Shown piece by piece: positions 1-64,000 of a DNA stretch of 64,000 nucleotides. The stretch spans positions 558,001 to 622,000 of the forward strand of contig NZ_BDAP01000002.1 in NCBI RefSeq assembly GCF_001598915.1, read 5' to 3'. The notes under the pieces were generated by a model. That model saw nothing but the letters and a program-made list of their open reading frames with translations. It had not been told where the DNA came from and ran no database searches. The DNA is from Williamsia muralis NBRC 105860. Its GTDB lineage: Bacteria; Actinomycetota; Actinomycetes; Mycobacteriales; Mycobacteriaceae. The translations under genes were made by a program, and so were the position numbers. Position 1 is the stretch's first letter, and every line of letters begins with the position of its first letter.

Positions 1-780
1 GGGGCATCCTCGGGTATTGGTCAGGCCACCGCTGAACGATTGGTCGCAGAAGGCTTTCGGGTGTACGGCACCAGCCGGAACCCCGCTGAGATCCCCGATA
101 GCGCGCGTATCGAGGGCGTGCGTTATGTGCGGCTCGAGTTGGGAAGCGTCGACAGCGCGCAGCAGTGCATCTCAGAGGTGGGTGCGGTGGACGTGTTGAT
201 CAACAATGCCGGTGAGAGCCAGAACGGTCCGCTCGAAGATTTACCGATGGACGCGATCGAGCGCCTCTTCACCATCAATGTGCTTGCGCCGGTGCGGCTG
301 ACGCAGCTTGTGCTACCCGGGATGCGACAACGCGGATACGGGCGGGTGGTGATGGTCGGATCGATGTTGGCCAGCTTCCCGCTGGCGTACCGGTCGTCGT
401 ACGTGGCATCCAAGGCCGCATTGAAGGCCTTCTCGACGGCAGCGAGGGGTGAAGTCGCCCCGTTCGGCGTCGGATTCATCACCGTGGAGCCGGGCTCGAT
501 CAACACAGGCATCAGCGAGCGCCGCACCAAGTACATCGCCGACGACTCGGTGTATCGCCCGGCTTTCGAGAGGGTGCTCGACGCCCTCGATCGGAATGAA
601 AAACGCGGGATTCCCGCCGAACGCGTTGCGCAGACCATAGTCTCGGCTGTTCAACATCGACGCCCGCGCTCCTTCTACGCCGTCGGAAGCCGTGCACCTC
701 TTGCGTTTGCGGCCCGCAGGGCGCTGACCGAAGGTGGCGTCAACCGGCTCAGCAATTGGTCGCACGGCCTTCGCCGCTGA
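1..780 (+). CDS. Short-chain dehydrogenase/reductase, 5' end cut by the window
   Basis: This is an NAD(P)-dependent short-chain dehydrogenase/reductase of the classical Rossmann type. The reading frame is open from the first base and begins inside the cofactor-binding glycine motif (GASSGIGQAT), so the true start lies before the window. Further family marks are the NNAG motif, the catalytic serine in GSMLASF, and the YVASK catalytic Tyr-Lys pair. About 259 residues are visible, close to the usual 250-280. The substrate cannot be read from the sequence. A GC-rich hairpin follows the stop, and the next gene is convergent. Confidence 0.93.
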   Translation, partial: GASSGIGQATAERLVAEGFRVYGTSRNPAEIPDSARIEGVRYVRLELGSVDSAQQCISEVGAVDVLINNAGESQNGPLEDLPMDAIERLFTINVLAPVRLTQLVLPGMRQRGYGRVVMVGSMLASFPLAYRSSYVASKAALKAFSTAARGEVAPFGVGFITVEPGSINTGISERRTKYIADDSVYRPAFERVLDALDRNEKRGIPAERVAQTIVSAVQHRRPRSFYAVGSRAPLAFAARRALTEGGVNRLSNWSHGLRR

Positions 781-790
781 TACGACTTTG

Positions 791-816
791 GCGGGTGGGC
801 GGTGTTACCCACCCGC
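791..816. terminator. Hairpin between convergent genes
   Basis: A perfect 9-bp inverted repeat (GCGGGTGGG / CCCACCCGC, 8-base loop) lies just after the SDR stop and before the 3' end of the convergent ThDP enzyme gene. There is no T tract, which is common for actinobacterial terminators. It could serve both strands. Confidence 0.6.
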
Positions 817-885
817 TTAGTCATGAGCGAACTGCGCTCTCTGGGTGACCGGGGCAGTTGGTTCCGGGTGCGGCTGCCGGACCCT

Positions 886-3207
886 TCAGGATGCGATGTC
901 GAGTACTGCGGCCACGATGGCATCGGAGTCGATGTGGTGATAGCGATACACATCCTCGAGGGAACCGGCCTGGCCGAAGCCCGAGACGCCCAGAGCGATG
1001 CTCTTGACGTGATTGATCGATGGTAGGAACGACATTGCGTTCGGATGTCCATCCAGGACTGTGACCATCGGGGCGGCCTTTTCCGGGGGGAACACCTGAT
1101 CCAGGATCCAGGAAGGACCAGCACTTTGTCCGCGGCGGGCCTGTTTGGCCTCGAACAGCAGGCTCAGACTGGTGACGCACACGATCTCGGCGGCCGTTCC
1201 CATATCGGCGAGTCGGTCTGCCGCAACGATCGCCTCAGTGACCATGGCGCCCATGGTCACGATCGTTGCCGCCGGGTTACGTTGGGCCCGTAGCGTGTAG
1301 GCGCCCGCAAGTACGTGCGCACGGCGGCGTTCGCGGGCCGCAGGATCTGAGGGCACCTCGGCCAGAGCCTGTTCCACCGGACGAGTTGACAGCCGAAGGT
1401 ACGCCGATCGTCCCTCAGGTGTACCCAACTGCGAGATGCACTTGAGCAGAATCCATTCCACGTCGATGGCGAACGCGGGCTCGTAGCTGACACATCCAGG
1501 TTGTTCGAGCCCGATTGACGGCGTCTTGATCGACTGATGGGCCCCGCCCTCGGCGGCCAGACTCACCCCGGACGGCGTACCGACCAAAATCGATTGCCCC
1601 CCAGCGTAAATCCCGTACGACCAAGGCTCCAGCGCGCGCTCAACGAAGGGGTCGTAGAGCACGCCGATCGGAAACAGGCGCTCACCCCACCGGCTCCAGG
1701 TCGTACCCAACTCCCCGATCAGGCCGACCAGGTTGGTTTCGGCGATCCCCAACTCCATGTGCTGGCCCGTCGGATTCTCCCGCCAATGCATGATGGTTTC
1801 GCCGTCGTCGTCGAACCAGTTTCGTCGCTCTGAGGGAGACCACACCCCGACCTTGTTCAGCCAGCCCGCCAGGTTCGTCGTGGAGCTGACATCAGGACTG
1901 ACTGTGACCACGCGTTTGGCCACGTCCGGCGCTTCGCGTGAGAGGTCGAGCAGGGCTCGTCCCAGAGCAGCCTGGGTGGTGGATTTCGTGGCCGGAGTTC
2001 GACCGATATCAGAGGGGAATCTGAGCTCGGATGGGACGGGAACAGGTCTGCGCTGCAACCGTTTCGCCGCCTCCCGGCACACAATCCCGGCGGGTGATTG
2101 TTGGTCAAATCGGCGCCACGGGTGGGTCGGGTCTTCGCCGAGTTGCTTGGCCAGTGCGGTGAACTGGGCGGGGCTCAACAACGAGGAGTGGTTTTGGGGA
2201 TGGCCTTGTGTGGGTAGCCCGTAGCCCTTGATGGTGTAGGCGATGATGACGGTTGGTCGGTTGTCGTCGATCTGGTTGTAGGCATGGCGCATCGATTCGA
2301 AGTCGTGCCCGCCCAAGTTCGCTATCGCCTGCACCAAGGTGGCGTTGTCCAATTCGCCGATGAGGCCGGCGATTGAGCCCGCCTCGGGTGAGTTGCCGGG
2401 CAGTCGAGTGCGGATCTCGTCGGCGTCACACCGCAGCAGGCGTTGGTATTCCGCGTTGGGCATCTGCAGGATGCGGGTTCGTAGTGCATCACCGCCGACA
2501 CGGCTGAACAGTTCCTCTAGCAACCGGCCGAATCTGACCGTGATTACCTGCCAGCCTGCCGCGGCGAACATCGCTTCGAGCCGATTGGCGGCGATGTTGG
2601 GCACCACGCGGTCGAGAGACTGTCGGTTCATGTCGACGATCCATACGATCTCGCCGAGGGCTTCGACAGAAGGATCCAGGATTGCTTCCCACACCGCGCC
2701 TTCGTCGAGTTCGGCGTCGCCGACCAAGGAATACTGACGCCCGGTGCCCGTGGTCGCCAGGGTCGTGTCGACGTAGCGTCGAGCAATCGCTCCCCAGATC
2801 GGTGCTGTCGCACCGATTCCCACCGATCCGGTGGAATAGTCGACCGGATCGGGGTCTTTGGCTCGGCTCGGGTAGCTTTGCAGGCCACCGAACTCGCGCA
2901 GCGTGGACAGGTACTCCTCATCGAGAAGACCGAGAAGATAGTTGATGCTGTGCAGGACCGGTGAGGCGTGCGGTTTGACAGACACCCGGTCGTCGGCGCG
3001 TAGCTGCTCGAACCACAACGAGGTCATGATTGTCACCATGGACGCTGAAGATGCTTGGTGGCCACCGACCTTGAGGCCCGAAGTGTTCGGACGAACATGA
3101 TTGGCGTGGTGGATGATGGCTGTCGAGGTCCAGAGCACACGCTGCGCGATCAGCGAGAGCGGATCGTCGTGGGAGCCTGCGGCGTCATTTCGGTGGTGTT
3201 CGGTCAC
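886..3207 (-). CDS. AceE-like / transketolase-family thiamine-diphosphate enzyme
   Basis: This 773-residue protein belongs to the transketolase superfamily and most resembles the homodimeric E1 component of pyruvate dehydrogenase (AceE). The ThDP motif starts with GDAELDEG at about residues 163-170 and ends with DMNRQSLD near 192-199, matching the AceE pattern GDGEMDE...N. Phrases such as HASPVLHSINY, GHPQNH and the C-terminal SGFGQAGS also fit this family. It is shorter than usual AceE (about 890-930 residues). No E2 or E3 gene is nearby, so it may act as a stand-alone 2-oxoacid decarboxylase or transketolase, or borrow partners. The divergent Lrp-type gene is the likely regulator. The exact reaction is unknown. 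Confidence 0.85.
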   Translation of the reverse strand: MTEHHRNDAAGSHDDPLSLIAQRVLWTSTAIIHHANHVRPNTSGLKVGGHQASSASMVTIMTSLWFEQLRADDRVSVKPHASPVLHSINYLLGLLDEEYLSTLREFGGLQSYPSRAKDPDPVDYSTGSVGIGATAPIWGAIARRYVDTTLATTGTGRQYSLVGDAELDEGAVWEAILDPSVEALGEIVWIVDMNRQSLDRVVPNIAANRLEAMFAAAGWQVITVRFGRLLEELFSRVGGDALRTRILQMPNAEYQRLLRCDADEIRTRLPGNSPEAGSIAGLIGELDNATLVQAIANLGGHDFESMRHAYNQIDDNRPTVIIAYTIKGYGLPTQGHPQNHSSLLSPAQFTALAKQLGEDPTHPWRRFDQQSPAGIVCREAAKRLQRRPVPVPSELRFPSDIGRTPATKSTTQAALGRALLDLSREAPDVAKRVVTVSPDVSSTTNLAGWLNKVGVWSPSERRNWFDDDGETIMHWRENPTGQHMELGIAETNLVGLIGELGTTWSRWGERLFPIGVLYDPFVERALEPWSYGIYAGGQSILVGTPSGVSLAAEGGAHQSIKTPSIGLEQPGCVSYEPAFAIDVEWILLKCISQLGTPEGRSAYLRLSTRPVEQALAEVPSDPAARERRRAHVLAGAYTLRAQRNPAATIVTMGAMVTEAIVAADRLADMGTAAEIVCVTSLSLLFEAKQARRGQSAGPSWILDQVFPPEKAAPMVTVLDGHPNAMSFLPSINHVKSIALGVSGFGQAGSLEDVYRYHHIDSDAIVAAVLDIAS

Positions 3208-3372
3208 GTCAAGGTCCTCCTGGGGACGACAGCAGTGGGGTCCCCTGACAGTGATTCGGCAGTCGAGAACAGGAGATGGTTGTTATCGACGTTGCCGAAC
3301 CACTGCCAAGGCGAGCACGTGCCGCGCGGCAGCGCCATGGACCGGATTGCGGTCGTCTGCGACGGCCAGGGG

Positions 3373-3451
3373 TGTGCAAAACCGTCGACCAAGTCGATCA
3401 CGGGGGTTAGAATTGTGCAAACATCGGCACGGCCGCTATGCACATTGCACA
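3373..3451. promoter_or_regulatory. Candidate Lrp-type boxes in divergent promoter region
   Basis: The 271-base gap between the AceE-like gene and the Lrp gene contains two direct copies of TGTGCAAA (3373-3380 and 3414-3421) and an inverted copy TTGCACA (3445-3451), with a further ATGCACA just upstream of the last. Outer copies facing each other suit a dimeric or octameric Lrp/AsnC protein. Assignment to the adjacent regulator is inference. Confidence 0.4.
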
Positions 3452-3478
3452 GCCTGTGCCTCGTCGGAGTAGGGAAAC

Positions 3479-3958
3479 GTGGGCAATATGGCAACGACGG
3501 TGATCGCCGACGACATCGACGGCCGTCTGCTACGCGCGGTCATCAGCGATCCACGGGCTGCAGCTGTGACCTTGGCGCAGAGGGTCGGGGTATCACGCAA
3601 CACCGTGCAGGCACGCCTCAACAGATGGGACAGTCAGGCCGCATTGTGGGGGTTTGATCGCCGTGTTGCGCCGGCGTTCCTCGGATATCCGCTACGGGCG
3701 TATGTCTTCACAAAGGTGAAGCAGCGACGCCTGGCGCCTGTGGCTGAGGCTCTGCGAGAAGTTCCAGAGGTCATGTCGGTCGACGGGCTCAGCGGAGGTA
3801 GCGATCTGCTCATCCAGGTGGTGGCCAGAGACGCCGATGACCTCTACCGCATCGCCGGAACCATCCTCGACATCAAGGGTGTGAAACGAACCACCACCTC
3901 GCTGGTGATGCGTGAGCTCATCGAACACCGGGTAGGCCAGCTGATCCCCGACGCGTAG
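3479..3958 (+). CDS. Lrp/AsnC family transcriptional regulator
   Basis: The 159-residue product has the Lrp/AsnC layout: an N-terminal helix-turn-helix (about residues 10-55, with TLAQRVGVSRNTVQARLNRW as recognition region) and a C-terminal RAM/ligand-binding domain beginning near YPLRAYVFTKV. Length is typical. It is divergent from the AceE-like gene, an arrangement usual for a local regulator responding to an amino or keto acid. The start is GTG at 3479; an in-frame ATG at 3488 is an alternative with a less well placed AGGG upstream. Confidence 0.9.
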   Translation: MGNMATTVIADDIDGRLLRAVISDPRAAAVTLAQRVGVSRNTVQARLNRWDSQAALWGFDRRVAPAFLGYPLRAYVFTKVKQRRLAPVAEALREVPEVMSVDGLSGGSDLLIQVVARDADDLYRIAGTILDIKGVKRTTTSLVMRELIEHRVGQLIPDA

Positions 3959-4072
3959 ACGTCGACCCCCATTCCGTCAGCCCGGTCTACCGGGCGATTG
4001 CGTCGTCGCCGACGAGGGCGCCAGGTGCCGAAAAAGCCGGTGGTGCACAGCAATCGACCTTAAGCTCTGTGG

Positions 4073-4831
4073 ATGGACGTTGTACCGAGACATCTCGTGG
4101 GGATGACTGTCGCTATTGCGCGTCGATATCATCGAATGGAGATCGATCAGCGCTGCCACATGCCTGAAGGGCCGGTGCTGTTCGTGGCCAATCACGGGTT
4201 CGGCGGAGTGTTCGACCTCAACGTGCTGGCTTTCGCCGCGGCGTATGAACGGCTAGGTGAGCGTCGTCGAGTCTCGGTCCTCACCCATGCCATTGCCTGG
4301 AAGCTCGGTGTCGGCAAGCTGGTCAACATGTTCGATGGGATACCCGCCGACCACGACACAGCATTGCGCGCGCTGGACTCGGGTGATCACGTCCTCGTCT
4401 TCCCTGGGGGTGACGTCGACGGCTTCAAGTCATGGAGGAACCGCAACAAGATCATGTTCGAAGGCCGGACCGGCTTCGCGCGGCTGGCCATCGACGCCGA
4501 TGTCCCGATTGTTCCCGTGGTCACCGCCGGCGCGGGGGAGTCGTTGTTCGTCCTGAGTAGCGGACGAAGCGCTGCACAGCGAGTTGGTCTCGACAAGGTG
4601 TTGCGGCTGAAGACCTTTCCTGTCACGGTCTCAGTGCCGTGGGGCCTCAATGCCGGGTTGGTCGGGTTACTGCCGTATCTGCCCTTGCCCACGAAGATCA
4701 CAACCACCGTGCTCCCAGCGATGCGTGCTGAAAATGGAGAGACTGCCGAAGTCCTCAGCCGACGTGTTCATGCAGTGATGGATCACGAGCTCACCGCGAT
4801 GACGGCCAACCGCATCCCGCTGATCGGATAG
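4073..4831 (+). CDS. PlsC-type (MGAT-like) acyltransferase
   Basis: This 252-residue protein is a glycerolipid-type acyltransferase of the LPLAT superfamily. The catalytic box is NHGFGGVFD, with H41 and D48 spaced as in MGAT/TMEM68-like members. The second conserved block is VFPGGDVDGF at about residues 109-118. It probably moves an acyl chain from acyl-CoA to a lipid acceptor at the inner membrane face. The start looks leaderless: a TAAGCT hexamer at 4061-4066 ends six bases before the ATG and there is no Shine-Dalgarno. The acceptor is unknown. Confidence 0.85.
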   Translation: MDVVPRHLVGMTVAIARRYHRMEIDQRCHMPEGPVLFVANHGFGGVFDLNVLAFAAAYERLGERRRVSVLTHAIAWKLGVGKLVNMFDGIPADHDTALRALDSGDHVLVFPGGDVDGFKSWRNRNKIMFEGRTGFARLAIDADVPIVPVVTAGAGESLFVLSSGRSAAQRVGLDKVLRLKTFPVTVSVPWGLNAGLVGLLPYLPLPTKITTTVLPAMRAENGETAEVLSRRVHAVMDHELTAMTANRIPLIG

Positions 4832-4900
4832 CAAAGTAGGCGGTGACCACGCGTGGTGATCAGAGGGGAACGGAACGTCGTCGACGAACGGGGGCGAGGG

Positions 4901-5551
4901 CTACTTCAATGAAGCCAGCGCGGCCGCGATATCCGCGCCTGGGTCGAGCACGCTCGCCGACGACAGACACGCAACGATGAGCGATTCCATCCAACCCACC
5001 AGTTGGGGGAGATCGAAATCGTCGGGATTGTTGAGCCACTGGATGCTCGCTTCATCAATCGCGCCGACCGTCACACGCCCAACGAACCGCAGTGCACGGT
5101 TGTTCTGATCGAGGCCGAGCAGCATCGCGAGCCCGCCGAGCACATCCCAACGAGCGGCCTCATAGATCTCCCACGCTTGAGGGTCCGCGCTGCGACCGCC
5201 CAGCACCAGGCGCAGAGCCAGACCTCGGTGGTCCCGTAAGTACGTCAGGTGCTGTTCGAGGGCCGACCGCAGCAGTTCGCCTGCATCGGTTCCGGTCACA
5301 GCAGCAAAAGCGGCGTTCATCTGCTCCGCCGAGGCACGTACTGCCTCGAGGTAGATGCCGCGCTTGCTCTTGAAATAGTGAAAGAGCAGGCCATGGGCAA
5401 CCCCTGCCCGCTCGGCAATGTCGGCCACCGTCACCTGGTCGTAGTCGTTCTCGGCGAACACCTCGACGGCGATCGAGATCAGCCGCTGTTTTGTTTCCGC
5501 CTTCTGGGCCGCGCGCTTACCGAGTTTGACAGCTGAAGGTTGGGACACCAC
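4901..5551 (-). CDS. TetR family regulator
   Basis: The 216-residue protein has a TetR N-terminal DNA-binding domain at about residues 20-65, with the recognition helix in VTVADIAERAGVAHGLLFHYF. The C-terminal half is helical and ligand-binding in type, with no recognised effector. It follows the P450/flavin-monooxygenase cluster on the same strand, so it may be that cluster's repressor, possibly acting at the palindrome at 9453-9467. That link is inferred only. The 227 bases between it and the P450 stop hold nothing I can recognise. Confidence 0.88.
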   Translation of the reverse strand: MVSQPSAVKLGKRAAQKAETKQRLISIAVEVFAENDYDQVTVADIAERAGVAHGLLFHYFKSKRGIYLEAVRASAEQMNAAFAAVTGTDAGELLRSALEQHLTYLRDHRGLALRLVLGGRSADPQAWEIYEAARWDVLGGLAMLLGLDQNNRALRFVGRVTVGAIDEASIQWLNNPDDFDLPQLVGWMESLIVACLSSASVLDPGADIAAALASLK

Positions 5552-5778
5552 ATACCTCCATCAGTTCTCCCTGAGCGCCAGCGTCTTCGCCTCAGTGCGG
5601 CTGTCACGTCCGCGGCGTGGCACACCATTGTTGCCCACGCCCCAGACACCACCGATCCTAACGGGACAGCGGGTGGCAACACCGCGCCATCGATAGGGCG
5701 CATCACAGACACCCCCGGGCGGCGAGCCCTGCACGTTGCGCGTACTGCCTACGTCGGCCGGTGGATCTGAGGGCCAGG

Positions 5779-7086
5779 TCAAACCGGTTGTCGAAGCGTT
5801 CCCGGCTCCAGATCGACGGGGAGTCTCGACCAGCCGTGCAGCACACGGGTGTCGCGTCGGATTGCGTCGCCTGCCGAGGTGATGTGGGGGAACCGGTCGA
5901 ACAGGGTTTTCAGGCCTACTTCTGTCTCCGCTTTGGCCAGCGAGGCGCCGAGACAGTAGTGGCGGCCGCCTGAGAACGACAGGTGTTTGTTGGCGTTCTC
6001 GCGGGTGACGTCGAAGCGGTATGGATCGTCGAACACCTCGGGGTCGCGGTTGGCTCCGGCGAGAATGAGAACGACATGGTCGCCTTGCGCCAGAGATCGG
6101 CCTTCGAGCGTCAGATCATGTTTCGCCCTGCGGGCGGTCAGTTGTACCGGGGATTCCAGACGGAGCATCTCCTCGACCGCGTTCGGCCATAGTGCAGGAT
6201 CTTGCCGCAGAATGTTGAGCTGGTCAGGGTTGTCGAGGAGGAGGCGAATGCCGTTTCCGAGCAGGTTGACAGTGGTCTCGAAGCCCGCGGCCAGAACCAG
6301 CCCCGCGGTGGCGCGAAGTTCTTCGTCGGTGAGTCCGACGCCCTCCTCGGTGGCCATGATCAGCTCGCTCATCAGATCGTCGCCAGGGTTGCGGCGCAGC
6401 TCAGCGAGGTGGTCGGCCAACCATGCGTCAAAGCGCTCCAGGCCGTCTTCGACATGCCTGAATTGATCCCAGGACAATCCGATATCGAGGCTGGGAGCTG
6501 CCTGTTCTCCGAACTCCAGAACGCGCTGACGTTCGTTGTCTGGGACGCCCAGAATGGTGCTGATCACGGCGATCGGGAGCTGCGCGCAGTACTTGCTGAT
6601 GATGTCGATCTGGTCGGCGCCGGAACCGATTTCGTCCAGGAGGCTGTCTGCGTTGCCCTGCACCATCTCGCGCATCCTGGCAACCGCTCGTGGGGTGAAC
6701 ACCGACGAGACCAACTTCCGGTACCGGGTGTGCTCGGGTGGTTCGACCGCCAGCAGTGAGGGCGGTTTGAGCGGGTGAAGGGCAGTCGAACGGGTCCTCG
6801 TCTCGACCCACCGCAGCGGTCCTGGCAGATTGGCGCCGAGTTCCGTCACCCGAAAGTCGTCTGATCGCAGGAGGTCGTGTGCGAGGCGATGAGACACCGA
6901 GATGTAGTTGATCCGCGTTTTGACCAGTGGCCCTGAGGCTCTGATTGTTTCGAACACCTGTTGTGGATTCGCTCGGGCGACTGGATCGGCAAGCAGCATC
7001 GCCTGCACATCGCCGTCGCGCGCCGCACTGGTCAACATACGGCGCACAACGCCGTGCGCTGCAATCCACCTGAGTCGAGTCTTCAT
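5779..7086 (-). CDS. Cytochrome P450
   Basis: This is a soluble bacterial class I cytochrome P450 of about 435 residues. Seen directly are the I-helix oxygen-activation motif AGFETT (267-272), the K-helix ExxR in EEMLR (E306/R309) and the heme loop FSGGRHYCLG with the axial cysteine at about 378. An upstream ATG at 7113 is also in frame, but AAAGGG sits about eight bases before the ATG at 7086, so I choose that start. It lies in one strand-consistent run with an SRPBCC protein, a flavin monooxygenase and its reductase, suggesting a shared oxidative catabolic route. No ferredoxin gene is adjacent. Confidence 0.95.
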   Translation of the reverse strand: MKTRLRWIAAHGVVRRMLTSAARDGDVQAMLLADPVARANPQQVFETIRASGPLVKTRINYISVSHRLAHDLLRSDDFRVTELGANLPGPLRWVETRTRSTALHPLKPPSLLAVEPPEHTRYRKLVSSVFTPRAVARMREMVQGNADSLLDEIGSGADQIDIISKYCAQLPIAVISTILGVPDNERQRVLEFGEQAAPSLDIGLSWDQFRHVEDGLERFDAWLADHLAELRRNPGDDLMSELIMATEEGVGLTDEELRATAGLVLAAGFETTVNLLGNGIRLLLDNPDQLNILRQDPALWPNAVEEMLRLESPVQLTARRAKHDLTLEGRSLAQGDHVVLILAGANRDPEVFDDPYRFDVTRENANKHLSFSGGRHYCLGASLAKAETEVGLKTLFDRFPHITSAGDAIRRDTRVLHGWSRLPVDLEPGTLRQPV

Positions 7087-7139
7087 GGCTGTGACCCTTT
7101 CGCTGGCGGGCATCGTCCCGCGAACCCGTCAGCAGTGTG

Positions 7140-7574
7140 TTATTCGACCAATTCGCTGAGCTTGTCCAGCGACTTGTCGAGCTGTTTGCTGAACGCCTTC
7201 TGGATGATTTTTCCGAGTGGGCCGAACAGGATTGAGCTGTCGAAAATAATGTGCAGCGTTGCGTTGCAGGCATTGTCACCGTTGGGATCGACGGTGAAAT
7301 CGAGCTGCACCGTCGACCCAGTGCTCCCGGACCCTTCCAGTTGCACATAACGGGGTGCGTCGTAGGCGGACGTGGTGAAGTCGATGGTGTCCACGACACC
7401 TTTGATGGTGACCACCTCCACGATTTTGGTACCAAGGCCCAGTTCTGTGGGTGGCTCGGCGCCCCACCGGGTGTGCAGCGTGTTCCATTCCTCGAATCGG
7501 GAGGGGTCAGAGATCACCGCCCAGGCCTTTTCTTGGCTGGTGCGAAGTGTTCTGGTGGTGGTGATTTCGGGCAT
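7140..7574 (-). CDS. SRPBCC (polyketide cyclase/START-like) protein
   Basis: This 144-residue protein fits the SRPBCC helix-grip fold: it opens with an ITTTRTLRTSQEKAWAVISD strand-helix and ends in a long amphipathic helix (LGKIIQKAFSKQLDKSLDKL). Such proteins bind hydrophobic ligands in a central cavity. The frame is open far upstream to 8030, but that part is the shadow of the neighbouring gene; AGGAG seven bases before the ATG at 7574 fixes the start. It sits between the P450 and flavin monooxygenase genes and may bind or present their substrate. Confidence 0.8.
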   Translation of the reverse strand: MPEITTTRTLRTSQEKAWAVISDPSRFEEWNTLHTRWGAEPPTELGLGTKIVEVVTIKGVVDTIDFTTSAYDAPRYVQLEGSGSTGSTVQLDFTVDPNGDNACNATLHIIFDSSILFGPLGKIIQKAFSKQLDKSLDKLSELVE

Positions 7575-7650
7575 CGCTACTCCTGGATGTCTGTGACTGA
7601 CGGATGATGACGTGTCGGCCGGCGGGGAGATCCGCGCACGACGGCCTGGG

Positions 7651-8847
7651 TCAGATGATGGCGGTGATGTGGTCGCGTTGGCCGAGCAGTGCTTTGCCGT
7701 AGGTTTCCATCGACACCTGCGGCAGCATGACCGCATGGCGCGCACCGACGTTCGAATCGCGCCAGATACGTTGCATGGCGTTGACTTCGGCGAAGCTCCC
7801 GGCACCAGAAGCATCGAGGAGTGTGTTGATGGCGCTGTTGATGCTGCGCAACGCGACAGCGGAATCCGCGCGCATTCTGGCCCTGGCGGCAAAGTCGGGG
7901 TAGACGTTCTGCTCGGCGTAGCGCTGCACGTCAGCGGTCGCCCGGTATGCGTGAAGGTGGGCAGTATCGATCTTCGTGGCAGCATCGGCGATGAGCAGTT
8001 GAAACGCCACCGATTCCGCTTGACGTTCAATGTTGGTGTAGGCCAATGTCTTGGTGGCCGCCTTGGTCACCGCGAGGTCGAGCGCAGCGCGACCCAGGCC
8101 CAGCTGAGGCCCGACCAGCACCAGCACCAGCATCGGGCCGAACGCAGACCGGTAGAACGCAGAGTCGGGATGATCGGCCATGTACGTACCCGACATCACC
8201 GGGAGCATGGAGATCAATCGATGGTCGGGTACGAACACGTCCTCGGCGACAATGGTGTTGCTACCCGAGGCGCGCATGCCGGCGACATACCAGGTGTCCT
8301 CAACCCGAACATCGGAGCGCGGGAGCAGGATCATTGCCTGGTCTTCTTCGTCGCCGTCGTCATCGAGCACCCACACTCCACCGCCCATCCACTCGGCGTG
8401 CAAGCTCGCTGATGCGTACGGCCACTGGCCGGTGACGCGGTATCCGCCGTCGACCTTTCGAGCGGTACCTCCCGGTGAGACCACACCGCACAGAATCTTG
8501 TCCGGTCCGTCAGCGTAGATCTCGTCGACCGTCTGGCGGGGATACATACACGTCGACCACGACTGTATGTTCGATAGCGTTGTGACCCAGGAAGTTCCGC
8601 CATCGGCTTCGGCGATCAGCGCGGATAGCTCAAGCATGGACGTGAGCCCGGCTTCGAGTCCACCGTGACGTCGCGGAGCAGCTAGGCGGAATGCGCCCGC
8701 GTCTCGGAGGGCTTCGATGACCGCCGGATCCACCCGGCGTTCTCGCTCGTTGTCAGCCGAATGTTGTTTGATCAGCGGCAGAAGGTCTCTGACGCGGGCA
8801 AGCACGTCGCCAACAGAGTCGATCTGGGGTGATTGTGTTGTGGTCAT
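7651..8847 (-). CDS. Acyl-CoA-dehydrogenase-fold flavin monooxygenase (HsaA/HpaB type)
   Basis: The 398-residue protein has the acyl-CoA dehydrogenase fold but resembles the reduced-flavin-using monooxygenases (HsaA, HpaB and DszC types). Features include the N-terminal helical domain, the central KVDGGYRVTGQWPYASAS strand region and MRASGSNTIVAEDVFVPD, which is typical of these oxygenases. The flavin reductase encoded 48 bases upstream is the natural supplier of reduced flavin, so the pair forms a two-component monooxygenase. The substrate is unknown; hydroxylation of a phenolic or aliphatic ring compound is plausible, but no ring-cleavage genes are present here. Confidence 0.85.
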   Translation of the reverse strand: MTTTQSPQIDSVGDVLARVRDLLPLIKQHSADNERERRVDPAVIEALRDAGAFRLAAPRRHGGLEAGLTSMLELSALIAEADGGTSWVTTLSNIQSWSTCMYPRQTVDEIYADGPDKILCGVVSPGGTARKVDGGYRVTGQWPYASASLHAEWMGGGVWVLDDDGDEEDQAMILLPRSDVRVEDTWYVAGMRASGSNTIVAEDVFVPDHRLISMLPVMSGTYMADHPDSAFYRSAFGPMLVLVLVGPQLGLGRAALDLAVTKAATKTLAYTNIERQAESVAFQLLIADAATKIDTAHLHAYRATADVQRYAEQNVYPDFAARARMRADSAVALRSINSAINTLLDASGAGSFAEVNAMQRIWRDSNVGARHAVMLPQVSMETYGKALLGQRDHITAII

Positions 8848-8895
8848 GGTGTGGTCCTCCTGTGCTTCGCGGAATCGGTTGTAAGAGTGGCGGTT

Positions 8896-9432
8896 TTACC
8901 CGGCCAGCGTGCGGTAACGCGATCGGTGAAAGACCAGCGGTGCACATTCCGGTGCCGCCTCGAACGTCTCGATCCGGAGTACAACGATCGTGTGGTCACC
9001 TGCTGAGAATTCTTCGTAGAGGGAGCAGACGAAGGTGGCGGCCGCGTCTTCTAGGAGGACCGCACCTTCAGCGGTACGGCGAACAGGTATGCGCGCCAAA
9101 CGCTGTGATGACTCGCCGCCGAACTGTACACAGACCTGTTCGTGGGTATCGCCGAGAAAACTCACCCCGACATGGGTGGCGGTCTGCAGGCCGGCCCACG
9201 TCCGTGATCCGTTCTGAACACAGAATGACAGCAGCGGTGGTTCGAGTGAAACCGACGTCAGTGAACTCACCAGCATCCCGGTGGGGTGGGGTTCGATATC
9301 GGCACATACTGCAGCAACGCCGCTGGGCAGGCATCCGAACGCGCGTCGCAAATCTGCCGCACCCTGGGTGGGAACGTCATTGTGACGGTTGGCCGATTCC
9401 TTGGGTGCGGCGGGGGTGGCGGTGGCGTCCAT
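8896..9432 (-). CDS. Flavin reductase, partner of the monooxygenase
   Basis: The 178-residue protein is a flavin reductase-like (FMN-binding split barrel) protein of the HsaB/HpaC type. Typical elements are the N-terminal LRRAFGCLPSGVAAVCA, the central LVSSLTSVSLEPPLLSFCV and the C-terminal GDHTIVVLRIETFE. It should use NAD(P)H to reduce free FMN or FAD and pass it to the monooxygenase just downstream. It is the first gene of the minus-strand cluster, and the promoter immediately upstream carries a TTGACT/AGTCAA palindrome. Confidence 0.9.
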   Translation of the reverse strand: MDATATPAAPKESANRHNDVPTQGAADLRRAFGCLPSGVAAVCADIEPHPTGMLVSSLTSVSLEPPLLSFCVQNGSRTWAGLQTATHVGVSFLGDTHEQVCVQFGGESSQRLARIPVRRTAEGAVLLEDAAATFVCSLYEEFSAGDHTIVVLRIETFEAAPECAPLVFHRSRYRTLAG

Positions 9433-9452
9433 GGCACGACGGTATAGTTTCG

Positions 9453-9467
9453 TTGACTGTAAGTCAA
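9453..9467. promoter_or_regulatory. Palindromic operator in the flavin monooxygenase operon promoter
   Basis: TTGACTgtaAGTCAA is a perfect 6-bp-arm palindrome with a 3-base spacer, 21 bases upstream of the flavin reductase start. On the minus strand it overlaps a plausible -35 (TTGACT), with TACCGT as -10 after 17 bases. A repressor bound here would block RNA polymerase. Which regulator uses it is not shown by the sequence. Confidence 0.5.
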
Positions 9468-9542
9468 TGAAAATCTCGTCCGCTCTGGACGGTCGTTCCC
9501 GCGACTACACAAGGCAGACGCCTTGGTCTGTGTTCTGGTCAA

Positions 9543-9785
9543 TGGCGCGGAGCAACCGCGACACGAGTACGTCGAGACGTGGTCGCAACCACCGAAACCT
9601 TCCCGGACTACAGGTGGGAGTTGCGCCGAGCAATCGTGGAGGGCGAGCGGCTCGCCGTGGGCTCAGCGAACCACGTGAATGTCATAGTCGGCCTCATTTG
9701 GACGACATCAATTGCGGCACAATTGAACTCGCCGACAATACCTCTGCGTTGTCGCACTCGACCGGCTGCCACGCCGCCTCGGTGA
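9543..9785 (+). pseudogene. Remnant of a SnoaL-like ester cyclase gene
   Basis: The 524-base gap between the flavin reductase and the MarR gene contains a short plus-strand frame whose translation includes ETFPDYRWELRRAIVEG, a phrase very like the middle of SnoaL-like ester cyclases (NTF2 fold). The similarity stops soon after, and no complete 130-150 residue protein can be assembled in one frame. I read it as a decayed gene. The rest of the gap shows no gene. Confidence 0.4.
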
Positions 9786-9956
9786 GGCGATGCAATGGAT
9801 CGAGCGAACATCGGGTCTTGAACATGATGTGCGTTGTGGGGCTTGACCATTCGATAAGTTGACGTGGCGCCAGTGGTTCAGTCATGGGTATTGAAACTAC
9901 GGATGTTGTCGGCGCTCGACGAGCGGATTGCAACGCAATCGTGCGAGCGGCACTTG

Positions 9957-10484
9957 TTAGTCCTGTGTCTTGTCGCTACGAGCAATCGGTGACGCCAGGA
10001 CGTCGGCGAGCGCGGGGTCGACTGCAGCAGCGATCAGGCGGGCGGCCGAGCCCAGCTGTTCGAGCTGGGCGGCGTCCATGGCATCGACGACGAGCCGCCG
10101 CACCTCCTCGACGTGCGTGGGCGCAATACGCTGGAGCTCTTGCCAGCCCGTCTCGGTCATGAGTACTTCGGTTCGTCGGCCGGCGCCGCCGCACGACCGG
10201 CGCTCCACCCAGCCGGCCGCCTCGAGACGTGAGACGGCGTGCGACAGGCGGGACAGTGACCCCTTGGCTTCCATGGCCAGATCGCTCATCACGCTGACGT
10301 GTCCGGGAGCGTTCGACAACGACACCATCACGCTGTACTCGTAGAAGTTGATTCCGGCGACCTGTTTCAACTGCGTGTCGAGCTTGCCGGGCAGGGTCAT
10401 CAGCACTGCGACGAGGGATGCCCAGTCGCGCTGTTGATCGGGGGATAGCCACACGTCATCCTGCGTATCCGGGGTGTCAGTCAC
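9957..10484 (-). CDS. MarR family regulator
   Basis: The 175-residue product is a MarR-type winged-helix regulator. The conserved core is INFYEYSVMVSLSNAP, followed by the HTH region VMSDLAMEAKGSLSRLSHAV and the wing with VERRSCGGAGRRTEVLMTE. It is divergently transcribed from an azoreductase-like gene, with two palindromic sites in the 90-base gap. This layout is typical of MarR regulators that sense electrophiles, quinones or disulfide stress and derepress a quinone reductase. The effector itself cannot be read. Confidence 0.92.
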   Translation of the reverse strand: MTDTPDTQDDVWLSPDQQRDWASLVAVLMTLPGKLDTQLKQVAGINFYEYSVMVSLSNAPGHVSVMSDLAMEAKGSLSRLSHAVSRLEAAGWVERRSCGGAGRRTEVLMTETGWQELQRIAPTHVEEVRRLVVDAMDAAQLEQLGSAARLIAAAVDPALADVLASPIARSDKTQD

Positions 10485-10502
10485 GCGACCATTCTAGCGA
10501 AC

Positions 10503-10552
10503 TTGAATGTTCAACAATGACGCGTATGGTTCAACTTGCACGTTCAAGTTGA
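10503..10552. promoter_or_regulatory. Two MarR-type operators between marR-like and azoreductase genes
   Basis: The first site is TTGAA-tg-TTCAA (10503-10514). The second is TCAACTTG-N6-CAAGTTGA (10531-10552), with perfect 8-bp arms. Both share the core TTGAA/CAAGTT, and their centres lie about 33 bases (three helical turns) apart, so two dimers could bind the same DNA face and control both divergent genes. Confidence 0.6.
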
Positions 10553-10574
10553 CAGCTCACCCAAGGAGAACCCC

Positions 10575-11222
10575 ATGACCCTCTTCCGTCTCGACGCCAG
10601 CATCCGAGTCGAAGGATCACACAGCCGCGCAATTGCCGACATCGTCGAACAGGAGTGGATGGCGGGGCATCCCGACGACCGGATCATCCGGCGCCACGTT
10701 GGCACCGAGCCGATCCCCGCAACGACCTGGGCCACAGCTGCTTTCGCCGGCTACACCCCTGAGGATCAGCAGTCGCCCGAGCAACGCGAAGCGCTCGGTG
10801 TCGCGGCCGAACTGGCTGATGAGCTCATCGCCGCCGACGCTCTGCTGTTCGCTGTGCCGCTGTACAACTTCGGAGTGTCCCAACACTTCAAGACCTGGGT
10901 AGACACCGTCATGACCGACCCGCGCTTCAGTCCGGCAGCCGCTCCGGTTCTCGCGGGTAGGCCTGCGGTGCTCGTGACGGTCCAAGGTGGCAACTACGCG
11001 GCCGGGACACCACGCGAGGGCTGGGACCACGCGACCGGTTGGATGCGTCGCATCCTCGCCGATGTCTGGAGCCTGGACCTCGAGGTCGTCGAAACCGCGT
11101 TCACCCTCGTCGGTGAGAACCCGGCGCTCGATGAGTTCACGAATCTCGCCGCAACGCTTCGTAGCGAAGCCGAGCAGCTCGCTCGAAAGCACGGGCAGGC
11201 GCTTGGGGCCGCTCGCGTCTGA
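10575..11222 (+). CDS. FMN-dependent NADH-azoreductase / quinone reductase
   Basis: This 215-residue flavodoxin-fold protein is of the AzoR type. It opens with LFRLDASIRVEGSHSR, the FMN phosphate-binding loop region, followed by the conserved PLYNFGVSQHFKTWVD block and the VTVQGGNYAAGTP loop. Such enzymes use NADH to reduce azo dyes or quinones by two electrons. The ATG at 10575 is chosen because AGGAG lies six bases upstream. The divergent MarR gene and the shared operators suggest induction by electrophilic or quinone stress. Confidence 0.9.
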   Translation: MTLFRLDASIRVEGSHSRAIADIVEQEWMAGHPDDRIIRRHVGTEPIPATTWATAAFAGYTPEDQQSPEQREALGVAAELADELIAADALLFAVPLYNFGVSQHFKTWVDTVMTDPRFSPAAAPVLAGRPAVLVTVQGGNYAAGTPREGWDHATGWMRRILADVWSLDLEVVETAFTLVGENPALDEFTNLAATLRSEAEQLARKHGQALGAARV

Positions 11223-11349
11223 GGTCAGAGATGCTGCGCGGGCAGCGATGTCGTGGGTCAAACCCACAGTCGTGGCTACCCACGCACGTGCGAGTTCTTC
11301 AGCGGCGTCAGGTGCGGTTCGCTAGCGTGGTCTTGTGGGGGAGCAGTTG

Positions 11350-12681
11350 ATGGTCCAGACCTTGTCGGTGTCGATGGATTATGGGTATTTCGTGTTGTGT
11401 GATGGTGGTGATCCGCCGGCCAACGACATCGAGTTGCTGCGCCGCGCGCAGGCGCATCCTCCCAGCGCGAGTGATGGACGCAGCGTTCTGATTTCGAGTC
11501 CGCACCAAAACAACTTCGACATGATCATCGAGGTGCAGGTCTGGGACGAGCGGCCGCCGGAGGACCGGGATGCCTGGCAGCAGGTGAGCGAGAACCTGCT
11601 GCGCATCGCCGGCGCGGAACTGATGTATGTGTCGCCGACGATGGGCGAAGCCTCTTGCGTCGTTCCTCCTGGCCGTTACCTTGCGGAGGTCAGTGGCCGT
11701 GGATTTGTGAACTACGGGTGGCCTGGGTCGACTCAGCCTGGCGACCAGTGGAGAGTGCGACTGTGGCCCGCCGGCAGCGATCGGCCGCGCCCGGCCCAAC
11801 AGTGGCACCAGCCTGGGTACGGAACCCCGCCCCCGGTGCCCTACCCGCAGCCTGCCAGCGGCACGATCACACCGGTGGCCGATTCCCCCGGCTACATTCG
11901 CGAGGCGGGCGTCGAGGACCTCTCTGATGAGCAACGCCGCTTCCGCGAGGATTACTACCGCCGGGGCGAGACCGTTCAGGCGCGCGGCGGGGAGTTGGTC
12001 ACCAAAGACGATTTCGGTTGGTGGACCGAACAATTCGGCTGGTGGGAAAACGCCGGCTACTGCATCACCCTCTTTCGCGATCTGCCGGCATCGGAGGTGC
12101 TTGCGGGACTGCGTGCTGAGCCCTGCGGCCTCTCTCACGGCATCGCTGAACTCGCCGAAACCTCCGCGCGGCTGCGGGCCGAGCAGGGTGGTCGCCAGCT
12201 TGTGGTCGGTGTGGCTGATCTGGCCGAGTGGGCCGGCTGGACCCTGATGGTCGAAGTAGGTGGCAACATCGGCGATACGCGCCGTTTGATCGGCCCCCTG
12301 TCACCGGGACGAATGATCGTCTCGAACTGGCGCAGCAGCGACGACCGTGCTCGGTTCAGTTACTGGAACGACCGAACTCTGATGTTCGGATTTGATCCCC
12401 ACCATCCCAACGATCGTCACGGCGCCGACCGGGACGGGATCTGGTTCACAATGATGCAACAGATCGGATTGGACCTCGGCCAGCCTGCGGGGTCGGCGGG
12501 CACATTCGCACTGGCCGAACGCATACCCTCGATCAGCGCGTCCACACCGACCACATTCACCGACTCCACCTTCCTCCTCGGCCGGGTCACCTTGCCCGAC
12601 AGTGACGACCTCTGCCACTACGACGACCGTTTAGAGGCGGGGTGGATGCATCCCTACGACTGGGATGACCACAGAGAATAA
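11350..12681 (+). CDS. Two-domain orphan protein with C-terminal DUF6461-like domain
   Basis: I do not recognise a function. The 443-residue product has an N-terminal domain of about 135 residues, a Pro/Gln-rich linker (around PPPVPYPQPAS), and a C-terminal domain like the DUF6461 family: WWENAGYCITLF, then a Glu-Val pair, PLSPGRMIVSNW, a W-D-x-T strand and a final LAER. The same pattern occurs in the proteins at 14712-15350 and 15857-16474, so the three are probably paralogues. ATG 11350 is preferred over GTG 11335 because GGGGAG precedes it. No signal peptide or membrane segment is visible, so it is likely cytoplasmic. Confidence 0.75.
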   Translation: MVQTLSVSMDYGYFVLCDGGDPPANDIELLRRAQAHPPSASDGRSVLISSPHQNNFDMIIEVQVWDERPPEDRDAWQQVSENLLRIAGAELMYVSPTMGEASCVVPPGRYLAEVSGRGFVNYGWPGSTQPGDQWRVRLWPAGSDRPRPAQQWHQPGYGTPPPVPYPQPASGTITPVADSPGYIREAGVEDLSDEQRRFREDYYRRGETVQARGGELVTKDDFGWWTEQFGWWENAGYCITLFRDLPASEVLAGLRAEPCGLSHGIAELAETSARLRAEQGGRQLVVGVADLAEWAGWTLMVEVGGNIGDTRRLIGPLSPGRMIVSNWRSSDDRARFSYWNDRTLMFGFDPHHPNDRHGADRDGIWFTMMQQIGLDLGQPAGSAGTFALAERIPSISASTPTTFTDSTFLLGRVTLPDSDDLCHYDDRLEAGWMHPYDWDDHRE

Positions 12682-12766
12682 GCCAGGCAACCGGCTTCTG
12701 GTCTGTGGCGGGGTTTTCGCCGGCGGCGTAGGCTGCCGATCATGAACTCGTCGCCACGTCGAAAGA

Positions 12767-14197
12767 ATGTCTGCGTCTAACCCCACACCGCGGAACCAGA
12801 TTCCGGCCGTCTCAGACCTCGTTGGACAGATTGCACTCCAGATTGGTGCTCGCACTCTGTTGCCGTTGAACCTCGCTAACACGATCCGCGTGCAAGGGTC
12901 GTCAGTTACGGTTCCGGACACCCAACTCAAGCTCAAAATAGCCGTTCACCACGTCGCCGACCACGGCTCATTTGCGGCCGGTTCAGGACCCCAGGCGGTA
13001 ACTGTGACCATCTATCCCTTCCCCGCGGGACTGACCTCCACCGAGGCAACCCGCGACAGCGCGAGCACTCTTATTCCAGACGCCGAAGCAGAAGCATGGC
13101 TCCGAGTCCTTATCGGCGACGACCTAGCCGACTACGCCTACCACCTCCACACCAACGTCCAACCCAGACGTGATCGCACCCCGGTGCACCGGCACCAAAA
13201 GATCTTCGCGTCCCTCATCGACCGGCGTGGCCGCAACATCCTCGCGCCAGACAACTTCCGATGGCAGCGCCTCAGTCACACCAGCCAGCAACTACCCCGC
13301 AAACTCGAACCATCAACGCACAACACCCAACTGATCAGACTGCTCGCCGAGTCCGGGCCGTTCACAGACGCTGAATTGGTTCGCGACCTCCGAACGAACC
13401 CCGACGGGACATGGCGAATACAACTCACCGGCGAGGACCTTGACCAACTCACTCCGGTGGCCCGCGACGCCGTCGAGCACGCCTACCAACTGTTCCGAAT
13501 ACGAGGCGCCATCGACACCCGACTGTGCCCCGAGCGTCTCATCGCCACCCCACACGACGTGCAACTGCACTTCAAGTGGACACGAAACCCGAACACCTTC
13601 GCCATCACCACCAACCTGCCCCAGACTGAGGCGGACCTCCGATCACCGGCCACCACCCCCGCCGCCTGGGCGTCCTATCAGGCTCTGTTCTGGATGGAAG
13701 AACTCGGCACCGGCTGGGTGCGATGGGCCCAGCGCACCCGCACGAACGACGTCATCCACCTCGGCCGCCGCCACGAGCCCGCGCGCGACGGCTACAGCCC
13801 CGGAGGACGGCTTCGGCCCCGAGTGGACAACCAAGGACTGGTGTCCATCCCGCACGGCGAGAACCTGGCCATGAACGCCACCACCAAGTTTCGGGCCGAC
13901 CAACTCATCGCATGGCACCACGAGCTCGACATTCGCGACAAGCCATACGCGCTCGCGGCCCACGCGGTCATCGCCTGGACCGACACCCCAGGTGTCGCAT
14001 CACTGAACATCCTCGACGCACTCCCCACCACCCCTACCCGCAGCATCCGCCGGGCAGCGTTCCACGCCATCCACGACGCCGCCGACGCCGGCGCGCGGCT
14101 CATCACCACCACTCTCACCGCACCAGTACTGGCCGAGCTCGGATTTGCCACGGATACCGATGGCCAACGCGTCCTGGATGTACTGACGATGCCCTAA
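12767..14197 (+). CDS. Orphan protein of unknown function
   Basis: This 476-residue product matches no family I know. It has no signal peptide or membrane segment and is rich in Asp, Arg, His and Thr. A middle stretch (LIDRRGRNILAPDNFRWQRL) and a segment with GYSPGGRLRPRVDNQGLVSI look structured but give no function. The third codon position is very strongly C-biased, more so than in the neighbouring island genes, which supports it being a real coding region. It follows the first DUF6461-like gene by 85 bases on the same strand and ends before a hairpin. Confidence 0.7.
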   Translation: MSASNPTPRNQIPAVSDLVGQIALQIGARTLLPLNLANTIRVQGSSVTVPDTQLKLKIAVHHVADHGSFAAGSGPQAVTVTIYPFPAGLTSTEATRDSASTLIPDAEAEAWLRVLIGDDLADYAYHLHTNVQPRRDRTPVHRHQKIFASLIDRRGRNILAPDNFRWQRLSHTSQQLPRKLEPSTHNTQLIRLLAESGPFTDAELVRDLRTNPDGTWRIQLTGEDLDQLTPVARDAVEHAYQLFRIRGAIDTRLCPERLIATPHDVQLHFKWTRNPNTFAITTNLPQTEADLRSPATTPAAWASYQALFWMEELGTGWVRWAQRTRTNDVIHLGRRHEPARDGYSPGGRLRPRVDNQGLVSIPHGENLAMNATTKFRADQLIAWHHELDIRDKPYALAAHAVIAWTDTPGVASLNILDALPTTPTRSIRRAAFHAIHDAADAGARLITTTLTAPVLAELGFATDTDGQRVLDVLTMP

Positions 14198-14226
14198 AGA
14201 CGCCAACCTCACCTCACCCATGCGAC

Positions 14227-14262
14227 GCTTACACGGATCCGCGAGTGCGCCCCCGTGTAAGC
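14227..14262. terminator. Hairpin after the 476-residue orphan gene
   Basis: A perfect 10-bp inverted repeat (GCTTACACGG / CCGTGTAAGC) with a 16-base loop lies between the stop of the plus-strand orphan gene and the convergent small membrane gene. No T tract follows on either strand, so termination is likely but not certain. Confidence 0.5.
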
Positions 14263-14332
14263 CCGGGCTATGTTTCGTCACTAGTGAGAGGGATCGGCAA
14301 TTCCGATCAATAACAATGGGCGCCCGAGCTTT

Positions 14333-14542
14333 TCATCCGTTTCGACGACGTTTGGTCACCAATCGCCAACCGCTGTTGAGCGCCAGTGCGGCCCCTACGA
14401 AACCGATCAGTGTCGGTGAAAAAACCTCGGGCTCGCCTGCGTGAGTAATGCCCCAGAACAGACCGAATGCGACGCCGCCGAGACCAATCACTAGGGCAAC
14501 AAGATGGGCCGAATTGACGCGGGTGCGGCCGACGGTATGCAT
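14333..14542 (-). CDS. Small two-helix membrane protein
   Basis: The 69-residue product has two hydrophobic stretches (about residues 12-31 and 42-56) and a basic C-terminus (TKRRRNG), giving a hairpin-shaped inner-membrane protein. No family is recognised. A GGAGG lies almost directly against the ATG, closer than ideal, so the start or the gene itself is not certain. It lies at the 3' end of the minus-strand run of island genes. Confidence 0.5.
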   Translation of the reverse strand: MHTVGRTRVNSAHLVALVIGLGGVAFGLFWGITHAGEPEVFSPTLIGFVGAALALNSGWRLVTKRRRNG

Positions 14543-14588
14543 GCCTCCACACTCGCACGCCGCGGAGATGGTCGCTAATTAGGTTATC

Positions 14589-14711
14589 TCAAGTAAACGT
14601 GACGCAGCGGCGGTAGAGCCACCACGCGCCGGTCCCAAGCAACTGAATCATCCAGGCGAGCAATAGCCAAAGCCACGAACGTGCGGCGGCCTCGCAGGGC
14701 CGTTCCGGCAC
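14589..14711 (-). CDS. 40-residue single-helix membrane peptide coupled to the gene before it
   Basis: This short frame starts with GTG at 14711, directly after the TGA of the DUF6461-like gene, so it is placed for translational coupling. The product has about 40 residues, with one tryptophan- and leucine-rich helix (WLWLLLAWMIQLL) followed by a basic turn (YRRC). No family is known. The evidence is position and the clear membrane helix only. It could be chance in GC-rich DNA, though this stretch is less GC-rich than its surroundings. Confidence 0.4.
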   Translation of the reverse strand: MPERPCEAAARSWLWLLLAWMIQLLGTGAWWLYRRCVTFT

Positions 14712-15350
14712 TCACTTGGGCGCAGCGGGTTGGACAAGCCCAAGCTTAAATTCGTTGCTGTGGAACATCTCTGGGTGTACTGGGGTTCCGGTCACTCTCT
14801 CGGCTAAGGCCAGGGTGGCTTCGTTGATCGGGACGTCGCGGGCATCGCGGGTCATGGTGATGTCAAGGCCTACCTCGCTCATGACTTGGAGGTGGTCGTC
14901 GGGGTGAGCGCCGGTTCGGCCGGCACCTGGCACCAGTGGTTCGAATTGCAGTTCTAGAGTCCCATCGATCCACCACCAGAACTGGCTCAACCCCAAGGCG
15001 TAATAGCAGGACACGATTTGCCGGCCACGGGACATCGGCTCCATGTGCTTCGAGGTGACGCCGATAAATCCGGTGCTCTCGACCATGAGCGTGGTGGCGC
15101 CAATAGCGGTGGCTGCAACGAGCATCTTCCCGAACGGGCCTCCGCCGCGCGTGTCCCAGGCTTCGCCTGCCCGAATGTGAAGGTCGTCGACGCCGATCAC
15201 TGTTGACGTGTGTTCGGCCTCTAGCAGGGTTAGGACCTCGCCGGGTGTGGCATCGGTGATGTGCGTGAAGCAGTACCCGGCCTCCTGCCACACTGCGAAC
15301 TCGTCGGACGTGAGCCATTCGTAGTCGCTGTAAGTAGCGGTCGACTTCAT
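14712..15350 (-). CDS. DUF6461-like protein, paralogue 2
   Basis: The 212-residue protein consists of a single DUF6461-like domain. It shares with its two neighbours the sequence WQEAGYCFTHI, a conserved Glu-Val after a Pro, a strand ending in VESTGFIGV, MSRGRQIVSCYY, W-x-DGTL, and a C-terminal ALAERVTGTPVHPEMF. The function is unknown. Families of this kind often appear as repeated, divergent copies in immunity or conflict gene arrays, which is inference here. The tiny membrane peptide gene starts at the very next base after its stop. Confidence 0.75.
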   Translation of the reverse strand: MKSTATYSDYEWLTSDEFAVWQEAGYCFTHITDATPGEVLTLLEAEHTSTVIGVDDLHIRAGEAWDTRGGGPFGKMLVAATAIGATTLMVESTGFIGVTSKHMEPMSRGRQIVSCYYALGLSQFWWWIDGTLELQFEPLVPGAGRTGAHPDDHLQVMSEVGLDITMTRDARDVPINEATLALAERVTGTPVHPEMFHSNEFKLGLVQPAAPK

Positions 15351-15428
15351 GAATAACGATCCCTAACTGCTATCACTCGACGCGAGGGTGAGGCCACCTT
15401 AACTCGAACGCCAACGCGCGTCAGGTGG

Positions 15429-15860
15429 CTACGGGATCCTCAACCAGTCGATCCAATTGTCAGCGTTGGCGACGTCGGTACAGCCGTAAATGCTTTGTGC
15501 GCCATTCGGGATCGTGCAGTTCCATGATCGGCCTGCCACAGTGATGACCTGAGGCCGGTCATCAACAGGTGTATTCCTCACTACCGCGGCTATAGCGTCT
15601 GCGTCGGCACACGACGTATCTCCGAACGCTACGGCCTTCCCTATGGTTGCGTTGAGCTCAAGCTGGACGGTGCAATTGTGGCCGAATGACGCTCGCGCGG
15701 TCGGTGCCCTAGAAGTCGATGTATCTGGCGAGCCAGTGTGGGCACCATCGCGAGTTGTAGGGCTACACCCGACGGTGGCCACAATGAGGGCGATAGCCAC
15801 CCCAGTCACAGGCAATGCGCGTCCGAAATATGTTGGCGGAAATTGCGTATGAGACTTCAC
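15429..15860 (-). CDS. Small secreted lipoprotein, possibly DUF4333-like
   Basis: The 143-residue protein has an N-terminal signal with lipobox VATVGC (lipidated cysteine at about 32), a Thr/Ser-rich spacer, and an extracellular domain of about 85 residues with cysteines in NCTV, SCADA, WNCTI and YGCTD that could form two disulfides. The layout resembles small mycobacterial lipoproteins of the DUF4333 kind, but I cannot confirm that. The start overlaps the stop of the upstream DUF6461-like gene by four bases, so the two are co-translated and may work together across the membrane. Confidence 0.75.
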   Translation of the reverse strand: MKSHTQFPPTYFGRALPVTGVAIALIVATVGCSPTTRDGAHTGSPDTSTSRAPTARASFGHNCTVQLELNATIGKAVAFGDTSCADADAIAAVVRNTPVDDRPQVITVAGRSWNCTIPNGAQSIYGCTDVANADNWIDWLRIP

Positions 15861-16474
15861 GAGTGTGCTCTCGGGGGCGCGTCCGCATCTCCGCAGACAA
15901 ACTCGCCGTTGGTGAAGAAGTCAGCTGTCACGGGTAGGCCCGTGTAGTTGGCAGCCATCGCGAACATCCCATCGAGTATGTGAAATCTGCCGTCTGGGCG
16001 CCGACCATCCACTTCAGGGTCTGGATCCAGGCCGGCCTCGCGCATCAGGGAGGGCCAGTCACCAGCCAGAGGATCTGTGGTGAAGCTGTCTCGAAGCAGC
16101 GGATCGAAACTGGCAAAGATTGAGCCGTCGTGCCAGATGGCGAATTGACTGCCTGCGTTGATGCTTTGGAAGATCGAGACGACCTGCCGGCCTTTCGAGA
16201 GCGGCAGTATCACGTTGCTGTCTACCCCGACGATGCTGGCGGGGGCTATCGCGACTGTCCAGGTTGACAGTTGCGCTGCACCCACAATGCCGAAGTGTTC
16301 CCAACCCTGCTCGTTGACGGCGGCCAGACCGGTCACTGTGCGTAGGCGTTCAGGGGCCATGGCATCGATCACTTCATTGGGGTCGGCATCGCTGACATAG
16401 GTGACACATAACGCGTTTTCGACCCACGGATAGTCCGCCAGAAACCAGGTGAAATCGTCATAGGTGTACGCCAC
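15857..16474 (-). CDS. DUF6461-like protein, paralogue 3
   Basis: The 205-residue protein has the same pattern as the other two copies: WVENALCVTYV, DPNEVIDAM, a central APASIVGV strand, LSKGRQVVSIF, a W-x-DGSI strand followed by F-x-P, a GLD motif, and TGLPVTADFF at the end. Its start lies inside the end of the VbhA-like gene (17-base overlap), and its stop overlaps the lipoprotein start by four bases, so the three form one operon. Function is unknown. The run of paralogues suggests repeated duplication and divergence. Confidence 0.75.
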   Translation of the reverse strand: MAYTYDDFTWFLADYPWVENALCVTYVSDADPNEVIDAMAPERLRTVTGLAAVNEQGWEHFGIVGAAQLSTWTVAIAPASIVGVDSNVILPLSKGRQVVSIFQSINAGSQFAIWHDGSIFASFDPLLRDSFTTDPLAGDWPSLMREAGLDPDPEVDGRRPDGRFHILDGMFAMAANYTGLPVTADFFTNGEFVCGDADAPPRAHS

Positions 16475-16721
16475 ATCCGTGATCGTCGCACGACGTTTGT
16501 TTAGCGGCCAGGCCCTCGCGGCCGCGTCGCACGAACTCCTCGAGGGTGATGGCGCCCCGAGTCAGGGCGATCAGATCAGCGACGTTGCCTCGGGTCGGTT
16601 CCCACCCTGCCATCTCGTTGCTCGCGATCGTGTTGTGCACTGACCATTTCTGTTCGATCGTGAGCTCGGCGAAGAGGTCTGGGTAACACTCTGCCCATTC
16701 GGGGTCCCCCGACACTGCCAT
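16458..16721 (-). CDS. VbhA-like small protein (putative antitoxin)
   Basis: This 87-residue protein resembles the VbhA antitoxin family of Fic-protein inhibitors. The region around NTIASNEMAGWEPT lines up with the family's inhibitory helix, and GAITLEEFVRRG fits the conserved C-terminal helix. The glutamate that normally follows four residues after the helix serine appears to be alanine here (S-N-E-M-A-G). No fic gene lies in the window. A purine-rich GGGAGGGGCAGGAA precedes the ATG. It leads the operon with a DUF6461-like protein and a lipoprotein. The family call is by eye and uncertain. Confidence 0.5.
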   Translation of the reverse strand: MAVSGDPEWAECYPDLFAELTIEQKWSVHNTIASNEMAGWEPTRGNVADLIALTRGAITLEEFVRRGREGLAAKQTSCDDHGCGVHL

Positions 16722-16859
16722 TTCCTGCCCCTCCCGTTGGTGTGCTCAGTGAACCCCATGATGAGCGCTGGCCTCTGACGGGAATCACTTCACCCCCACG
16801 ACTTTGCCGATCCGCCGTCCACCTGACCGTGAGCCAACCGGAAGTGACAGGCTGCGTTT

Positions 16860-17495
16860 ATGAAGGACCACCATCCGGATACCTTCACAAGTTCTGCACA
16901 ATCGTCCGATACCGTCATTGCGGTGACCGAACTCGTGCAGCTCAAGCGGCCTGTGCCTCGTTGGTGGCGGATCTGGCAGGGGCCGGTGCTTGGAATCCTC
17001 GCCGCTGTTACGTGTGCGGTTGTCTTATGGGCTGCGGTGACTCCTGTTGCGATTCTCTTCTACGTGTTAATCGCGATGTGGGCGTTCGTGGCCATCGGCA
17101 TAGCTTGGCTGGTCTTCGCGGTTGTCGGATGGCTGCGATACCGAACAGTCCGACGCAGCCTCATCGCGCCGGTACTTGTCGTCACGACTGCCGTACTGGT
17201 TGTCTTCTCCGTCCCGTTTCACGTCGGGTTTGCGCTGTCGAAAAACCGTTTGACTGAACTTGCCGCAACGTGTCAATCCTCAGGCGCAGACAACCGGGCC
17301 GGCGTTTATGCCATTCGTCGAGTGATCGCGCTAAGCGACTCCGGATGCATGTTCTACACCGACGGCGGATTCATGGACAAAGTCGGAGTCGTCTACCTGC
17401 CCGGCGGCCCTACAGACGCGTTTCGAGCGCGATTCGAATCAATCGAACTCAGCCACGTCTCTGGCGACTGGTATCGGTTCTCCGCGGGCTGGTGA
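16860..17495 (+). CDS. Membrane protein of unknown function
   Basis: The 211-residue protein has about three membrane helices between residues 40 and 130 (starting at GPVLGILAAVTCAVVLWA, then a long hydrophobic pair, then APVLVVTTAVLVVFSVPF). A soluble C-terminal part of about 75 residues follows, with two cysteines (ATCQ and SGCMF). No family with known function is recognised. It is divergent from the VbhA-like operon and is the last gene of the orphan island. Confidence 0.7.
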   Translation: MKDHHPDTFTSSAQSSDTVIAVTELVQLKRPVPRWWRIWQGPVLGILAAVTCAVVLWAAVTPVAILFYVLIAMWAFVAIGIAWLVFAVVGWLRYRTVRRSLIAPVLVVTTAVLVVFSVPFHVGFALSKNRLTELAATCQSSGADNRAGVYAIRRVIALSDSGCMFYTDGGFMDKVGVVYLPGGPTDAFRARFESIELSHVSGDWYRFSAGW

Positions 17496-17563
17496 GGATT
17501 TCGACCAAACCAACGCCCGCTGGAACGCGTCCTTGGCTCCTTAGGATGCGATCGTGCGTCAGA

Positions 17564-19045
17564 TCAGACTGATCTCTCGGCCTCGCGCAGGATGTTCCGT
17601 GTCATGGTCCGGTACACCGCGCGATGAGCAGGCAAGTGGGCATACCAGTAGACACGTCCCACGATGCCACGCGGATAGAAGACCGTGCGCAGTTCGAGTT
17701 CACTACCGGATTCGGTTGCGGTGATACGGAACTCGAGCCACGAAGTACCCGGCGACCGCATCTGTGACCGTAGCCGCAACGTGTGTTCGGGCTCCACTGT
17801 CTCCACGCGCCACCATTCGAGGTCGTCGCCGGCAGCCAGCGTGCCCTGCTGGCTCGGGCTTCCGGACGATCCGGGTCCGCCGACGGCCTGGTCGATTCGG
17901 GCGCGCAACTTCCAGGCCGGTGTCGTTCCGTACCAGCCCTTTTCGGTGCCCAGTCCTTCGATCGCCTTCCACACAGCCGCCGCGGTTGCGACGGTGTGGC
18001 TGGTGTGGGCATCGACGTACGCCTCTTCACCGGCCCACTTGGGATCCGATGGAATCGGTTCGGACGGGGCACATGCGGGCGACGCGTTCGACCAGGGTGT
18101 CTCCACGTCGCCGCGACCTACCCGGGCCAGTGCCAATTCGACGGACGTGCGGTACGGGGTCAACCCGTCGGCCGGAGGTGCGATGACGTCGTCGATATCG
18201 TGTTCGGCGACGATCGCGTCGTGCTCGAGCGACTCGACCAATGGCCTGGCGAGGCCGCCGGGAATCGGGGTGACCGTCCCGACCCAGTTGCTCGCCAACG
18301 ACGGTGTGAGGAAGGGGAGCACGATCATCCGTCGCTTCGCGAGGCCTGCGACCTCGGCGTAGATCTGCATCATGTCGCCGTACTCGAGGACGTCGGGACC
18401 ACCGATGTCCCATGTGCGCGATTCGGGAACCTTCGCGGTGGCGGCCTCCATCAGGTAGTGCATCACGTCCCTGACGGCAATCGGCTGGATCTTGTTGTGC
18501 ACCCACTTAGGGGTGGTCATCACTGGCAGACGCTCGGTGAGGTGCCGAATCATCTCGAATGACGCCGAGCCCGAACCGATCACCACGCCCGCCTGCAACA
18601 CGATGGTCTCGATGCCCGACGCCATCAGAACTTCGCCGACCTCGGTGCGTGAACTCAGGTGCTCCGACAGTTGGACACCGGAGGGGTGTAGCCCGGAGAG
18701 ATAGACGATTCGGGACACCCCCGCCTTGCGTGCGGCCTCGGCGACGTTCTCTGCCGAACGCCGCTCCTCGGCGCTGAAGTCCTTGGAGTTACCCATCGAG
18801 TGCACGAGGTGGTAGACCACGTCGACGTCGGTGAAGGCATTCTCCAGCGACGCTTTGTCGCTGAGGTCGCCCTTGATCACCTTCGCGCTGCCGATCCAGG
18901 GAGCGCCCTTCAACTTGTCCGGGGTCCGTGCCAGGACCCGCACATCGTGGCCACGTTCGATCAGGCGTGGTGCAAGGCGACCGCCGATGTAGCCGGTGGC
19001 GCCGGTGACCAGAGCGCTGGGTGTCGAACTGGTGGCGGGCTGCAT
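17564..19045 (-). CDS. NAD(P)-binding SDR / DUF2867 fusion protein
   Basis: The protein of about 493 residues joins an atypical/extended SDR (NmrA-like) domain to a C-terminal DUF2867 domain. The cofactor motif is VTGATGYIGGRLAP near the N-terminus, and DVVYHLVHSMG and the SGLHP strand are family features. The C-terminal part starts near SHTVATAAAVWKAIEGLG and ends with the GRVYWYAHLPAHRAVY phrase typical of DUF2867. The ATG at 19045 has GGAG seven bases upstream and is preferred over 19087. The substrate is unknown; a role in quinone or lipid redox chemistry has been suggested for relatives. Confidence 0.85.
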   Translation of the reverse strand: MQPATSSTPSALVTGATGYIGGRLAPRLIERGHDVRVLARTPDKLKGAPWIGSAKVIKGDLSDKASLENAFTDVDVVYHLVHSMGNSKDFSAEERRSAENVAEAARKAGVSRIVYLSGLHPSGVQLSEHLSSRTEVGEVLMASGIETIVLQAGVVIGSGSASFEMIRHLTERLPVMTTPKWVHNKIQPIAVRDVMHYLMEAATAKVPESRTWDIGGPDVLEYGDMMQIYAEVAGLAKRRMIVLPFLTPSLASNWVGTVTPIPGGLARPLVESLEHDAIVAEHDIDDVIAPPADGLTPYRTSVELALARVGRGDVETPWSNASPACAPSEPIPSDPKWAGEEAYVDAHTSHTVATAAAVWKAIEGLGTEKGWYGTTPAWKLRARIDQAVGGPGSSGSPSQQGTLAAGDDLEWWRVETVEPEHTLRLRSQMRSPGTSWLEFRITATESGSELELRTVFYPRGIVGRVYWYAHLPAHRAVYRTMTRNILREAERSV

Positions 19046-19156
19046 GAGCGCTCCGATGGTTGGGATCCGGGTTCGTCCCGAGAGCATGATCGTCTCGGGT
19101 CAAGAGTTACTGACGACGGAATGCCCAGGTCGAGAGATCTCAAACGCGAAGGTGCT

Positions 19157-19852
19157 CTAGCGCATGGTGACGAGCGGTCGTTTCCCCTGATCATCAGGAG
19201 TATCGGCGTGTGCGTGATCATTCACCGACATCACGTTGATGCCGGTGCTGCCCACGATGAGCTTGGTGATCGAGGCGTTGACCATGGTGCGGGCGATGAC
19301 GGGCCAGGTCTGCGAGTCCACGCCCCACAACTCCGCGACGACGGCCGCGATGGTGCCCGCCGAGGACGCCGCGAGCGCAACCTGACCGGGGCCCGCGAAC
19401 GTCGCGATCTCCTTGAGTGCCTCACGGATCGACTCGCGGTATTCGGTATAGGAACCGGCCCCCGTGCTGTGGGCGTCGGCAGCCCAGGCCAGTAGTGCCT
19501 TGTCGAGATCGCGCTGGAAATCACGCTGAGCGTCGGCGGCCTCGGCCGACGTGCCCACCGGTGGCATGTCCCGGTTTGTCAGGTGAGTCAGGTCGTATTC
19601 GTTCCAGCCCGCGTTCACGATGGGCTCGGGGGCAGTCCCATCCTTGAACTGCGCGACGATCTCCTGCACTGTCTCCAACTGCCGGGCCAAATTTCCTGAC
19701 GCCGCGAAATCGAGCCGGCCAACGCGCCGCGCGAGATGCTTGCCCACGTTCCGTGCCTGCTCGCGTCCGAGATCGGTCAGACTGCCGTAACCGTTTTCGT
19801 CATGACCGGCCTGACCGTGACGCACCAAGTAGATGACACCCATGGGCATCAT
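19157..19852 (-). CDS. Histidine phosphatase family protein
   Basis: This is a branch-1 histidine phosphatase (phosphoglycerate-mutase-like). The signature YLVRHGQAGHDENG lies at the start, with the nucleophilic His in RHG, and the second half holds the conserved loop around ALAASSAGTIAAV in place of the more usual G-H-G. The start is uncertain: ATGs at 19882, 19852 and 19843 are in frame, none with a strong Shine-Dalgarno, and family members usually begin just before VIYLVRHG. The phosphosubstrate is not evident. Confidence 0.85.
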   Translation of the reverse strand: MMPMGVIYLVRHGQAGHDENGYGSLTDLGREQARNVGKHLARRVGRLDFAASGNLARQLETVQEIVAQFKDGTAPEPIVNAGWNEYDLTHLTNRDMPPVGTSAEAADAQRDFQRDLDKALLAWAADAHSTGAGSYTEYRESIREALKEIATFAGPGQVALAASSAGTIAAVVAELWGVDSQTWPVIARTMVNASITKLIVGSTGINVMSVNDHAHADTPDDQGKRPLVTMR

Positions 19853-19923
19853 CTTGCCGTGCGGCGGCCCGCCGCCCGGCATCGGTCGCGCCGAGGTGCG
19901 TTGATCGTCTCTAATGGTGTGTC

Positions 19924-20799
19924 ATGAGCGGTTCTCGAGACTTCCGGTTCGGGGTGAACTTCCTGGCCCGAGGGACGGCCGATGAATTCCTGGCCCAGGT
20001 GCGGCACGCCGAACAGTGTGGTGTGGACGTGGTGCTGCTGCCTGACCATCTCGAACTGGGTGCGCCATTCCCCATGTTGGTCGCGGCCGCAGCTGCCGCA
20101 CCGACTGTTCGGGTAGGCAACTTCGTCCTCAACGCGGGTTTCTATCGGCCGGCTCTGCTCGCCCGCGACATCGCCGGGGTCGACCAGTTGACGGGTGGAC
20201 GCGTGGAGATCGGACTCGGCGCGGGGTACGTCGAGGCGGAGTTCGAAGCAGCGGGCATCCCGTTCGGGTCGCCCAGGCAACGTGTTGACCACATGCGCGA
20301 CATGGTGATCGAACTGAGACGACTCCTCGGCGACCCGGCTCGGACGCCGCCCCCGGTGCAGACACCACCTCCGATCATGGTCGCCGGCACGGGAAATCGA
20401 GTGCTGACGATCGCGGCCCGCCATGCGGACATCGTTGCCCTTGCGGGTCTCGCCGACGACGAGGCGCTCGCCGAGCGCGTGGAATACATTCGGCGCCAAG
20501 CAGGTTCGAGGTTCGACGAACTCGAACTGAATCTGATCATCTTCGACCTCGCCATCGACCGAGAGCCCGACCTCGACACGTTGCGTCACCACAACCGCGA
20601 TGCCACCGATGGCGAACTGTTACGCCAACCCAACGCGTTGAGCGGGTCTCACGACGAGGTGGTCGCCCGCATCCGGCAACTGCGAGAGCGATTCGGGATC
20701 ACCTACCTGACGCCGATCGAACCGTCGGCGGCAGATCTGGACGCGTTCGGACGGGTGATCTCAGAACTGCGCCAAGGTCCGGCGGAAGCGAACCTCTAG
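19924..20799 (+). CDS. LLM-class F420-dependent oxidoreductase
   Basis: The 291-residue protein has the luciferase-like TIM-barrel fold: N-terminal FRFGVNF, VVLLPDHLELGAPFPML, and the TGGRVEIGLGAGYVEAEFEA block that binds flavin or F420 in this family. The pattern matches the mycobacterial-type F420-dependent oxidoreductases rather than FMN-using SsuD enzymes. Its stop codon overlaps that of the convergent allophanate hydrolase gene at the palindrome CTAG. The substrate is unknown. Confidence 0.88.
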   Translation: MSGSRDFRFGVNFLARGTADEFLAQVRHAEQCGVDVVLLPDHLELGAPFPMLVAAAAAAPTVRVGNFVLNAGFYRPALLARDIAGVDQLTGGRVEIGLGAGYVEAEFEAAGIPFGSPRQRVDHMRDMVIELRRLLGDPARTPPPVQTPPPIMVAGTGNRVLTIAARHADIVALAGLADDEALAERVEYIRRQAGSRFDELELNLIIFDLAIDREPDLDTLRHHNRDATDGELLRQPNALSGSHDEVVARIRQLRERFGITYLTPIEPSAADLDAFGRVISELRQGPAEANL

Positions 20800-22457
20800 C
20801 GTTCGAGCCAATGGGTGGCGGTCAGTGGCACGGCATCGCCCACCGACTGGTGGTCGCACCCGAAGCCCACAGTCCAGCGACCATCGGAGAGTTGGACCGG
20901 CCCCAGCATCATCGGTGACGGGAGTTCGCCGAGGAACTCTCCGAGTGCCGTCGGCGAGAGAGCCCACAGCTCGCCGCGAATGGATGTGCCCGACAACTCA
21001 TCGCGGACAAGCCCCGGCTTCGCGGGCTGGGTGTCGAGGGCGACGAGGCGGTACGCCTCCGCTGTCGCGGCGTCTCCGGCCCAACGCGCACCTTTGTCGG
21101 TGAGCTGACCCATCAGCGGCTGACCGCGCAGATGCGCACCCACCACGAACACCTCGGTGGCCTTGGCGCCCGCCCGTTCAGGCCAGGACCGGCCGGATGC
21201 AGCCGATCCCGCACCGATCCGGCCGGCGATGTCGAGCACTACTGCGTCGTCGTAGGCCCGGCCCACCACTGTGATTCCGAATTGTGCTGACGAACCGTCG
21301 CTTTCGATGACCTCGCCCGCCGGGACGGACACCGCGCATAGGTCGAACAGATTGCAGAAGTTGGTGTAGGTCCCCATCGTTGCGTTGACGCCGACGGGGT
21401 CGGCCTCCACCTCAGCGAGCGTCGGATGCATCGGGGCAGTCGGGATCAGCAGTGCGGTCGCGTCGCCCAGCACCGACATGGCGCGCTCGCCCAGCGCCTG
21501 CACGCGTCGGCGATCCGACAGCAGATCGGTGGCACTGAACCGGTCGGCCGGCCCGATGATCGCGGCGACCGTCGGGTCCACGAGGTCGGAAGGGGATGCC
21601 GCTGAGATGAATTCGCCCACCGCGTCATAACGCTCGGCGACCAGGGCGCCTTCGTATAAGAGCTTGGCCGCAGCCAGGAAGTCCGACAGATCGATTCGCT
21701 TGATCCGCACACCCGCGTTCTCGGCGTGTTCCACCGCCGTATGGAAGGCTTCCTGCCACTGTGCATCGAGAGCAGGCAGCGTGGCCGGCACGGCGACCAC
21801 CGGGCTGTCGGAAGCAGCGAAATGCGTTGACGCCGGCCACGCAGCACCTCCGGCCATCACCCCCATCGCGCGATTGGCGAGGTCCAGATCCGCGGCGAGG
21901 ATGGTCACACAGTCATAGCTGGCACAGGCCGGCACCACGCCCGCGGTGCTGACCACTCCGATGGTGGGCTTGATGCCGACGATGCCCTGCAGGCCGGCGG
22001 GCACCCGTCCCGATCCGGCGGTGTCGGTGCCGATCGCGATGTCGGCGAAACCCAGTGCAACGGCTACAGCCGAGCCGGAGCTCGAGCCACCGGATATATG
22101 GTCGGGTCTGCGTGAATCACGCACGGCTCCATAGGGACTGCGCGTGCCGACCAGGCCGGTCGCGAACTGGTCGAGGTTGGTCTTGCCGATGACCACCGCT
22201 CCGGCCGCGCGAAGGGCGGCGACCGATGCGGCATCCTGTTCGGGCCGGTACTCATAGCCCGGGCACGCAGCGGTCGTCGGCAGCCCGGCGACGTCGACGT
22301 TGTCCTTGACCGCCAGCACCACCCCGGCCAACGCGCCTCCGGCAGCGATGGAGGCAGCGTGGTCTCTTTCGACGTCCGCCTGATCGCGCAGGGTGATGAA
22401 CACCTCCGGCCGATCGGCCGCGGCGATCTGGGCGTAGATGTCGGCTATGCGTGTCAC
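20796..22457 (-). CDS. atzF: Allophanate hydrolase (AtzF type)
   Basis: The 553-residue amidase-signature enzyme hydrolyses allophanate to ammonia and CO2, the last step of the urea carboxylase and guanidine carboxylase routes. The Ser-cisSer-Lys triad is visible: K51 in VKDNVDVAG, S125 in ISGGSSSGSA and S149 in TDTAGSGRVPA. The C-terminal domain of about 110 residues (from EVFVVGAHLRGQPL) is the AtzF-specific extension that separates it from ordinary amidases. The GTG start at 22457 overlaps the TGA of the carboxyltransferase gene by four bases, showing tight coupling. The frame is open further upstream, but that part is shadow. Confidence 0.93.
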   Translation of the reverse strand: MTRIADIYAQIAAADRPEVFITLRDQADVERDHAASIAAGGALAGVVLAVKDNVDVAGLPTTAACPGYEYRPEQDAASVAALRAAGAVVIGKTNLDQFATGLVGTRSPYGAVRDSRRPDHISGGSSSGSAVAVALGFADIAIGTDTAGSGRVPAGLQGIVGIKPTIGVVSTAGVVPACASYDCVTILAADLDLANRAMGVMAGGAAWPASTHFAASDSPVVAVPATLPALDAQWQEAFHTAVEHAENAGVRIKRIDLSDFLAAAKLLYEGALVAERYDAVGEFISAASPSDLVDPTVAAIIGPADRFSATDLLSDRRRVQALGERAMSVLGDATALLIPTAPMHPTLAEVEADPVGVNATMGTYTNFCNLFDLCAVSVPAGEVIESDGSSAQFGITVVGRAYDDAVVLDIAGRIGAGSAASGRSWPERAGAKATEVFVVGAHLRGQPLMGQLTDKGARWAGDAATAEAYRLVALDTQPAKPGLVRDELSGTSIRGELWALSPTALGEFLGELPSPMMLGPVQLSDGRWTVGFGCDHQSVGDAVPLTATHWLER

Positions 22458-24457
22458 GCGACTTTTCCTGTCTTCGCGGCGAACTCGCCGCCGTCGGACC
22501 AGCGCTTGCGCTCCTCGGCGCGCGCCGTCTCCATCGCTGTCCGTTCGACCTTGATGTCGTCGGCGTTGTCGGCGAGGAACTGCTGGTGCTGGGCCAGTGA
22601 GAACGTGCCGTCGGTGATCTCCACATGCCCTCGGCCGGCGGCCATGTCGGCCCGCAGGTCGAGCAACTCGTCGGCACTGACCGGGTACCAGCTGATCTTG
22701 TCGAAGAACCGCAACAGCCATGGGTGCTCGGGTTCAAAACCTGCTGCCTCGAGTGGGTGCCGATGGTTCCACACCTGCGTGGTGCGACCGACGAACTGGT
22801 AACCGCCGGGACCCTCCATGCCGTAGATGCACATGTAGGCGCCGCCGATGCCGACCGCGTTCTCCGGGGTCCAGGTGCGAGCGGGGTTGTACTTGGTGGT
22901 GATCAGGCGGTGTCGCGGATCGAGTGGAACGGCAACGGGGGCGCCGAGATACACATCGCCCAGGCCGAGTACGAGGTACTCGGCGTCGTAGACGATGCGG
23001 TACACGTCGTCGACGGATTTCAGCCCGTTCATCCGCCGGATGAACTCGATGTTCCACGGGCACCAGGGCGCGTCGGAGCGCACACCCAGCATGTACCGCT
23101 CGATCGCCTCCCGGGTCGCCGGATCGTCCCAGGACAGGGGCATGTGCACCGTGCGGCTCGGCACCACCAGCTCAGACGCCGAAGGCAGCTGGGCTTCGCA
23201 CTCGATGAGCCAGTCGAGCAGTACAGATTGCCGCATCACGGTGGCGTCGACCTTGACCTGAAGTGACCGGATGCCGGGTGTGAGCGAGACGAGTCCGGCG
23301 GGCCGGTCGGCCTCGATCCGTTGTGCCAGGGCGTGGACCCGTGCTCGGAGCGCGAGATCAAGTGTCATGTCGCCGTATTCGACGAGGACGTTGTCGTCGC
23401 CGCTGCGGCGATAGGTCACCTCGGTGGTGCCGTCGGCAGTTCGGGTGGATCCGAGCACTCCGTCGTCGAGATCGGTACCGGACGACAGAACGGTCACCAT
23501 GTTCGAACGCCGAGCCGTTCCCAGTGAGGCCGAACTCGCCACCTCGGCAACCCGCACCGGTACGAACCGGACGGTGTCGCCCGGTTTGAGCTGACCCATC
23601 TTCCAGCGGTCCGCCGTGGTGACGGTGACCGGGCAGACGAAGCCGCCCAGACTCGGCCCATCGGGACCGAGCAGGATCGGGGTGTCACCGGTGAAGTCGA
23701 GCGCGCCCACGGAATAGGCGGTGTCGTGGATGTTGGACGGGTGGAGTCCTGCCTCACCGCCGTCGGTGCGTGCCCAGCGTGGCTGCGGTCCGAGCAAGCG
23801 GACACCGGTGCGGTCGGAGTTGAAATGCACCTCGTAGGCGGTGTTGTACAGATCCTCGATGTCTTCTTGGGTGAAGAACTCTGGAGCACTGTGTGGTCCG
23901 ACGGTGACGGCGAGCTGCCAGTTGTTGGTCAGCGCCGGCTTCTCGTCGATCAGGATCCGGCGAGGGGACCCAGCGGCCGACGTCTGGGCCCGAGCCAGCG
24001 TGTCCCCGTCGGCCAGGGAACGTCCGTCCTTTCCGCCGAATCGCCCGAGTGTGAACGTCGCGCGACTCTCCAGGTACAGCTCGGCGTCGATCCCGCCCGC
24101 AACGGCGATGTACATCCGCATCCCGACGCCGCCTGCCGCGCCGACATCGAGGATCTGGCCCGCTTTGACCTCGATCGGTGACCACTGCGGTACCACCTCG
24201 CCGGCCACCGTCACCGGCACAGGTGCGCCGGTGACCGCGACAACGGTGTCTTCGTCGAACTTCAATTGCGGCCCCAGCAGGGTGCATTCGAGGCCGGGCG
24301 CTCCTTCTGCGTTGCCCACCGCGATGTTCGCAAGCCGGAACGACAGATCGTCCATGGGTCCGGACGGCGGTACACCCACCTGCCAGTACCGAATACGGCC
24401 CGGCCAATCCTGAATGGTGCTCTGCGGGCCCGCCCGCAGTACCGAGATGCTCGACAT
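22454..24457 (-). CDS. Urea/guanidine carboxylase carboxyltransferase domain without biotin domains
   Basis: The 667-residue product matches the carboxyltransferase half of urea/guanidine carboxylase. It begins with the KipA/AHS2-like part (QSTIQDWPGRIRYWQVGVPP), continues into the KipI/AHS1-like part (VLVEYGDMTLDLALRARVHA to YLGAPVAVPLDPRHRL), and ends with the urea-carboxylase-specific tail (KISWYPVSADELL). Full-length enzymes have about 1,200 residues with an N-terminal biotin carboxylase and a C-terminal biotin carrier. Both are absent, and no biotinyl A-M-K-M motif is present. Those activities must come from elsewhere, or the reaction differs. It lies between a DUF1989 gene and allophanate hydrolase. 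Confidence 0.88.
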   Translation of the reverse strand: MSSISVLRAGPQSTIQDWPGRIRYWQVGVPPSGPMDDLSFRLANIAVGNAEGAPGLECTLLGPQLKFDEDTVVAVTGAPVPVTVAGEVVPQWSPIEVKAGQILDVGAAGGVGMRMYIAVAGGIDAELYLESRATFTLGRFGGKDGRSLADGDTLARAQTSAAGSPRRILIDEKPALTNNWQLAVTVGPHSAPEFFTQEDIEDLYNTAYEVHFNSDRTGVRLLGPQPRWARTDGGEAGLHPSNIHDTAYSVGALDFTGDTPILLGPDGPSLGGFVCPVTVTTADRWKMGQLKPGDTVRFVPVRVAEVASSASLGTARRSNMVTVLSSGTDLDDGVLGSTRTADGTTEVTYRRSGDDNVLVEYGDMTLDLALRARVHALAQRIEADRPAGLVSLTPGIRSLQVKVDATVMRQSVLLDWLIECEAQLPSASELVVPSRTVHMPLSWDDPATREAIERYMLGVRSDAPWCPWNIEFIRRMNGLKSVDDVYRIVYDAEYLVLGLGDVYLGAPVAVPLDPRHRLITTKYNPARTWTPENAVGIGGAYMCIYGMEGPGGYQFVGRTTQVWNHRHPLEAAGFEPEHPWLLRFFDKISWYPVSADELLDLRADMAAGRGHVEITDGTFSLAQHQQFLADNADDIKVERTAMETARAEERKRWSDGGEFAAKTGKVA

Positions 24458-24460
24458 CTG

Positions 24461-25123
24461 TTATGCCTCTGGTCGTGTCACGATGACCCGCACCGAGGTG
24501 GGGTCGAATCCGTTGCAGGGGTTGTTGATCTGGGGGCAGTTCGATATCAGCACCAGGGTGTCGGCTTCGGCGCGCAATGCGACTCGCCGGCCCGGTGCCG
24601 ACAAACCGTCGACGATGCCGAGCGAGCCGTCCGGATCCACCGGCACATTCATGAAGAAGTTGACGTTGCCTACCAGGTCCGACTTACCCAGCCCGTGTCG
24701 CGCGCCACCGATCAAGAAGTTCTCCACACAGGCGTGCTGGTGTTTGGTGTGGTGGCCGTAGCGAAGGGTGTTCGACTCCTGCGAGCACGCGCCGCCGACG
24801 GTGTCGTGGTTGCCCACCTCATCGGCCACGATGGTCATCATCGGCGCCGAATCATGGTCGCGGATCACGGTTCCGGTGGTGAGGAAGATGTTGCCCTGGG
24901 CGGCGATGGTGGTCTGGGCGGAGTAGCGGATGGTGTGATCGGCACCGCCGAAGAACAGGGTGTCCACGGCCTGGTTCCCATGCAGATCGACGATGGTCAG
25001 CACATCGCCGGCTTCGACGATGCCTGACCACGGTGCACGTTCGCCGATCTCGTGGTCGAGGATCACCTGTCCGTCGACGAGGGCGAGGTCGCGAGCCGAT
25101 GCCGTTGTGGCAGAGGTCATCAC
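24461..25123 (-). CDS. Urea-carboxylase-associated DUF1989 protein 2 (carboxyguanidine deiminase-like subunit)
   Basis: The 220-residue protein is the second of two DUF1989 proteins in the operon. Typical phrases are IVDLHGNQAVDTLFF, the HTKHQHACVENFL segment with its metal-binding-type histidines and cysteine, and VNFFMNVPVDPDGSL. In the guanidine carboxylase pathway the two DUF1989 proteins form carboxyguanidine deiminase (CgdAB), which turns carboxyguanidine into allophanate. The gap to the carboxyltransferase gene is three bases. Which subunit name fits which gene is not clear, so no symbol is given. Confidence 0.85.
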   Translation of the reverse strand: MMTSATTASARDLALVDGQVILDHEIGERAPWSGIVEAGDVLTIVDLHGNQAVDTLFFGGADHTIRYSAQTTIAAQGNIFLTTGTVIRDHDSAPMMTIVADEVGNHDTVGGACSQESNTLRYGHHTKHQHACVENFLIGGARHGLGKSDLVGNVNFFMNVPVDPDGSLGIVDGLSAPGRRVALRAEADTLVLISNCPQINNPCNGFDPTSVRVIVTRPEA

Positions 25124-25178
25124 GGAGTCCTTTCAGGGGGAGTGCTGGGGAGTTGGACGAGGTGAGCGAGCACGGACA

Positions 25179-26039
25179 TCACCAGTGGGCTGCGCCCCAC
25201 ACGTCTTCGGAGTTGAGCACCGCCCGCTGATACTCGGGGTCTGTGTCGGGCAGGGAGGCCAACGCGGAATCGAGGTCGCCCGGTGCCTTCCACGCCAAGA
25301 TCTCCAGTGGCCCCACATCGAAACCGGGAGACGGGTCGAGAGGATGCGCGGTGTTGACGACCGCGACGGTGCACGGGAGATGCAAGAGCAGATCTACGTA
25401 CTTGTCGCGGCCGGCGGAGCCCTTCGACGTCAGTGTTCCGTCGGCTTCCACCACGATGCTGTGGAAGAACGACAGGGACGGAACCACGTCGGTGGGGTTC
25501 AGTCCGTGCTTCGCGGCCGCCAGCGTGAACATCTCGCGGCCGGCCGGCGACGTCGAATGAGCAGCTCCGGCACCATATTTCGCGAGGTTCCCGGCGAGGG
25601 TGCTGGTACCGCACAGGGCGTCGTGGTGGCCGGAAGTGTCGGCGACGATGGTCGCGAGTGCACGACCCTGATCACTGAGCAGCGGGTGGCCGGCGCCGAG
25701 GTACGCCTGCCAGGGCACCTTGACCGTGTCGGCGACATTGAGCCGCTCCCATGGTGCATCGGCGCGCCACAGGAGGATGTGCGCACATCCGGCGCCGACC
25801 ACATCACGCAGTCGTAGGCGCGTTCCGCGGGCAAGAACCTTCACCGTGTAACGCCCACCGGGAACCGTCTCAGCCCAGGTCATGTCGTGCGCGACGACGT
25901 TGTCGGGCAACGGTGTCCACGTCGATGCCGGCACCACCGGCATGGAGTCGGTGATGGTGGCGGCCTGTGCCCGCGCATGTTCACGGGCCCCTGCGGTGGT
26001 GCCGGTCGAACCGGTTGTCGACTCGGTGGACGTTGTCAT
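25179..26039 (-). CDS. Urea-carboxylase-associated DUF1989 protein 1 (carboxyguanidine deiminase-like subunit)
   Basis: The 286-residue protein is the longer DUF1989 member. Visible features are RGTRLRLRDVVGAGCAHILL, DTSGHHDALCGTST with conserved His and Cys, and VVPSLSFFHSIVVEADGTL. It is the likely partner of the smaller DUF1989 protein just downstream in a heteromeric deiminase. Its presence points to guanidine rather than plain urea as the nitrogen source, since true urea carboxylases do not need a deiminase. The N-terminus is Thr/Ser/Ala-rich and probably disordered. Confidence 0.85.
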   Translation of the reverse strand: MTTSTESTTGSTGTTAGAREHARAQAATITDSMPVVPASTWTPLPDNVVAHDMTWAETVPGGRYTVKVLARGTRLRLRDVVGAGCAHILLWRADAPWERLNVADTVKVPWQAYLGAGHPLLSDQGRALATIVADTSGHHDALCGTSTLAGNLAKYGAGAAHSTSPAGREMFTLAAAKHGLNPTDVVPSLSFFHSIVVEADGTLTSKGSAGRDKYVDLLLHLPCTVAVVNTAHPLDPSPGFDVGPLEILAWKAPGDLDSALASLPDTDPEYQRAVLNSEDVWGAAHW

Positions 26040-26103
26040 GACGGAGTTCCCTTTCGGTGAGAGCTGTTCGCGGAGAGCCGGATCGCAGCGGCCAGGCCGG
26101 GGG

Positions 26104-27666
26104 TCAGATGGGCTCTGCGGGTGCGGCGACCTTCACGGGCATCGGATGCTTCTTGCCGTGTGGGAAGCAGGCGATGCCGAGCAGGATGGCCACCGCGATG
26201 CAGATCGGGCCCGCCCACTTCAGGATGGGCATCTCGCCGGCCGGGTCGAAGATCTCCGACCGTGGCCATGCCAGGTTCACGACCATGGCGAGCCCGTAGA
26301 CGACTGCAAGGAGGTTGATGGGAATTCCGAACCGGCCCAGGCTGAACAGTTTTTTGCCCTCGGCGTCGACTGTGGGGGTGCCGTGCGGCCAACCCTTGAG
26401 CCGTCGCCACAGCATCGGACCCGTGACGGAGAGGTAGGCAAGGTAGATCAGGATGATGCAGACACTGGCGAGGGTCGCGAAGATCGCCGAGTTGCCCACG
26501 TTGACCACCAGAACGCCGATGCAGAGAACACCGATCAGGATCGACGGGGCGATCGGGGTGCCGGTTCTGGGGTTGACGTGCGAGAGGATCCGGGATCCGG
26601 GAAGCCGGTCGTCGCGGGCCATCGAGAACATCAGCCGGGAGCATGCGGTCTGAATTGCCAAGGTGCAGATGAAGATCGCCACCACGACGTCGCACAGCAG
26701 GACCTTGCCCCAGAACGATCCGAGCACGGAGTCGAGGACGTAAGGCAGGCCGCCGACGGCCAGTTCTTCACCGAGGCTCGGTGCTGCCATCAGGGCGCCG
26801 AGCAGCATGAGCCCACCGCCGATGGCCGATACGGTCAACGCCAAGCGGATGGTCCGCGGTGCGACACGTCGCGGGTTCTTGGTCTCCTCGGCGAGCTCGC
26901 CTGCGGAGCCGAAGCCGACCATGACGTAAGCGGCCATCAAACCGGAGACGATGAAAGCCCAGACGTACCCGGGCTGTTCGCCTGGAATGCCGGTGTCGAA
27001 CACCACGTCGGGGCCGCGCTCGGCATGGGTGAACAGGGCCAGGATCACGGCGATGACGCCGACGATCTCGCACGTGACACCGATGCTGTTGACTCGGCTC
27101 ATCCAGTTGACGCCGATGCAGTTGATGATGGTGGTGATCACCAGCAGGATCGAGCCGAGCAGTACAGCGTTGGACGCGCCGCTGGTGCTGGTGAGGGCAG
27201 GGTCGGAGCCGATGAGCTGGAAGCCGGTCCAGATGGACGGCATCACCACCTGCAGCGCAATTGCTGCCGCCGAGGCGGTGACGATCTGCGCGAGGATCAT
27301 GAACCAGCCGCCGAACCAGCCGATCACCTCGCCGCCCATCCGGCGCGACCATTGGTAGATGGCCCCCGAGATGGGGAAGCGAGCGGCGATCTCGGCGAAG
27401 CACAGCGCCACCAGGAGTTGACCGACGTAGACCGCGGGCCATGTCCAGAAGAATGCCGGACCGCCGAACGAGAAGCCGAGCCCGAAGAGCTGGAAGATGG
27501 TCGTCAGGATGGAGACAAAGGAAAATCCCGCCGCAAAGGACGCGAATGTTCCCAGCGAACGATGGAGCTGCTGGGTGTAACCGAACGCGGAGAGATCGTC
27601 GGAGTCGCCGTTCTTGGTGACGCCGCCGCTCACTGGTGCCGAAGGTGGTTGCGCAGTTGCGGTCAT
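26104..27666 (-). CDS. APC-superfamily permease of the guanidine/urea operon
   Basis: The 520-residue protein is an amino acid/polyamine/organocation family transporter with about 12 membrane helices. The FSFVSILTTIFQLFGLGFSF and WSRRMGGEVIGWFGGWFM segments are typical of the urea-carboxylase-associated permease branch. As first gene of the operon it most likely imports the substrate, guanidine or a related amine. ATG 27666 is chosen because AGGAAG precedes it at good spacing; ATG 27693 is the alternative. The gene starts downstream of two TetR-type operators. Confidence 0.88.
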   Translation of the reverse strand: MTATAQPPSAPVSGGVTKNGDSDDLSAFGYTQQLHRSLGTFASFAAGFSFVSILTTIFQLFGLGFSFGGPAFFWTWPAVYVGQLLVALCFAEIAARFPISGAIYQWSRRMGGEVIGWFGGWFMILAQIVTASAAAIALQVVMPSIWTGFQLIGSDPALTSTSGASNAVLLGSILLVITTIINCIGVNWMSRVNSIGVTCEIVGVIAVILALFTHAERGPDVVFDTGIPGEQPGYVWAFIVSGLMAAYVMVGFGSAGELAEETKNPRRVAPRTIRLALTVSAIGGGLMLLGALMAAPSLGEELAVGGLPYVLDSVLGSFWGKVLLCDVVVAIFICTLAIQTACSRLMFSMARDDRLPGSRILSHVNPRTGTPIAPSILIGVLCIGVLVVNVGNSAIFATLASVCIILIYLAYLSVTGPMLWRRLKGWPHGTPTVDAEGKKLFSLGRFGIPINLLAVVYGLAMVVNLAWPRSEIFDPAGEMPILKWAGPICIAVAILLGIACFPHGKKHPMPVKVAAPAEPI

Positions 27667-27699
27667 GGGAGATCTTCCTGGTAGTGGGCCCATGAGCCC

Positions 27700-27752
27700 G
27701 GTTTATCTGTCAGGTGATAGATAAACCGTTCGCTATTTCTGTCGGGTGACAG
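27700..27752. promoter_or_regulatory. Two TetR-type operators upstream of the guanidine/urea operon
   Basis: Site 1 is GGTTTATCT-N10-AGATAAACC (27700-27727), a perfect 9-bp-arm palindrome containing CTGTCAGGTGATAG (27707-27720). Site 2 is CTGTCGGGTGACAG (27739-27752). The two 14-mers differ at two positions and their centres are 32 bases apart. They lie between the permease start and the divergent TetR gene, so autoregulation plus operon repression is the natural reading. Confidence 0.65.
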
Positions 27753-27885
27753 GTTTGTTACCCCGAGGCAAACGAGTGCAACAACTGTGTTTCCGAATGC
27801 GCACTGGCCAGGTCAGGTCCGTTTGTCATCCGAGCCGCGCTGCGACGACGGATCGGCTGCAGCCAATGACAGTAAGGTGCTCTGT

Positions 27886-28503
27886 GTGAGTTCGGTTTCG
27901 GCAGGGCCAGGTCGCCCGAGGTTGGTGGAGCAGCGTCGCCATGGGGATACCGCGCGGGACGAGATCCTCGACGCCGCCGGAGAACTCTTCACCACACGCG
28001 GATACTCCGGTACCTCCACCCGGATGATCGCGGAGGCCGTCGGTATTCGGCAGGCCTCTCTCTATCATCACTTCAAGACCAAGGACGACATCCTCGAGGC
28101 GTTGCTACAGAACACCGTGGCGCGGGCGCTGGCCACAGCACAGCAGCTACGAGAGGCCGTTGGCGAGCCGGCGCTCGAACGGCTGCAGTCGCTTGCCAGA
28201 TTCGACGCCGCCCAACTCGCGGGTTCGAGGTGGAACCTCGGCGCCCTGTATCTCTTGCCGGAACTGCGCACCGAGCGCTTCGCCGAATTCCGCCAAGCGA
28301 GAACAGATCTGGCGCGTATCTACGCCGCGCTGGCAGGTGAGGTACTCGGTGACCCCGACGATCCGCGTCGACACCTGCCGTTCCGGCTCGTCGAGTCGGT
28401 GATCAGCATGCGTTCCGATGAGATGGCCGGCGCGCTCGGCGCCGACTCTCTGCACGAGATGGTCGACCTCTTGGTCGACACCATCGCACTGGTCTTGAAG
28501 TAG
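27886..28503 (+). CDS. TetR family regulator of the guanidine/urea operon
   Basis: The product, about 205 residues from the GTG at 27886, has a TetR DNA-binding domain: ILDAAGELFTTRGYSGTSTR and IAEAVGIRQASLYHHF. The frame is open upstream to 27787, but AAGG about nine bases before the GTG and the usual length of the N-terminal arm favour 27886. It is divergent from the guanidine/urea operon with two matching palindromes in the gap. The effector may be guanidine, urea or a pathway intermediate, which cannot be read from the sequence. Confidence 0.88.
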   Translation: MSSVSAGPGRPRLVEQRRHGDTARDEILDAAGELFTTRGYSGTSTRMIAEAVGIRQASLYHHFKTKDDILEALLQNTVARALATAQQLREAVGEPALERLQSLARFDAAQLAGSRWNLGALYLLPELRTERFAEFRQARTDLARIYAALAGEVLGDPDDPRRHLPFRLVESVISMRSDEMAGALGADSLHEMVDLLVDTIALVLK

Positions 28504-28538
28504 TTGCCGCAGCGACGAATTCGCAGGTTTTGTATCCA

Positions 28539-28564
28539 GGCGCAGGAGTTGCAACCCCTGCGCC
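28539..28564. terminator. Near-perfect palindrome between convergent genes
   Basis: GGCGCAGG and CCTGCGCC flank a nearly self-complementary GTTGCAAC centre, giving a 26-base palindrome with one mismatched pair. It lies between the stops of the TetR gene and the response regulator gene and is well placed as a two-way terminator. Confidence 0.6.
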
Positions 28565-28612
28565 GAGACGAAATGCCTGTGTCTGTGGACGGTAGAACGC
28601 GCGACGTCGAGT

Positions 28613-29287
28613 TCAGAGCACCTCACCGGGTAACGCGTCGTGAACCAGGAGTGCGATCTGCACCCTGTTGTTGAACGTCAGCTTCTCCAGGATGTGCGAG
28701 ATGTGACTCTTGACCGTGGCGATGGACACGAACAACTCTTCGGCGATCGCGGCGTTCGACATCCCGCGCGCGACCGCGATGGCCACGCGCTGCTCGCCTG
28801 CGGTCAGCAGATCGAACTGTTCTGTTGCCTTCGTGCGGCGATCGCCGGGGTCGGTGAAGCGCACGATCAACTTGCGGGTGATCGACGGTGACAGGATCGG
28901 CTCGCCCGCAACAACTTTGCGCAGAGATGCGATGAGGTCGGCCGGCGGGGTGTCCTTGAGGAGGAAGCCGCTGGCGCCTGCCTGCAACGAACGCAACACC
29001 AGGTCGTCGGTGTCGAAGGTGGTCAACATGATCACCTGTGGCGGCTCGGCCATCGAACGCAACGCGATGGTGGCCTCGAGCCCGTTGACCTTCGGCATCC
29101 GGATGTCCATCAGCACCACGTTGGCGCCGGTCTGCTGTGCGAGCGCCGAGACCGTGGACCCGTCCGCGGCTTCGCCGACGATGTCGATGTCCGGCTGCCC
29201 CGACAGCATCGTCCGCAGACCCGCACGCACCAGCCACTCGTCGTCCACGAGCAGCAGGCGGATGGGGGATGGGGCCTCGGTGCTCAC
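28613..29287 (-). CDS. NarL/FixJ family response regulator
   Basis: The 224-residue regulator has a receiver domain with D15/D16 in LLLVDDEW and the phosphoacceptor D61 in VLMDIRMP, followed by a LuxR-type HTH (LTAGEQRVAIAVARGMSNAA to VKSHISHILEKL). The GTG start at 29287 overlaps the TGA of the sensor kinase by four bases. The two proteins form a two-component system. No target genes can be assigned; the neighbouring TetR and glyoxalase genes are on the other strand. Confidence 0.93.
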   Translation of the reverse strand: MSTEAPSPIRLLLVDDEWLVRAGLRTMLSGQPDIDIVGEAADGSTVSALAQQTGANVVLMDIRMPKVNGLEATIALRSMAEPPQVIMLTTFDTDDLVLRSLQAGASGFLLKDTPPADLIASLRKVVAGEPILSPSITRKLIVRFTDPGDRRTKATEQFDLLTAGEQRVAIAVARGMSNAAIAEELFVSIATVKSHISHILEKLTFNNRVQIALLVHDALPGEVL

Positions 29288-30519
29288 AGGCTGCCCGCTT
29301 CCCATGGCAGGCGAGCGGTCAGCACGAAGTTGCGCTCCACGACGCCATACGACAACTCGCCGCCGGCGAGCGTGACCCGCTCGTTGATGCCGACCAGACC
29401 CGACTTGGCCCCCGGGATCGGTTCGATGGCCGAATTGGCAGCCATCGACAGTGGTTGGTGAATCCTCACACTCAGCCCATCTCCGGGTCCGCCGCTGATG
29501 TGCACGGTCACCGGAACAGCACCCGCGTGTTTACGCGCATTGGTCAAGCCCTCCTGAACAATTCGATAGGCGGCCCGGCTGACCACACCCGGGACGTCGT
29601 CGAGGTCGCAGATGTCGATGGTCGCGCGGATCTGACTGCCCGCCTCCTCGGCTTCGCCGAACAGGGTGGGCAGAGTGCTCAGCGATCGGGTGGGCTGAGC
29701 AAAATCCTCGGAGTCCTCACGCAGCATGGCGATCACGTCACGCAGGTCGACCAGCATCTGATGGACGCCGGCGCGGATCACCCCGGCCGCCCGGCGGATG
29801 TCCTCCGGTGGTGCGTCGGGCCTGAACTCGAGCGCGCCGGCATGCACGGACAGCAGGCTCATCCGGTGGGCGAGCACATCATGCATCTCCCGTGCGAGCC
29901 GTTCGCGTTCGGTGGCCCGCGCGTTGGCGATCCGTTCGCGCTGCTCGGCCTCGACGGTTCGCGCACGCTCGGCCAGTGAGATCAACAGCTGCCGGCGGTT
30001 GCGGACCATGGTTCCCCACCCGACCGCCACCGCGGCCATCAGCGCCCAGAACACGAGCACGGCGAGCAGCGACTCCTGCCCTTCCGGGTACAGCCAACGG
30101 TTTGTCAAAGCTGCAACAAAGCTGGCCAGGGCCACCGAGACCGCGTAACGCATCGGCTTGTGGACGGCGAGCGAGAACACCGCCAGCAGAGCGACCCCGC
30201 CGATGGCCGAGGTGAATCCGGAGGCGACCGTCGCGACGATTGCCAGAGCCAGCGGCCATCGGCGCCGCCACACCATGGCCACGCAGCCCGCCACCCCGAC
30301 CGCAATGTCGGCGACGATCATGCCGGAGATGTCGTCCAGACGTGGGCTGATGGCAACGACCCCGATCGCGGCGGCCAGCAGGATCATCAGTACGTCGATC
30401 GCGATGTCGCGTTTGCTCCGCCGGCCGATCAAGGGGTGGGGATCGGTCTCCAGTTCGGCGCGCACGGCCCCGGGCATCCACGCGCCCCGAGCCGTCAGAT
30501 CATCCCATCCATCTGTCAC
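29284..30519 (-). CDS. NarL-type sensor histidine kinase
   Basis: The 411-residue kinase has an N-terminal membrane domain with about four to six helices between residues 40 and 170, a short coiled-coil (ERARTVEAEQRERIANARA), a HisKA_3 dimerisation domain with the phosphoaccepting His at about 213 in REMHDVLAHRMS, and a HATPase domain with the N-box AAYRIVQEGLTNARKHA and GLVGINERV. There is almost no extracytoplasmic loop, so the signal is probably sensed within or at the membrane. It is translationally coupled to its response regulator. Confidence 0.92.
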   Translation of the reverse strand: MTDGWDDLTARGAWMPGAVRAELETDPHPLIGRRSKRDIAIDVLMILLAAAIGVVAISPRLDDISGMIVADIAVGVAGCVAMVWRRRWPLALAIVATVASGFTSAIGGVALLAVFSLAVHKPMRYAVSVALASFVAALTNRWLYPEGQESLLAVLVFWALMAAVAVGWGTMVRNRRQLLISLAERARTVEAEQRERIANARATERERLAREMHDVLAHRMSLLSVHAGALEFRPDAPPEDIRRAAGVIRAGVHQMLVDLRDVIAMLREDSEDFAQPTRSLSTLPTLFGEAEEAGSQIRATIDICDLDDVPGVVSRAAYRIVQEGLTNARKHAGAVPVTVHISGGPGDGLSVRIHQPLSMAANSAIEPIPGAKSGLVGINERVTLAGGELSYGVVERNFVLTARLPWEAGSL

Positions 30520-30680
30520 AGCAGCCCACCGGTTCGCATCGCCTGATCATGGGCGTCGAGGCGGTCCCGGTGCATCAGGCGAAAGGCGGAAGTTCGGCGG
30601 GCGATGAGTTTTGCTTGCAGGGGATGTCTGTTGTGGTGTCCGCTTGATGCACAAAACAACCCTGGATCGGAGTCATCATC

Positions 30681-31085
30681 ATGTCCCGCATGCTGTTCCT
30701 CAACACAACCGCCACCGACATCCCCGCGACACGCAAGTTCTTCGGAGAGCTCGGATTCGAGTTCAACGAGACCTTCAGCGACGAGAACACCCTGTGCCTG
30801 GTGATCAACGAACTCACCGTTGCCATGCTGATGACGCCCGCCCGGTTCCAGGACTTCATCACCGGAGGCATCGCCGACACCAGCAAAGAACGTGAGGTGC
30901 TGATCGCCATCTCCGCCGAATCCCGTGAGGCCGTGGACACACTCGTCGACAAGGCGCTGGAGATCGGTGGCTCCAAGTGGATGGACGCGCAGGATCACGG
31001 GTTCATGTACGGCCGTAGCTTCCTCGACCTCGACGGTCACGTGTGGGAGGTCACCTGGATGGATCAGTCCGCCATTTCGGGTTAG
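30681..31085 (+). CDS. VOC (glyoxalase-like) protein
   Basis: This 134-residue single-domain VOC protein has the babab fold signature: RMLFLNTTATDIPATRKFFG at the start and GRSFLDLDGHVWEVTWMD at the end. It resembles the PhnB/extradiol-type lactoylglutathione-lyase-like family of unknown substrate. It converges with the SigG-like gene. Proteins of this kind are often found beside ECF sigma factors, so a stress role is possible but not shown. Confidence 0.88.
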   Translation: MSRMLFLNTTATDIPATRKFFGELGFEFNETFSDENTLCLVINELTVAMLMTPARFQDFITGGIADTSKEREVLIAISAESREAVDTLVDKALEIGGSKWMDAQDHGFMYGRSFLDLDGHVWEVTWMDQSAISG

Positions 31086-31099
31086 GACGGCATTTCGGG

Positions 31100-32140
31100 C
31101 TAGCTCGGCATCTCTGGCTGAACCGGTTCTTTCTCCGACGCCGACGGGCCGGGAGGCACGGCAGGCAGTCCGAACCGGGCGAAGTCGGCCTCCATGGTGT
31201 CGGAGAAGAAAGCCACCACATGGCCGACGCCGTCGGCGGTGATGTCCAGGACCTGCAATTGGAAGGGCCTGTGCACACCGTCGGCGTCGAGCATGTACAG
31301 CCCGAACGCGGGCTGGCCATTGGCCACCGCCGGCAGCAGCACCATGTCGCCGGCTGCCTTGGCCGGACAGTTGGAACCGATGAGCGTACCGATGACCTCC
31401 GGGCCCTGGTACCAGCCGGTGAACGGCGGCATCTCCCAGATGGCCTTGTCGGTGAACAACGCGACGATGGCATCGATGTCGTACGCCTCGAAGGCGTCGA
31501 CCCACTTCTGCAAGAGTTCTCGCTGGGCGGCGTCTCCGGGCTCGACCACGGAATCACGCTCCGGCGCAACCTCTTTGAGCTGGGCTCGGGCGCGCTGGAG
31601 TAAGCTGTTCACCGTTGCGGTGGTCAACCCCAGCGTCTCGGCGACCTCGGCAGCGCGCCACTGGAGTACATCACGGAGGATCAGGATCGCGCGTTGGCGC
31701 TCGGGGAGATGCTGGAGCGCAGCGATGAACGCCAAACGGATGGATTCACGGGAACCGACGACGGTGGCGGGGTCCGCGGTCTCGGACAACGTCTCGTCCG
31801 ACCCGGCAAACGGCTCGAGCCATGGCACCTCGTGGTCCTCGAGGAGAGCGCCCTGAGGATCCGACGACTCGCCGCCGAGTCCCGAGGGCAGCGGCCGACG
31901 TTGCTTGGACCCGAGAGCGGTGAGGCAGGTGTTGGTGGCGATCTTGTAGAGCCACGTACGCACCGAAGCGCGACCGTCGAACCGGTCGTAACCACGCCAG
32001 GCGCGGATGAACGTCTCCTGGAGAAGGTCCTCTGCGTCGTGATGTGAACCCATCATCCGATAGCAATGTGCAAGCAGTTCACGTCGGTACGGTTCGGTGA
32101 CTTCCAGGAAGTCAGAATCTACCGCGGCCTCGATAGTCAT
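31100..32140 (-). CDS. sigG: ECF sigma factor with C-terminal NTF2-like domain (SigG type)
   Basis: The 346-residue protein has sigma-70 region 2 at about residues 15-85 (AHCYRMMGSHHDAEDLLQET, RTWLYKIATNTCL), region 4 at about 130-190 (HLPERQRAILILRDVLQWRA) and a C-terminal SnoaL/NTF2-like domain (about 205-330, LLQKWVDAFEAYDIDAIVAL, IWEMPPFTGWYQGPE). This fits SigG of mycobacteria. The C-terminal domain is thought to control activity in such factors, in place of a separate anti-sigma protein, and none is encoded nearby. No clear Shine-Dalgarno precedes ATG 32140. The frame continues upstream as shadow of the next genes. Confidence 0.88.
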   Translation of the reverse strand: MTIEAAVDSDFLEVTEPYRRELLAHCYRMMGSHHDAEDLLQETFIRAWRGYDRFDGRASVRTWLYKIATNTCLTALGSKQRRPLPSGLGGESSDPQGALLEDHEVPWLEPFAGSDETLSETADPATVVGSRESIRLAFIAALQHLPERQRAILILRDVLQWRAAEVAETLGLTTATVNSLLQRARAQLKEVAPERDSVVEPGDAAQRELLQKWVDAFEAYDIDAIVALFTDKAIWEMPPFTGWYQGPEVIGTLIGSNCPAKAAGDMVLLPAVANGQPAFGLYMLDADGVHRPFQLQVLDITADGVGHVVAFFSDTMEADFARFGLPAVPPGPSASEKEPVQPEMPS

Positions 32141-32263
32141 GGGGAAAAGGTTACGGGAGCGGTCTGACAACAACCAGGGTTCTTTGGCCATCGATTGCGC
32201 CAGGTTGGGCGGTTTTCGGGTGTCCGGTCGAGCGATCGCCGCCGCTCGTGTAGAGGTTGGGGA

Positions 32264-33067
32264 ATGATTCGAGTCGGCACCTCGGGGTGGGTGTATCCGC
32301 CCTGGCGAAAAACCTTCTATCCGGAGGGCCTGGCCCAACGCCGCGAACTCGAGTACATCTCCCGGGTTCTGAACTCGGTCGAACTCAACGGGTCCTTCTA
32401 TTCTCTGCAGCGGCCGACCAGCTACCTGAAGTGGGCGGAGCAGACGCCCGACGATTTCCTCTTCTCGGTGAAGGGCCCGCGCTTTGTCACCCATATGAAG
32501 CGGCTCGTCGACGTGGACCAGCCGCTGGCCACCTTCTTCGCGTCGGGCGTACTGGCACTCGGACCCAAACTGGGGCCGATCCTCTGGCAACTGCCGCCCA
32601 ATCTGCCGTTCGACGCAGACACACTCACGGCGTTCGCGCATCTGCTGCCGCGCACCACCACCGAAGCAGCCGAACTCTCCACGGGACACAGTGACCGCAT
32701 CGCCGACCGGGCCTGGACCACAACCGACGCGGAGCGGCCGATCCGTCACGCACTCGAGGTCCGGCACCCGAGTTTCATGACACCGGAGTTGCCCGACCTG
32801 TTGCGTGAGCTCGACATGGCGCTGGTGCTCGCCGACTCGGCGGGCAAGTTCCCCGTGATCGACGAGGTGACATCCGACTTCGTCTACGCCCGTCTGCACG
32901 GCGACACCGAGCTCTACACCAGCGGCTACACCGACGAGGCACTCGATTCGTGGGCCGAGCGGTTCCGCGCGCGCGCGGTGGACCGCGATGTGTTCGTCTA
33001 CTTCGACAACGACGCAAAGGTCAGGGCACCGTACGACGCGAAAGGGCTGCTCGACCGCTTGCAGTGA
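32264..33067 (+). CDS. DUF72 family protein
   Basis: The 267-residue protein belongs to DUF72 (YecE-like), a TIM-barrel family of unknown biochemical role. It opens with the family hallmark IRVGTSGWVYPPWRKTFYPE, followed by FSVKGPRFVTHMKRL and the ILWQLPPNLPFD block. A GGTTGGGG stretch precedes ATG 32264. It is divergent from sigG with a 123-base gap. Confidence 0.9.
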   Translation: MIRVGTSGWVYPPWRKTFYPEGLAQRRELEYISRVLNSVELNGSFYSLQRPTSYLKWAEQTPDDFLFSVKGPRFVTHMKRLVDVDQPLATFFASGVLALGPKLGPILWQLPPNLPFDADTLTAFAHLLPRTTTEAAELSTGHSDRIADRAWTTTDAERPIRHALEVRHPSFMTPELPDLLRELDMALVLADSAGKFPVIDEVTSDFVYARLHGDTELYTSGYTDEALDSWAERFRARAVDRDVFVYFDNDAKVRAPYDAKGLLDRLQ

Positions 33068-33133
33068 CCTGGCTCGGGTAGCGTTGTCGCTGCGCTCAAC
33101 AAGCGATGGCGCGCCAGGCAACGACTGGGGTGC

Positions 33134-34099
33134 ATGATGATCGAGCGTTTGGACAAGCTGCAGAGGCGGCACCCCGTGTTGGGTTTCGGCATCGCCGTGA
33201 TCTACAAATACGCGGACGATCAGGGCGGATATCTCGCCGTTCTCATGACGTACTACGCGTTCCTCGCATTGTTCCCCTTGTTGCTGCTCTTGACCACCGG
33301 CGTCGGCATAGTGCTCGACGACAATCCCGAGTGGCAGGCGAAGGTACTCGATTCGGCGCTCGGCCAGTTCCCGGTGATCGGCCCGCAACTCGGCGAACCG
33401 CAGGAACTCAGCGGTGGCACAGCAGGAATCGTGATCGGCATCCTCGGCGCCCTGTACGGCGCCTCGGGTGTCGGCCAGGCGGCCCAGAACGCGATGAACA
33501 CCCTGTGGCAGGTGCCGCGTAACAACCGGCCCAACCCGATCTTCTCCCGGTTCCGCAGCCTGCTCCTGCTGACCGTGCTGGCGATGACCTTGGTGGGTAC
33601 CGCTGTGTTGTCCACCTTCGCCGGACTACCCGGACCCCTGGGGGCCTTGGAGGGGGTGACCATCGGCCTTCTGGCAGTGGTCATCAACTCGGCGGTGTTC
33701 ACCATTGCCTACCGCCTCAGTACCAGCAACGACGTGAGCTATCGCGATGTGTTGCCGGGCGCGGTCGCGATGGCGATCGTCTGGCAGCTGTTGCAGACAT
33801 TCGGAACGGTCTACGTCACCCAGGTGGTGAAGAACGCGAGTACCACCAACAGTGTGTTCGCCGTGGTTCTGGGCCTTCTCGCGTTCTTCTATCTCACCTC
33901 CATCGCCGTGGTGTTCACCGCGGAGATCAACGTGGTGAGAGTGCATCACCTCTACCCGAGGGCGTTGCTGACCCCGTTCACCGACGCCGTGGACCTCACC
34001 CACGGTGACCGCAAGACATACACCCGTCAAGCAAAGGCCCAGCGAGCCAAGGGGTTCGAACACGTCGATGTCACGTTCCGCAAAGACGACGACACCTGA
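33134..34099 (+). CDS. YihY/BrkB-family membrane protein
   Basis: The 321-residue protein has six predicted membrane helices and the YihY/virulence factor BrkB signature: YLAVLMTYYAFLALFPLLLL, GTAGIVIGILGALYGASGVG, and FFYLTSIAVVFTAEINVVRV near the last helix. The C-terminal tail of about 45 residues is charged and cytoplasmic. The family's transport or envelope role is unsettled. It lies on the same strand as the DUF72 gene, 66 bases away. Confidence 0.88.
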   Translation: MMIERLDKLQRRHPVLGFGIAVIYKYADDQGGYLAVLMTYYAFLALFPLLLLLTTGVGIVLDDNPEWQAKVLDSALGQFPVIGPQLGEPQELSGGTAGIVIGILGALYGASGVGQAAQNAMNTLWQVPRNNRPNPIFSRFRSLLLLTVLAMTLVGTAVLSTFAGLPGPLGALEGVTIGLLAVVINSAVFTIAYRLSTSNDVSYRDVLPGAVAMAIVWQLLQTFGTVYVTQVVKNASTTNSVFAVVLGLLAFFYLTSIAVVFTAEINVVRVHHLYPRALLTPFTDAVDLTHGDRKTYTRQAKAQRAKGFEHVDVTFRKDDDT

Positions 34100-34121
34100 G
34101 ACGCGTTCGGCGCTTCTGGCG

Positions 34122-35345
34122 TCAGATGACCCCGTGCAGCGGTGGTGGTGTGTCGTGCAGCAACGAACGACCGATGTGCTGGTACTTCCACCGCACCGGG
34201 TCGTGCAAGGTGTGCGTGCGCGCGTTGCGCCAGAAGTGATCCAGGCCGAGATCTGCTGCGGCGCTTCGCGTTCCTGATACCTCGAAGAGTGCGCTCGACA
34301 CCTCGTTGGAGGCCCGGTCGGCAACAATCTTCGCTGTCGCCACCGCAATCGAAGCGGCGGCGGCTCGCTCTGCTGTCGCGTCGGCCTCAGCCACGAACGT
34401 GGCGTCCACCGCCTCGCCGGCGCTCTTCAGGGTTGCCTCGGCGGAGATCACCTCCACGGCCAACTCGCCGACGCGTTGAATCACCAACGGGTCGTCGATG
34501 GCGCGATCGACACCTGCCTCGAACCAGGGGCGACTGCGGCTTCGGACGAAATCTGTTGCAGCAGAAAGCGCTCCGCGAGCGATGCCGGCGTCGATGGCCA
34601 CGTGCAGCAGCTGGGCAAACGCGCCGTACCCGGCGGGGGCGCCCACCGCGCGAGCCCGGGCGACCAACTGGTCGCGGCGCAGGGACACTCCTTCGAACGT
34701 GATGGTGCCGCTGCCCGTGGTGCGCTGGCCGAGTCCGTTCCAGTCATCGACGATGCGGACACCGGCGGCGTCGGCGGGGATGAACGCCACGTACTCGCCT
34801 TCGTCGAGACCCGTCTTGTGGTCGGGGTCGTCGAGCCGTGCCAGCACCGCGAGCGTATGGGCGTACAGCGATCCGGTGCAGTAGTACTTCGAGCCGTCCA
34901 GACGGAGTACGCCGCGGTCCGCTCTGACCGTGGTGGTGATGTCGGCAACGGTCTTGCCGCCCCGCTCGGACTGCGCATTCGCGATCCGGCTTCCGCCCAA
35001 TACCGCCTCGAAGAGATCGCGCTGCTGTGGTGGATCAGCAGCCAGACGAAGCAGATTCAGGTACACGAAGTGGCTGTGCGGGATCTGCGCGATGTTGGGA
35101 TCGGCTGTTGCAAGGATGCGGACCACCTCGGCCACGATGCTCGGCGGCAGGTCTGCACCACCGAAACGGCTCGGCACCGTGATCGCCAGCAGTCCGCTGG
35201 CCGACAGCTGATCGATCTCGCGATAGGGGAGTTTTCGGTCGCGATCGCGAGCCACCGCGCCGGTGGCGAAATGTGCTGCCAGGTCGTGGGCCACCGACAG
35301 TGCCTGCTCGGCAGTGTCGATGCGAGAGGCGATCGCGGTGCTCAC
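34122..35345 (-). CDS. SfnB/DszC-like acyl-CoA-dehydrogenase-fold flavin monooxygenase
   Basis: The 407-residue protein has the acyl-CoA dehydrogenase fold and fits the sulfur-acquisition branch (SfnB, DszC). Typical blocks are ITVPSRFGGADLPPSIVAEV, IPHSHFVYLNLLRL, LDGSKYYCTGSLYAHTLAVL and the C-terminal ARTHTLHDPVRWKYQHIG, with a histidine seen in this branch. It probably oxidises a sulfur compound with reduced flavin. The GTG start at 35345 overlaps the sfnG stop by four bases. It is the last gene of a three-gene organosulfur operon. Confidence 0.85.
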   Translation of the reverse strand: MSTAIASRIDTAEQALSVAHDLAAHFATGAVARDRDRKLPYREIDQLSASGLLAITVPSRFGGADLPPSIVAEVVRILATADPNIAQIPHSHFVYLNLLRLAADPPQQRDLFEAVLGGSRIANAQSERGGKTVADITTTVRADRGVLRLDGSKYYCTGSLYAHTLAVLARLDDPDHKTGLDEGEYVAFIPADAAGVRIVDDWNGLGQRTTGSGTITFEGVSLRRDQLVARARAVGAPAGYGAFAQLLHVAIDAGIARGALSAATDFVRSRSRPWFEAGVDRAIDDPLVIQRVGELAVEVISAEATLKSAGEAVDATFVAEADATAERAAAASIAVATAKIVADRASNEVSSALFEVSGTRSAAADLGLDHFWRNARTHTLHDPVRWKYQHIGRSLLHDTPPPLHGVI

Positions 35346-36460
35346 GATGCGCCGACGCCGGCTTCCGCGTCGGCCGCTTCGAGTTCACGAACCAGCGGCA
35401 GCACCTTCGCACCGAAGTATTCGATCTCTTCCTGAAAGTGCAGGAAGCCGCCGAGGACCAGGTCGACGCCAAGCCGCTTGTAGGCGACGATCCGCTCGGC
35501 GACCTGTTCCGGCGTGCCGATCAGCTTGGTCTTGAACCCGTCGTTGTACTGCACGAGGTCCTCGAAGCTCGACTCGGCCCACATGCCCTTGCCGTCCGAG
35601 GTGGACGCGCCGGCCTGCTGCACCGAATCCCGGAACCCCTCGACTGCAGGACGATTGGCCTTCTCGATGATCTCCCGGAGGGTGTCCCGGGCCTCGGCCT
35701 CGGTGTCGCGGGCGATGATGAACCCGTTCAGACCGAACTTCACCTCGCGGTCGTGCGCCCTGGCGACCGCACGCAGGTCATCGACCTGCTCGGTGACACC
35801 ATCGAAGTCCTTGCCGTTGGAGAAGTACCAGTCGGCGAAGCGTCCGCCGTTGCTGCGGGCGGCGGTGGAGTTACCTCCCTGGAACAGTTCGGGATTGGGG
35901 CGCTCGGGTGTGTTGAGCGGCTTGGGCTTGAGGGTGAAGTCACGGATCCGGTAGAAGTCGCCACCGTAATCGACATTGTCCTCGGTCCAGATCTTGCGGA
36001 TGACCTCGAGGAACTCGGCACTGCGCCGGTAGCGTTCGTCGTGCTCGAGCCAGGGCTCACCCAGCGCCTTGAACTCTCCGGCGAACCATCCCGACACGAC
36101 GTTGATGGCGAACCGGCCGCCCGAGAGGTGGTCGGCGGTAGCCCCGAACTTGGCCAGCACCGCCGGATGCCACAGGCCGGGATGGATGGCTGCGATGACC
36201 TTGAGCTTTTCGGTGGCCCCCAACAGTGCAAGGCTGAAAGCTGTTGATTCGTGCTGGAACTCGGCGCCGTAGGACGCCATGTACCGCACCTGTGACAGTG
36301 CGTACTCGAAGCCGTTGTTCTCGGCGGTCTGTGCGAGCTTCTTGTTGTACTCGAAGTCCCAGCTCGTTCGCTGTTCGATGTCACTGGTCACCAGGCCGCC
36401 ACTGACGTTGGGGACCCAGTAGGCGAACTTGATCTGATCGGCGATGTGTTCGGTGCTCAC
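35342..36460 (-). CDS. sfnG: Dimethylsulfone monooxygenase (SfnG)
   Basis: The 372-residue luciferase-like flavin monooxygenase fits SfnG, which uses FMNH2 and oxygen to split dimethylsulfone to methanesulfinate. Typical features are KFAYWVPNVSGGLVTSDIEQ near the start, AAIHPGLWHPAVLAKFGATA, FAINVVSGWFAGEFKALGEP and FQGGNSTAARSNGGRFADWY. GTG 36460 has GGAG seven bases upstream; the frame is open to 36955 but that part is shadow. It follows ssuD and is coupled to the sfnB-like gene, forming a route from dialkyl sulfones and alkanesulfonates to sulfite. Confidence 0.88.
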   Translation of the reverse strand: MSTEHIADQIKFAYWVPNVSGGLVTSDIEQRTSWDFEYNKKLAQTAENNGFEYALSQVRYMASYGAEFQHESTAFSLALLGATEKLKVIAAIHPGLWHPAVLAKFGATADHLSGGRFAINVVSGWFAGEFKALGEPWLEHDERYRRSAEFLEVIRKIWTEDNVDYGGDFYRIRDFTLKPKPLNTPERPNPELFQGGNSTAARSNGGRFADWYFSNGKDFDGVTEQVDDLRAVARAHDREVKFGLNGFIIARDTEAEARDTLREIIEKANRPAVEGFRDSVQQAGASTSDGKGMWAESSFEDLVQYNDGFKTKLIGTPEQVAERIVAYKRLGVDLVLGGFLHFQEEIEYFGAKVLPLVRELEAADAEAGVGAS

Positions 36461-36533
36461 GGTTTGCTCCAATGGTTCTGCGGGAGGGGTCAATCGGGCT
36501 AGGTGAAGGCGGGTTGGGTGAAGGCGCAGCCCG

Positions 36534-37712
36534 TCAGGACGCGCCGGCCGGCGACAACGACGGCAGGAAGGCTCCCCGGACAGGCTCGGACACGCGGTCA
36601 TCGGCACTGAGCAGGCCGCGCCGGATGAGTCTCGGGCGCACGCCCTCTCCGAAGTGGTAGGCCTCTTCCACGTGGGGGTAGCCGGACAGGATGAAGTGAT
36701 CGAGCCCCAGAGCCGCGTACTCCGCGATGCGGTCGGCCACCTCGTCGTGCGAGCCGACCAGCGCAGTGCCGGCTCCGCCTCGGACGAGCCCGACGCCGGT
36801 CCAGAGGTTCGGGTAGATCTCAAGCGAACGGGCATCGGTACCGCTGCTGAACGCCGCGCCTCCGCCGTGCAGTTCGAGCATTCGCCGTTGCCCTTCTGAT
36901 TCCGAGCGGGCGAGGTTCTGCTGGGCTCCGGCGACCACCTGCGGGTCGAGTGCACCGAGAAGCCGGTCGGCTTCGGCCCAGGCCTGTTCCGCGGTGTCCC
37001 GCGAGATCACGTGCAGCCGGATGCCGTAGGACAGCTCACGACCCTCGTCCGCGGCGAGCCCGCGGATCCAGTTGAGCTTCTCGGCGACCGCGTCCGGTTT
37101 CTCACCCCAGGTCAGATAGGTGTCGGCGTACTTGGAAGCGACGGTTCCCGCTGCCGGGGAGGAACCGCCGAAGAACACGGGCGGAAGCGGATCGGGCTTA
37201 CGGGCCAGGTGAGCGCCCTCGACCCGCAGATGCTTGCCCGTGAAGTCCACCGGGCCGTCGGAGGTCCACAACTGCCGGATGATGTCGAGGTACTCGCCGC
37301 ACCGCTCGTACCGGGCCTCCTTGGACAGGAAGTCGCCGAAAGCGCGCTGTTCCGACGATTCACCTCCGGTGACCACGTTGAGCAGGAGCCGTCCCTTCGA
37401 CTGCCACTGATAGGTCGCCGACATCTGTGCCGACAGGGTGGGGCTGGTCAGCCCCGGTCGCAGGGCGACGAGGAACTTGAGGGTGTCGGTGGTCTCCAGC
37501 AACATCGCGGTGGACAACCACGCGTCCTCGCACCACAAGCCGGTGGGCGTGAGGACGGCTTCGAATCCGTTGACCTCGGCGGCACCGGCGAGCTGATTGA
37601 GATAACGCAGATCGGCGGGCCGATCTCCGGACATGTCAGAACCGTGACCACCCGCCATCAGATTCCGTGAGTCGCCATACGTCGGCAGGAACCAGTGGAA
37701 ATGCAGGGACAC
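36534..37712 (-). CDS. ssuD: Alkanesulfonate monooxygenase (SsuD-like)
   Basis: The protein of about 392 residues fits the FMNH2-dependent alkanesulfonate monooxygenase SsuD/MsuD, which releases sulfite and an aldehyde. It begins SLHFHWFLPTYGDSR, close to the SsuD N-terminus, and has the RLLLNVVTGGESSEQRAFGD and PPVFFGGSSPAAGTVA blocks. GTG 37712 is chosen because AAAGG precedes it at good spacing and because homologues start there; ATG 37733 is the alternative. It heads the organosulfur operon. A dedicated flavin reductase is not in the cluster. Confidence 0.88.
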   Translation of the reverse strand: MSLHFHWFLPTYGDSRNLMAGGHGSDMSGDRPADLRYLNQLAGAAEVNGFEAVLTPTGLWCEDAWLSTAMLLETTDTLKFLVALRPGLTSPTLSAQMSATYQWQSKGRLLLNVVTGGESSEQRAFGDFLSKEARYERCGEYLDIIRQLWTSDGPVDFTGKHLRVEGAHLARKPDPLPPVFFGGSSPAAGTVASKYADTYLTWGEKPDAVAEKLNWIRGLAADEGRELSYGIRLHVISRDTAEQAWAEADRLLGALDPQVVAGAQQNLARSESEGQRRMLELHGGGAAFSSGTDARSLEIYPNLWTGVGLVRGGAGTALVGSHDEVADRIAEYAALGLDHFILSGYPHVEEAYHFGEGVRPRLIRRGLLSADDRVSEPVRGAFLPSLSPAGAS

Positions 37713-37938
37713 GGAGGACGCCTTTCTGTTCATCTGGCGGTTCGTCTGGAGCGACCCGTGGTCGACGACGCCAAAAGCCTGGAGTTTCGAACACAGTGTG
37801 GGCGGCGTCGACGCGGCGATCCCAGGGTTCGGATCGGTGTGATTCCAAGTCGGCGATCGCCGCTGCCGCGGGGCTATTCTCGCCGGTGAGCGCGGTGTCG
37901 ACCTGCGCTCAGATCGTCACGTCCGCGACCCCGGTCCG

Positions 37939-37968
37939 TTGGACAGGTGTCGTCGCCGCTGCTACTTT
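37939..37968 (+). promoter_or_regulatory. Promoter of the leaderless cysteine leader peptide
   Basis: TTGGAC (37939-37944) and TACTTT (37963-37968) are separated by 18 bases. The -10 ends seven bases before the leader ATG at 37976, so the predicted transcript begins at or next to that ATG and has no 5' UTR. The rest of the 457-base gap between ssuD and the ROK gene shows no other convincing gene. Confidence 0.6.
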
Positions 37969-37975
37969 GACCTTC

Positions 37976-38077
37976 ATGACGAGCAACGGCCACCACATCC
38001 CGGAGGTCACCTATGTGACCACCGCGCTGGGATGTCGTCTGCCTTTCGCTCGTGTCCTCTGTTGTCGAATGTCCTGA
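37976..38077 (+). CDS. 33-residue cysteine-containing leader peptide
   Basis: This leaderless frame encodes 33 residues ending LPFARVLCCRMS, with a further cysteine in ALGCR, so three Cys codons lie in the last 14 residues, two adjacent. In mycobacteria, leaderless short frames rich in cysteine codons near the end act as cysteine-responsive attenuators of sulfur genes; ribosome stalling at Cys codons when Cys-tRNA is short changes the fold of the downstream RNA. Here the peptide precedes a ROK regulator gene (start 92 bases on) beside an organosulfur operon. The role is inferred from position, promoter and codon content. Confidence 0.65.
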   Translation: MTSNGHHIPEVTYVTTALGCRLPFARVLCCRMS

Positions 38078-38135
38078 CCCGAACCGCCGCGATCGCGGCA
38101 TTTCTCTCAGACATTTCCCCGCCCCGGCCATCGTT

Positions 38136-38165
38136 GGTCCTGGAGGCGACAACTCGATGAGGACC
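38136..38165 (+). promoter_or_regulatory. Hairpin that would mask the ROK gene ribosome-binding site
   Basis: GGTCCT (38136-38141) pairs perfectly with AGGACC (38160-38165), which holds the AGGA Shine-Dalgarno five to nine bases before the ROK start at 38170. The loop also contains a second Shine-Dalgarno (GGAGG) and an ATG at 38157 that opens a 9-residue frame, MRTFDDCNT, overlapping the ROK start. Upstream, the 12-base palindrome CCGCGATCGCGG near 38088 could form a competing structure. Confidence 0.45.
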
Positions 38166-38169
38166 TTCG

Positions 38170-39558
38170 ATGACTGCAACACTTGACCACCGCATAGCAA
38201 CACCTGTTCGCCCGTCCGCTCGACCCAATGTCCCGGAGACGCAGCGCAGCGGAGTTCGGCAGGGTGGCCCAGCCGGATCGCGGATCGGTTCGCCTGCTCG
38301 GCCCGCTCATCCGCAGCCCGCGCCCGGTCAGAAGCCGGCGCCCGCCAAGTTCGGCGGAACCCGCGCCGGTATCCACGTCGCGACACCTCAGCTTCATCTG
38401 TCGACCAAACCGGCGGCAGTTGTCCTGCGAGCGGCCCGGCTGCACGGCCCAGTGTTCCGCGACGCGGCATCGGCCGCATCGGGGTTGAGTATCTCGACGG
38501 TGAACCGTCAGGTCAGCGCCCTGCTGAAGGCCGGGCTACTGCGCGAGCGTGCCGACCTGGCACCCGCAGGCGCAATCGGTCGTCCCCGCCTCCCGTTCGA
38601 GCTGAACACCGCCGAATACCTGACGGTGGGCATCCACATCGGTCTCAAGGTCACCTCGATCACCACCCACGACCTGTTTCACCGCGTGGTTGGCGCCATC
38701 CAGATCCCGACCCCGGCTGCCGACACCCCCGAGCAGACCCTGACGTCGATCGGATTGAGCGCGAAACGTTTCCTCTCTCGCTGGCAGAACAAGCGCGTGC
38801 TCTGGGCCGGGGTGGCGCTGGCCGGCCGGGTCGACAACGGCGGACGTGTGAGCCATTCCCGGTTGAACTGGCAATCCGCGCCCGTCGGCGAGGTCCTGGC
38901 ATCGGTGATCGGTCTGCCCATCTCGGTGGCCTCGCACGTCGAGGCGATGGCTGCCGCGGAACTCCTGCTCAACCCCCAAGCGGAATTGTTGGTCGATCCA
39001 GGTCAAGAAGGCGGCAGCTTCGTCTACTTCTACGCCCGGGAAACGGTTGGTATCGCCTTCACCGTCGGTGGAAGCGTGTACACACCCACCGCCGGGCCGC
39101 CGGAGATCGGACATTTCCCCGCGGGCCGCACCGAACTCCTCGACCCCCACCGCACCGGTCGCCTCGAACCGACCGTGAGCGACACCGGTGTGGTCGACGC
39201 CGCGATCGCTGCGGGGTTGACCATCGAGACCGTCGAAGACGTGCACCAGCTCGCTGCCGCAGGCAACGACGTGGCCCGCGCCATCCTGACCGAGAGGGCC
39301 GAAGTACTCGGCCGTGCGGTCGGCCTCATCTCTGACATCTTCAACCCCGACCACGTTGTCCTGGGCGGGCAGGCGTTCACGGATGCGCCTTCGACTCTGC
39401 CCGTGGTGGCCAGAGCTGTTCGCGAGACCTCTGTGTCCGAACGGCGCGACGTGCGCGTGTCACGGTCGGGTGCCACCGTGCAGCAGCAGGCCGCCGGCGC
39501 GGTTTCGCTTGATGCGATCTACAGCGACCCGATCGAGGCCCTTTCCCGGAGTCTGTGA
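38170..39558 (+). CDS. ROK family transcriptional regulator
   Basis: The 462-residue protein has a basic, Pro-rich N-terminal extension of about 70 residues, a winged HTH at about 80-140 (AASAASGLSISTVNRQVSAL) and a ROK sugar-kinase-like domain after it (GVALAGRVDNGGRV, SHVEAMAAAELLL, ISDIFNPDHVVLGGQ). The cysteine cluster typical of zinc-binding ROK kinases is not evident, so it is probably a regulator without kinase activity. Its place next to ssuD-sfnG-sfnB and behind a Cys leader suggests a role in sulfur-source control. The long N-terminal extension is unusual. Confidence 0.85.
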   Translation: MTATLDHRIATPVRPSARPNVPETQRSGVRQGGPAGSRIGSPARPAHPQPAPGQKPAPAKFGGTRAGIHVATPQLHLSTKPAAVVLRAARLHGPVFRDAASAASGLSISTVNRQVSALLKAGLLRERADLAPAGAIGRPRLPFELNTAEYLTVGIHIGLKVTSITTHDLFHRVVGAIQIPTPAADTPEQTLTSIGLSAKRFLSRWQNKRVLWAGVALAGRVDNGGRVSHSRLNWQSAPVGEVLASVIGLPISVASHVEAMAAAELLLNPQAELLVDPGQEGGSFVYFYARETVGIAFTVGGSVYTPTAGPPEIGHFPAGRTELLDPHRTGRLEPTVSDTGVVDAAIAAGLTIETVEDVHQLAAAGNDVARAILTERAEVLGRAVGLISDIFNPDHVVLGGQAFTDAPSTLPVVARAVRETSVSERRDVRVSRSGATVQQQAAGAVSLDAIYSDPIEALSRSL

Positions 39559-39564
39559 AACGCA

Positions 39565-39596
39565 ATCGAGCGGGCCGGATGACCGGCCCGCTCGAT
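39565..39596. terminator. Strong hairpin between ROK gene and convergent ABC genes
   Basis: A perfect 14-bp stem (ATCGAGCGGGCCGG / CCGGCCCGCTCGAT) with a 4-base loop ATGA lies seven bases after the ROK stop and 17 bases from the convergent permease stop. It is well placed to end transcription from both sides. Confidence 0.85.
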
Positions 39597-39613
39597 GTAC
39601 TTACAGCGTGTTG

Positions 39614-40468
39614 TCAGTCCGTGGTGCGCTTGCGGTAAGCGCGCAACGCGAACGGCGCGAAGATCAGCGTGAGTGCCACCGACCAGAGGACCGTGGAGAG
39701 TTCCGGGTTCTGAAGTGGCCACGGGGCATCGGCCGGCGCCGCCGGTCCATTGCCCCACAATTCGCGCATCGCCTGGACGAGTGACGAGATCGGGTTCCAC
39801 TCCGCGATGGTGCGCAACCAGGTGGGCATGGGCTCTGTGGGCACAAAAGCGTTGGACAAGAACGTAATCGGGAACAGCAAGGTGAACATCACGCCGTTGA
39901 CCGCTTCTGGCGACCGCATCACCGAACCGATCAGGATGCCGAACCAGATCATGGCGAACCCGAACACCAGCACCAGAGCAAAAGCCAACGCGGCCTTGGC
40001 GATGCCTTCGTGGATGCGCCATCCGATGAGCAGACCCGTGATGGCCATGACCACGATGCCGATCGACGAGTGGATCAGCGCTGCGACCGAACGTCCGACC
40101 AGAACGGACGACCGTGCCATCGGCAACGACCGGAAGCGGTCGATGATGCCCTTCTCCAGATCGTTGGTGAGACCAAGCGCGACGATGAACGCAGAGAAGG
40201 CAATGGTCTGGCCCATGATCCCGGGCAACAGCCACTCTTTGTAGTCGAATCCGGAGCCAGGACTGATCGACGCACCGAACACGTACGCGAACAACAGCAC
40301 GAACATGATCGGCTGCACCGTGACGTCGGACAGCATCTCTGGCTGGCGCTTGGTGTGTAACAGGTTGCGCCGCACCATGACCAGAGATTCTCGGACCAGA
40401 TCAGGCCGGCCTGCAGCGGATTTCGGGGTGGAGCGGCCGGTGTCGGCCGGTGACGTGGTGGTGGTCAT
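39614..40468 (-). CDS. ABC-2 type exporter permease (DrrB-like)
   Basis: The 284-residue protein has six membrane helices and the ABC-2/DrrB signature EWLLPGIMGQTIAFSAFIV followed by LTNDLEKGIIDRFRSLPMAR. After the last loop (NAFVPTEPMPTWLRTIAEWN) a final helix ends in a basic tail. It pairs with the ATPase gene, which its start overlaps by four bases. The cargo is unknown; relatives export drugs or lipids. Confidence 0.9.
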   Translation of the reverse strand: MTTTTSPADTGRSTPKSAAGRPDLVRESLVMVRRNLLHTKRQPEMLSDVTVQPIMFVLLFAYVFGASISPGSGFDYKEWLLPGIMGQTIAFSAFIVALGLTNDLEKGIIDRFRSLPMARSSVLVGRSVAALIHSSIGIVVMAITGLLIGWRIHEGIAKAALAFALVLVFGFAMIWFGILIGSVMRSPEAVNGVMFTLLFPITFLSNAFVPTEPMPTWLRTIAEWNPISSLVQAMRELWGNGPAAPADAPWPLQNPELSTVLWSVALTLIFAPFALRAYRKRTTD

Positions 40469-41511
40469 GACTTGTTCTCCTCGTTGTCGGCGTCCTCTGC
40501 GCGGTGTCCGGTGAGGGAGAGGAAGACGTCGTCCAGGCTCGGACGGGTGAGTCCGATGTCGTCGACTGCGATCTCACTGCGTTCGAAGATCCCGGCGATC
40601 CGGGTCAGGTCGGCGAGTCCATCGGCGCTCGCGGTGAGCTGGCGTGCGGACTCCTCGACGAACACCTCGCCGCTGTTCTCGCGCAGCAACCGGGTGGCTT
40701 CTTCGAGATCGTCGGCATGCGAGACCGTGATGACCAGACTGGCCTGCCCGGCTTGTTCCTTGAGTTGTAGTGGCGTGCCGGCGGCAATGATCTTGCCCCT
40801 GTCGATGACAACGATGTCGTCGGCGAGCTGGTCGGCCTCTTCGAGATACTGCGTGGTGAGCAGCAGCGTGGTTCCGTCATTCACCAGCGATCGCAGCACG
40901 TCCCAGAGTTCCTGGCGGCTGCGCGGGTCGAGGCCGGTGGTGGGCTCGTCCAGGAAGAGCACCGGCGGCGAGGCCAGGAGGCTGACCGCGAGGTCGAGCC
41001 GACGGCGCATACCTCCCGAGTAGGTCTTGACCACGCGGTCCGCAGCGTCGGTCAGCGAGAACTGCTCGAGCAGTTGGTCGCCGGACCGGCGTACGTCCTT
41101 ACGGGGAAGACCGTAGAGGCTGCCGATCATCCACAGGTTCTCTCGGCCGGTGAGCAATTCGTCGACCGTCGCAGCCTGACCGGTGAGGCCCATGTTGCTG
41201 CGGACGAGATCCGGGTTCTCCCGTACGTCATATCCGGCGATGCGAGCAGTGCCCGACGTCGGCTGACTCAGTGTTGTCATCATGCGGACCGTGGTGGTCT
41301 TGCCCGCGCCGTTGGGCCCGAGCAGTCCCAGGACGGACCCCGGTGGAACCGAAAAACTAACTCCGTCGACAGCGCGGACGCCGTCGAATTCTTTGACCAG
41401 GTCGATGGCTTCGATCGCCAGGTCGGTGGCCCCCGTGGCAGTTGTCATGCGGGTAACCGTATCGACCGACTCTGACATCGGGCCAGCGCTTTTATCGCCG
41501 AGCTGGGTCAC
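40465..41511 (-). CDS. ABC exporter ATPase (DrrA-like)
   Basis: The 348-residue ATPase has Walker A GPNGAGKTTT, signature YSGGMRRRLDLA, Walker B VLFLDEPTTGLD and the H-loop replaced by Gln in LLLTTQYLEEAD, as in DrrA-type exporters. A C-terminal domain of about 100 residues carries the final RPSLDDVFLSLTG motif typical of the daunorubicin-resistance family. The GTG start at 41511 has GAGGAG at ideal spacing. It forms an exporter with the permease just downstream. Confidence 0.92.
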   Translation of the reverse strand: MTQLGDKSAGPMSESVDTVTRMTTATGATDLAIEAIDLVKEFDGVRAVDGVSFSVPPGSVLGLLGPNGAGKTTTVRMMTTLSQPTSGTARIAGYDVRENPDLVRSNMGLTGQAATVDELLTGRENLWMIGSLYGLPRKDVRRSGDQLLEQFSLTDAADRVVKTYSGGMRRRLDLAVSLLASPPVLFLDEPTTGLDPRSRQELWDVLRSLVNDGTTLLLTTQYLEEADQLADDIVVIDRGKIIAAGTPLQLKEQAGQASLVITVSHADDLEEATRLLRENSGEVFVEESARQLTASADGLADLTRIAGIFERSEIAVDDIGLTRPSLDDVFLSLTGHRAEDADNEENKS

Positions 41512-41727
41512 GGAACACTCCTCTGGTGGATGGATGCCGAATCGGACAAATCCGGCTTCCGGTGGTCTTCTGTCCTGATCAGCTGATCTGATGGTTCATG
41601 TTCAAGTGCGCTTGAAGTCAAGGGCTCGTCCCCCCGGCGGTCTGTTCATCTTGTATTCGTCTGCGACGGCGGCTTTCCGTCGCCCTGTGTCGGACTTCAT
41701 CGCCGAGGCCCGCACGCGGCAGTCGGT

Positions 41728-42534
41728 TCAAGCGACCTGCTGCAGTTTGATCATTGCCCCGAACGGATCGCCGATCGTGGCGAGGCGCCCGTACGGGGTG
41801 TCCTCGGGCGCTGCCACGACAGCCCCACCGAGTTCGACGGCCTCGGCAACGGTTGCGTCGACGTTGTCGGTGCCGATGTAGATGGCCCAGTGCGATGGGA
41901 CCTCGGACGGCAGGTAACCGGAGGCGTCCATGATTCCGGCATAGCCTTCGCCCGGCGCCCTGTCGGGAAGACTCAGCTGGCTGTAGCGGAACTCGTCCGT
42001 GTCCCCGAGGCTGACGACGGGATTGCCGAGCACCTCGCCGTAGAACTCGACGGCTCGTGGGTAGCCGGTGGTCTGCAGCTCGAAATACGTTGCGGCACCG
42101 GCTTCCATGTGCAGTTCGAATCCGGTGTGCTGACCTGGTTGCCACAGTCCGAACACCGCGCCGTGCGGGTTTGCGCCTGTCTCGGGATCACCGCCCGGAT
42201 CCATCACGATCGCCATGGTGCCCTGCTCCGGTATCTCCATCGGGTCTTAGAACACGCTGCCACCCGAAGCGGCGACGGTTTTGACGGTCGCCTCGATGTC
42301 GGAGGTCTGGAAGTAGGTGCACCAGAAGTCCGGCATTCCCGGATCTGGTTTCGGACCGAGGCCGGCAATCAGCTTGCCCTTGTGGGTGAACTGCGAATAC
42401 CCGCCGAAGCGCTCGTCCATCTCGGTGTGGTCCCAGCCGAACAGTCGGCCGTAGAAGTCCGCGGCAGCGCCGGGGTCGGTACTCGACAGGTCGAACCAGA
42501 CCGCAACGCCGTCGGAGTGGGTGGGAACTGGCAT
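41728..42534 (-). pseudogene. Two-domain VOC protein gene split by an in-frame stop
   Basis: Residues 1-95 (42534-42247) are a VOC domain that breaks off after GGSVF at a TAA (42249-42247). The same frame continues with no shift as DPMEIPEQGTMAIVMDP and a second VOC domain, ending at 41728. Read through, it makes a protein of about 268 residues matching the two-domain glyoxalase-like family (CFP30B/27-kDa antigen type), in which this linker is continuous. The downstream half could also start at its own ATG at 42240. A single nonsense change, a recent loss of function or a sequencing error are the options. Confidence 0.75.
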
Positions 42535-42627
42535 TTTTGGCTCCTCTGAAGTATCGAAAAAGATCTCGGGAAGGTAGACACCCGGCGCCGCGAGAACTCA
42601 TCGCGGCAACGCCGAACCGGCTCGCAC

Positions 42628-42674
42628 GCCGCAGATGCGGCTATACTCGATTGACAGCGCCGCACATGCGGCGC
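42628..42674 (+). promoter_or_regulatory. Two palindromes around the -10 of the molybdate operon
   Basis: GCCGCA-ga-TGCGGC (42628-42641) and GCGCCGCA-ca-TGCGGCGC (42657-42674) share the same 14-base core GCCGCASATGCGGC, with centres 31 bases apart. A -10-like TATACT (42642-42647) lies between them. Binding of a dimeric regulator on both sides would shut the promoter, fitting autoregulation by the HTH-Mop protein encoded next. Confidence 0.6.
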
Positions 42675-42685
42675 ACCATCGTCAG

Positions 42686-43087
42686 GTGGGCGATCTCAAG
42701 ATTCGACAGGCGGCAGAACTCCTCGGCCTCAGCGACGACACGGTGCGCCGGATGATCAGCGGGGGACAGCTCCCCGCCCATGTCGACGGCAGCGGCCGTC
42801 AGGTGGTCGACGGGGCCGACCTGGCCAAGGTCGCGCGCGACCGGGCACCCGGCGTCGTGTCGACCGATGCACCGGTGGCGCGTTCGGCCCGTAACCGATT
42901 CGTGGGCCTGGTCACCGACGTGCGCTCCGACCCGGTGATGAGCCAGGTGACCTTGCAGTGCGGCCCGTTCGAGGTGACCTCGTTAATGAGCACCGACGCC
43001 GTGAACGAACTCGGGCTACGGCCCGGGGAGGTCGCGACAGCGGTGGTCAAGGCCACCACGGTCATCGTCGAGACCAGGAGCAGGTGA
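42686..43087 (+). CDS. HTH-Mop (TOBE) molybdate-responsive regulator
   Basis: The protein of about 133 residues has an excisionase/MerR-like N-terminal HTH (KIRQAAELLGLSDDTVRRMI) and a C-terminal Mop/TOBE molybdate-binding domain (NRFVGLVTDVRSDPVMSQVT to AVVKATTVIVETR). It sits just before modABC, and its stop overlaps the modA start (TGATG), so it is the likely molybdate sensor that controls the operon. The frame is open to ATG 42635, but a TATACT -10 at 42642 would place transcription start after that ATG, so GTG 42686 is preferred, without a good Shine-Dalgarno. Confidence 0.85.
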   Translation: MGDLKIRQAAELLGLSDDTVRRMISGGQLPAHVDGSGRQVVDGADLAKVARDRAPGVVSTDAPVARSARNRFVGLVTDVRSDPVMSQVTLQCGPFEVTSLMSTDAVNELGLRPGEVATAVVKATTVIVETRSR

Positions 43088-43875
43088 TGGGCCGGCGGAG
43101 ATCCACGACATCGGTTCGACTCTCCGAGTCGCTCGGTGTGGTGTTCGCTGCCGCCCTGGTGCTCGCAGGGTGCTCGACCAGCGGCACAGAAGGCGGACAA
43201 GACGACGAAGCCGGCCTCACCGTGTTCGCCGCAGCCTCGTTGAAGAACAGCTTCACGGCATTGGCCGACGAGTTCTCCGAGACGCACGGCGGCGTCGACG
43301 TCTCCCTGAACTTCGACGGCTCCCAGGCGCTTGTCACGCAGATCGAACAGGGCGCCGACGCAGACGTCGTGGCCACGGCCGACGAGAAGAGCATGGCGAA
43401 ACTGGGCGAGAAGGTGGCTGATCCGCAGATCTTTGCCACCAATGTGCTCACCATCGTCACCGCCCCGGGGAATCCAAAGAACATCCGTACCCTGGCCGAC
43501 GTGACGAAAGACGGTGTCACGACTGTCATCTGCTCGGTGAGTGTGCCCTGTGGCAGCGCCGCCGCCCTGGTCGAGAAGAACACCGGTATCGACATCAAGC
43601 CGGTGAGTGAGGAAACGGCGGTGACCGGGGTACTCAGCAAGGTCCAGACGGGGCAGGCCGACGCGGGATTGGTGTACGTCACCGACGCCGTCGGCGCGGG
43701 TGACTCGGTCACCACCGTCGCCGACCCCGCCCTTGCCGCGGTGGTCAACGCATATCCCATCGGGACAGTAGCCGAGTCGGAGAACGCACCTCTGGCACAG
43801 CAATTCGTCGACATGGTCACGGGTGCGCAGGGGGCGGCGGTACTCGAGCGAATGGGCTTCGGGCCGGCGACGTGA
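43087..43875 (+). CDS. modA: Molybdate ABC transporter substrate-binding lipoprotein
   Basis: The 262-residue protein has a lipoprotein signal (VLAGC, lipidated Cys about 29) and the ModA fold: [40 protein letters not shown], and [17 protein letters not shown]. ModA binds molybdate or tungstate outside the membrane and delivers it to ModBC. The start at 43087 overlaps the stop of the regulator gene. The order regulator-modA-modB-modC, with overlaps throughout, shows one operon. Confidence 0.93.
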
Positions 43876-44678
43876 AGGCTTCGCAATCCGGTCTCAAGGC
43901 CGTTCCGGCATGGTTGTACGTGCCGGCCGCCCTCGGTATCGCACTGGTGATGCTGCCGCCCATCGCATTGGCGGTGAACACTCCCTGGGAAGACTTCTGG
44001 GACAACATCACGTCCGAATCATCCGTGGACGCACTGGCGTTGAGCGTGCAGACGGCCGCGATCAGTACCGTCCTGTGCATCCTTCTGGGCGTTCCGATGT
44101 CGATCGTGTTCGCGCGGCGCGGTGGCAGCACCGTGCGCGTGGTGCGTTCGGTGGTGCTGCTGCCTCTGGTCCTGCCGCCGGTGGTCGGGGGAATCGGTCT
44201 CCTCTACGCCTTCGGGAAGTTCGGCTTGGTGGGCGAACATCTTTCGGCCATCGGAATCGACATCGCATTCACCACCTCGGCAGTGGTGCTGGCGCAGACC
44301 TTCGTGGCACTTCCCTTTCTTGTCATCAGTCTGGAGGGAGCGCTGCGCACCGTCGGGGCGCGATACGAACAGGTGGCGGCCACGCTCGGGGCGTCGCCCA
44401 CCCGCACCCTGTGGAAAGTGACAATGCCACTGGTGTTTCCGGCGCTGCTCTCCGGAATGGTGCTGGCGTTCGCCCGTGCGCTCGGCGAGTTCGGCGCGAC
44501 GATCACGTTTGCGGGCAATCTCCAGGGTGTCACCCAGACTGCGCCGTTGGCGATCTACGTTGAGTCGATCAGTGAACCGGAACAGGCGCTTCCGCTCTCC
44601 GTGGTCCTCGTCGTGGTCGCGTTGCTCGTCGTGGTGGCCGTGCACGTGCGCGATTCGCGGCGGACGGCTGTGCTGTGA
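43872..44678 (+). CDS. modB: Molybdate ABC transporter permease
   Basis: The 268-residue permease has five to six membrane helices and the ModB/CysT-type EAA loop [20 protein letters not shown] that contacts the ATPase. [20 protein letters not shown] and [16 protein letters not shown] are hallmarks of molybdate permeases. The start overlaps the modA stop by four bases (GTGA), and its own stop overlaps the modC start by four. Confidence 0.93.
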
Positions 44679-45742
44679 CAGGCGATCTGGTCGCGTCGCT
44701 GCGCAATGAGCTGCCGGCCATCGACGTCGAACTGACTGTTCCGCAGGGGCATACCGTCGCCGTCATGGGCCCCAACGGTGCCGGCAAGAGCACACTGATG
44801 AATCTGCTGGCCGGATTGTCGAGGCCGGGTGCCGGACGAATAGCCCTGGGATCGCGAGAATTGTTCGGCAACAGCACTTTCATGCCTCCACACCGACGCG
44901 ACGTGTCGATGCTGACGCAGCAGGGACTGTTGTTCCCACACCTCACCGTGAGGCAGAACGTGGCGTTCGGACCGTCGGCGAGGCGCCTGCCAAGAGCTCA
45001 GATCAGGGCTCGCACCGACAAGTGGCTCGACGCCGTCGGCGCCACCGAACTCGCGGATCGCAAGCCGGCGCAACTGTCCGGAGGTCAGTCGCAGCGGGTG
45101 TCGCTGGCGCGCGCGCTTGCCACCGAGCCGTCGGTGCTGCTGCTCGACGAGCCGTTCAGTGCACTCGATGTAGATGTGGTCCACCGCATCCGGTCGATGC
45201 TCCGACAGATTCTCGCGGACCGCGCGCGGATCACGGTGTTGGTGACCCACGACGTCGCTGACGCCGTGACGCTCGCTGACTCGGCGGTCATCTTGGCCGA
45301 GGGCCGGATCGTGGCGCGTGGCCCGGTCCGTGACTTGCTGGCCAGCCCGATCAACCAGTTCTCGGCGCAACTCGCCGGACTCAATCTGGTGAGCGGAGTC
45401 TGGAACGGTGACGTCCTGGAAGCCGCCGGCTTTGCGGTCTCCGGATTGCTCGATGCGCCGATTGCGCCGGAAAGTGCTGTGATGGCGGCCTTTTCGCCGC
45501 GCGCTGTCGCCGTCTATCGGGAGCGGCCCAGCGGCAGCCCGCGCAACGCCGTGAAGGCCGTTGTTGTGCAACTTGTTCCGCAGGGCGATCTCGCACGGAT
45601 CGACGCCCGGGTTGCTGATGGAACGATCCTCACCGCGACCGTGACCTGGTCGGCCGTCACCGAGCTGGGACTTGTTGCCGACGATGAGGTGTTCCTGGTG
45701 ATCAAGGCGAGTGAAGTGACCGTGTACGAGAGTCGGCACTGA
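44675..45742 (+). CDS. modC: Molybdate ABC transporter ATPase with TOBE domain
   Basis: The 355-residue ATPase has Walker [10 protein letters not shown], signature [16 protein letters not shown], Walker [13 protein letters not shown] and the H-loop [11 protein letters not shown]. The C-terminal 100 residues form a Mop/TOBE-type regulatory domain ([20 protein letters not shown]), which in ModC binds oxyanion and can inhibit transport. The 280 bases from here to the next gene hold the promoter region of the ehu operon but no clear consensus promoter or gene. Confidence 0.93.
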
Positions 45743-46022
45743 CACTCTCACTCGTTCGCATTGGTAATGAATTGTCTTCTTGCAGCTTCAGTTTTCGGTG
45801 GTCGCTTGCCGATGGCCGGGATGCGCCCACCCCGATTCTCGGGCATCAGAATATTCCGACACTCATCGGTGATGCATCGAAAGGTGTTACGTTCACCCAA
45901 CCGGAGAGAACGATGAGACTGCAGTAGTCGGGTGGGTGGCATGGCGTTCGTCGGCGGGGAGGGTACCTGCGTGTCGGCGGCTGCCTGTCTGCGCACCCGA
46001 CAGTGAGCGGAAGGCCAGACAG

Positions 46023-46916
46023 ATGGCATTGAACGTGTTGAGCAAGCGTGTAACCAGCAGGTGTGCAATCACATTCGCCGTGGTCACCCTCACTGCGGGA
46101 ACCATGGCGGCGTGCACGTCGACCGATTCCGGTGACGACTCGAACCACCTGCAAGAACTCAAGGACAAGGGTGTTGTCACCGTGGGGTTCGCGGGTGAGG
46201 CGCCTTACTCGTTCGAGCAGGACGGCAATCTGACCGGTGCCACGGTGGCACTGCACCGAGAGATCTTCGGGAACCTGGGTATCGAGACCGTCGAGGGTGT
46301 GAACGCTGATTTCGGTTCTCTCATACCTGGATTGCAGGCCAATCGGTTTGATGTCGTGAGCGCCGGTATGTCGATCTTGCCGCAGCGCTGCGAGCAGGCC
46401 GCGTTCGGTGACCCCGAATTCAACTACACCACCGCATTGATGGTCACGCAGGGCAATCCCAAGGGGCTCAAAGACATGCAGTCGGTGAAAGACAGCGGCG
46501 CCCGATTGGCCACCATGACCGGTGCGGTCGAGTCGGATTACGCCGAGTCCCTGGGAATCGAGAGCACGCAGGTGGCCACGCCGCAGGACGGAATGGATGC
46601 CGTCATGTCGGGCCGGGCGGACGTCTTTGCGCTGACCGCCATCTCACTCAACTGGATGAAGACCAACAACCCGGGCGCGCCGGTTGACGTCACCGAGTCC
46701 TTCGTGGCGAACATCGATGGAAAGCCACAGGTGGGTGCCGGTGCCACGGTGTTCCGCACCGATGACAAAGAGTTGCTCGAGGCGTACAACACCGAGTTGG
46801 CGAAGATCACGTCGGATCCGCAGAAGTATCTGGATCTGGTCGGCGAGTTCGGCTTCACAGAAGAAGAACTGCCCGATCCCAACCTGACCACTGCCCAACT
46901 GTGTGAGGGCGTTTGA
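46023..46916 (+). CDS. ehuB: Ectoine/hydroxyectoine-binding lipoprotein (EhuB)
   Basis: The 297-residue lipoprotein (signal ending AACTS, Cys about 31) is an amino-acid-type substrate-binding protein. The stretch VGFAGEAPYSFEQDG, VALHREIFGNLGIETVEGV, and SAGMSILPQRCEQAAFGDPE closely fits EhuB, the ectoine and hydroxyectoine binder. ATG 46023 has GGAAGG upstream; the frame is open further back without a start signal. Two permeases and an ATPase follow in the usual ehu order. No ectoine breakdown genes are in the window, so uptake may serve osmoprotection. Confidence 0.85.
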   Translation: MALNVLSKRVTSRCAITFAVVTLTAGTMAACTSTDSGDDSNHLQELKDKGVVTVGFAGEAPYSFEQDGNLTGATVALHREIFGNLGIETVEGVNADFGSLIPGLQANRFDVVSAGMSILPQRCEQAAFGDPEFNYTTALMVTQGNPKGLKDMQSVKDSGARLATMTGAVESDYAESLGIESTQVATPQDGMDAVMSGRADVFALTAISLNWMKTNNPGAPVDVTESFVANIDGKPQVGAGATVFRTDDKELLEAYNTELAKITSDPQKYLDLVGEFGFTEEELPDPNLTTAQLCEGV

Positions 46917-46940
46917 TCCCGGCCGGAGCGGTAACCCTCC

Positions 46941-47672
46941 GTGGGTGAGAACTTCGACACCTTCCTGGATGCATGGCCTCGCATCCAGGAAGGCATCCTC
47001 ACGACGATCTACCTGACGCTCGGCGGCGCTGCGCTTGCCTTTGTACTCGCCCTCCTGCTCGGTCTCGCTGCGGGAAACAAGTACGTGCTGGTCAGGGGTG
47101 TCTCCCGCACCATTGTGGAGTTCTTTCGAGGCACTTCTCTACTGGTCCAGTTGTTCTGGCTCTTCTACGTGTTGCCCCTGCTCGGATTCCAGCTCGAAGC
47201 GATGTTCTGTGGGATTCTCGCCTTGGGCCTGAACTACGGCGCGTACGGCGCCGAAGTGGTCCGTGGATCCATTGCGGCGGTACCTGCCACCCAGTGGGAA
47301 GGCGCTGTTGCGCTCAACTTCTCACCGTGGCAGCGGCTGCACCGCATCATTTTTCCGCAGGCCTGGGTGCAGATGTTGCCGCCGCTGAACAACCTGCTGA
47401 TCCAGTTGCTGAAAGGCAGTGCGCTGGCCAGTTTCGTTCTGCTGCAAGATCTCACGTATCAGATCGAGCAGCTCCGACGAGGGACCGGCGACACGGTGTT
47501 CGCGTTCGGGATCGGTCTGGTTCTGTACTTCTGCATCGCCTACGTGCTGACGCTGGTGATGAACCTGCTGGAGGTCCGCGCGAAGTCGCGTCTCGGAGCG
47601 GGGCCATCGATGCGCGAGGTCCTGCGGCTGCGCCCTGAGCGGCCCGGCGAGAGCATCGGGGTGGGCCGATGA
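46941..47672 (+). CDS. ehuC: Ectoine ABC transporter permease (EhuC)
   Basis: The 243-residue permease belongs to the polar-amino-acid (HisMQ-type) family, with the N-terminal RIQEGILTTIYLTLGGAALA, VEFFRGTSLLVQLFWLFYVL and the EAA-like loop EGAVALNFSPWQRLHRIIFP. Five membrane helices are predicted. The GTG start lies 24 bases after ehuB, and the stop overlaps ehuD by four bases. It forms the transmembrane channel with EhuD. Confidence 0.85.
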   Translation: MGENFDTFLDAWPRIQEGILTTIYLTLGGAALAFVLALLLGLAAGNKYVLVRGVSRTIVEFFRGTSLLVQLFWLFYVLPLLGFQLEAMFCGILALGLNYGAYGAEVVRGSIAAVPATQWEGAVALNFSPWQRLHRIIFPQAWVQMLPPLNNLLIQLLKGSALASFVLLQDLTYQIEQLRRGTGDTVFAFGIGLVLYFCIAYVLTLVMNLLEVRAKSRLGAGPSMREVLRLRPERPGESIGVGR

Positions 47673-48313
47673 ATGCGCAGTGGAGCTGGGAACGGGCGTT
47701 CGACTCGCTGCCGGTGCTGCTCGAAGGGTTCCGGATCACGTTGCTGGCCACCGTGCTGGGCTTCCTGATCGCAGCGGTGCTGGGATTGGCCGTTGCGGTG
47801 GTGCGGCACAGTGCTCCCAAAGCGGTGACGGTTCCATTGCGCATGGTCACCGAGTTCATCCGGCTCACGCCACTCGTGGTGCAACTGCTGTTCGCCTACT
47901 ACCTGCTGCCGCAGTTCTCGGCGTTGCAGATCGGCATCGTTGTACTCGGTATCCACTACTCCACCTACATGGCCGAGGTCTATCGCGCCGGCATCGACGC
48001 GGTACCACCGGGCCAGTGGGAGGCAGCGCACGCACTGTCGCTGCCGACGGTGCGCAAGTGGCGGGCTGTGGTGCTTCCACAGGCAATCCGCAAGACCACT
48101 CCCGCACTGGGGAACTACGCGATCTCGATGTTCAAGGACACCCCGTTCCTCTTCGCCATCACCGTGGTCGAGATGGTCACCGCGGCGCAGCAGTACGGCG
48201 CCAAGACCTTTCAGTACCTCGAACCGATCACCATGGCCGGGGTCATCTTCCTCATCGCCAGTTACCCCACATCCGTCCTGATCAGAAGACTGGAGAAGCA
48301 CCTTGCCTACTGA
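47669..48313 (+). CDS. ehuD: Ectoine ABC transporter permease (EhuD)
   Basis: The 214-residue permease is the second HisMQ-type subunit: LLEGFRITLLATVLGFLIAA, TEFIRLTPLVVQLLFAYYLL and the EAA-like loop EAAHALSLPTVRKWRAVVLP are visible. The final part, SYPTSVLIRRLEKHLAY, matches EhuD-like ends. It overlaps ehuC at its start by four bases and ehuA at its end by eleven, showing a compact operon. Confidence 0.85.
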   Translation: MNAQWSWERAFDSLPVLLEGFRITLLATVLGFLIAAVLGLAVAVVRHSAPKAVTVPLRMVTEFIRLTPLVVQLLFAYYLLPQFSALQIGIVVLGIHYSTYMAEVYRAGIDAVPPGQWEAAHALSLPTVRKWRAVVLPQAIRKTTPALGNYAISMFKDTPFLFAITVVEMVTAAQQYGAKTFQYLEPITMAGVIFLIASYPTSVLIRRLEKHLAY

Positions 48314-49112
48314 GGGCACGTCGGGCTCGGCGCGCGACAACAACACACCGATGATCCTGTTCGACAAGGTCGTCAAGAAGTACGGCGACCATGTGGTGCT
48401 CGACCATCTGGACTTCCGGGTCACCCGGGGCGAACGGGTGGCCCTGATCGGCCCCAGCGGCTCTGGCAAAACGACCATCCTCAGGTTGCTGATGACGCTG
48501 GAGACGCTGGACGGCGGAGTGATCTGGGTCGACGGCGCACCGTTGACCCACCAATACAAGGGGGACAAACTGGTTCGTGCGTCCGAGAAGCACCTGCGTG
48601 TGGTGCGCGCCAAGATCGGCATGGTGTTCCAGCATTTCAATCTGTTCCCCAACATGACTGTGCTGCAGAACATCACCGAGGCCCCGATCCATGTGCTGGG
48701 CCTGAGCAAATCGGAAGCGACGAGCAGGGCGCGCGAGCTGCTCGAGACCGTAGGACTGTCGGACAAGGAGAACGCCCACCCGACAAAGCTTTCCGGCGGG
48801 CAGCAGCAGCGCGTGGCGATCGCGCGGGCACTGGCCATGGACCCCGACGTCTTGCTGCTCGACGAGGTGACCTCGGCGCTCGATCCCGAACTGGTGGCCG
48901 ATGTGCTCGGGGTCTTGCGCACGATCGCCGAGACGACGGAGATCACGATGTTGATCGTGACCCATGAGATGGGTTTCGCCCGCGATGTGGCCGATCGCGT
49001 CCTGGTGTTCGACGCGGGCAAGATCGTGGAAGAAGGCGACCCGGTCGACATCTTCACCAACCCCCAGCAGGAACGTACCAAGACGTTCCTCAAGGCAGTC
49101 CTGTCCAAGTGA
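48303..49112 (+). CDS. ehuA: Ectoine ABC transporter ATPase (EhuA)
   Basis: The 269-residue ATPase has Walker A GPSGSGKTT, signature LSGGQQQRVAIARALAMDPD, Walker B VLLLDEVTSALDPE and H-loop LIVTHEMGFARDVADR, typical of polar amino acid importers. The N-terminal MILFDKVVKKYGDHVVLD begins the domain. The TTG start at 48303 has GGAGAAG at good spacing inside the end of ehuD; ATG 48351 is an alternative. It energises EhuCD. Confidence 0.87.
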   Translation: MPTEGTSGSARDNNTPMILFDKVVKKYGDHVVLDHLDFRVTRGERVALIGPSGSGKTTILRLLMTLETLDGGVIWVDGAPLTHQYKGDKLVRASEKHLRVVRAKIGMVFQHFNLFPNMTVLQNITEAPIHVLGLSKSEATSRARELLETVGLSDKENAHPTKLSGGQQQRVAIARALAMDPDVLLLDEVTSALDPELVADVLGVLRTIAETTEITMLIVTHEMGFARDVADRVLVFDAGKIVEEGDPVDIFTNPQQERTKTFLKAVLSK

Positions 49113-49141
49113 AGGCCGCGACGTCGCGAACCGTCGAACGG

Positions 49142-50095
49142 TCAGGAGTCGGTGGCGTTCGCCGGTTTCCGGTTCGGTTCCAGGCTGCGCGCACGTAATC
49201 GCTTGTAGCCCCGCACATTGAGCGGGCCGACGGACTTGAAGAAGAACCGCTCGTCATCGACCGCATTCGCAAACGTCGTGTCGGTGAGTACTGTGCCCGG
49301 GCGCGCCGAGCTGGTGAGGCGAGCGGCGATGTTCACGGGTTCGCCGAAGACGTCGCCGAGTCGCGTCAACACGGTTCCGAGCGCAACACCCACCCGCAGC
49401 GGAGGCAGGCCGTGTTCGGCCGAGAGGTGTTGCAACGCAATGGCGATCTCGGCGCCCGCAACCGGATCCTCGGTGGAGAACATCACCGCATCGCCGAGTG
49501 TCTTGACCACGTGACCACCGCGCGAGTTGACCACCTCGAACGCGTTCGTCTCGAACGTCTCGAGGAGATCGTCGAGTTCTTCCATCCCGATCTTGCGTGA
49601 GAGACTGGTGTAGCCGACGATGTCGACGAAACCGATTGCCATGGTGCGATTTTCGCCCTCACTCATCGAGAGCGCATTCTGCAGTGCGGCCGACAGGTGG
49701 CGGCGCCAGATCAGGATTTGCACCCGCTGGACAGCCTGGAGCATCTGGGCGAGGTCCGGACTGTCGGCGGCCCGCATCCGCTCAGCGATGTGGTGTGCCT
49801 GCCATTCGGCCAGCCGCGACATCGTCTGGCCGAGAGCACGTGCCATCCCGATCTCGAACTCCTCGGGCTGTGCCTCGTCGAGGCCATGGACGAGTTGCAA
49901 GGCCTGGACGTCGTCGGCGGTGAAGAGGGGTTCGTCGGTCTTGTCCATCGCGAACCCGAAAGCGGTCCACACCCGGTCGGCGAACTCGGTCGGGATGTTG
50001 AGTGCGGCGGTGACGTCTTCACGGGTGAACAGTCGCTTGCCGCCGAGTAGCAGCGATTCGATCGCTTCAGCGGAGACATCCGACTCGTCGGTCAT
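49142..50095 (-). CDS. Class III adenylate cyclase with N-terminal regulatory domain
   Basis: The 317-residue soluble protein has an N-terminal helical domain like the pH-sensing regulatory domain of Rv1264-type cyclases (about residues 1-140). A class III catalytic domain follows: FVDIVGYTSLSRK with metal-binding D158, HVVKTLGDAVMFS with K198 and D202, and GEPVNIAARL with the transition-state Asn and Arg (about 255 and 259). All key residues are present, so it should make cAMP. Its ATG overlaps the stop of the tandem-TetR gene by four bases, an unusual coupling. Confidence 0.9.
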   Translation of the reverse strand: MTDESDVSAEAIESLLLGGKRLFTREDVTAALNIPTEFADRVWTAFGFAMDKTDEPLFTADDVQALQLVHGLDEAQPEEFEIGMARALGQTMSRLAEWQAHHIAERMRAADSPDLAQMLQAVQRVQILIWRRHLSAALQNALSMSEGENRTMAIGFVDIVGYTSLSRKIGMEELDDLLETFETNAFEVVNSRGGHVVKTLGDAVMFSTEDPVAGAEIAIALQHLSAEHGLPPLRVGVALGTVLTRLGDVFGEPVNIAARLTSSARPGTVLTDTTFANAVDDERFFFKSVGPLNVRGYKRLRARSLEPNRKPANATDS

Positions 50096-51336
50096 GACAT
50101 CGGCGTCCGAGAGGGATCGGTTGCCGGAACCACGGGCAGGCCCAGTACGCCTTTCATCAGGTACGCGAGCAACGCAGGCATCTCGGGCCGAGTCCAGTTG
50201 CGACGCAAGCGCATGGCGTCATTGGCGATGGTCAGTGCTGCGTGCACGGTCAGTGCGGCCTCCGGGCCTGGAAGGTCGGTCTCGATCTGCTCGACCAGGT
50301 TCACCCATCGTGCCACGTACCGGCGTTGGTAGAGGATGAGTTCGCCATTGTCGAAACCTTCGAGGACGCTGCGGCTGTTGAACGAGACCGACAGGTCCGG
50401 AGTGGACGTGAGGACCTGGATGTAGGAGTCGACGAGCAGGGACAGCAGGGCTGCGGGGTTGTCGGCCACCGAGTACGCGGCGATCGCGCTGGCCTCGAGG
50501 CGGTTGGCGCTGCGCTGGCTGATCGCGATCAGGATCGCTTGTTTGCTCGGAAAGTGCTTGTAGACACTGGGGCCGGTGATACCCACGGCCTCGCCGATCT
50601 CGTCGACACCCACGGTGGCGAATCCGCGCCGCTGGAACAGTTCGGCGGCCGCGTCGAGGATCTCGTCGCGCCGGCCGGCGGGCTCGGCGAGACCCGCAGG
50701 CGGAGGTGCGATGGCGGCCGCGTGATCGGGGGTCATCTCCACCACCCGGCCGACCAGCGTCACCAGACGTGCGATGGCGCGTGAGTTCGAGATGCGGGTG
50801 CGGTGTACGGACACACTGCCGTTGACGCTGAGGATGGTCCACGCCAGTTGGTCGACATCACGGGGGGACAGGTCGGTGCGGTGACCGAAGACCGCCCCCG
50901 ACCACCGGTGCAGCACGGTGCGGGTGCGCCGGGCTACCTCGTCGTTCTGCTCTGGGGACAGGTGGGCGGTGGACCAACGCCAGAGCGCTGCCGAGTTCGG
51001 ATTGGTGACCCCGAGTGCACACAGCTTCTCGATGGCCTTGCCGATCGGGATTTGGCCGTCCGCCGCAGGCGAGAGGGCGGTGTCGGTGCATTGCTCGATG
51101 TCCTCGACGCCCGACATCACCGCGGCGAACAGGATCGCCTGTTTGTCGGCGAAATGACGGTAGATGGAGGGGCCCGTGACGCCCGCGGCCTTGGCGATGT
51201 CCGCCACCGAGACGTGGTCGTACCCGCGCGCCAGGAACAGTTCGGCCGCGCGGTCGACCAGCTGGCGCTTGCGATCGGCGGGCCGACTCTGGCGCTGGGG
51301 GCGCGAGACGGGTGTGACGTCGGGGTTGGTGGACAT
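50092..51336 (-). CDS. Tandem TetR-domain regulator (two TetR units in one chain)
   Basis: The 414-residue protein contains two complete TetR units. The first HTH is at about residues 26-70 (VADIAKAAGVTGPSIYRHF) and the second at about 226-270 (VDEIGEAVGITGPSVYKHF), each followed by its own helical ligand domain. It works like a covalent TetR dimer. It is divergent from fadA with a 158-base gap and overlaps the cyclase gene at its end. It may repress the fadAB operon, but that is inference from position. Confidence 0.88.
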   Translation of the reverse strand: MSTNPDVTPVSRPQRQSRPADRKRQLVDRAAELFLARGYDHVSVADIAKAAGVTGPSIYRHFADKQAILFAAVMSGVEDIEQCTDTALSPAADGQIPIGKAIEKLCALGVTNPNSAALWRWSTAHLSPEQNDEVARRTRTVLHRWSGAVFGHRTDLSPRDVDQLAWTILSVNGSVSVHRTRISNSRAIARLVTLVGRVVEMTPDHAAAIAPPPAGLAEPAGRRDEILDAAAELFQRRGFATVGVDEIGEAVGITGPSVYKHFPSKQAILIAISQRSANRLEASAIAAYSVADNPAALLSLLVDSYIQVLTSTPDLSVSFNSRSVLEGFDNGELILYQRRYVARWVNLVEQIETDLPGPEAALTVHAALTIANDAMRLRRNWTRPEMPALLAYLMKGVLGLPVVPATDPSRTPMS

Positions 51337-51367
51337 TGTGAATCCACCCTAGCTCATGAAGGCGCTA

Positions 51368-51397
51368 TTGAATGCTGCTCTGTACTCGGGGTATGGT
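51368..51397 (+). promoter_or_regulatory. Candidate fadAB promoter
   Basis: TTGAAT (51368-51373) and TATGGT (51392-51397) are 18 bases apart and upstream of fadA. An imperfect pair of matching stretches, AGCTCATGAAGGC near 51353 and GCCTCATGTAGCT near 51420, flanks this promoter and could be an operator for the divergent tandem-TetR protein. Low certainty. Confidence 0.35.
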
Positions 51398-51494
51398 CAA
51401 ATAAGTTACAGCGCGTTAGCCTCATGTAGCTGGAGGAATATCAGCGAGGCGAGCGCCCGCGAACATCGCAGTTCATTTGAAAGGAAACCTCAGC

Positions 51495-52703
51495 GTGACT
51501 GATGCATACATCTACGAGGCCATTCGTACGCCTCGTGGCAAGCAGCGTAAGGGCTCGCTGCACAGCGTGAAGCCCGTCGACCTCATCGTCGGCCTCATCA
51601 ACGAACTCAAGGTCCGCTTCCCGGACATGGATCCCGCCGACATCGACGACGTGATCCTCGGTGTGGTTTCCCCCGTCGGCGAGCAGGGTGCGGTCATCCC
51701 GCGTACCGCCGCCCTCGTGGCAGGACTGCCGGACACCGTGCCGGGCACCCAGATCAACCGCTTCTGCGCCTCCGGCCTCGAAGCCACCAACCTCGCGGCC
51801 CAGAAGGTCGCGTCGGGCTGGGACAACCTGGTCATCGCCGGCGGCGTCGAGTCCATGTCGCGCGTGCCCATGGGCAGTGACGGTGGCGCGATGTTCACCG
51901 ACCCCGCCACGGCCTACGACCTCTACATCGCCCCGCAGGGCATCGGCGCAGACCTGATCGCCACCATCGAAGGTTTCTCCCGTGAAGACGTCGACGCGTA
52001 CGCCGCCGAGTCGCAGGCGCGCGCCGAGGCCGCATGGTCGGGCGGATACTTCGCCAAGTCGGTCGTGCCGGTCAAGGACATCAACGGCGTCACGCTGCTC
52101 GACCACGACGAGCACCGTCGTCCCGGCAGCACTGTCGAGAGCCTGGGCAAGCTGAAGTCGGCCTTCGAGGGCCTGGCCGCGATGACCGGCTTCGATGACG
52201 TGGCGCTGCAGAAGTACGTCAACGTGGAGAAGATCAATCACGTTCACACCGGCGGCAACTCGTCCGGCATCGTCGACGGTTCAGCTCTGGTGCTGGTCGG
52301 CAGCGAAGAGGCAGGCAAGCGCGCCGGCCTCACCCCGCGGGCCCGCGTCGTGGCCACCGCACAGACCGGCAGCGACCCCACGATCATGCTCACCGGACCC
52401 ACCCCGGCCACCGAGCTGGTACTCAAGAAGGCCGGACTCACCGTCGAGGACATCGACGTGTTCGAGCTGAACGAGGCGTTCGCCTCGGTTGTCATGAAGT
52501 GGCTCAAGGATCTGAAGATCCCGCACGAGAAGACCAACGTCAACGGCGGTGCCATCGCGATGGGCCACCCGCTCGGCGCAACCGGCGCAATGCTGGTGGG
52601 CACCGTGCTCGACGAGCTCGAGCGCACCGGCGGCCGCTACGGCCTGATCACCTTGTGCATCGGTGGCGGCATGGGTGTTGCCACCATCATCGAGCGTGTC
52701 TGA
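51495..52703 (+). CDS. fadA: Acetyl-CoA acyltransferase (3-ketoacyl-CoA thiolase)
   Basis: The 402-residue thiolase has the acyl-enzyme cysteine C91 in [10 protein letters not shown], the ELNEAFAS loop, the catalytic histidine in [12 protein letters not shown] and the second cysteine in [10 protein letters not shown]. It splits 3-ketoacyl-CoA to acetyl-CoA and a shortened acyl-CoA. The GTG at 51495 follows an AAAGGAAA stretch. It is followed 46 bases later by fadB, so the pair forms the alpha2beta2 trifunctional beta-oxidation complex as in mycobacteria (FadA-FadB). Confidence 0.95.
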
Positions 52704-52749
52704 CCTCCCGGACTTCTTCCCCCTTCGCCAGAAAGAGCTTTGAATACCT

Positions 52750-54927
52750 ATGACTGACAACATGATCGGCTGGGAGCAGGACGGCGACGGCGTCGTTGTG
52801 CTCACCATGGACGACCCGAACCAGGGCGCCAACACGATGAACGACCTCTACACCTCGTCGATGGCCGCGACCGTCGACCGGCTCGAGGCCGAAAAAGACA
52901 ACATCACCGGTGTTGTGCTGACCTCGGCGAAGAAGACCTTCTTCGCCGGCGGCGACCTCAAGGACATGACGTCCGACCGTAAGGGCACGGACAAGGCTGA
53001 GCTGGCCACCCAGATCACCAACCACACCAACGGGATGAAGGCGGTGCTGCGCCGGCTCGAGACCCTCGGCAAGCCCGTGGTCGCGGCCATCAACGGTGCC
53101 GCACTCGGTGGCGGCCTCGAGATCGCGCTGCACACCCACTACCGCATCGCTGCCGACGTCAAGGGCATCAAGATCGGTCTGCCCGAGGTCACCCTGGGTC
53201 TGCTGCCCGGCGGCGGCGGCGTGGTCCGTACGGTTCGTCTCCTCGGCCTCCAGAACGCGTTGATGAACGTGCTGCTGCAGGGCCCGAGTTTCAACGCCAC
53301 CAAGGCGAAGGAAACCGGTCTCGTGGATGAGGTCGTCGGTTCGGTCGACGAACTGATCCCCGCTGCGAAGGCGTGGATCTCGGCGAATCCCGAAGCGGCA
53401 CAGCCGTGGGACACAAAGGGCTACAAGATGCCCGGTGGCTCACCGACCAGCCCGTCGCTGGCCCAGATGCTCCCGGCCATGCCCGCCCTCCTGCGCAAGC
53501 AGCTCAAGGGTGCCCCGATGCCGGCGCCGCGTGCCATCATGGCTGCCGCGATCGAGGGTGCATACGTCGACGTCGACACCGCGGACATCGTGGAGACGCG
53601 CTACTTCGTGTCGCTGGTGACCGGTCAGGTCGCACAGAACATGATCAAGGCGTTCTTCTTCGACCTGCAGGCCATCAACGGTGGCGCCTCGCGTCCCGAG
53701 GGCTTCGAGAAGTACACCGCCAAGAAGGTCGGTGTCATCGGCGCCGGCATGATGGGTGCGGCAATCGCGTATGTCTCGGCCAAGGCCGGCATCGAGGTCG
53801 TCCTCAAGGACATCAACATCGAGGCCGCCGAAAAGGGCAAGAACTACTCGGTCAAGCTGGAGGAGAAGGCTCTCTCGCGTGGGAAGACCACCCAGGAGAA
53901 GTCCGACGCGCTGCTCGCCCGCATCACCCCGACCACCGATGCGGCCGACTTCAAAGGTGTCGACCTGGTGATCGAGGCGGCCTTCGAGTCGGTTGAGGTC
54001 AAGCACCAGGTGTTCCAGGAGATCGAGGACATCGTCGAGCCCGACGCGATCCTCGGCTCCAACACCTCCACGTTGCCCATCACCAGTCTCGCCGAAGGTG
54101 TGAAGCGGTCCGAGGACTTCATCGGAATCCACTTCTTCTCGCCGGTCGACAAGATGCCTCTGGTGGAGATCATCAAGGGCGCCAAGACCTCTGATGCTGT
54201 GCTGGCGAAGGTCATCGACTACACCCTGCAGATCCGCAAGACCCCGATCGTCGTCAACGACAGCCGTGGATTCTTCACCTCGCGGGTCATCGGCACCTTC
54301 GTCAACGAGGCCATCGCTGCTGTCGGCGAAGGTGTGGAGCCCACGTTCATCGAGCAGGCGGGCGCACAGGCCGGATACCCGGCTCCGCCGCTGCAGCTCA
54401 TGGACGAGCTCACGCTCACCCTGCCGCAGAAGATCCGCAAGGAAACCGAGAAGGCACTCGCCAACGAGGGCAAGCCGGTTCCCCAGCACGGTTCCAATGC
54501 CGTGGTGGACAAGATGGTCGACGACCTCGGTCGTCCCGGACGCTCCGGCGGCAAGGGTTTCTACGAGTACGACGAGAACGGCAAGCGCGTCCGCATCTGG
54601 CCGGGTCTGCGTGAGGCGTTCAACTCGGGCACCAAGGAGATCCCCTTCGAGGACATGAAGGAGCGGATGCTCTTCGCCGAGGCCCTCGAGACCGTCAAGT
54701 GCTTCGACGAGGGTGTGCTGGAGACCGTGGCCGATGCGAACATCGGCTCGATCTTCGGTATCGGATTCCCCGCCTGGACCGGCGGCGTGATCCAGTACAT
54801 CAACCAGTACGAGGGTGGCCTGCAGGGCTTCGTCGACCGCTCACGCGATCTGGCATCGAAGTACGGCAAGCACTTCGAGCCGCCGCAGTCGCTCGTCGAC
54901 AAGGCAGCCAAGGGCGAGAAGTACTGA
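52750..54927 (+). CDS. fadB: Fatty acid oxidation multifunctional protein (enoyl-CoA hydratase / 3-hydroxyacyl-CoA dehydrogenase)
   Basis: The 725-residue protein has an N-terminal enoyl-CoA hydratase domain (oxyanion-hole phrases FFAGGDLKDM and NGAALGGGLEIAL, catalytic Glu in GLPEVTLGLLPGGGG). A 3-hydroxyacyl-CoA dehydrogenase NAD domain follows (VGVIGAGMMGAAIAYVSAKA at about 330) with its two C-terminal helical domains (VNDSRGFFTSRVIGTFVNEA). It performs hydration and oxidation in beta-oxidation and works with FadA. A strong hairpin follows the stop. Confidence 0.95.
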   Translation: MTDNMIGWEQDGDGVVVLTMDDPNQGANTMNDLYTSSMAATVDRLEAEKDNITGVVLTSAKKTFFAGGDLKDMTSDRKGTDKAELATQITNHTNGMKAVLRRLETLGKPVVAAINGAALGGGLEIALHTHYRIAADVKGIKIGLPEVTLGLLPGGGGVVRTVRLLGLQNALMNVLLQGPSFNATKAKETGLVDEVVGSVDELIPAAKAWISANPEAAQPWDTKGYKMPGGSPTSPSLAQMLPAMPALLRKQLKGAPMPAPRAIMAAAIEGAYVDVDTADIVETRYFVSLVTGQVAQNMIKAFFFDLQAINGGASRPEGFEKYTAKKVGVIGAGMMGAAIAYVSAKAGIEVVLKDINIEAAEKGKNYSVKLEEKALSRGKTTQEKSDALLARITPTTDAADFKGVDLVIEAAFESVEVKHQVFQEIEDIVEPDAILGSNTSTLPITSLAEGVKRSEDFIGIHFFSPVDKMPLVEIIKGAKTSDAVLAKVIDYTLQIRKTPIVVNDSRGFFTSRVIGTFVNEAIAAVGEGVEPTFIEQAGAQAGYPAPPLQLMDELTLTLPQKIRKETEKALANEGKPVPQHGSNAVVDKMVDDLGRPGRSGGKGFYEYDENGKRVRIWPGLREAFNSGTKEIPFEDMKERMLFAEALETVKCFDEGVLETVADANIGSIFGIGFPAWTGGVIQYINQYEGGLQGFVDRSRDLASKYGKHFEPPQSLVDKAAKGEKY

Positions 54928-54958
54928 CGCTCCCGGTGATCGAGGACTGACCGACAGG

Positions 54959-55789
54959 TCAGCGACTCAGCTCGTCACGGCCCGGTTCCCGCAAGGGGGC
55001 CGGGCCGTTGTCGTACCCGCCGGTGGGTGGGTGGACGGGGGCCAACTCGGGTCGTTTGGGCGACAATCCGTCGCCGAGTGACCTGCGCCGCATGCGGCGG
55101 ATGATCCAGGGAATGAAAAACGTTCGGGCCCAGAGTGCTTCGCGAGCGATGACCTGGGCTGCGGTCAGCTCTGGGCGTGGTGGCAGGGGAGCGCCCCAAT
55201 CAGGTTCGCTGTCAGCAAGATTCAGTGCATACGCGGCTCCGGCCGCAAACCGATCATGACCGAAGGGCGACGCGTGCAACCGGTCGGGTGACCAGGACCG
55301 CGGGTCGAGAAGCACTGGGGCGCTGGCGAGGTCGACGAGAACGAAGCCGTAGCTGTCGGCGAACTCGCGCATCATCTGATTGACCGCCAGGAGTCGTGAC
55401 TCGATCCGCCGCGCGATGGGAACGGTCCTGGCCATATTGGGATAGGTGGAGATCAGCACGGTCGCCGAGGTTCGGGCGAGTTCACGATAGATGAAGTCGA
55501 GGTCGCGGCGGACCTCTGCGAGGCCGGTGCTGGCAAGCACGTCGTTCATGCCGAGAGGTGCGGCGATCAGGTCGGGTTCCATCGCGAGCGCGGGGTTGAG
55601 CTGCTGATCCCGGATCTGGCGCGTTCGGCGTCCGCGCACAGCGAGATTGGCGTAGCGGAAATCGGGATTGTCCTGGGACAGGCGTTCGGCGAGCCGGTCG
55701 GCCCATCCACGGTATCCGGTGACATCGTCACCGTCGCACATTCCTTCGGTCTGGCTGTCGCCGATGGCCACAAAACGTGAATAACTCAC
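54959..55789 (-). CDS. SGNH/GDSL hydrolase
   Basis: The 276-residue esterase-like protein has block I AIGDSQTEG with the nucleophile S12, block III LGMNDVL in place of G-x-N-D, and block V SPDRLHAS with the catalytic Asp and His. No signal peptide is visible, so it acts in the cytoplasm, perhaps on acyl esters. The last 50 residues are basic and proline-rich. The substrate is unknown. Confidence 0.9.
   Translation of the reverse strand: MSYSRFVAIGDSQTEGMCDGDDVTGYRGWADRLAERLSQDNPDFRYANLAVRGRRTRQIRDQQLNPALAMEPDLIAAPLGMNDVLASTGLAEVRRDLDFIYRELARTSATVLISTYPNMARTVPIARRIESRLLAVNQMMREFADSYGFVLVDLASAPVLLDPRSWSPDRLHASPFGHDRFAAGAAYALNLADSEPDWGAPLPPRPELTAAQVIAREALWARTFFIPWIIRRMRRRSLGDGLSPKRPELAPVHPPTGGYDNGPAPLREPGRDELSR
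54977..55008. terminator. Terminator of the fadAB operon
   Basis: A perfect 9-bp stem (ACGGCCCGG / CCGGGCCGT, 14-base loop) followed by TGTCGT lies 50 bases after the fadB stop. It overlaps the 3' coding end of the convergent SGNH hydrolase gene, so it may affect both transcripts. Confidence 0.65.
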
Positions 55790-55919
55790 CGTGACATTTT
55801 ATGTGGCGACCCAGCTCTTTCCGGTGCGCCGCTCCGCGCGCACCGCGTCAAGCTGCACGGTTATAGCTCAGAGTCGGGCATTTCGGGCGGGTTCGCGGTT
55901 TATCAACAGGCCTATTTCT

Positions 55920-55941
55920 GCTCCCGAATTGCTCCCGAATT
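55920..55941 (+). repeat. Tandem 11-base repeat upstream of the liv promoter
   Basis: GCTCCCGAATT occurs twice head to tail (55920-55930, 55931-55941), ending four bases before the -35 of the presumed liv operon promoter. The 11-base period equals about one helical turn, so it may be an activator site. The rest of the 318-base gap before the binding-protein gene holds no gene. Confidence 0.6.
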
Positions 55942-55945
55942 CACC

Positions 55946-55975
55946 TTGACACCGTTGTAAGGCAAGGGCTACTTT
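55946..55975 (+). promoter_or_regulatory. Promoter of the branched-chain-type ABC operon
   Basis: A consensus -35 TTGACA (55946-55951) and TACTTT (55970-55975) are 18 bases apart. The predicted start near 55982 leaves a 5' UTR of about 125 bases before the binding-protein gene at 56108. Confidence 0.6.
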
Positions 55976-56107
55976 TCGAGTGGCCCAGATCACACCCCGG
56001 ACTGGGCACGCCGAATGCATTCGCATCCGGCGCACATCCCGTGTAACTCGGAGGGCCTGGCCCGGGCTTGTCAGTCGTGGCCACATGCCGCCGGGAAAGG
56101 CATTGAA

Positions 56108-57376
56108 ATGCGCAAGAGAACCAGCCGGATGGCGGCAATATTTGTCGCGGCGGCGTGTGTCTTTTCCGTCGTCTCCTGTAGCGACGACAGCGGGTCCGAC
56201 GAAGGCGGCACCACTGCGGCCGCCCCGTCGGAGAGCGGTACCAAGGCGACCGGCACTCCGATCAAGGTCGGATTCCTCAATCCGTCGAACGGTCCGATCA
56301 CCCAGCCAGGAGTAGAGGTCGGCCAGAAGGCCGCGGTCAAGTACATCAACGATTCGCTCGGCGGTGTCGACGGCCATCCGATCGAGGTCACCAGTTGCGC
56401 GGTCGACGTGTCCGCACCCGAGTCGACCATCGGTTGCGCCAATCAGCTTGTGCAAGCGGGTGTCTCCGCGGTCATCGACGGCTACGACGCCGCGTCCAGC
56501 GCTGCACTTCCCATCCTCAAGTCGGCGAACATCCCACTCGTCGGCCAGATCCCGTTCGATTCGGTGACCGGTTCGTCAGCAGACAACCGCGTTTACTTCG
56601 GTCCGCCGCAGGCGTCCTTCCTGGTGGGCGTGATGCAGTCGCTCAAGGCGCAGGGTAAGAACTCGCTGACGCTGGCGAATGTGGACGTCGCAGCCGCGCG
56701 GCAGACATTCGAACGCATCCTGATGCCGCTGGGCCAGCAGCTCGGCCTGGACGTGAAGAGCGTCTACTACTCGCCGACCAACCCGAACTACACCGCGCTT
56801 GCATCCACGATCAACTCCGGTAACCCCGATGCGGGTGGTCTGATGACGTCGCAGACCGATGCCAACTGCACCAAGCTCGCGCAGTCGCTCAAGTCCGTCG
56901 GCTTCAAGAACACCATGTTCCTCGCTGCCTGCACCGAGTTCATCGAGACGATGGGTGCACAGGCTGTCGGCGCCCAGACCTACTCGCCGATCTGGCTCGA
57001 GCCGGCAAAGGACTCGGCCCCGGCCGAGATGCAGGAGAACCTGGACATCACCAAGAAGTACGTGGATGAGGCAGGCGACTCCGGCGGCTTCTACGCCTAC
57101 GGCACCTTCTCGACGTTCGTCGACTTCGCCCGGACGCTGAACACCGCCAAGCCGGCCGAGTACACCGGACCGTCGATCCTCGCCGCACTCAAGGGTGTGA
57201 CCGACTACCAGAGCTGGTTGGGCCCGAAGCTCAGCTGTGGCAAGGCGACCTCGCCGAACTGCACCACCGAGATGTTCGTCTTCGAGGTGGTCGGTGACAA
57301 GAAGACCGAGCCCGTCGGCGGCGGACTGACCCAGCCCAACCCGGCTGCACTGCAAGCCATCCCGGGCGCCAGCTAG
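56108..57376 (+). CDS. Branched-chain-type ABC transporter substrate-binding lipoprotein
   Basis: The 422-residue lipoprotein (signal ending FSVVSC, Cys about 24) is a LivJ-like periplasmic-fold type I binding protein: PIKVGFLNPSNGPITQPGVE, the VSAVIDGYDAASSAALPILK hinge and TNPNYTALASTINSGNPDAG are visible. ATG 56108 has AAAGG nine bases upstream. Related actinobacterial proteins carry amino acids, amides or aromatic acids, so the ligand is not assigned. It is separated from the permease gene by a strong hairpin, as is common for highly expressed binding proteins. Confidence 0.88.
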   Translation: MRKRTSRMAAIFVAAACVFSVVSCSDDSGSDEGGTTAAAPSESGTKATGTPIKVGFLNPSNGPITQPGVEVGQKAAVKYINDSLGGVDGHPIEVTSCAVDVSAPESTIGCANQLVQAGVSAVIDGYDAASSAALPILKSANIPLVGQIPFDSVTGSSADNRVYFGPPQASFLVGVMQSLKAQGKNSLTLANVDVAAARQTFERILMPLGQQLGLDVKSVYYSPTNPNYTALASTINSGNPDAGGLMTSQTDANCTKLAQSLKSVGFKNTMFLAACTEFIETMGAQAVGAQTYSPIWLEPAKDSAPAEMQENLDITKKYVDEAGDSGGFYAYGTFSTFVDFARTLNTAKPAEYTGPSILAALKGVTDYQSWLGPKLSCGKATSPNCTTEMFVFEVVGDKKTEPVGGGLTQPNPAALQAIPGAS

Positions 57377-57408
57377 TCGAACCCGCTCCACGACAGCACA
57401 AACCACTG

Positions 57409-57447
57409 GGGGGTGGATCGCTCGAGACACTCGAGTGATCCACCCCC
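57409..57447 (+). terminator. Long intercistronic hairpin after the binding-protein gene
   Basis: GGGGGTGGATC-g-CTCGAG and CTCGAG-t-GATCCACCCCC form an 18-bp stem with one G-T pair and a 3-base loop (ACA), 32 bases after the stop. It can act as a partial terminator or RNA-stability element that gives more binding protein than permease. Confidence 0.7.
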
Positions 57448-57520
57448 TGGCCTTGATGCCTTGATCACGCGCATATTCGCCTTGTCACGCAGATCCACAC
57501 AGTGAGGTGGGCAACGACCC

Positions 57521-59542
57521 ATGAGTCAATTCCTTCAATTCGTCGTCCTCGGCCTGGCGGTCGGGTCGGTCTACTCCGTGTTCGCCACATCGCTGGTGGG
57601 CATCTATGCAGCCACGGGTGTCATCAACTTCGCGCAGGGTTCCATCGCCCTGTGGGCGGTGTATGTGGTTGCCGCACTGCGCACCGACGGAACGTATGTC
57701 CTCCCGATCGGGAGCATCAGCCTCGGCAGTGAAGACAGTCCGACGCCGATGGTCCTCGCCATCGTGATCGGTGTGGCCTCTGCTGCGCTGTGGGCGCTGA
57801 TCGCGCACTACCTCATATTCCGGCCTTTGCGCCGCGCCCCGGTGCTGGCGCAGGTCGTCGCATCGGTCGGCCTCATGCTGTTCCTCCAGGCGCTCGTGGA
57901 CCTGCGATTCGACACCGAATCGCTGATGGCACTGCCGATCCTGCCGCAGACCACCTTCGAGCTCGCCGGAGCCGTCATCAACCTCAGCGACCTCCTGCTC
58001 GCAGTCGTGGCGATAATCATCGCGCTGCTCTTCTGGGCCTACTTCAGTCTGACCACCTTCGGGGTGGCCACCCGCGCCGGCTCCGAAGACGAACTCGCGG
58101 CACGACTCGCGGGGTACTCGCCCGACCGGCTCGCCGCCATCGTGTGGGTCATCACCGGTGCGGCCTCGGGTCTCATCGTGGTGCTCGGTGCGTACACCAT
58201 CGGCTTGGATGCGACGAGCTACACGTTCTACATCATCCCGGCGCTGGCCGTCGCACTCGTCGGAAGGCTGACGTCGTTCGGGGTCGCTTGTGTCGCAGGC
58301 CTTGTGCTCGGTGCGTTCCAGGCCGTCATCCTGTGGGCCGGCACCCTGGAGTGGTGGCCGACATGGGCACAGACCGGTGTCGGCGACGCCGTGCCGTTCA
58401 TCGTCGTGGTGATCGCGCTGTTCCTGCTGGGCGGCAAGATCCCGTCTCGTGGCTCGCTCGGTGAAGCCAAGATGCCCGCGGTCTTCATTCCGAAGATCCG
58501 TCCGATCCCTGTTGTGCTGACGATCGGTGCCGTGGTGGCGGCGGTGCTGTTGACATCCGGCAGTTGGCGTTTCGGAATCGTGACGTCGATGATCCTGTCG
58601 CTGATCGCGCTGTCGCTGGTGTTGCTGACCGGCTATCTCGGTCAGATCTCGCTGGCGAGCATGGCGTTCGCGGGTTCGGCAGGGTTTGCCCTGTCGAAGG
58701 TGACGACGAACTGGGGCGTTCCGTTCCCGCTGAGCATCTTGCTCTCGGCGCTGATCGCCACCGCGCTCGGAGTGGTCGTCGGCGTTCCCGCCCTGCGCAT
58801 TCGCGGTGCCCAGCTCGCAGTGGTGACGCTGGCGGCGGCGCTGGCGATTCAGAGTTTCGTGTTCAACAACCCGTCGATCACCCCGTTCGAGGGAAACCTG
58901 ATCTCCGATCCGAAGTTGTTCGGCTGGGACCTGTCGGTGCGCCAAGGTTCGGAACTCACGACCATCGAGTTCTCGATGATGGTCCTCGTGGTGGTGACCG
59001 TGCTGACCCTCATCGTGATGCGTTTCATGGCAGGCGCCACCGGACGCGCCTTCCTGGCCGTGCGTTCGAATGAGCGGGCCGCCGCCTCGGTCGGAATCAA
59101 CGTCGCCGCAACGAAATTGCTCGGCTTCGCCCTCTCGGCATTCCTGGCCGGGGTGGGTGGATGCCTCATCGGATACAGCCGCGGACAGCTGTCGGCGGCG
59201 TCGTTCACGGTGATCATCGGGCTGACCTTGTTGGCTATGACCTACGTCGGCGGGATCACGTCGGTGTCGGGTGCCTTCATCGCCGGCATCATCGGCCCCT
59301 TGGGTGTGGGATACGTGTTCCTCACCCAGACAATCGATTTCGGTCAGTACTACCAGATCATCGCCGCCGGCAGCCTGCTGCTGATGGCGGTGCTGAACCC
59401 CGTCGGCGTCGTCGGAGCCGTCAGGGAGACCGTCGACCACATCAAGGCGAGGGCCGGGAAGAACCGGAACAACAACACATCCGGACCGGACACGTCGTCG
59501 GTCGCAACATCCGAACCGAAAGCGAGCTCTCATGTCGGCTGA
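57521..59542 (+). CDS. Fused branched-chain-type ABC permease (LivH-LivM in one chain)
   Basis: The 673-residue protein joins a LivH-like permease (about residues 1-300: YSVFATSLVGIYAATGVINF, AGSEDELAARLAGYSPDRLA) to a LivM-like permease (about 345-640: GYLGQISLASMAFAGSAGFA, GRAFLAVRSNERAAASVGIN). Together about 17-18 membrane helices are expected. In most bacteria these are two genes; the fusion is known in actinobacteria. It overlaps the livG-type gene by 11 bases. Confidence 0.88.
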   Translation: MSQFLQFVVLGLAVGSVYSVFATSLVGIYAATGVINFAQGSIALWAVYVVAALRTDGTYVLPIGSISLGSEDSPTPMVLAIVIGVASAALWALIAHYLIFRPLRRAPVLAQVVASVGLMLFLQALVDLRFDTESLMALPILPQTTFELAGAVINLSDLLLAVVAIIIALLFWAYFSLTTFGVATRAGSEDELAARLAGYSPDRLAAIVWVITGAASGLIVVLGAYTIGLDATSYTFYIIPALAVALVGRLTSFGVACVAGLVLGAFQAVILWAGTLEWWPTWAQTGVGDAVPFIVVVIALFLLGGKIPSRGSLGEAKMPAVFIPKIRPIPVVLTIGAVVAAVLLTSGSWRFGIVTSMILSLIALSLVLLTGYLGQISLASMAFAGSAGFALSKVTTNWGVPFPLSILLSALIATALGVVVGVPALRIRGAQLAVVTLAAALAIQSFVFNNPSITPFEGNLISDPKLFGWDLSVRQGSELTTIEFSMMVLVVVTVLTLIVMRFMAGATGRAFLAVRSNERAAASVGINVAATKLLGFALSAFLAGVGGCLIGYSRGQLSAASFTVIIGLTLLAMTYVGGITSVSGAFIAGIIGPLGVGYVFLTQTIDFGQYYQIIAAGSLLLMAVLNPVGVVGAVRETVDHIKARAGKNRNNNTSGPDTSSVATSEPKASSHVG

Positions 59543-60365
59543 AGCACATGGCGCACTGCTGCAGGCCCGCAATCTGTCGGTGCGGTACGGCGGCGTCGTC
59601 GCCAATGACAACATCACCCTCGAGGTCGGTGCCGGCGAGATCGTCGGACTGATCGGTCCGAACGGCGCAGGCAAGACCACCTTCGTCGATGCCGTCACCG
59701 GCTTCACCAAGTCGACCGGTGAGGTGTCGATGGCGGGCGTCCGGATCGACGGACGCCCTCCACACCGGCGGCGGGGGACGGGAATGGCCCGAACCTGGCA
59801 GGCGGGTGAGCTGTTCGCCGATCTGACCGTGGCCGAGAACCTGGCGGTCGCGGTGCAGAAACCGGGACTCAAGGCGCTCGTCACCGACGTGTTCACCGGC
59901 TCCAAGCCGCCGGCCGACACGATCGGCGACGCGCTCGCGATGGTGGGTCTGACCGAGGCCGCCGACAAGCGGCCGAGTGAACTGGCTTTGGGCCAGCAGA
60001 AGTTGGTCGGTGTGGCCCGGGCGCTCGTGGGAGGCACGAGCATGGTGCTCCTCGACGAGCCGGCCGCAGGTCTGGACACTCATGAGAGTCGTGACTTCGG
60101 CAACGAGCTGCGCCGGATCGCCGCCAGCGGAATCGGTGTCCTGCTCATCGACCACGACATGTCACTGGTCCTCGATGTGTGCCATCGCTTGTACGTGCTC
60201 GACTTCGGCAAGGTCATCGCTGCGGGTCCTCCTCAGGAGATCCGCGACGACCCCAAGGTCGTGTCGGCTTACCTGGGCAGTGCCGAGGTGGAGGCCGAAG
60301 TGGAGATCGACGAAAACGGACAGTCCGCGGCTTCGCCTGTACTGCAGAAAGGTACGGCACAGTGA
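59532..60365 (+). CDS. Branched-chain-type ABC transporter ATPase (LivG-like)
   Basis: The 277-residue ATPase has Walker A GPNGAGKTTF, the LivG-type GMARTWQAGELFADLTVAEN, signature LALGQQKLVGVARALVGG (LSGGQ replaced by LALGQ), Walker B MVLLDEPAAGLD and H-loop VLLIDHDMSLV. It pairs with the LivF-like ATPase to energise the fused permease. The stop overlaps the start of the next gene by four bases (GTGA). Confidence 0.9.
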   Translation: MSAEAHGALLQARNLSVRYGGVVANDNITLEVGAGEIVGLIGPNGAGKTTFVDAVTGFTKSTGEVSMAGVRIDGRPPHRRRGTGMARTWQAGELFADLTVAENLAVAVQKPGLKALVTDVFTGSKPPADTIGDALAMVGLTEAADKRPSELALGQQKLVGVARALVGGTSMVLLDEPAAGLDTHESRDFGNELRRIAASGIGVLLIDHDMSLVLDVCHRLYVLDFGKVIAAGPPQEIRDDPKVVSAYLGSAEVEAEVEIDENGQSAASPVLQKGTAQ

Positions 60366-61225
60366 CACATTCATCTGGGACGAATCCATCGGGCACCGAC
60401 CCTTCTGGCACCGACCCGTCATTGCCCGACACTCCCGCGACACGTCCTGCAGGGGCGCATGCAGCCGGAACCGACAAGCGTGCCCCCACAACCCGATCCG
60501 GTGATCCGGTTCTGACCATCGAGGGCCTCAACGTCGGGTACGGCGGTGTGCCGGCCGTCCGCGATTTCAATGCCAGCTTGCGCGCGGGGGAGATACTGGC
60601 GCTGCTCGGGCCCAACGGCGCCGGAAAGACCACCACCCTGCTCGCGACGATCGGTGCGCTACCCATGTTGTCGGGCAAGGTCACCGCGCTCGGACAGCCG
60701 CTGGACAAACGCGTCGAGCGCAACGCCCGCCGCGGGGTGACGATGGTGCCGGACAACCGTGGTGTGTTCCACAAGCTCACGGTCTCGGACAACCTCCGAT
60801 TGTCAAAACGCAAGAACGGCGCCGAGCTGAGTGACGTCTTCGAGTACTTCCCGAAGCTCAAGACCCTCAAAGGTCGTCGCTGCGGCAATCTCTCGGGTGG
60901 GGAGCAGCAGATGCTGGCCCTGGCCAAGGCGCTCCTGGCCAGACCGAAGGTGTTGCTCATCGACGAACTCAGCCTGGGACTGTCGCCGATCGCGGTGAAA
61001 GATCTGCTGCCCCGACTGCGCACCATCGCCGACGAGCAGGACATGGCAGTGGTCCTGGTGGAGCAGCACATCGACCTCGCGCTCGCGATCGCCGACTCAG
61101 CGATAGTGCTGCACCATGGCCGGGTTGCACTGTCCGGGCCCGCAAGTGAGCTCCGAGGACAACGAGACAAGGTGGAGGCGGCATACTTCGGCCGGGTCGA
61201 CGGCGACGTCGCGGCCACGCACTAG
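60362..61225 (+). CDS. Branched-chain-type ABC transporter ATPase (LivF-like) with repeat-rich N-terminal extension
   Basis: The 287-residue ATPase has Walker A GPNGAGKTTT, signature LSGGEQQMLALAKALLARPK, Walker B VLLIDELSLGLSP and VVLVEQHIDLALAIAD, all LivF-like. The nucleotide domain begins only near residue 43. The first 40 residues are a Thr/Ser/Pro/Gly-rich stretch with SGTNPSGTDPSGTDPS repeats, not part of normal LivF (about 235-250 residues). Choosing the GTG at 60362 rests on the GTGA overlap with the preceding gene; a later start would drop the extension. Confidence 0.88.
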   Translation: MTHSSGTNPSGTDPSGTDPSLPDTPATRPAGAHAAGTDKRAPTTRSGDPVLTIEGLNVGYGGVPAVRDFNASLRAGEILALLGPNGAGKTTTLLATIGALPMLSGKVTALGQPLDKRVERNARRGVTMVPDNRGVFHKLTVSDNLRLSKRKNGAELSDVFEYFPKLKTLKGRRCGNLSGGEQQMLALAKALLARPKVLLIDELSLGLSPIAVKDLLPRLRTIADEQDMAVVLVEQHIDLALAIADSAIVLHHGRVALSGPASELRGQRDKVEAAYFGRVDGDVAATH

Positions 61226-61272
61226 ACACCGATTCGGTGGATGCTGCGTCAGATTCGCGTGGAGGAGGGGCA

Positions 61273-61965
61273 GTGCCGAAGGCGAACAGCCAGAAGCGTG
61301 GTGGATCTCCTGCCAAGCCGAACGCAGCGAAAGCCGCTGCCCGCAGCACTCGCAACCGTCCGACCGACTCCGAATTGCTCGACGCCGCGCTTTCGGTGAT
61401 CGCGGACGTCGGCGCCGAACGCGCAACGATGGACATGATCGCCGACCGGGGTGGCACCTCGCGGGTGACGCTCTACGCGCACTTCGGCTCTCGTGACGGG
61501 CTCGTGGACGCAGTCATCGACCGTGAGCTGGATGCGCTGACCGCATGGATGTTCGCCGCGTACGACAAGGGTGAAACCATGGCCTACGGTGACCGGGCAA
61601 AGTATTCGGTCGAGTCGCTGTTCGAGTATGCCCGGAAGCAGCCCGAGGGTTTCCGGGTACTGCTCACCAACCGCGCCGACGACAACGTCCCCGGGCGCAG
61701 GCTCTTCGCAGCCCTGGAACCGCGGATTGCGCAACGACTCCGGGCCAACTACGCCGAACGAGGGGTGGAGGTGCAGGCCAGCGCCGACACCCTGGCCTCG
61801 CTGCTCCTCGGGATGAGCCTGGACGTGGCCTACCGCGCGGTGATCGTGTCCGGCGCGGGAATCGACGCGGCGTGCGACCTGGCGGTGACGGCGTCACTCG
61901 CGGTACTGCGTTCAGTGGAGGTCCGCCAACTCCATGCGATCGACGAGTCACTCGCAACGCGATGA
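61273..61965 (+). CDS. TetR family regulator
   Basis: The product of about 230 residues has a basic N-terminal arm (KANSQKRGGSPAKPNAAKAA) and a TetR HTH at about residues 38-82 (MIADRGGTSRVTLYAHFGSR). GTG 61273 is preceded by GGAGGAGGGG at close spacing, so it is preferred over the ATG at 61237. It lies 47 bases after the LivF-like gene on the same strand and probably controls the ABC operon or the alpha/beta hydrolase downstream. The effector is unknown. Confidence 0.87.
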   Translation: MPKANSQKRGGSPAKPNAAKAAARSTRNRPTDSELLDAALSVIADVGAERATMDMIADRGGTSRVTLYAHFGSRDGLVDAVIDRELDALTAWMFAAYDKGETMAYGDRAKYSVESLFEYARKQPEGFRVLLTNRADDNVPGRRLFAALEPRIAQRLRANYAERGVEVQASADTLASLLLGMSLDVAYRAVIVSGAGIDAACDLAVTASLAVLRSVEVRQLHAIDESLATR

Positions 61966-62004
61966 CTGGGCGCGACGAGAACCGACCGTGCGCACCCGCG
62001 AAAC

Positions 62005-62022
62005 AGGAACACGTTCTAATCT
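62005..62022 (+). promoter_or_regulatory. KstR-like box and leaderless promoter of the hydrolase gene
   Basis: AGGAACACGTTCTA (62005-62018) fits the KstR-type consensus TnnAACnnGTTnnA at all fixed positions but the first. It overlaps TAATCT (62017-62022), a TAnnnT -10 that ends six bases before the GTG at 62029, which implies a leaderless transcript. Identity of the binding protein is inference. Confidence 0.5.
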
Positions 62023-62028
62023 AGAGCG

Positions 62029-62880
62029 GTGGACGTGACATATGAAGAGAGCAAAAGGGAACTGCAGACGGACCAAGGGGTACTGCGGTACCACGAAGCG
62101 GGGTCGGGTCCGCCGCTGATCCTGCTGCACGGTTCGGGACCGGGTGTCACCGGCTGGCGCAACTACCGCGGCAACATCGGCGTCTTCGCCGAGACCCATC
62201 ACTGCTACGTGCTCGAGTTTCCGGGCTTCGGGGTCAGCGACGCGGTCAAAGGGCACCCCGTGCTCACCGCCGGATCGTCGGTCATCCGGTTCATGGATGC
62301 TCTCGGTATCGAATCAGCGCCGGTGATCGGCAACTCCATGGGTGGTGTGGTCGGGGTCAACCTGGCCATCAAGAAGCCCGAGCGGGTCAGCAAGCTCGTG
62401 ACGATCGGGGGCGTCGGCCCTAACGTCTTCAGCTCCAGCCCCAGCGAAGGATTGCGGTTGTTGCAGGAGTTCACCGACGGGCCTGACCGGGACAAGCTGG
62501 TGCGGTGGCTGACCGCCATGGTCTACGACCCCGCGCTCATCACCGAAGAGCTCATCGAGGAGCGATGGGAAGCGGCGATCAACCCGGACGCACAGGAGAC
62601 CGCGCAGATGATGTACGGCTCAGCAGCTTTCGCCATGCAGCAACAGTTCATGGCCGCATCGGACACGCCGCCCTACTGGTCGATGATGCACAAGGTGTCC
62701 TGCCCCACCCTGCTCACCTGGGGTCGCGACGATCGCGTGAGTCCTCCGGACATGTCGATGGTGCCCATGCGGCTGATCCCGGACGCCGAACTGCACATCT
62801 TCCCGAACTGCGGCCACTGGGTGATGATCGAGGCGAAGAAAGCCTTCGAGGGAGCGGTACTCGACTTCCTGGGTCGGTGA
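62029..62880 (+). CDS. Alpha/beta hydrolase (MhpC/HsaD-like)
   Basis: The 283-residue protein has the alpha/beta hydrolase fold with oxyanion motif HGSGPGVTGW (H34), nucleophile S103 in GNSMGG, acidic residue in WGRDDRVSPPD and catalytic His in NCGHWVMIE. The HGSGPG phrase and size are typical of meta-cleavage-product hydrolases (MhpC, BphD, HsaD), which cut C-C bonds of aromatic ring-cleavage products, but esterases share the pattern. No dioxygenase is nearby. The leaderless promoter supports the GTG start; GTG 62035 is possible. Confidence 0.87.
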   Translation: MDVTYEESKRELQTDQGVLRYHEAGSGPPLILLHGSGPGVTGWRNYRGNIGVFAETHHCYVLEFPGFGVSDAVKGHPVLTAGSSVIRFMDALGIESAPVIGNSMGGVVGVNLAIKKPERVSKLVTIGGVGPNVFSSSPSEGLRLLQEFTDGPDRDKLVRWLTAMVYDPALITEELIEERWEAAINPDAQETAQMMYGSAAFAMQQQFMAASDTPPYWSMMHKVSCPTLLTWGRDDRVSPPDMSMVPMRLIPDAELHIFPNCGHWVMIEAKKAFEGAVLDFLGR

Positions 62881-62913
62881 GTCGAGTCGCCGGAACCGGT
62901 CGCCGCTGTTGGG

Positions 62914-63621
62914 TCAGTGGGCGTCGGGTCCGGCGCTGACAACCTGAAGGGCGATCTCCGCGAGCTTGACGTTGGCATCCTGTGACAGTCGTGCCAGCAG
63001 GCGGAAGGCCTCGTCGGGGTCGAGTCCGTACCGTTCCATGATCATGCCCTTGGCCTGGCCGATGATGTCGCGGTTGGTGAGAGCGGCTCGGATCTGGTCA
63101 CGTTCGCGGACGGCCGAGAACGCGATCGCGGCGTGTGCGGCGAACAGTGAACCAATCGACACCGACTCGTCGTCGAACGCATTCGGCGTAGAACTGTGCA
63201 GATTGAGGGCGCCGAAGTTTTCGTTCTCGATGTAGAGGCAGAAGCAGATCATCGACTTGATGCCGAGCTCGTTGGCGCCGGCGGCGAACGCGGGCCAGCG
63301 GGAGTCGGTCGCCATGTCGTCGATGCGCACGGTTTCCTCGCTGAGGGCCGAGCGAATGCAGGGACCTTCTCCGAGTTCCTGCTGCAACTCGTCCGACTTG
63401 CCTGCGAGGTCACCGATCATCACGGGCGTCTGGACCTGGCCTTTGCCCGTCACGAGCGTGACGCTGGCGTACTCCGCGCCGGGAACCGACTCAACGGCCG
63501 ACTTTGAGATAGCATGCAAAATGGACTCGGTGTCTTTACTCTCCGACCGCAAAAGCCGCGCCACGTCGGCCATCTGAGCCGACAGGGCGGTGGACGGTGG
63601 GTAGATCTGCTGTGACTCCAT
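62914..63621 (-). CDS. GAF-ANTAR RNA-binding regulator
   Basis: The 235-residue protein has an N-terminal GAF domain (about residues 25-165: GAEYASVTLVTGKGQVQTPV, ELGEGPCIRSALSEETVRID) and a C-terminal ANTAR domain (about 175-228: DIIGQAKGMIMERYGLDPDE, FRLLARLSQDANVKLAEIA). ANTAR proteins bind paired RNA hairpins and prevent transcription termination. The GAF ligand is unknown. The upstream region holds TTTCCC/GGGAAA arms (63645-63663) that could form a small 5' UTR hairpin on its own transcript. Confidence 0.92.
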   Translation of the reverse strand: MESQQIYPPSTALSAQMADVARLLRSESKDTESILHAISKSAVESVPGAEYASVTLVTGKGQVQTPVMIGDLAGKSDELQQELGEGPCIRSALSEETVRIDDMATDSRWPAFAAGANELGIKSMICFCLYIENENFGALNLHSSTPNAFDDESVSIGSLFAAHAAIAFSAVRERDQIRAALTNRDIIGQAKGMIMERYGLDPDEAFRLLARLSQDANVKLAEIALQVVSAGPDAH

Positions 63622-63792
63622 GTGACCTCATCCTCGCAATGCCGTTTCCCGACGACAGGGAAAGCCTACTTTCCTATGTCAAATTGCCGCGTCTCGACTG
63701 ACGTGATCATACTGCCCCGCAAATAGCTGCGACGTGGGAATACTTGGCGAGATGACGATGTGAACGGCGACTCTCACAACCGGTCTCGGCCG

Positions 63793-63822
63793 TTGAACAA
63801 AGGACACGCTGTCGAGTATGTT
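63793..63822 (+). promoter_or_regulatory. Promoter of the secreted protein gene
   Basis: TTGAAC (63793-63798) and TATGTT (63817-63822) are 18 bases apart, about 40 bases upstream of the ATG at 63863. AAGGA (63853-63857) serves as ribosome-binding site. Confidence 0.55.
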
Positions 63823-63862
63823 GGGCGTTCTGGCGCGCGGGGGGATCGACCGAAGGAATTAC

Positions 63863-64000
63863 ATGCAGATCAACGGAACCAACCGTCGCGGCCTCGGTCG
63901 ACTGACGGTCGCCGTGGCGGGGGCTGCTCTGTGTGTGGGCATCTCTGTGTCCCCCACGGCAGCCGACCCCCTGTGGCCCGGTGGCCCCGAGGTTCCGGGC
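63863..64000 (+). CDS. Secreted protein, 3' end cut by the window
   Basis: The 46 visible residues form a Sec-type signal peptide (basic start with RRGLGR, hydrophobic VAVAGAALCVGISV, cleavage likely after SPTAA) followed by a proline- and glycine-rich mature start (DPLWPGGPEVPG). The rest lies beyond the window, so the family cannot be named. A cell-wall or outer-membrane protein is possible in a mycolic-acid organism, but this is a guess. Confidence 0.75.
   Translation, partial: MQINGTNRRGLGRLTVAVAGAALCVGISVSPTAADPLWPGGPEVPG

Follow-up and report, generated by a model that had tools for sequence, protein, structure and literature searches.

Organization of the locus

The window analysed here is a 64,000-nucleotide stretch of the Williamsia muralis NBRC 105860 genome. 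On its forward strand the gene for a 462-residue ROK regulator (38170–39558) is preceded by a short open reading frame (ORF) of the leaderless type (37976–38077, forward strand), which is defined by its sequence and its relatives and consists of 33 codons plus a stop. The ATG lies at 37976 and the stop codon at 38075–38077, and the translation is MTSNGHHIPEVTYVTTALGCRLPFARVLCCRMS. All three cysteine codons are TGT; they begin at 38033, 38060 and 38063 and encode Cys20, Cys29 and Cys30, respectively. A spacer of 92 nt (35 C, 24 G, 18 T and 15 A) separates the leader stop codon from the ROK ATG. Upstream, a putative promoter (37939–37968, forward strand) consists of TTGGAC (37939–37944), an 18-nt spacer and TACTTT (37963–37968), which ends seven bases 5′ of the leader ATG; it rests on the sequence and on the retention of TANNNT in relatives. 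The first-pass annotation had described a leaderless-type 33-codon frame in front of the ROK gene, and its frame, length, cysteine codons and gap are all exact. It also spoke of a consensus promoter; TACTTT does lie seven bases before the ATG, but a σ70 consensus scan of 37500–38500 gave no match and the wording was too strong.

Assignment of the downstream gene to the ROK family, proposed at the same stage, is borne out by Pfam (PF00480, 56.9 bits; cut-off 22.9) and by its relatives. Divergent from it on the reverse strand lie an ssuD-like alkanesulfonate monooxygenase gene (36534–37733), which is a possible target of the regulator, sfnG for a dimethylsulfone monooxygenase (35342–36517; 5′ end not fixed) and sfnB for a sulfur acquisition oxidoreductase (34122–35345). 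The neighbours had been read as ssuD-sfnG-sfnB. For SfnG (NCBIfam TIGR04021, 624.7 bits; cut-off 382.95) and SfnB (TIGR04022, 481.3 bits; cut-off 430.9) the reading stands, whereas the ssuD-like product scores below its NCBIfam cut-off (438.2 of 510 bits). On the other side, genes for a DrrA/DrrB-type ABC exporter (39614–41511) are convergent with the ROK gene, and a DrrA/DrrB-type permease homologue is likewise found downstream of ROK in 6/6 Williamsia and 14/17 Gordonia loci. Further on, the translations of ORFs at 42635–45742 read like a helix-turn-helix/molybdate-binding gene followed by modA-modB-modC.

A scan of both strands detected no other leaderless Cys-rich ORF within the window, and base shuffles of 37734–38169 produced one on the forward strand in 10 of 2000 cases. 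Searches of known families returned nothing, whether with Rfam over 37700–38400 (E up to 1) or with NCBIfam and Pfam using four leader peptides, and the letters of the leader core were not found in the running text of the papers searched.

Two other features of the start region may be recorded. An out-of-frame ATG frame, MRTFDDCNT (38157–38186), begins 13 nt 5′ of the ROK ATG and overlaps the ROK start; it is preceded by GGAGG (38142–38146) and might compete for initiation, and its ATG is missing from several Williamsia relatives. A GC-rich hairpin, GCCGCGATCGCGGC then ATTTCTCTCA, lies at 38086–38099. It was rejected as an intrinsic terminator, being at chance level (one found compared with 0.5 in shuffles).

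Conservation of the leader across relatives

When 101 relatives were searched with the ROK protein, 53 had a match at E ≤ 1e-60. Among 50 ROK ortholog loci selected from these, the window's own included, a leader profile matched in 40. A different leaderless-type Cys-rich ORF, such as MLSSQVCPRRACCCRAHRRA, is present in another seven, whose genera have other peptides; no leader is present in two (L033 and L039) and one (L020) is cut by a contig end. The 354 of 401 matches at E ≤ 1 include many weak ones and were not used.

We also applied a motif-free rule, in which TANNNT must end 5–9 nt before an ATG or GTG that opens at least ten codons within 520 nt upstream, with CC or three cysteines among the last 16 residues. 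By this rule, to which the promoter element proposed earlier belongs, a leader was found in 76 of 80 named ROK loci, the best among the matches listed, and in none of 1404 control windows taken from those loci, the controls being mostly coding DNA. For this reason the leader ORF is not a product of chance, and conservation is a stronger argument here than the shuffles. Three of the remaining four loci have the peptide core described below with one terminal cysteine, and the fourth, from Nocardia sp. MH4, has neither. Counting rule or core, these best named loci give 6/6 in Williamsia, 17/17 in Gordonia, 6/6 in Tsukamurella, 19/19 in Rhodococcus, 21/22 in Nocardia and 7/7 in mycobacteria.

Among 17 other ROK loci, either paralogous or more distantly related (eight second-copy ROK genes, three best ROK genes of another family and six other ROK genes), none carries the leader, and when its profile was compared with 249 genomes drawn from the order, the 12 that matched all came from the same family. 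No profile match was seen in the presumed Mycobacterium genus (g29) among the matches listed, because mycobacterial leaders are without the core. Eleven genomes of the presumed Corynebacterium genus included four with a ROK match (30–38% identity) and no leader. A Tsukamurella-like ROK gene with a leader on a contig titled Acidobacteriaceae (L171) probably represents a mis-binned actinobacterial contig. Taken together, the comparisons show that most of the relatives compared have a predicted ORF of leaderless type with a terminal cysteine cluster in front of the ROK gene; this holds for Mycobacterium too, although the peptide is otherwise different there. A comparison across related genomes had been suggested as a check on the original reading; the frame is conserved, as is the Cys29 codon discussed below.

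Cysteine leaders also occur elsewhere. When six sulfur-gene loci of the same genome were scanned with short flanks (L141 and L143–L147), only L143, on contig C2 beyond the end of the window, contained a leaderless Cys leader (VFTTTLVRRLAVDLCRVGAQSCCR, locus positions 215–289), which precedes taurine/sulfonate-type transporter genes; no leader was found in the scanned flank of the cysH-like locus L141. In another genome (G185, L124) a second full copy of the leader core lies near locus positions 3000–3110; it is followed not by ROK but by SBP_bac_5-type ABC transporter genes, and TauD and sulfatase genes diverge from it.

Sulfur-related neighbourhood of the ROK gene

The genes beside ROK vary with genus. 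An ssuD homologue lies upstream in 6/6 named Williamsia loci and 1/17 Gordonia loci, and a TauD homologue in 9/19 Rhodococcus loci and also in Antrihabitans, with a sulfatase upstream in six of the 19 Rhodococcus loci. In mycobacteria an SDR gene is upstream in 7/7 loci and MshA downstream in 6/7 (in L043 MshA scores above its cut-off); the corresponding counts are 12/19 and 7/19 in Rhodococcus, and these neighbours occur in 0/6 Williamsia loci.

Published protein data bear on one member. In R. qingshengii IGTS8 the abundance of the ROK protein IGTS8_peg5940, which adjoins TauD and choline sulfatase, was 18- to 33-fold higher with dibenzothiophene than with sulfate (PMC8557817); that paper names no leader there. 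By species and gene order (L177–L179) this protein appears to correspond to the leader-bearing ROK regulator. The change in protein level could be transcriptional.

Constraint on the peptide and on its codons

The most conserved part of the leader is the peptide core LGxRLPxxR at codons 18–26 (38027–38053, forward strand), which was recognized by residue conservation with synonymous change. In 65 unique motif-free non-mycobacterial leaders Gly19, Arg21, Leu22, Pro23 and Arg26 are identical in all 65 and Leu18 is present in 64, while synonymous sites at Gly19, Arg21, Leu22, Pro23 and Arg26 vary with pS of 0.37–0.64. As the residues are fixed while synonymous sites change, the core peptide is, on this alignment, selected at the protein level. 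The low pN/pS of the core in leaders chosen by the motif is circular, since the motif was required; the motif-free set was made without it. The first ten residues and the tail of the leader vary freely.

Other positions are constrained as nucleotides. The Cys29 codon is TGT in 65/65 motif-free leaders; this set was picked for Cys-rich tails, so that the presence of Cys29 is partly by choice but its TGT codon is not. In the set picked by the core motif Cys29 is present in 117/118 and encoded by TGT in 116/117. Val14 is GTG in 54/54 and Val11 is GTC in 61/65 of the motif-free leaders. The constant TGT and the near-fixed valine codons indicate that nucleotides are selected at these positions. Elsewhere TGT is rare: the terminal cysteine codons of the leaders comprise 154 TGT and 46 TGC, compared with 1 TGT and 100 TGC in the ROK genes (tally excluding L004–L006, L103, L109 and L121), and the cysteine codons of 12 window genes comprise six TGC and no TGT. 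The mean number of cysteines is 2.6 in core-bearing and 4.5 in core-less leaders, the two sets having been chosen by different rules.

The valine codons fall within a palindrome, GTCACCTATGTGAC (38006–38019, forward strand), which spans the codons for VTYVT and was noted from codon choice and a single-strand fold. The form GTCACnTAnGTGA[CT] is present in 56/71 leaders, and in a single-strand fold GTCACnTAnGTGAC is able to form a hairpin in the leader RNA. The whole leader RNA folds more stably than its shuffles (z = −3.09; 2/200 as stable). The other exact GTCACnTAnGTGAC palindrome of the genome lies at L093 (contig C1:1398273).

Predicted pairing of the leader with the ROK ribosome-binding region

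A strand near the end of the leader, GTCCTCTGTTGTCG (38054–38067, forward strand), contains both Cys29 (38060–38062) and Cys30 (38063–38065) and is complementary to the ROK ribosome-binding region (38147–38164, forward strand), which comprises CGACAAC (38147–38153) and GAGGAC (38159–38164). We propose it as an anti-Shine–Dalgarno strand from the comparison of native with swapped duplexes and from covariation. For these analyses ROK starts were chosen by requiring a Shine–Dalgarno-like site, and 80 of 87 leaders were carried forward, no start being picked for seven. Over 77 loci (L004–L006 omitted), duplexes between the final 42 nt of the leader and the ROK start region of the same genome have an energy of −21.36 kcal/mol, compared with −19.38 (s.d. 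0.35) kcal/mol when the start regions come from other genomes; 0 of 5000 permutations, which ignore relatedness, were as strong. With L121 also omitted, the excess is present both in clade A (Williamsia/Gordonia-type, 40 loci; z = −3.4) and in clade B (the rest, 36 loci; z = −4.4). Other leader windows have no such excess, save a weaker one after the stop codon in clade B (z = −2.1). Covariation arm by arm is modest, with 249 of 351 cells paired in 39 clade A loci against a permutation mean of 242.0 (233/5000 as high), and RNAalifold yields only a weak consensus (−3.2 and −0.6 kcal/mol), the anti-Shine–Dalgarno helix alone being recovered.

We modelled the release of the Shine–Dalgarno sequence by a ribosome assumed to cover the A-site codon together with 15 nt on its 5′ side and 12 nt on its 3′ side, leaving out the same loci as in the codon tally. 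In clade A the modelled openness is 0.15 for free RNA, 0.38 with the ribosome stalled at Cys and 0.21 with the ribosome at the stop codon, and the stalled state is more open than the stop state in 29/38 leaders. The corresponding values in clade B are 0.31, 0.29 and 0.31, with stalled above stop in 16/36. For the window's own sequence the model gives no release, the Shine–Dalgarno sequence being unpaired at 0.04 when free, 0.05 when stalled and 0.02 at stop, whereas five other sequences of the genus reach 0.43–0.50. This is likely to be because a second, local partner, GGTCCT (38136–38141, forward strand), seen in the minimum-free-energy fold, occupies the Shine–Dalgarno sequence AGGACC (38160–38165) in a hairpin. 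The model thus makes the release step plausible for Williamsia and Gordonia as a group, and the RNA step may differ in other genera.

Proposed mechanism and alternatives

In our view the leader probably attenuates the expression of a sulfur-linked ROK regulator in response to cysteine supply, with more ROK protein made when Cys-tRNA is scarce. For Williamsia we infer the transcript start, the translation, the cysteine response and the regulon. Transcription would begin at the leader ATG, where a 70S ribosome would initiate. With ample Cys-tRNA the ribosome would reach the stop codon, the strand at codons 27–31 would pair with the ROK Shine–Dalgarno sequence and little ROK protein would be made. 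With Cys-tRNA scarce it would halt at Cys29/Cys30, mask the anti-Shine–Dalgarno strand and free the ROK start, and ROK would then activate genes for organosulfur scavenging, for example the divergent ssuD-like gene, sfnG and sfnB. The rise of the IGTS8 ROK protein on dibenzothiophene lends independent support to this reading.

The position of the core beside the TGT cysteine codon suggests nascent-chain-assisted stalling. With Cys29 in the A site, LGxRLPxxR would occupy the upper part of the exit tunnel, and arrest would occur at this almost invariably TGT-encoded codon. One to a few cysteines would then suffice, whereas core-less leaders carry three to six, and the palindromic hairpin over VTYVT would add timing or a second input. 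That the leader acts across much of the family as a nascent-chain-assisted cysteine sensor setting the level of a ROK activator of sulfur scavenging is a bolder idea, which we keep in play but regard as less likely than not.

Other readings of the leader have to be weighed. The ribosome on the leader might instead decide whether Rho loads on the spacer, so that attenuation would be transcriptional through Rho-dependent termination. The spacer is C-rich (35 C in 92 nt), the Shine–Dalgarno release model fails for the 36 leaders outside Williamsia and Gordonia and for the window's own sequence, and Rho-dependent control was proposed in 2005 for mycobacterial Cys leaders (PMC1262725). However, a ribosome at Cys29 would cover little of the spacer and would if anything favour Rho, the opposite of what induction by cysteine shortage requires; the pairing of leaders with their own ROK start regions is significant in both clades, and the terminator-like hairpin is at chance level. 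We consider Rho-dependent attenuation unlikely.

Selection on part of the peptide would also be expected of a trans-acting product, such as a sensor of thiols or metals, whose position before ROK would reflect operon layout only. This is hard to reconcile with the free variation of the first ten residues and the tail, with the TGT codon of Cys29, which a trans-acting protein would not need, with mycobacterial leaders that retain Cys richness alone and with the second leader copy before ABC transporter genes in one genome, and we judge it highly improbable. The near-fixed synonymous choice at codons 11 and 14, and the position of the palindrome GTCACnTAnGTGAC about 30 nt inside the transcript, might point to a repressor operator exerting the main control of ROK at the DNA level, the Cys codons mattering little. 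A shared DNA operator was nevertheless rejected, since GTCACNTANGTGAC has one other exact site in the genome, the same number as the reversed control pattern; furthermore, mycobacterial and some other leaders are without the palindrome but keep the Cys cluster. We give an operator as the main control of ROK hardly any credence; one that acts at this single locus may still exist. By eye, nothing like the CysR half-site TGAAtnnAAt was seen in the ROK–ssuD gap, which was aligned and scanned for inverted repeats. The preferred reading remains attenuation of ROK by cysteine supply at the leader.

Relation to known systems

The leader is of a kind already known and its class is not new, because Shell et al. 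(2015) depicted, upstream of Rv0485/Msmeg_0932, a small leaderless ORF that is conserved and enriched in Cys (PMC4633059). The suggestion of a possibly new circuit in the first-pass annotation is not supported in principle, such a leader having been depicted there. In both cases a leaderless-type ORF with a Cys cluster precedes the corresponding gene. The mycobacterial loci found here appear to share the Rv0485 layout, with SDR upstream and MshA downstream, and Rv0485 is presumably the ROK gene adjoining Rv0484c and mshA. The differences are that the mycobacterial peptides are without the core VTYVTxALGxRLPxxRxLCC and that Williamsia loci carry ssuD in place of the SDR/MshA neighbours.

In M. 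smegmatis, polycysteine leaderless ORFs have been reported to regulate downstream translation by cysteine supply (Canestrari et al., 2020, as described in PMC9094748, PMC9031893 and PMC13236596). These attenuators are likewise leaderless with contiguous Cys codons, and the gene downstream is there under cysteine control; here, in contrast, the target is a transcription regulator, there is a conserved non-Cys core and some members have a single terminal cysteine. Cys leaders were predicted in 2005 for the cys operons of Mycobacterium and Propionibacterium acnes and for cbs of Bifidobacterium longum (PMC1262725). These short ORFs too have consecutive Cys codons close to their stop, but their targets are biosynthetic genes. 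The ROK proteins that regulate how Corynebacterium glutamicum uses sulfate and sulfonates, CysR and SsuR, are similarly linked to sulfonate genes; the cysR transcript, however, is itself described as leaderless (PMC2580772), so that no leader would precede C. glutamicum cysR. What the present analysis adds is breadth, sulfur-gene synteny, a link to published protein data and a protein-level core beside a TGT codon. In this last respect the leader resembles ribosome arrest peptides, which have conserved residues just upstream of the stall codon: residues selected at the protein level lie close to the proposed stall codon. It differs from them in that amino-acid supply would be sensed via Cys codons and that stalling is putative.

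Biological implications

The juxtaposition of LGxRLPxxR and TGT marks the leader as a possible new stalling peptide that is open to experimental test. The analysis also bears on fuel desulfurisation, which is repressed by sulfur sources (PMC9426449), and it hints that the Rv0485 group has a role connected with sulfur. If the proposed mechanism is true, translation-level cysteine sensing would be joined to a transcription factor in Williamsia, Gordonia, Rhodococcus, Nocardia, Tsukamurella and mycobacteria, and one leader could tune a sulfur-scavenging programme.
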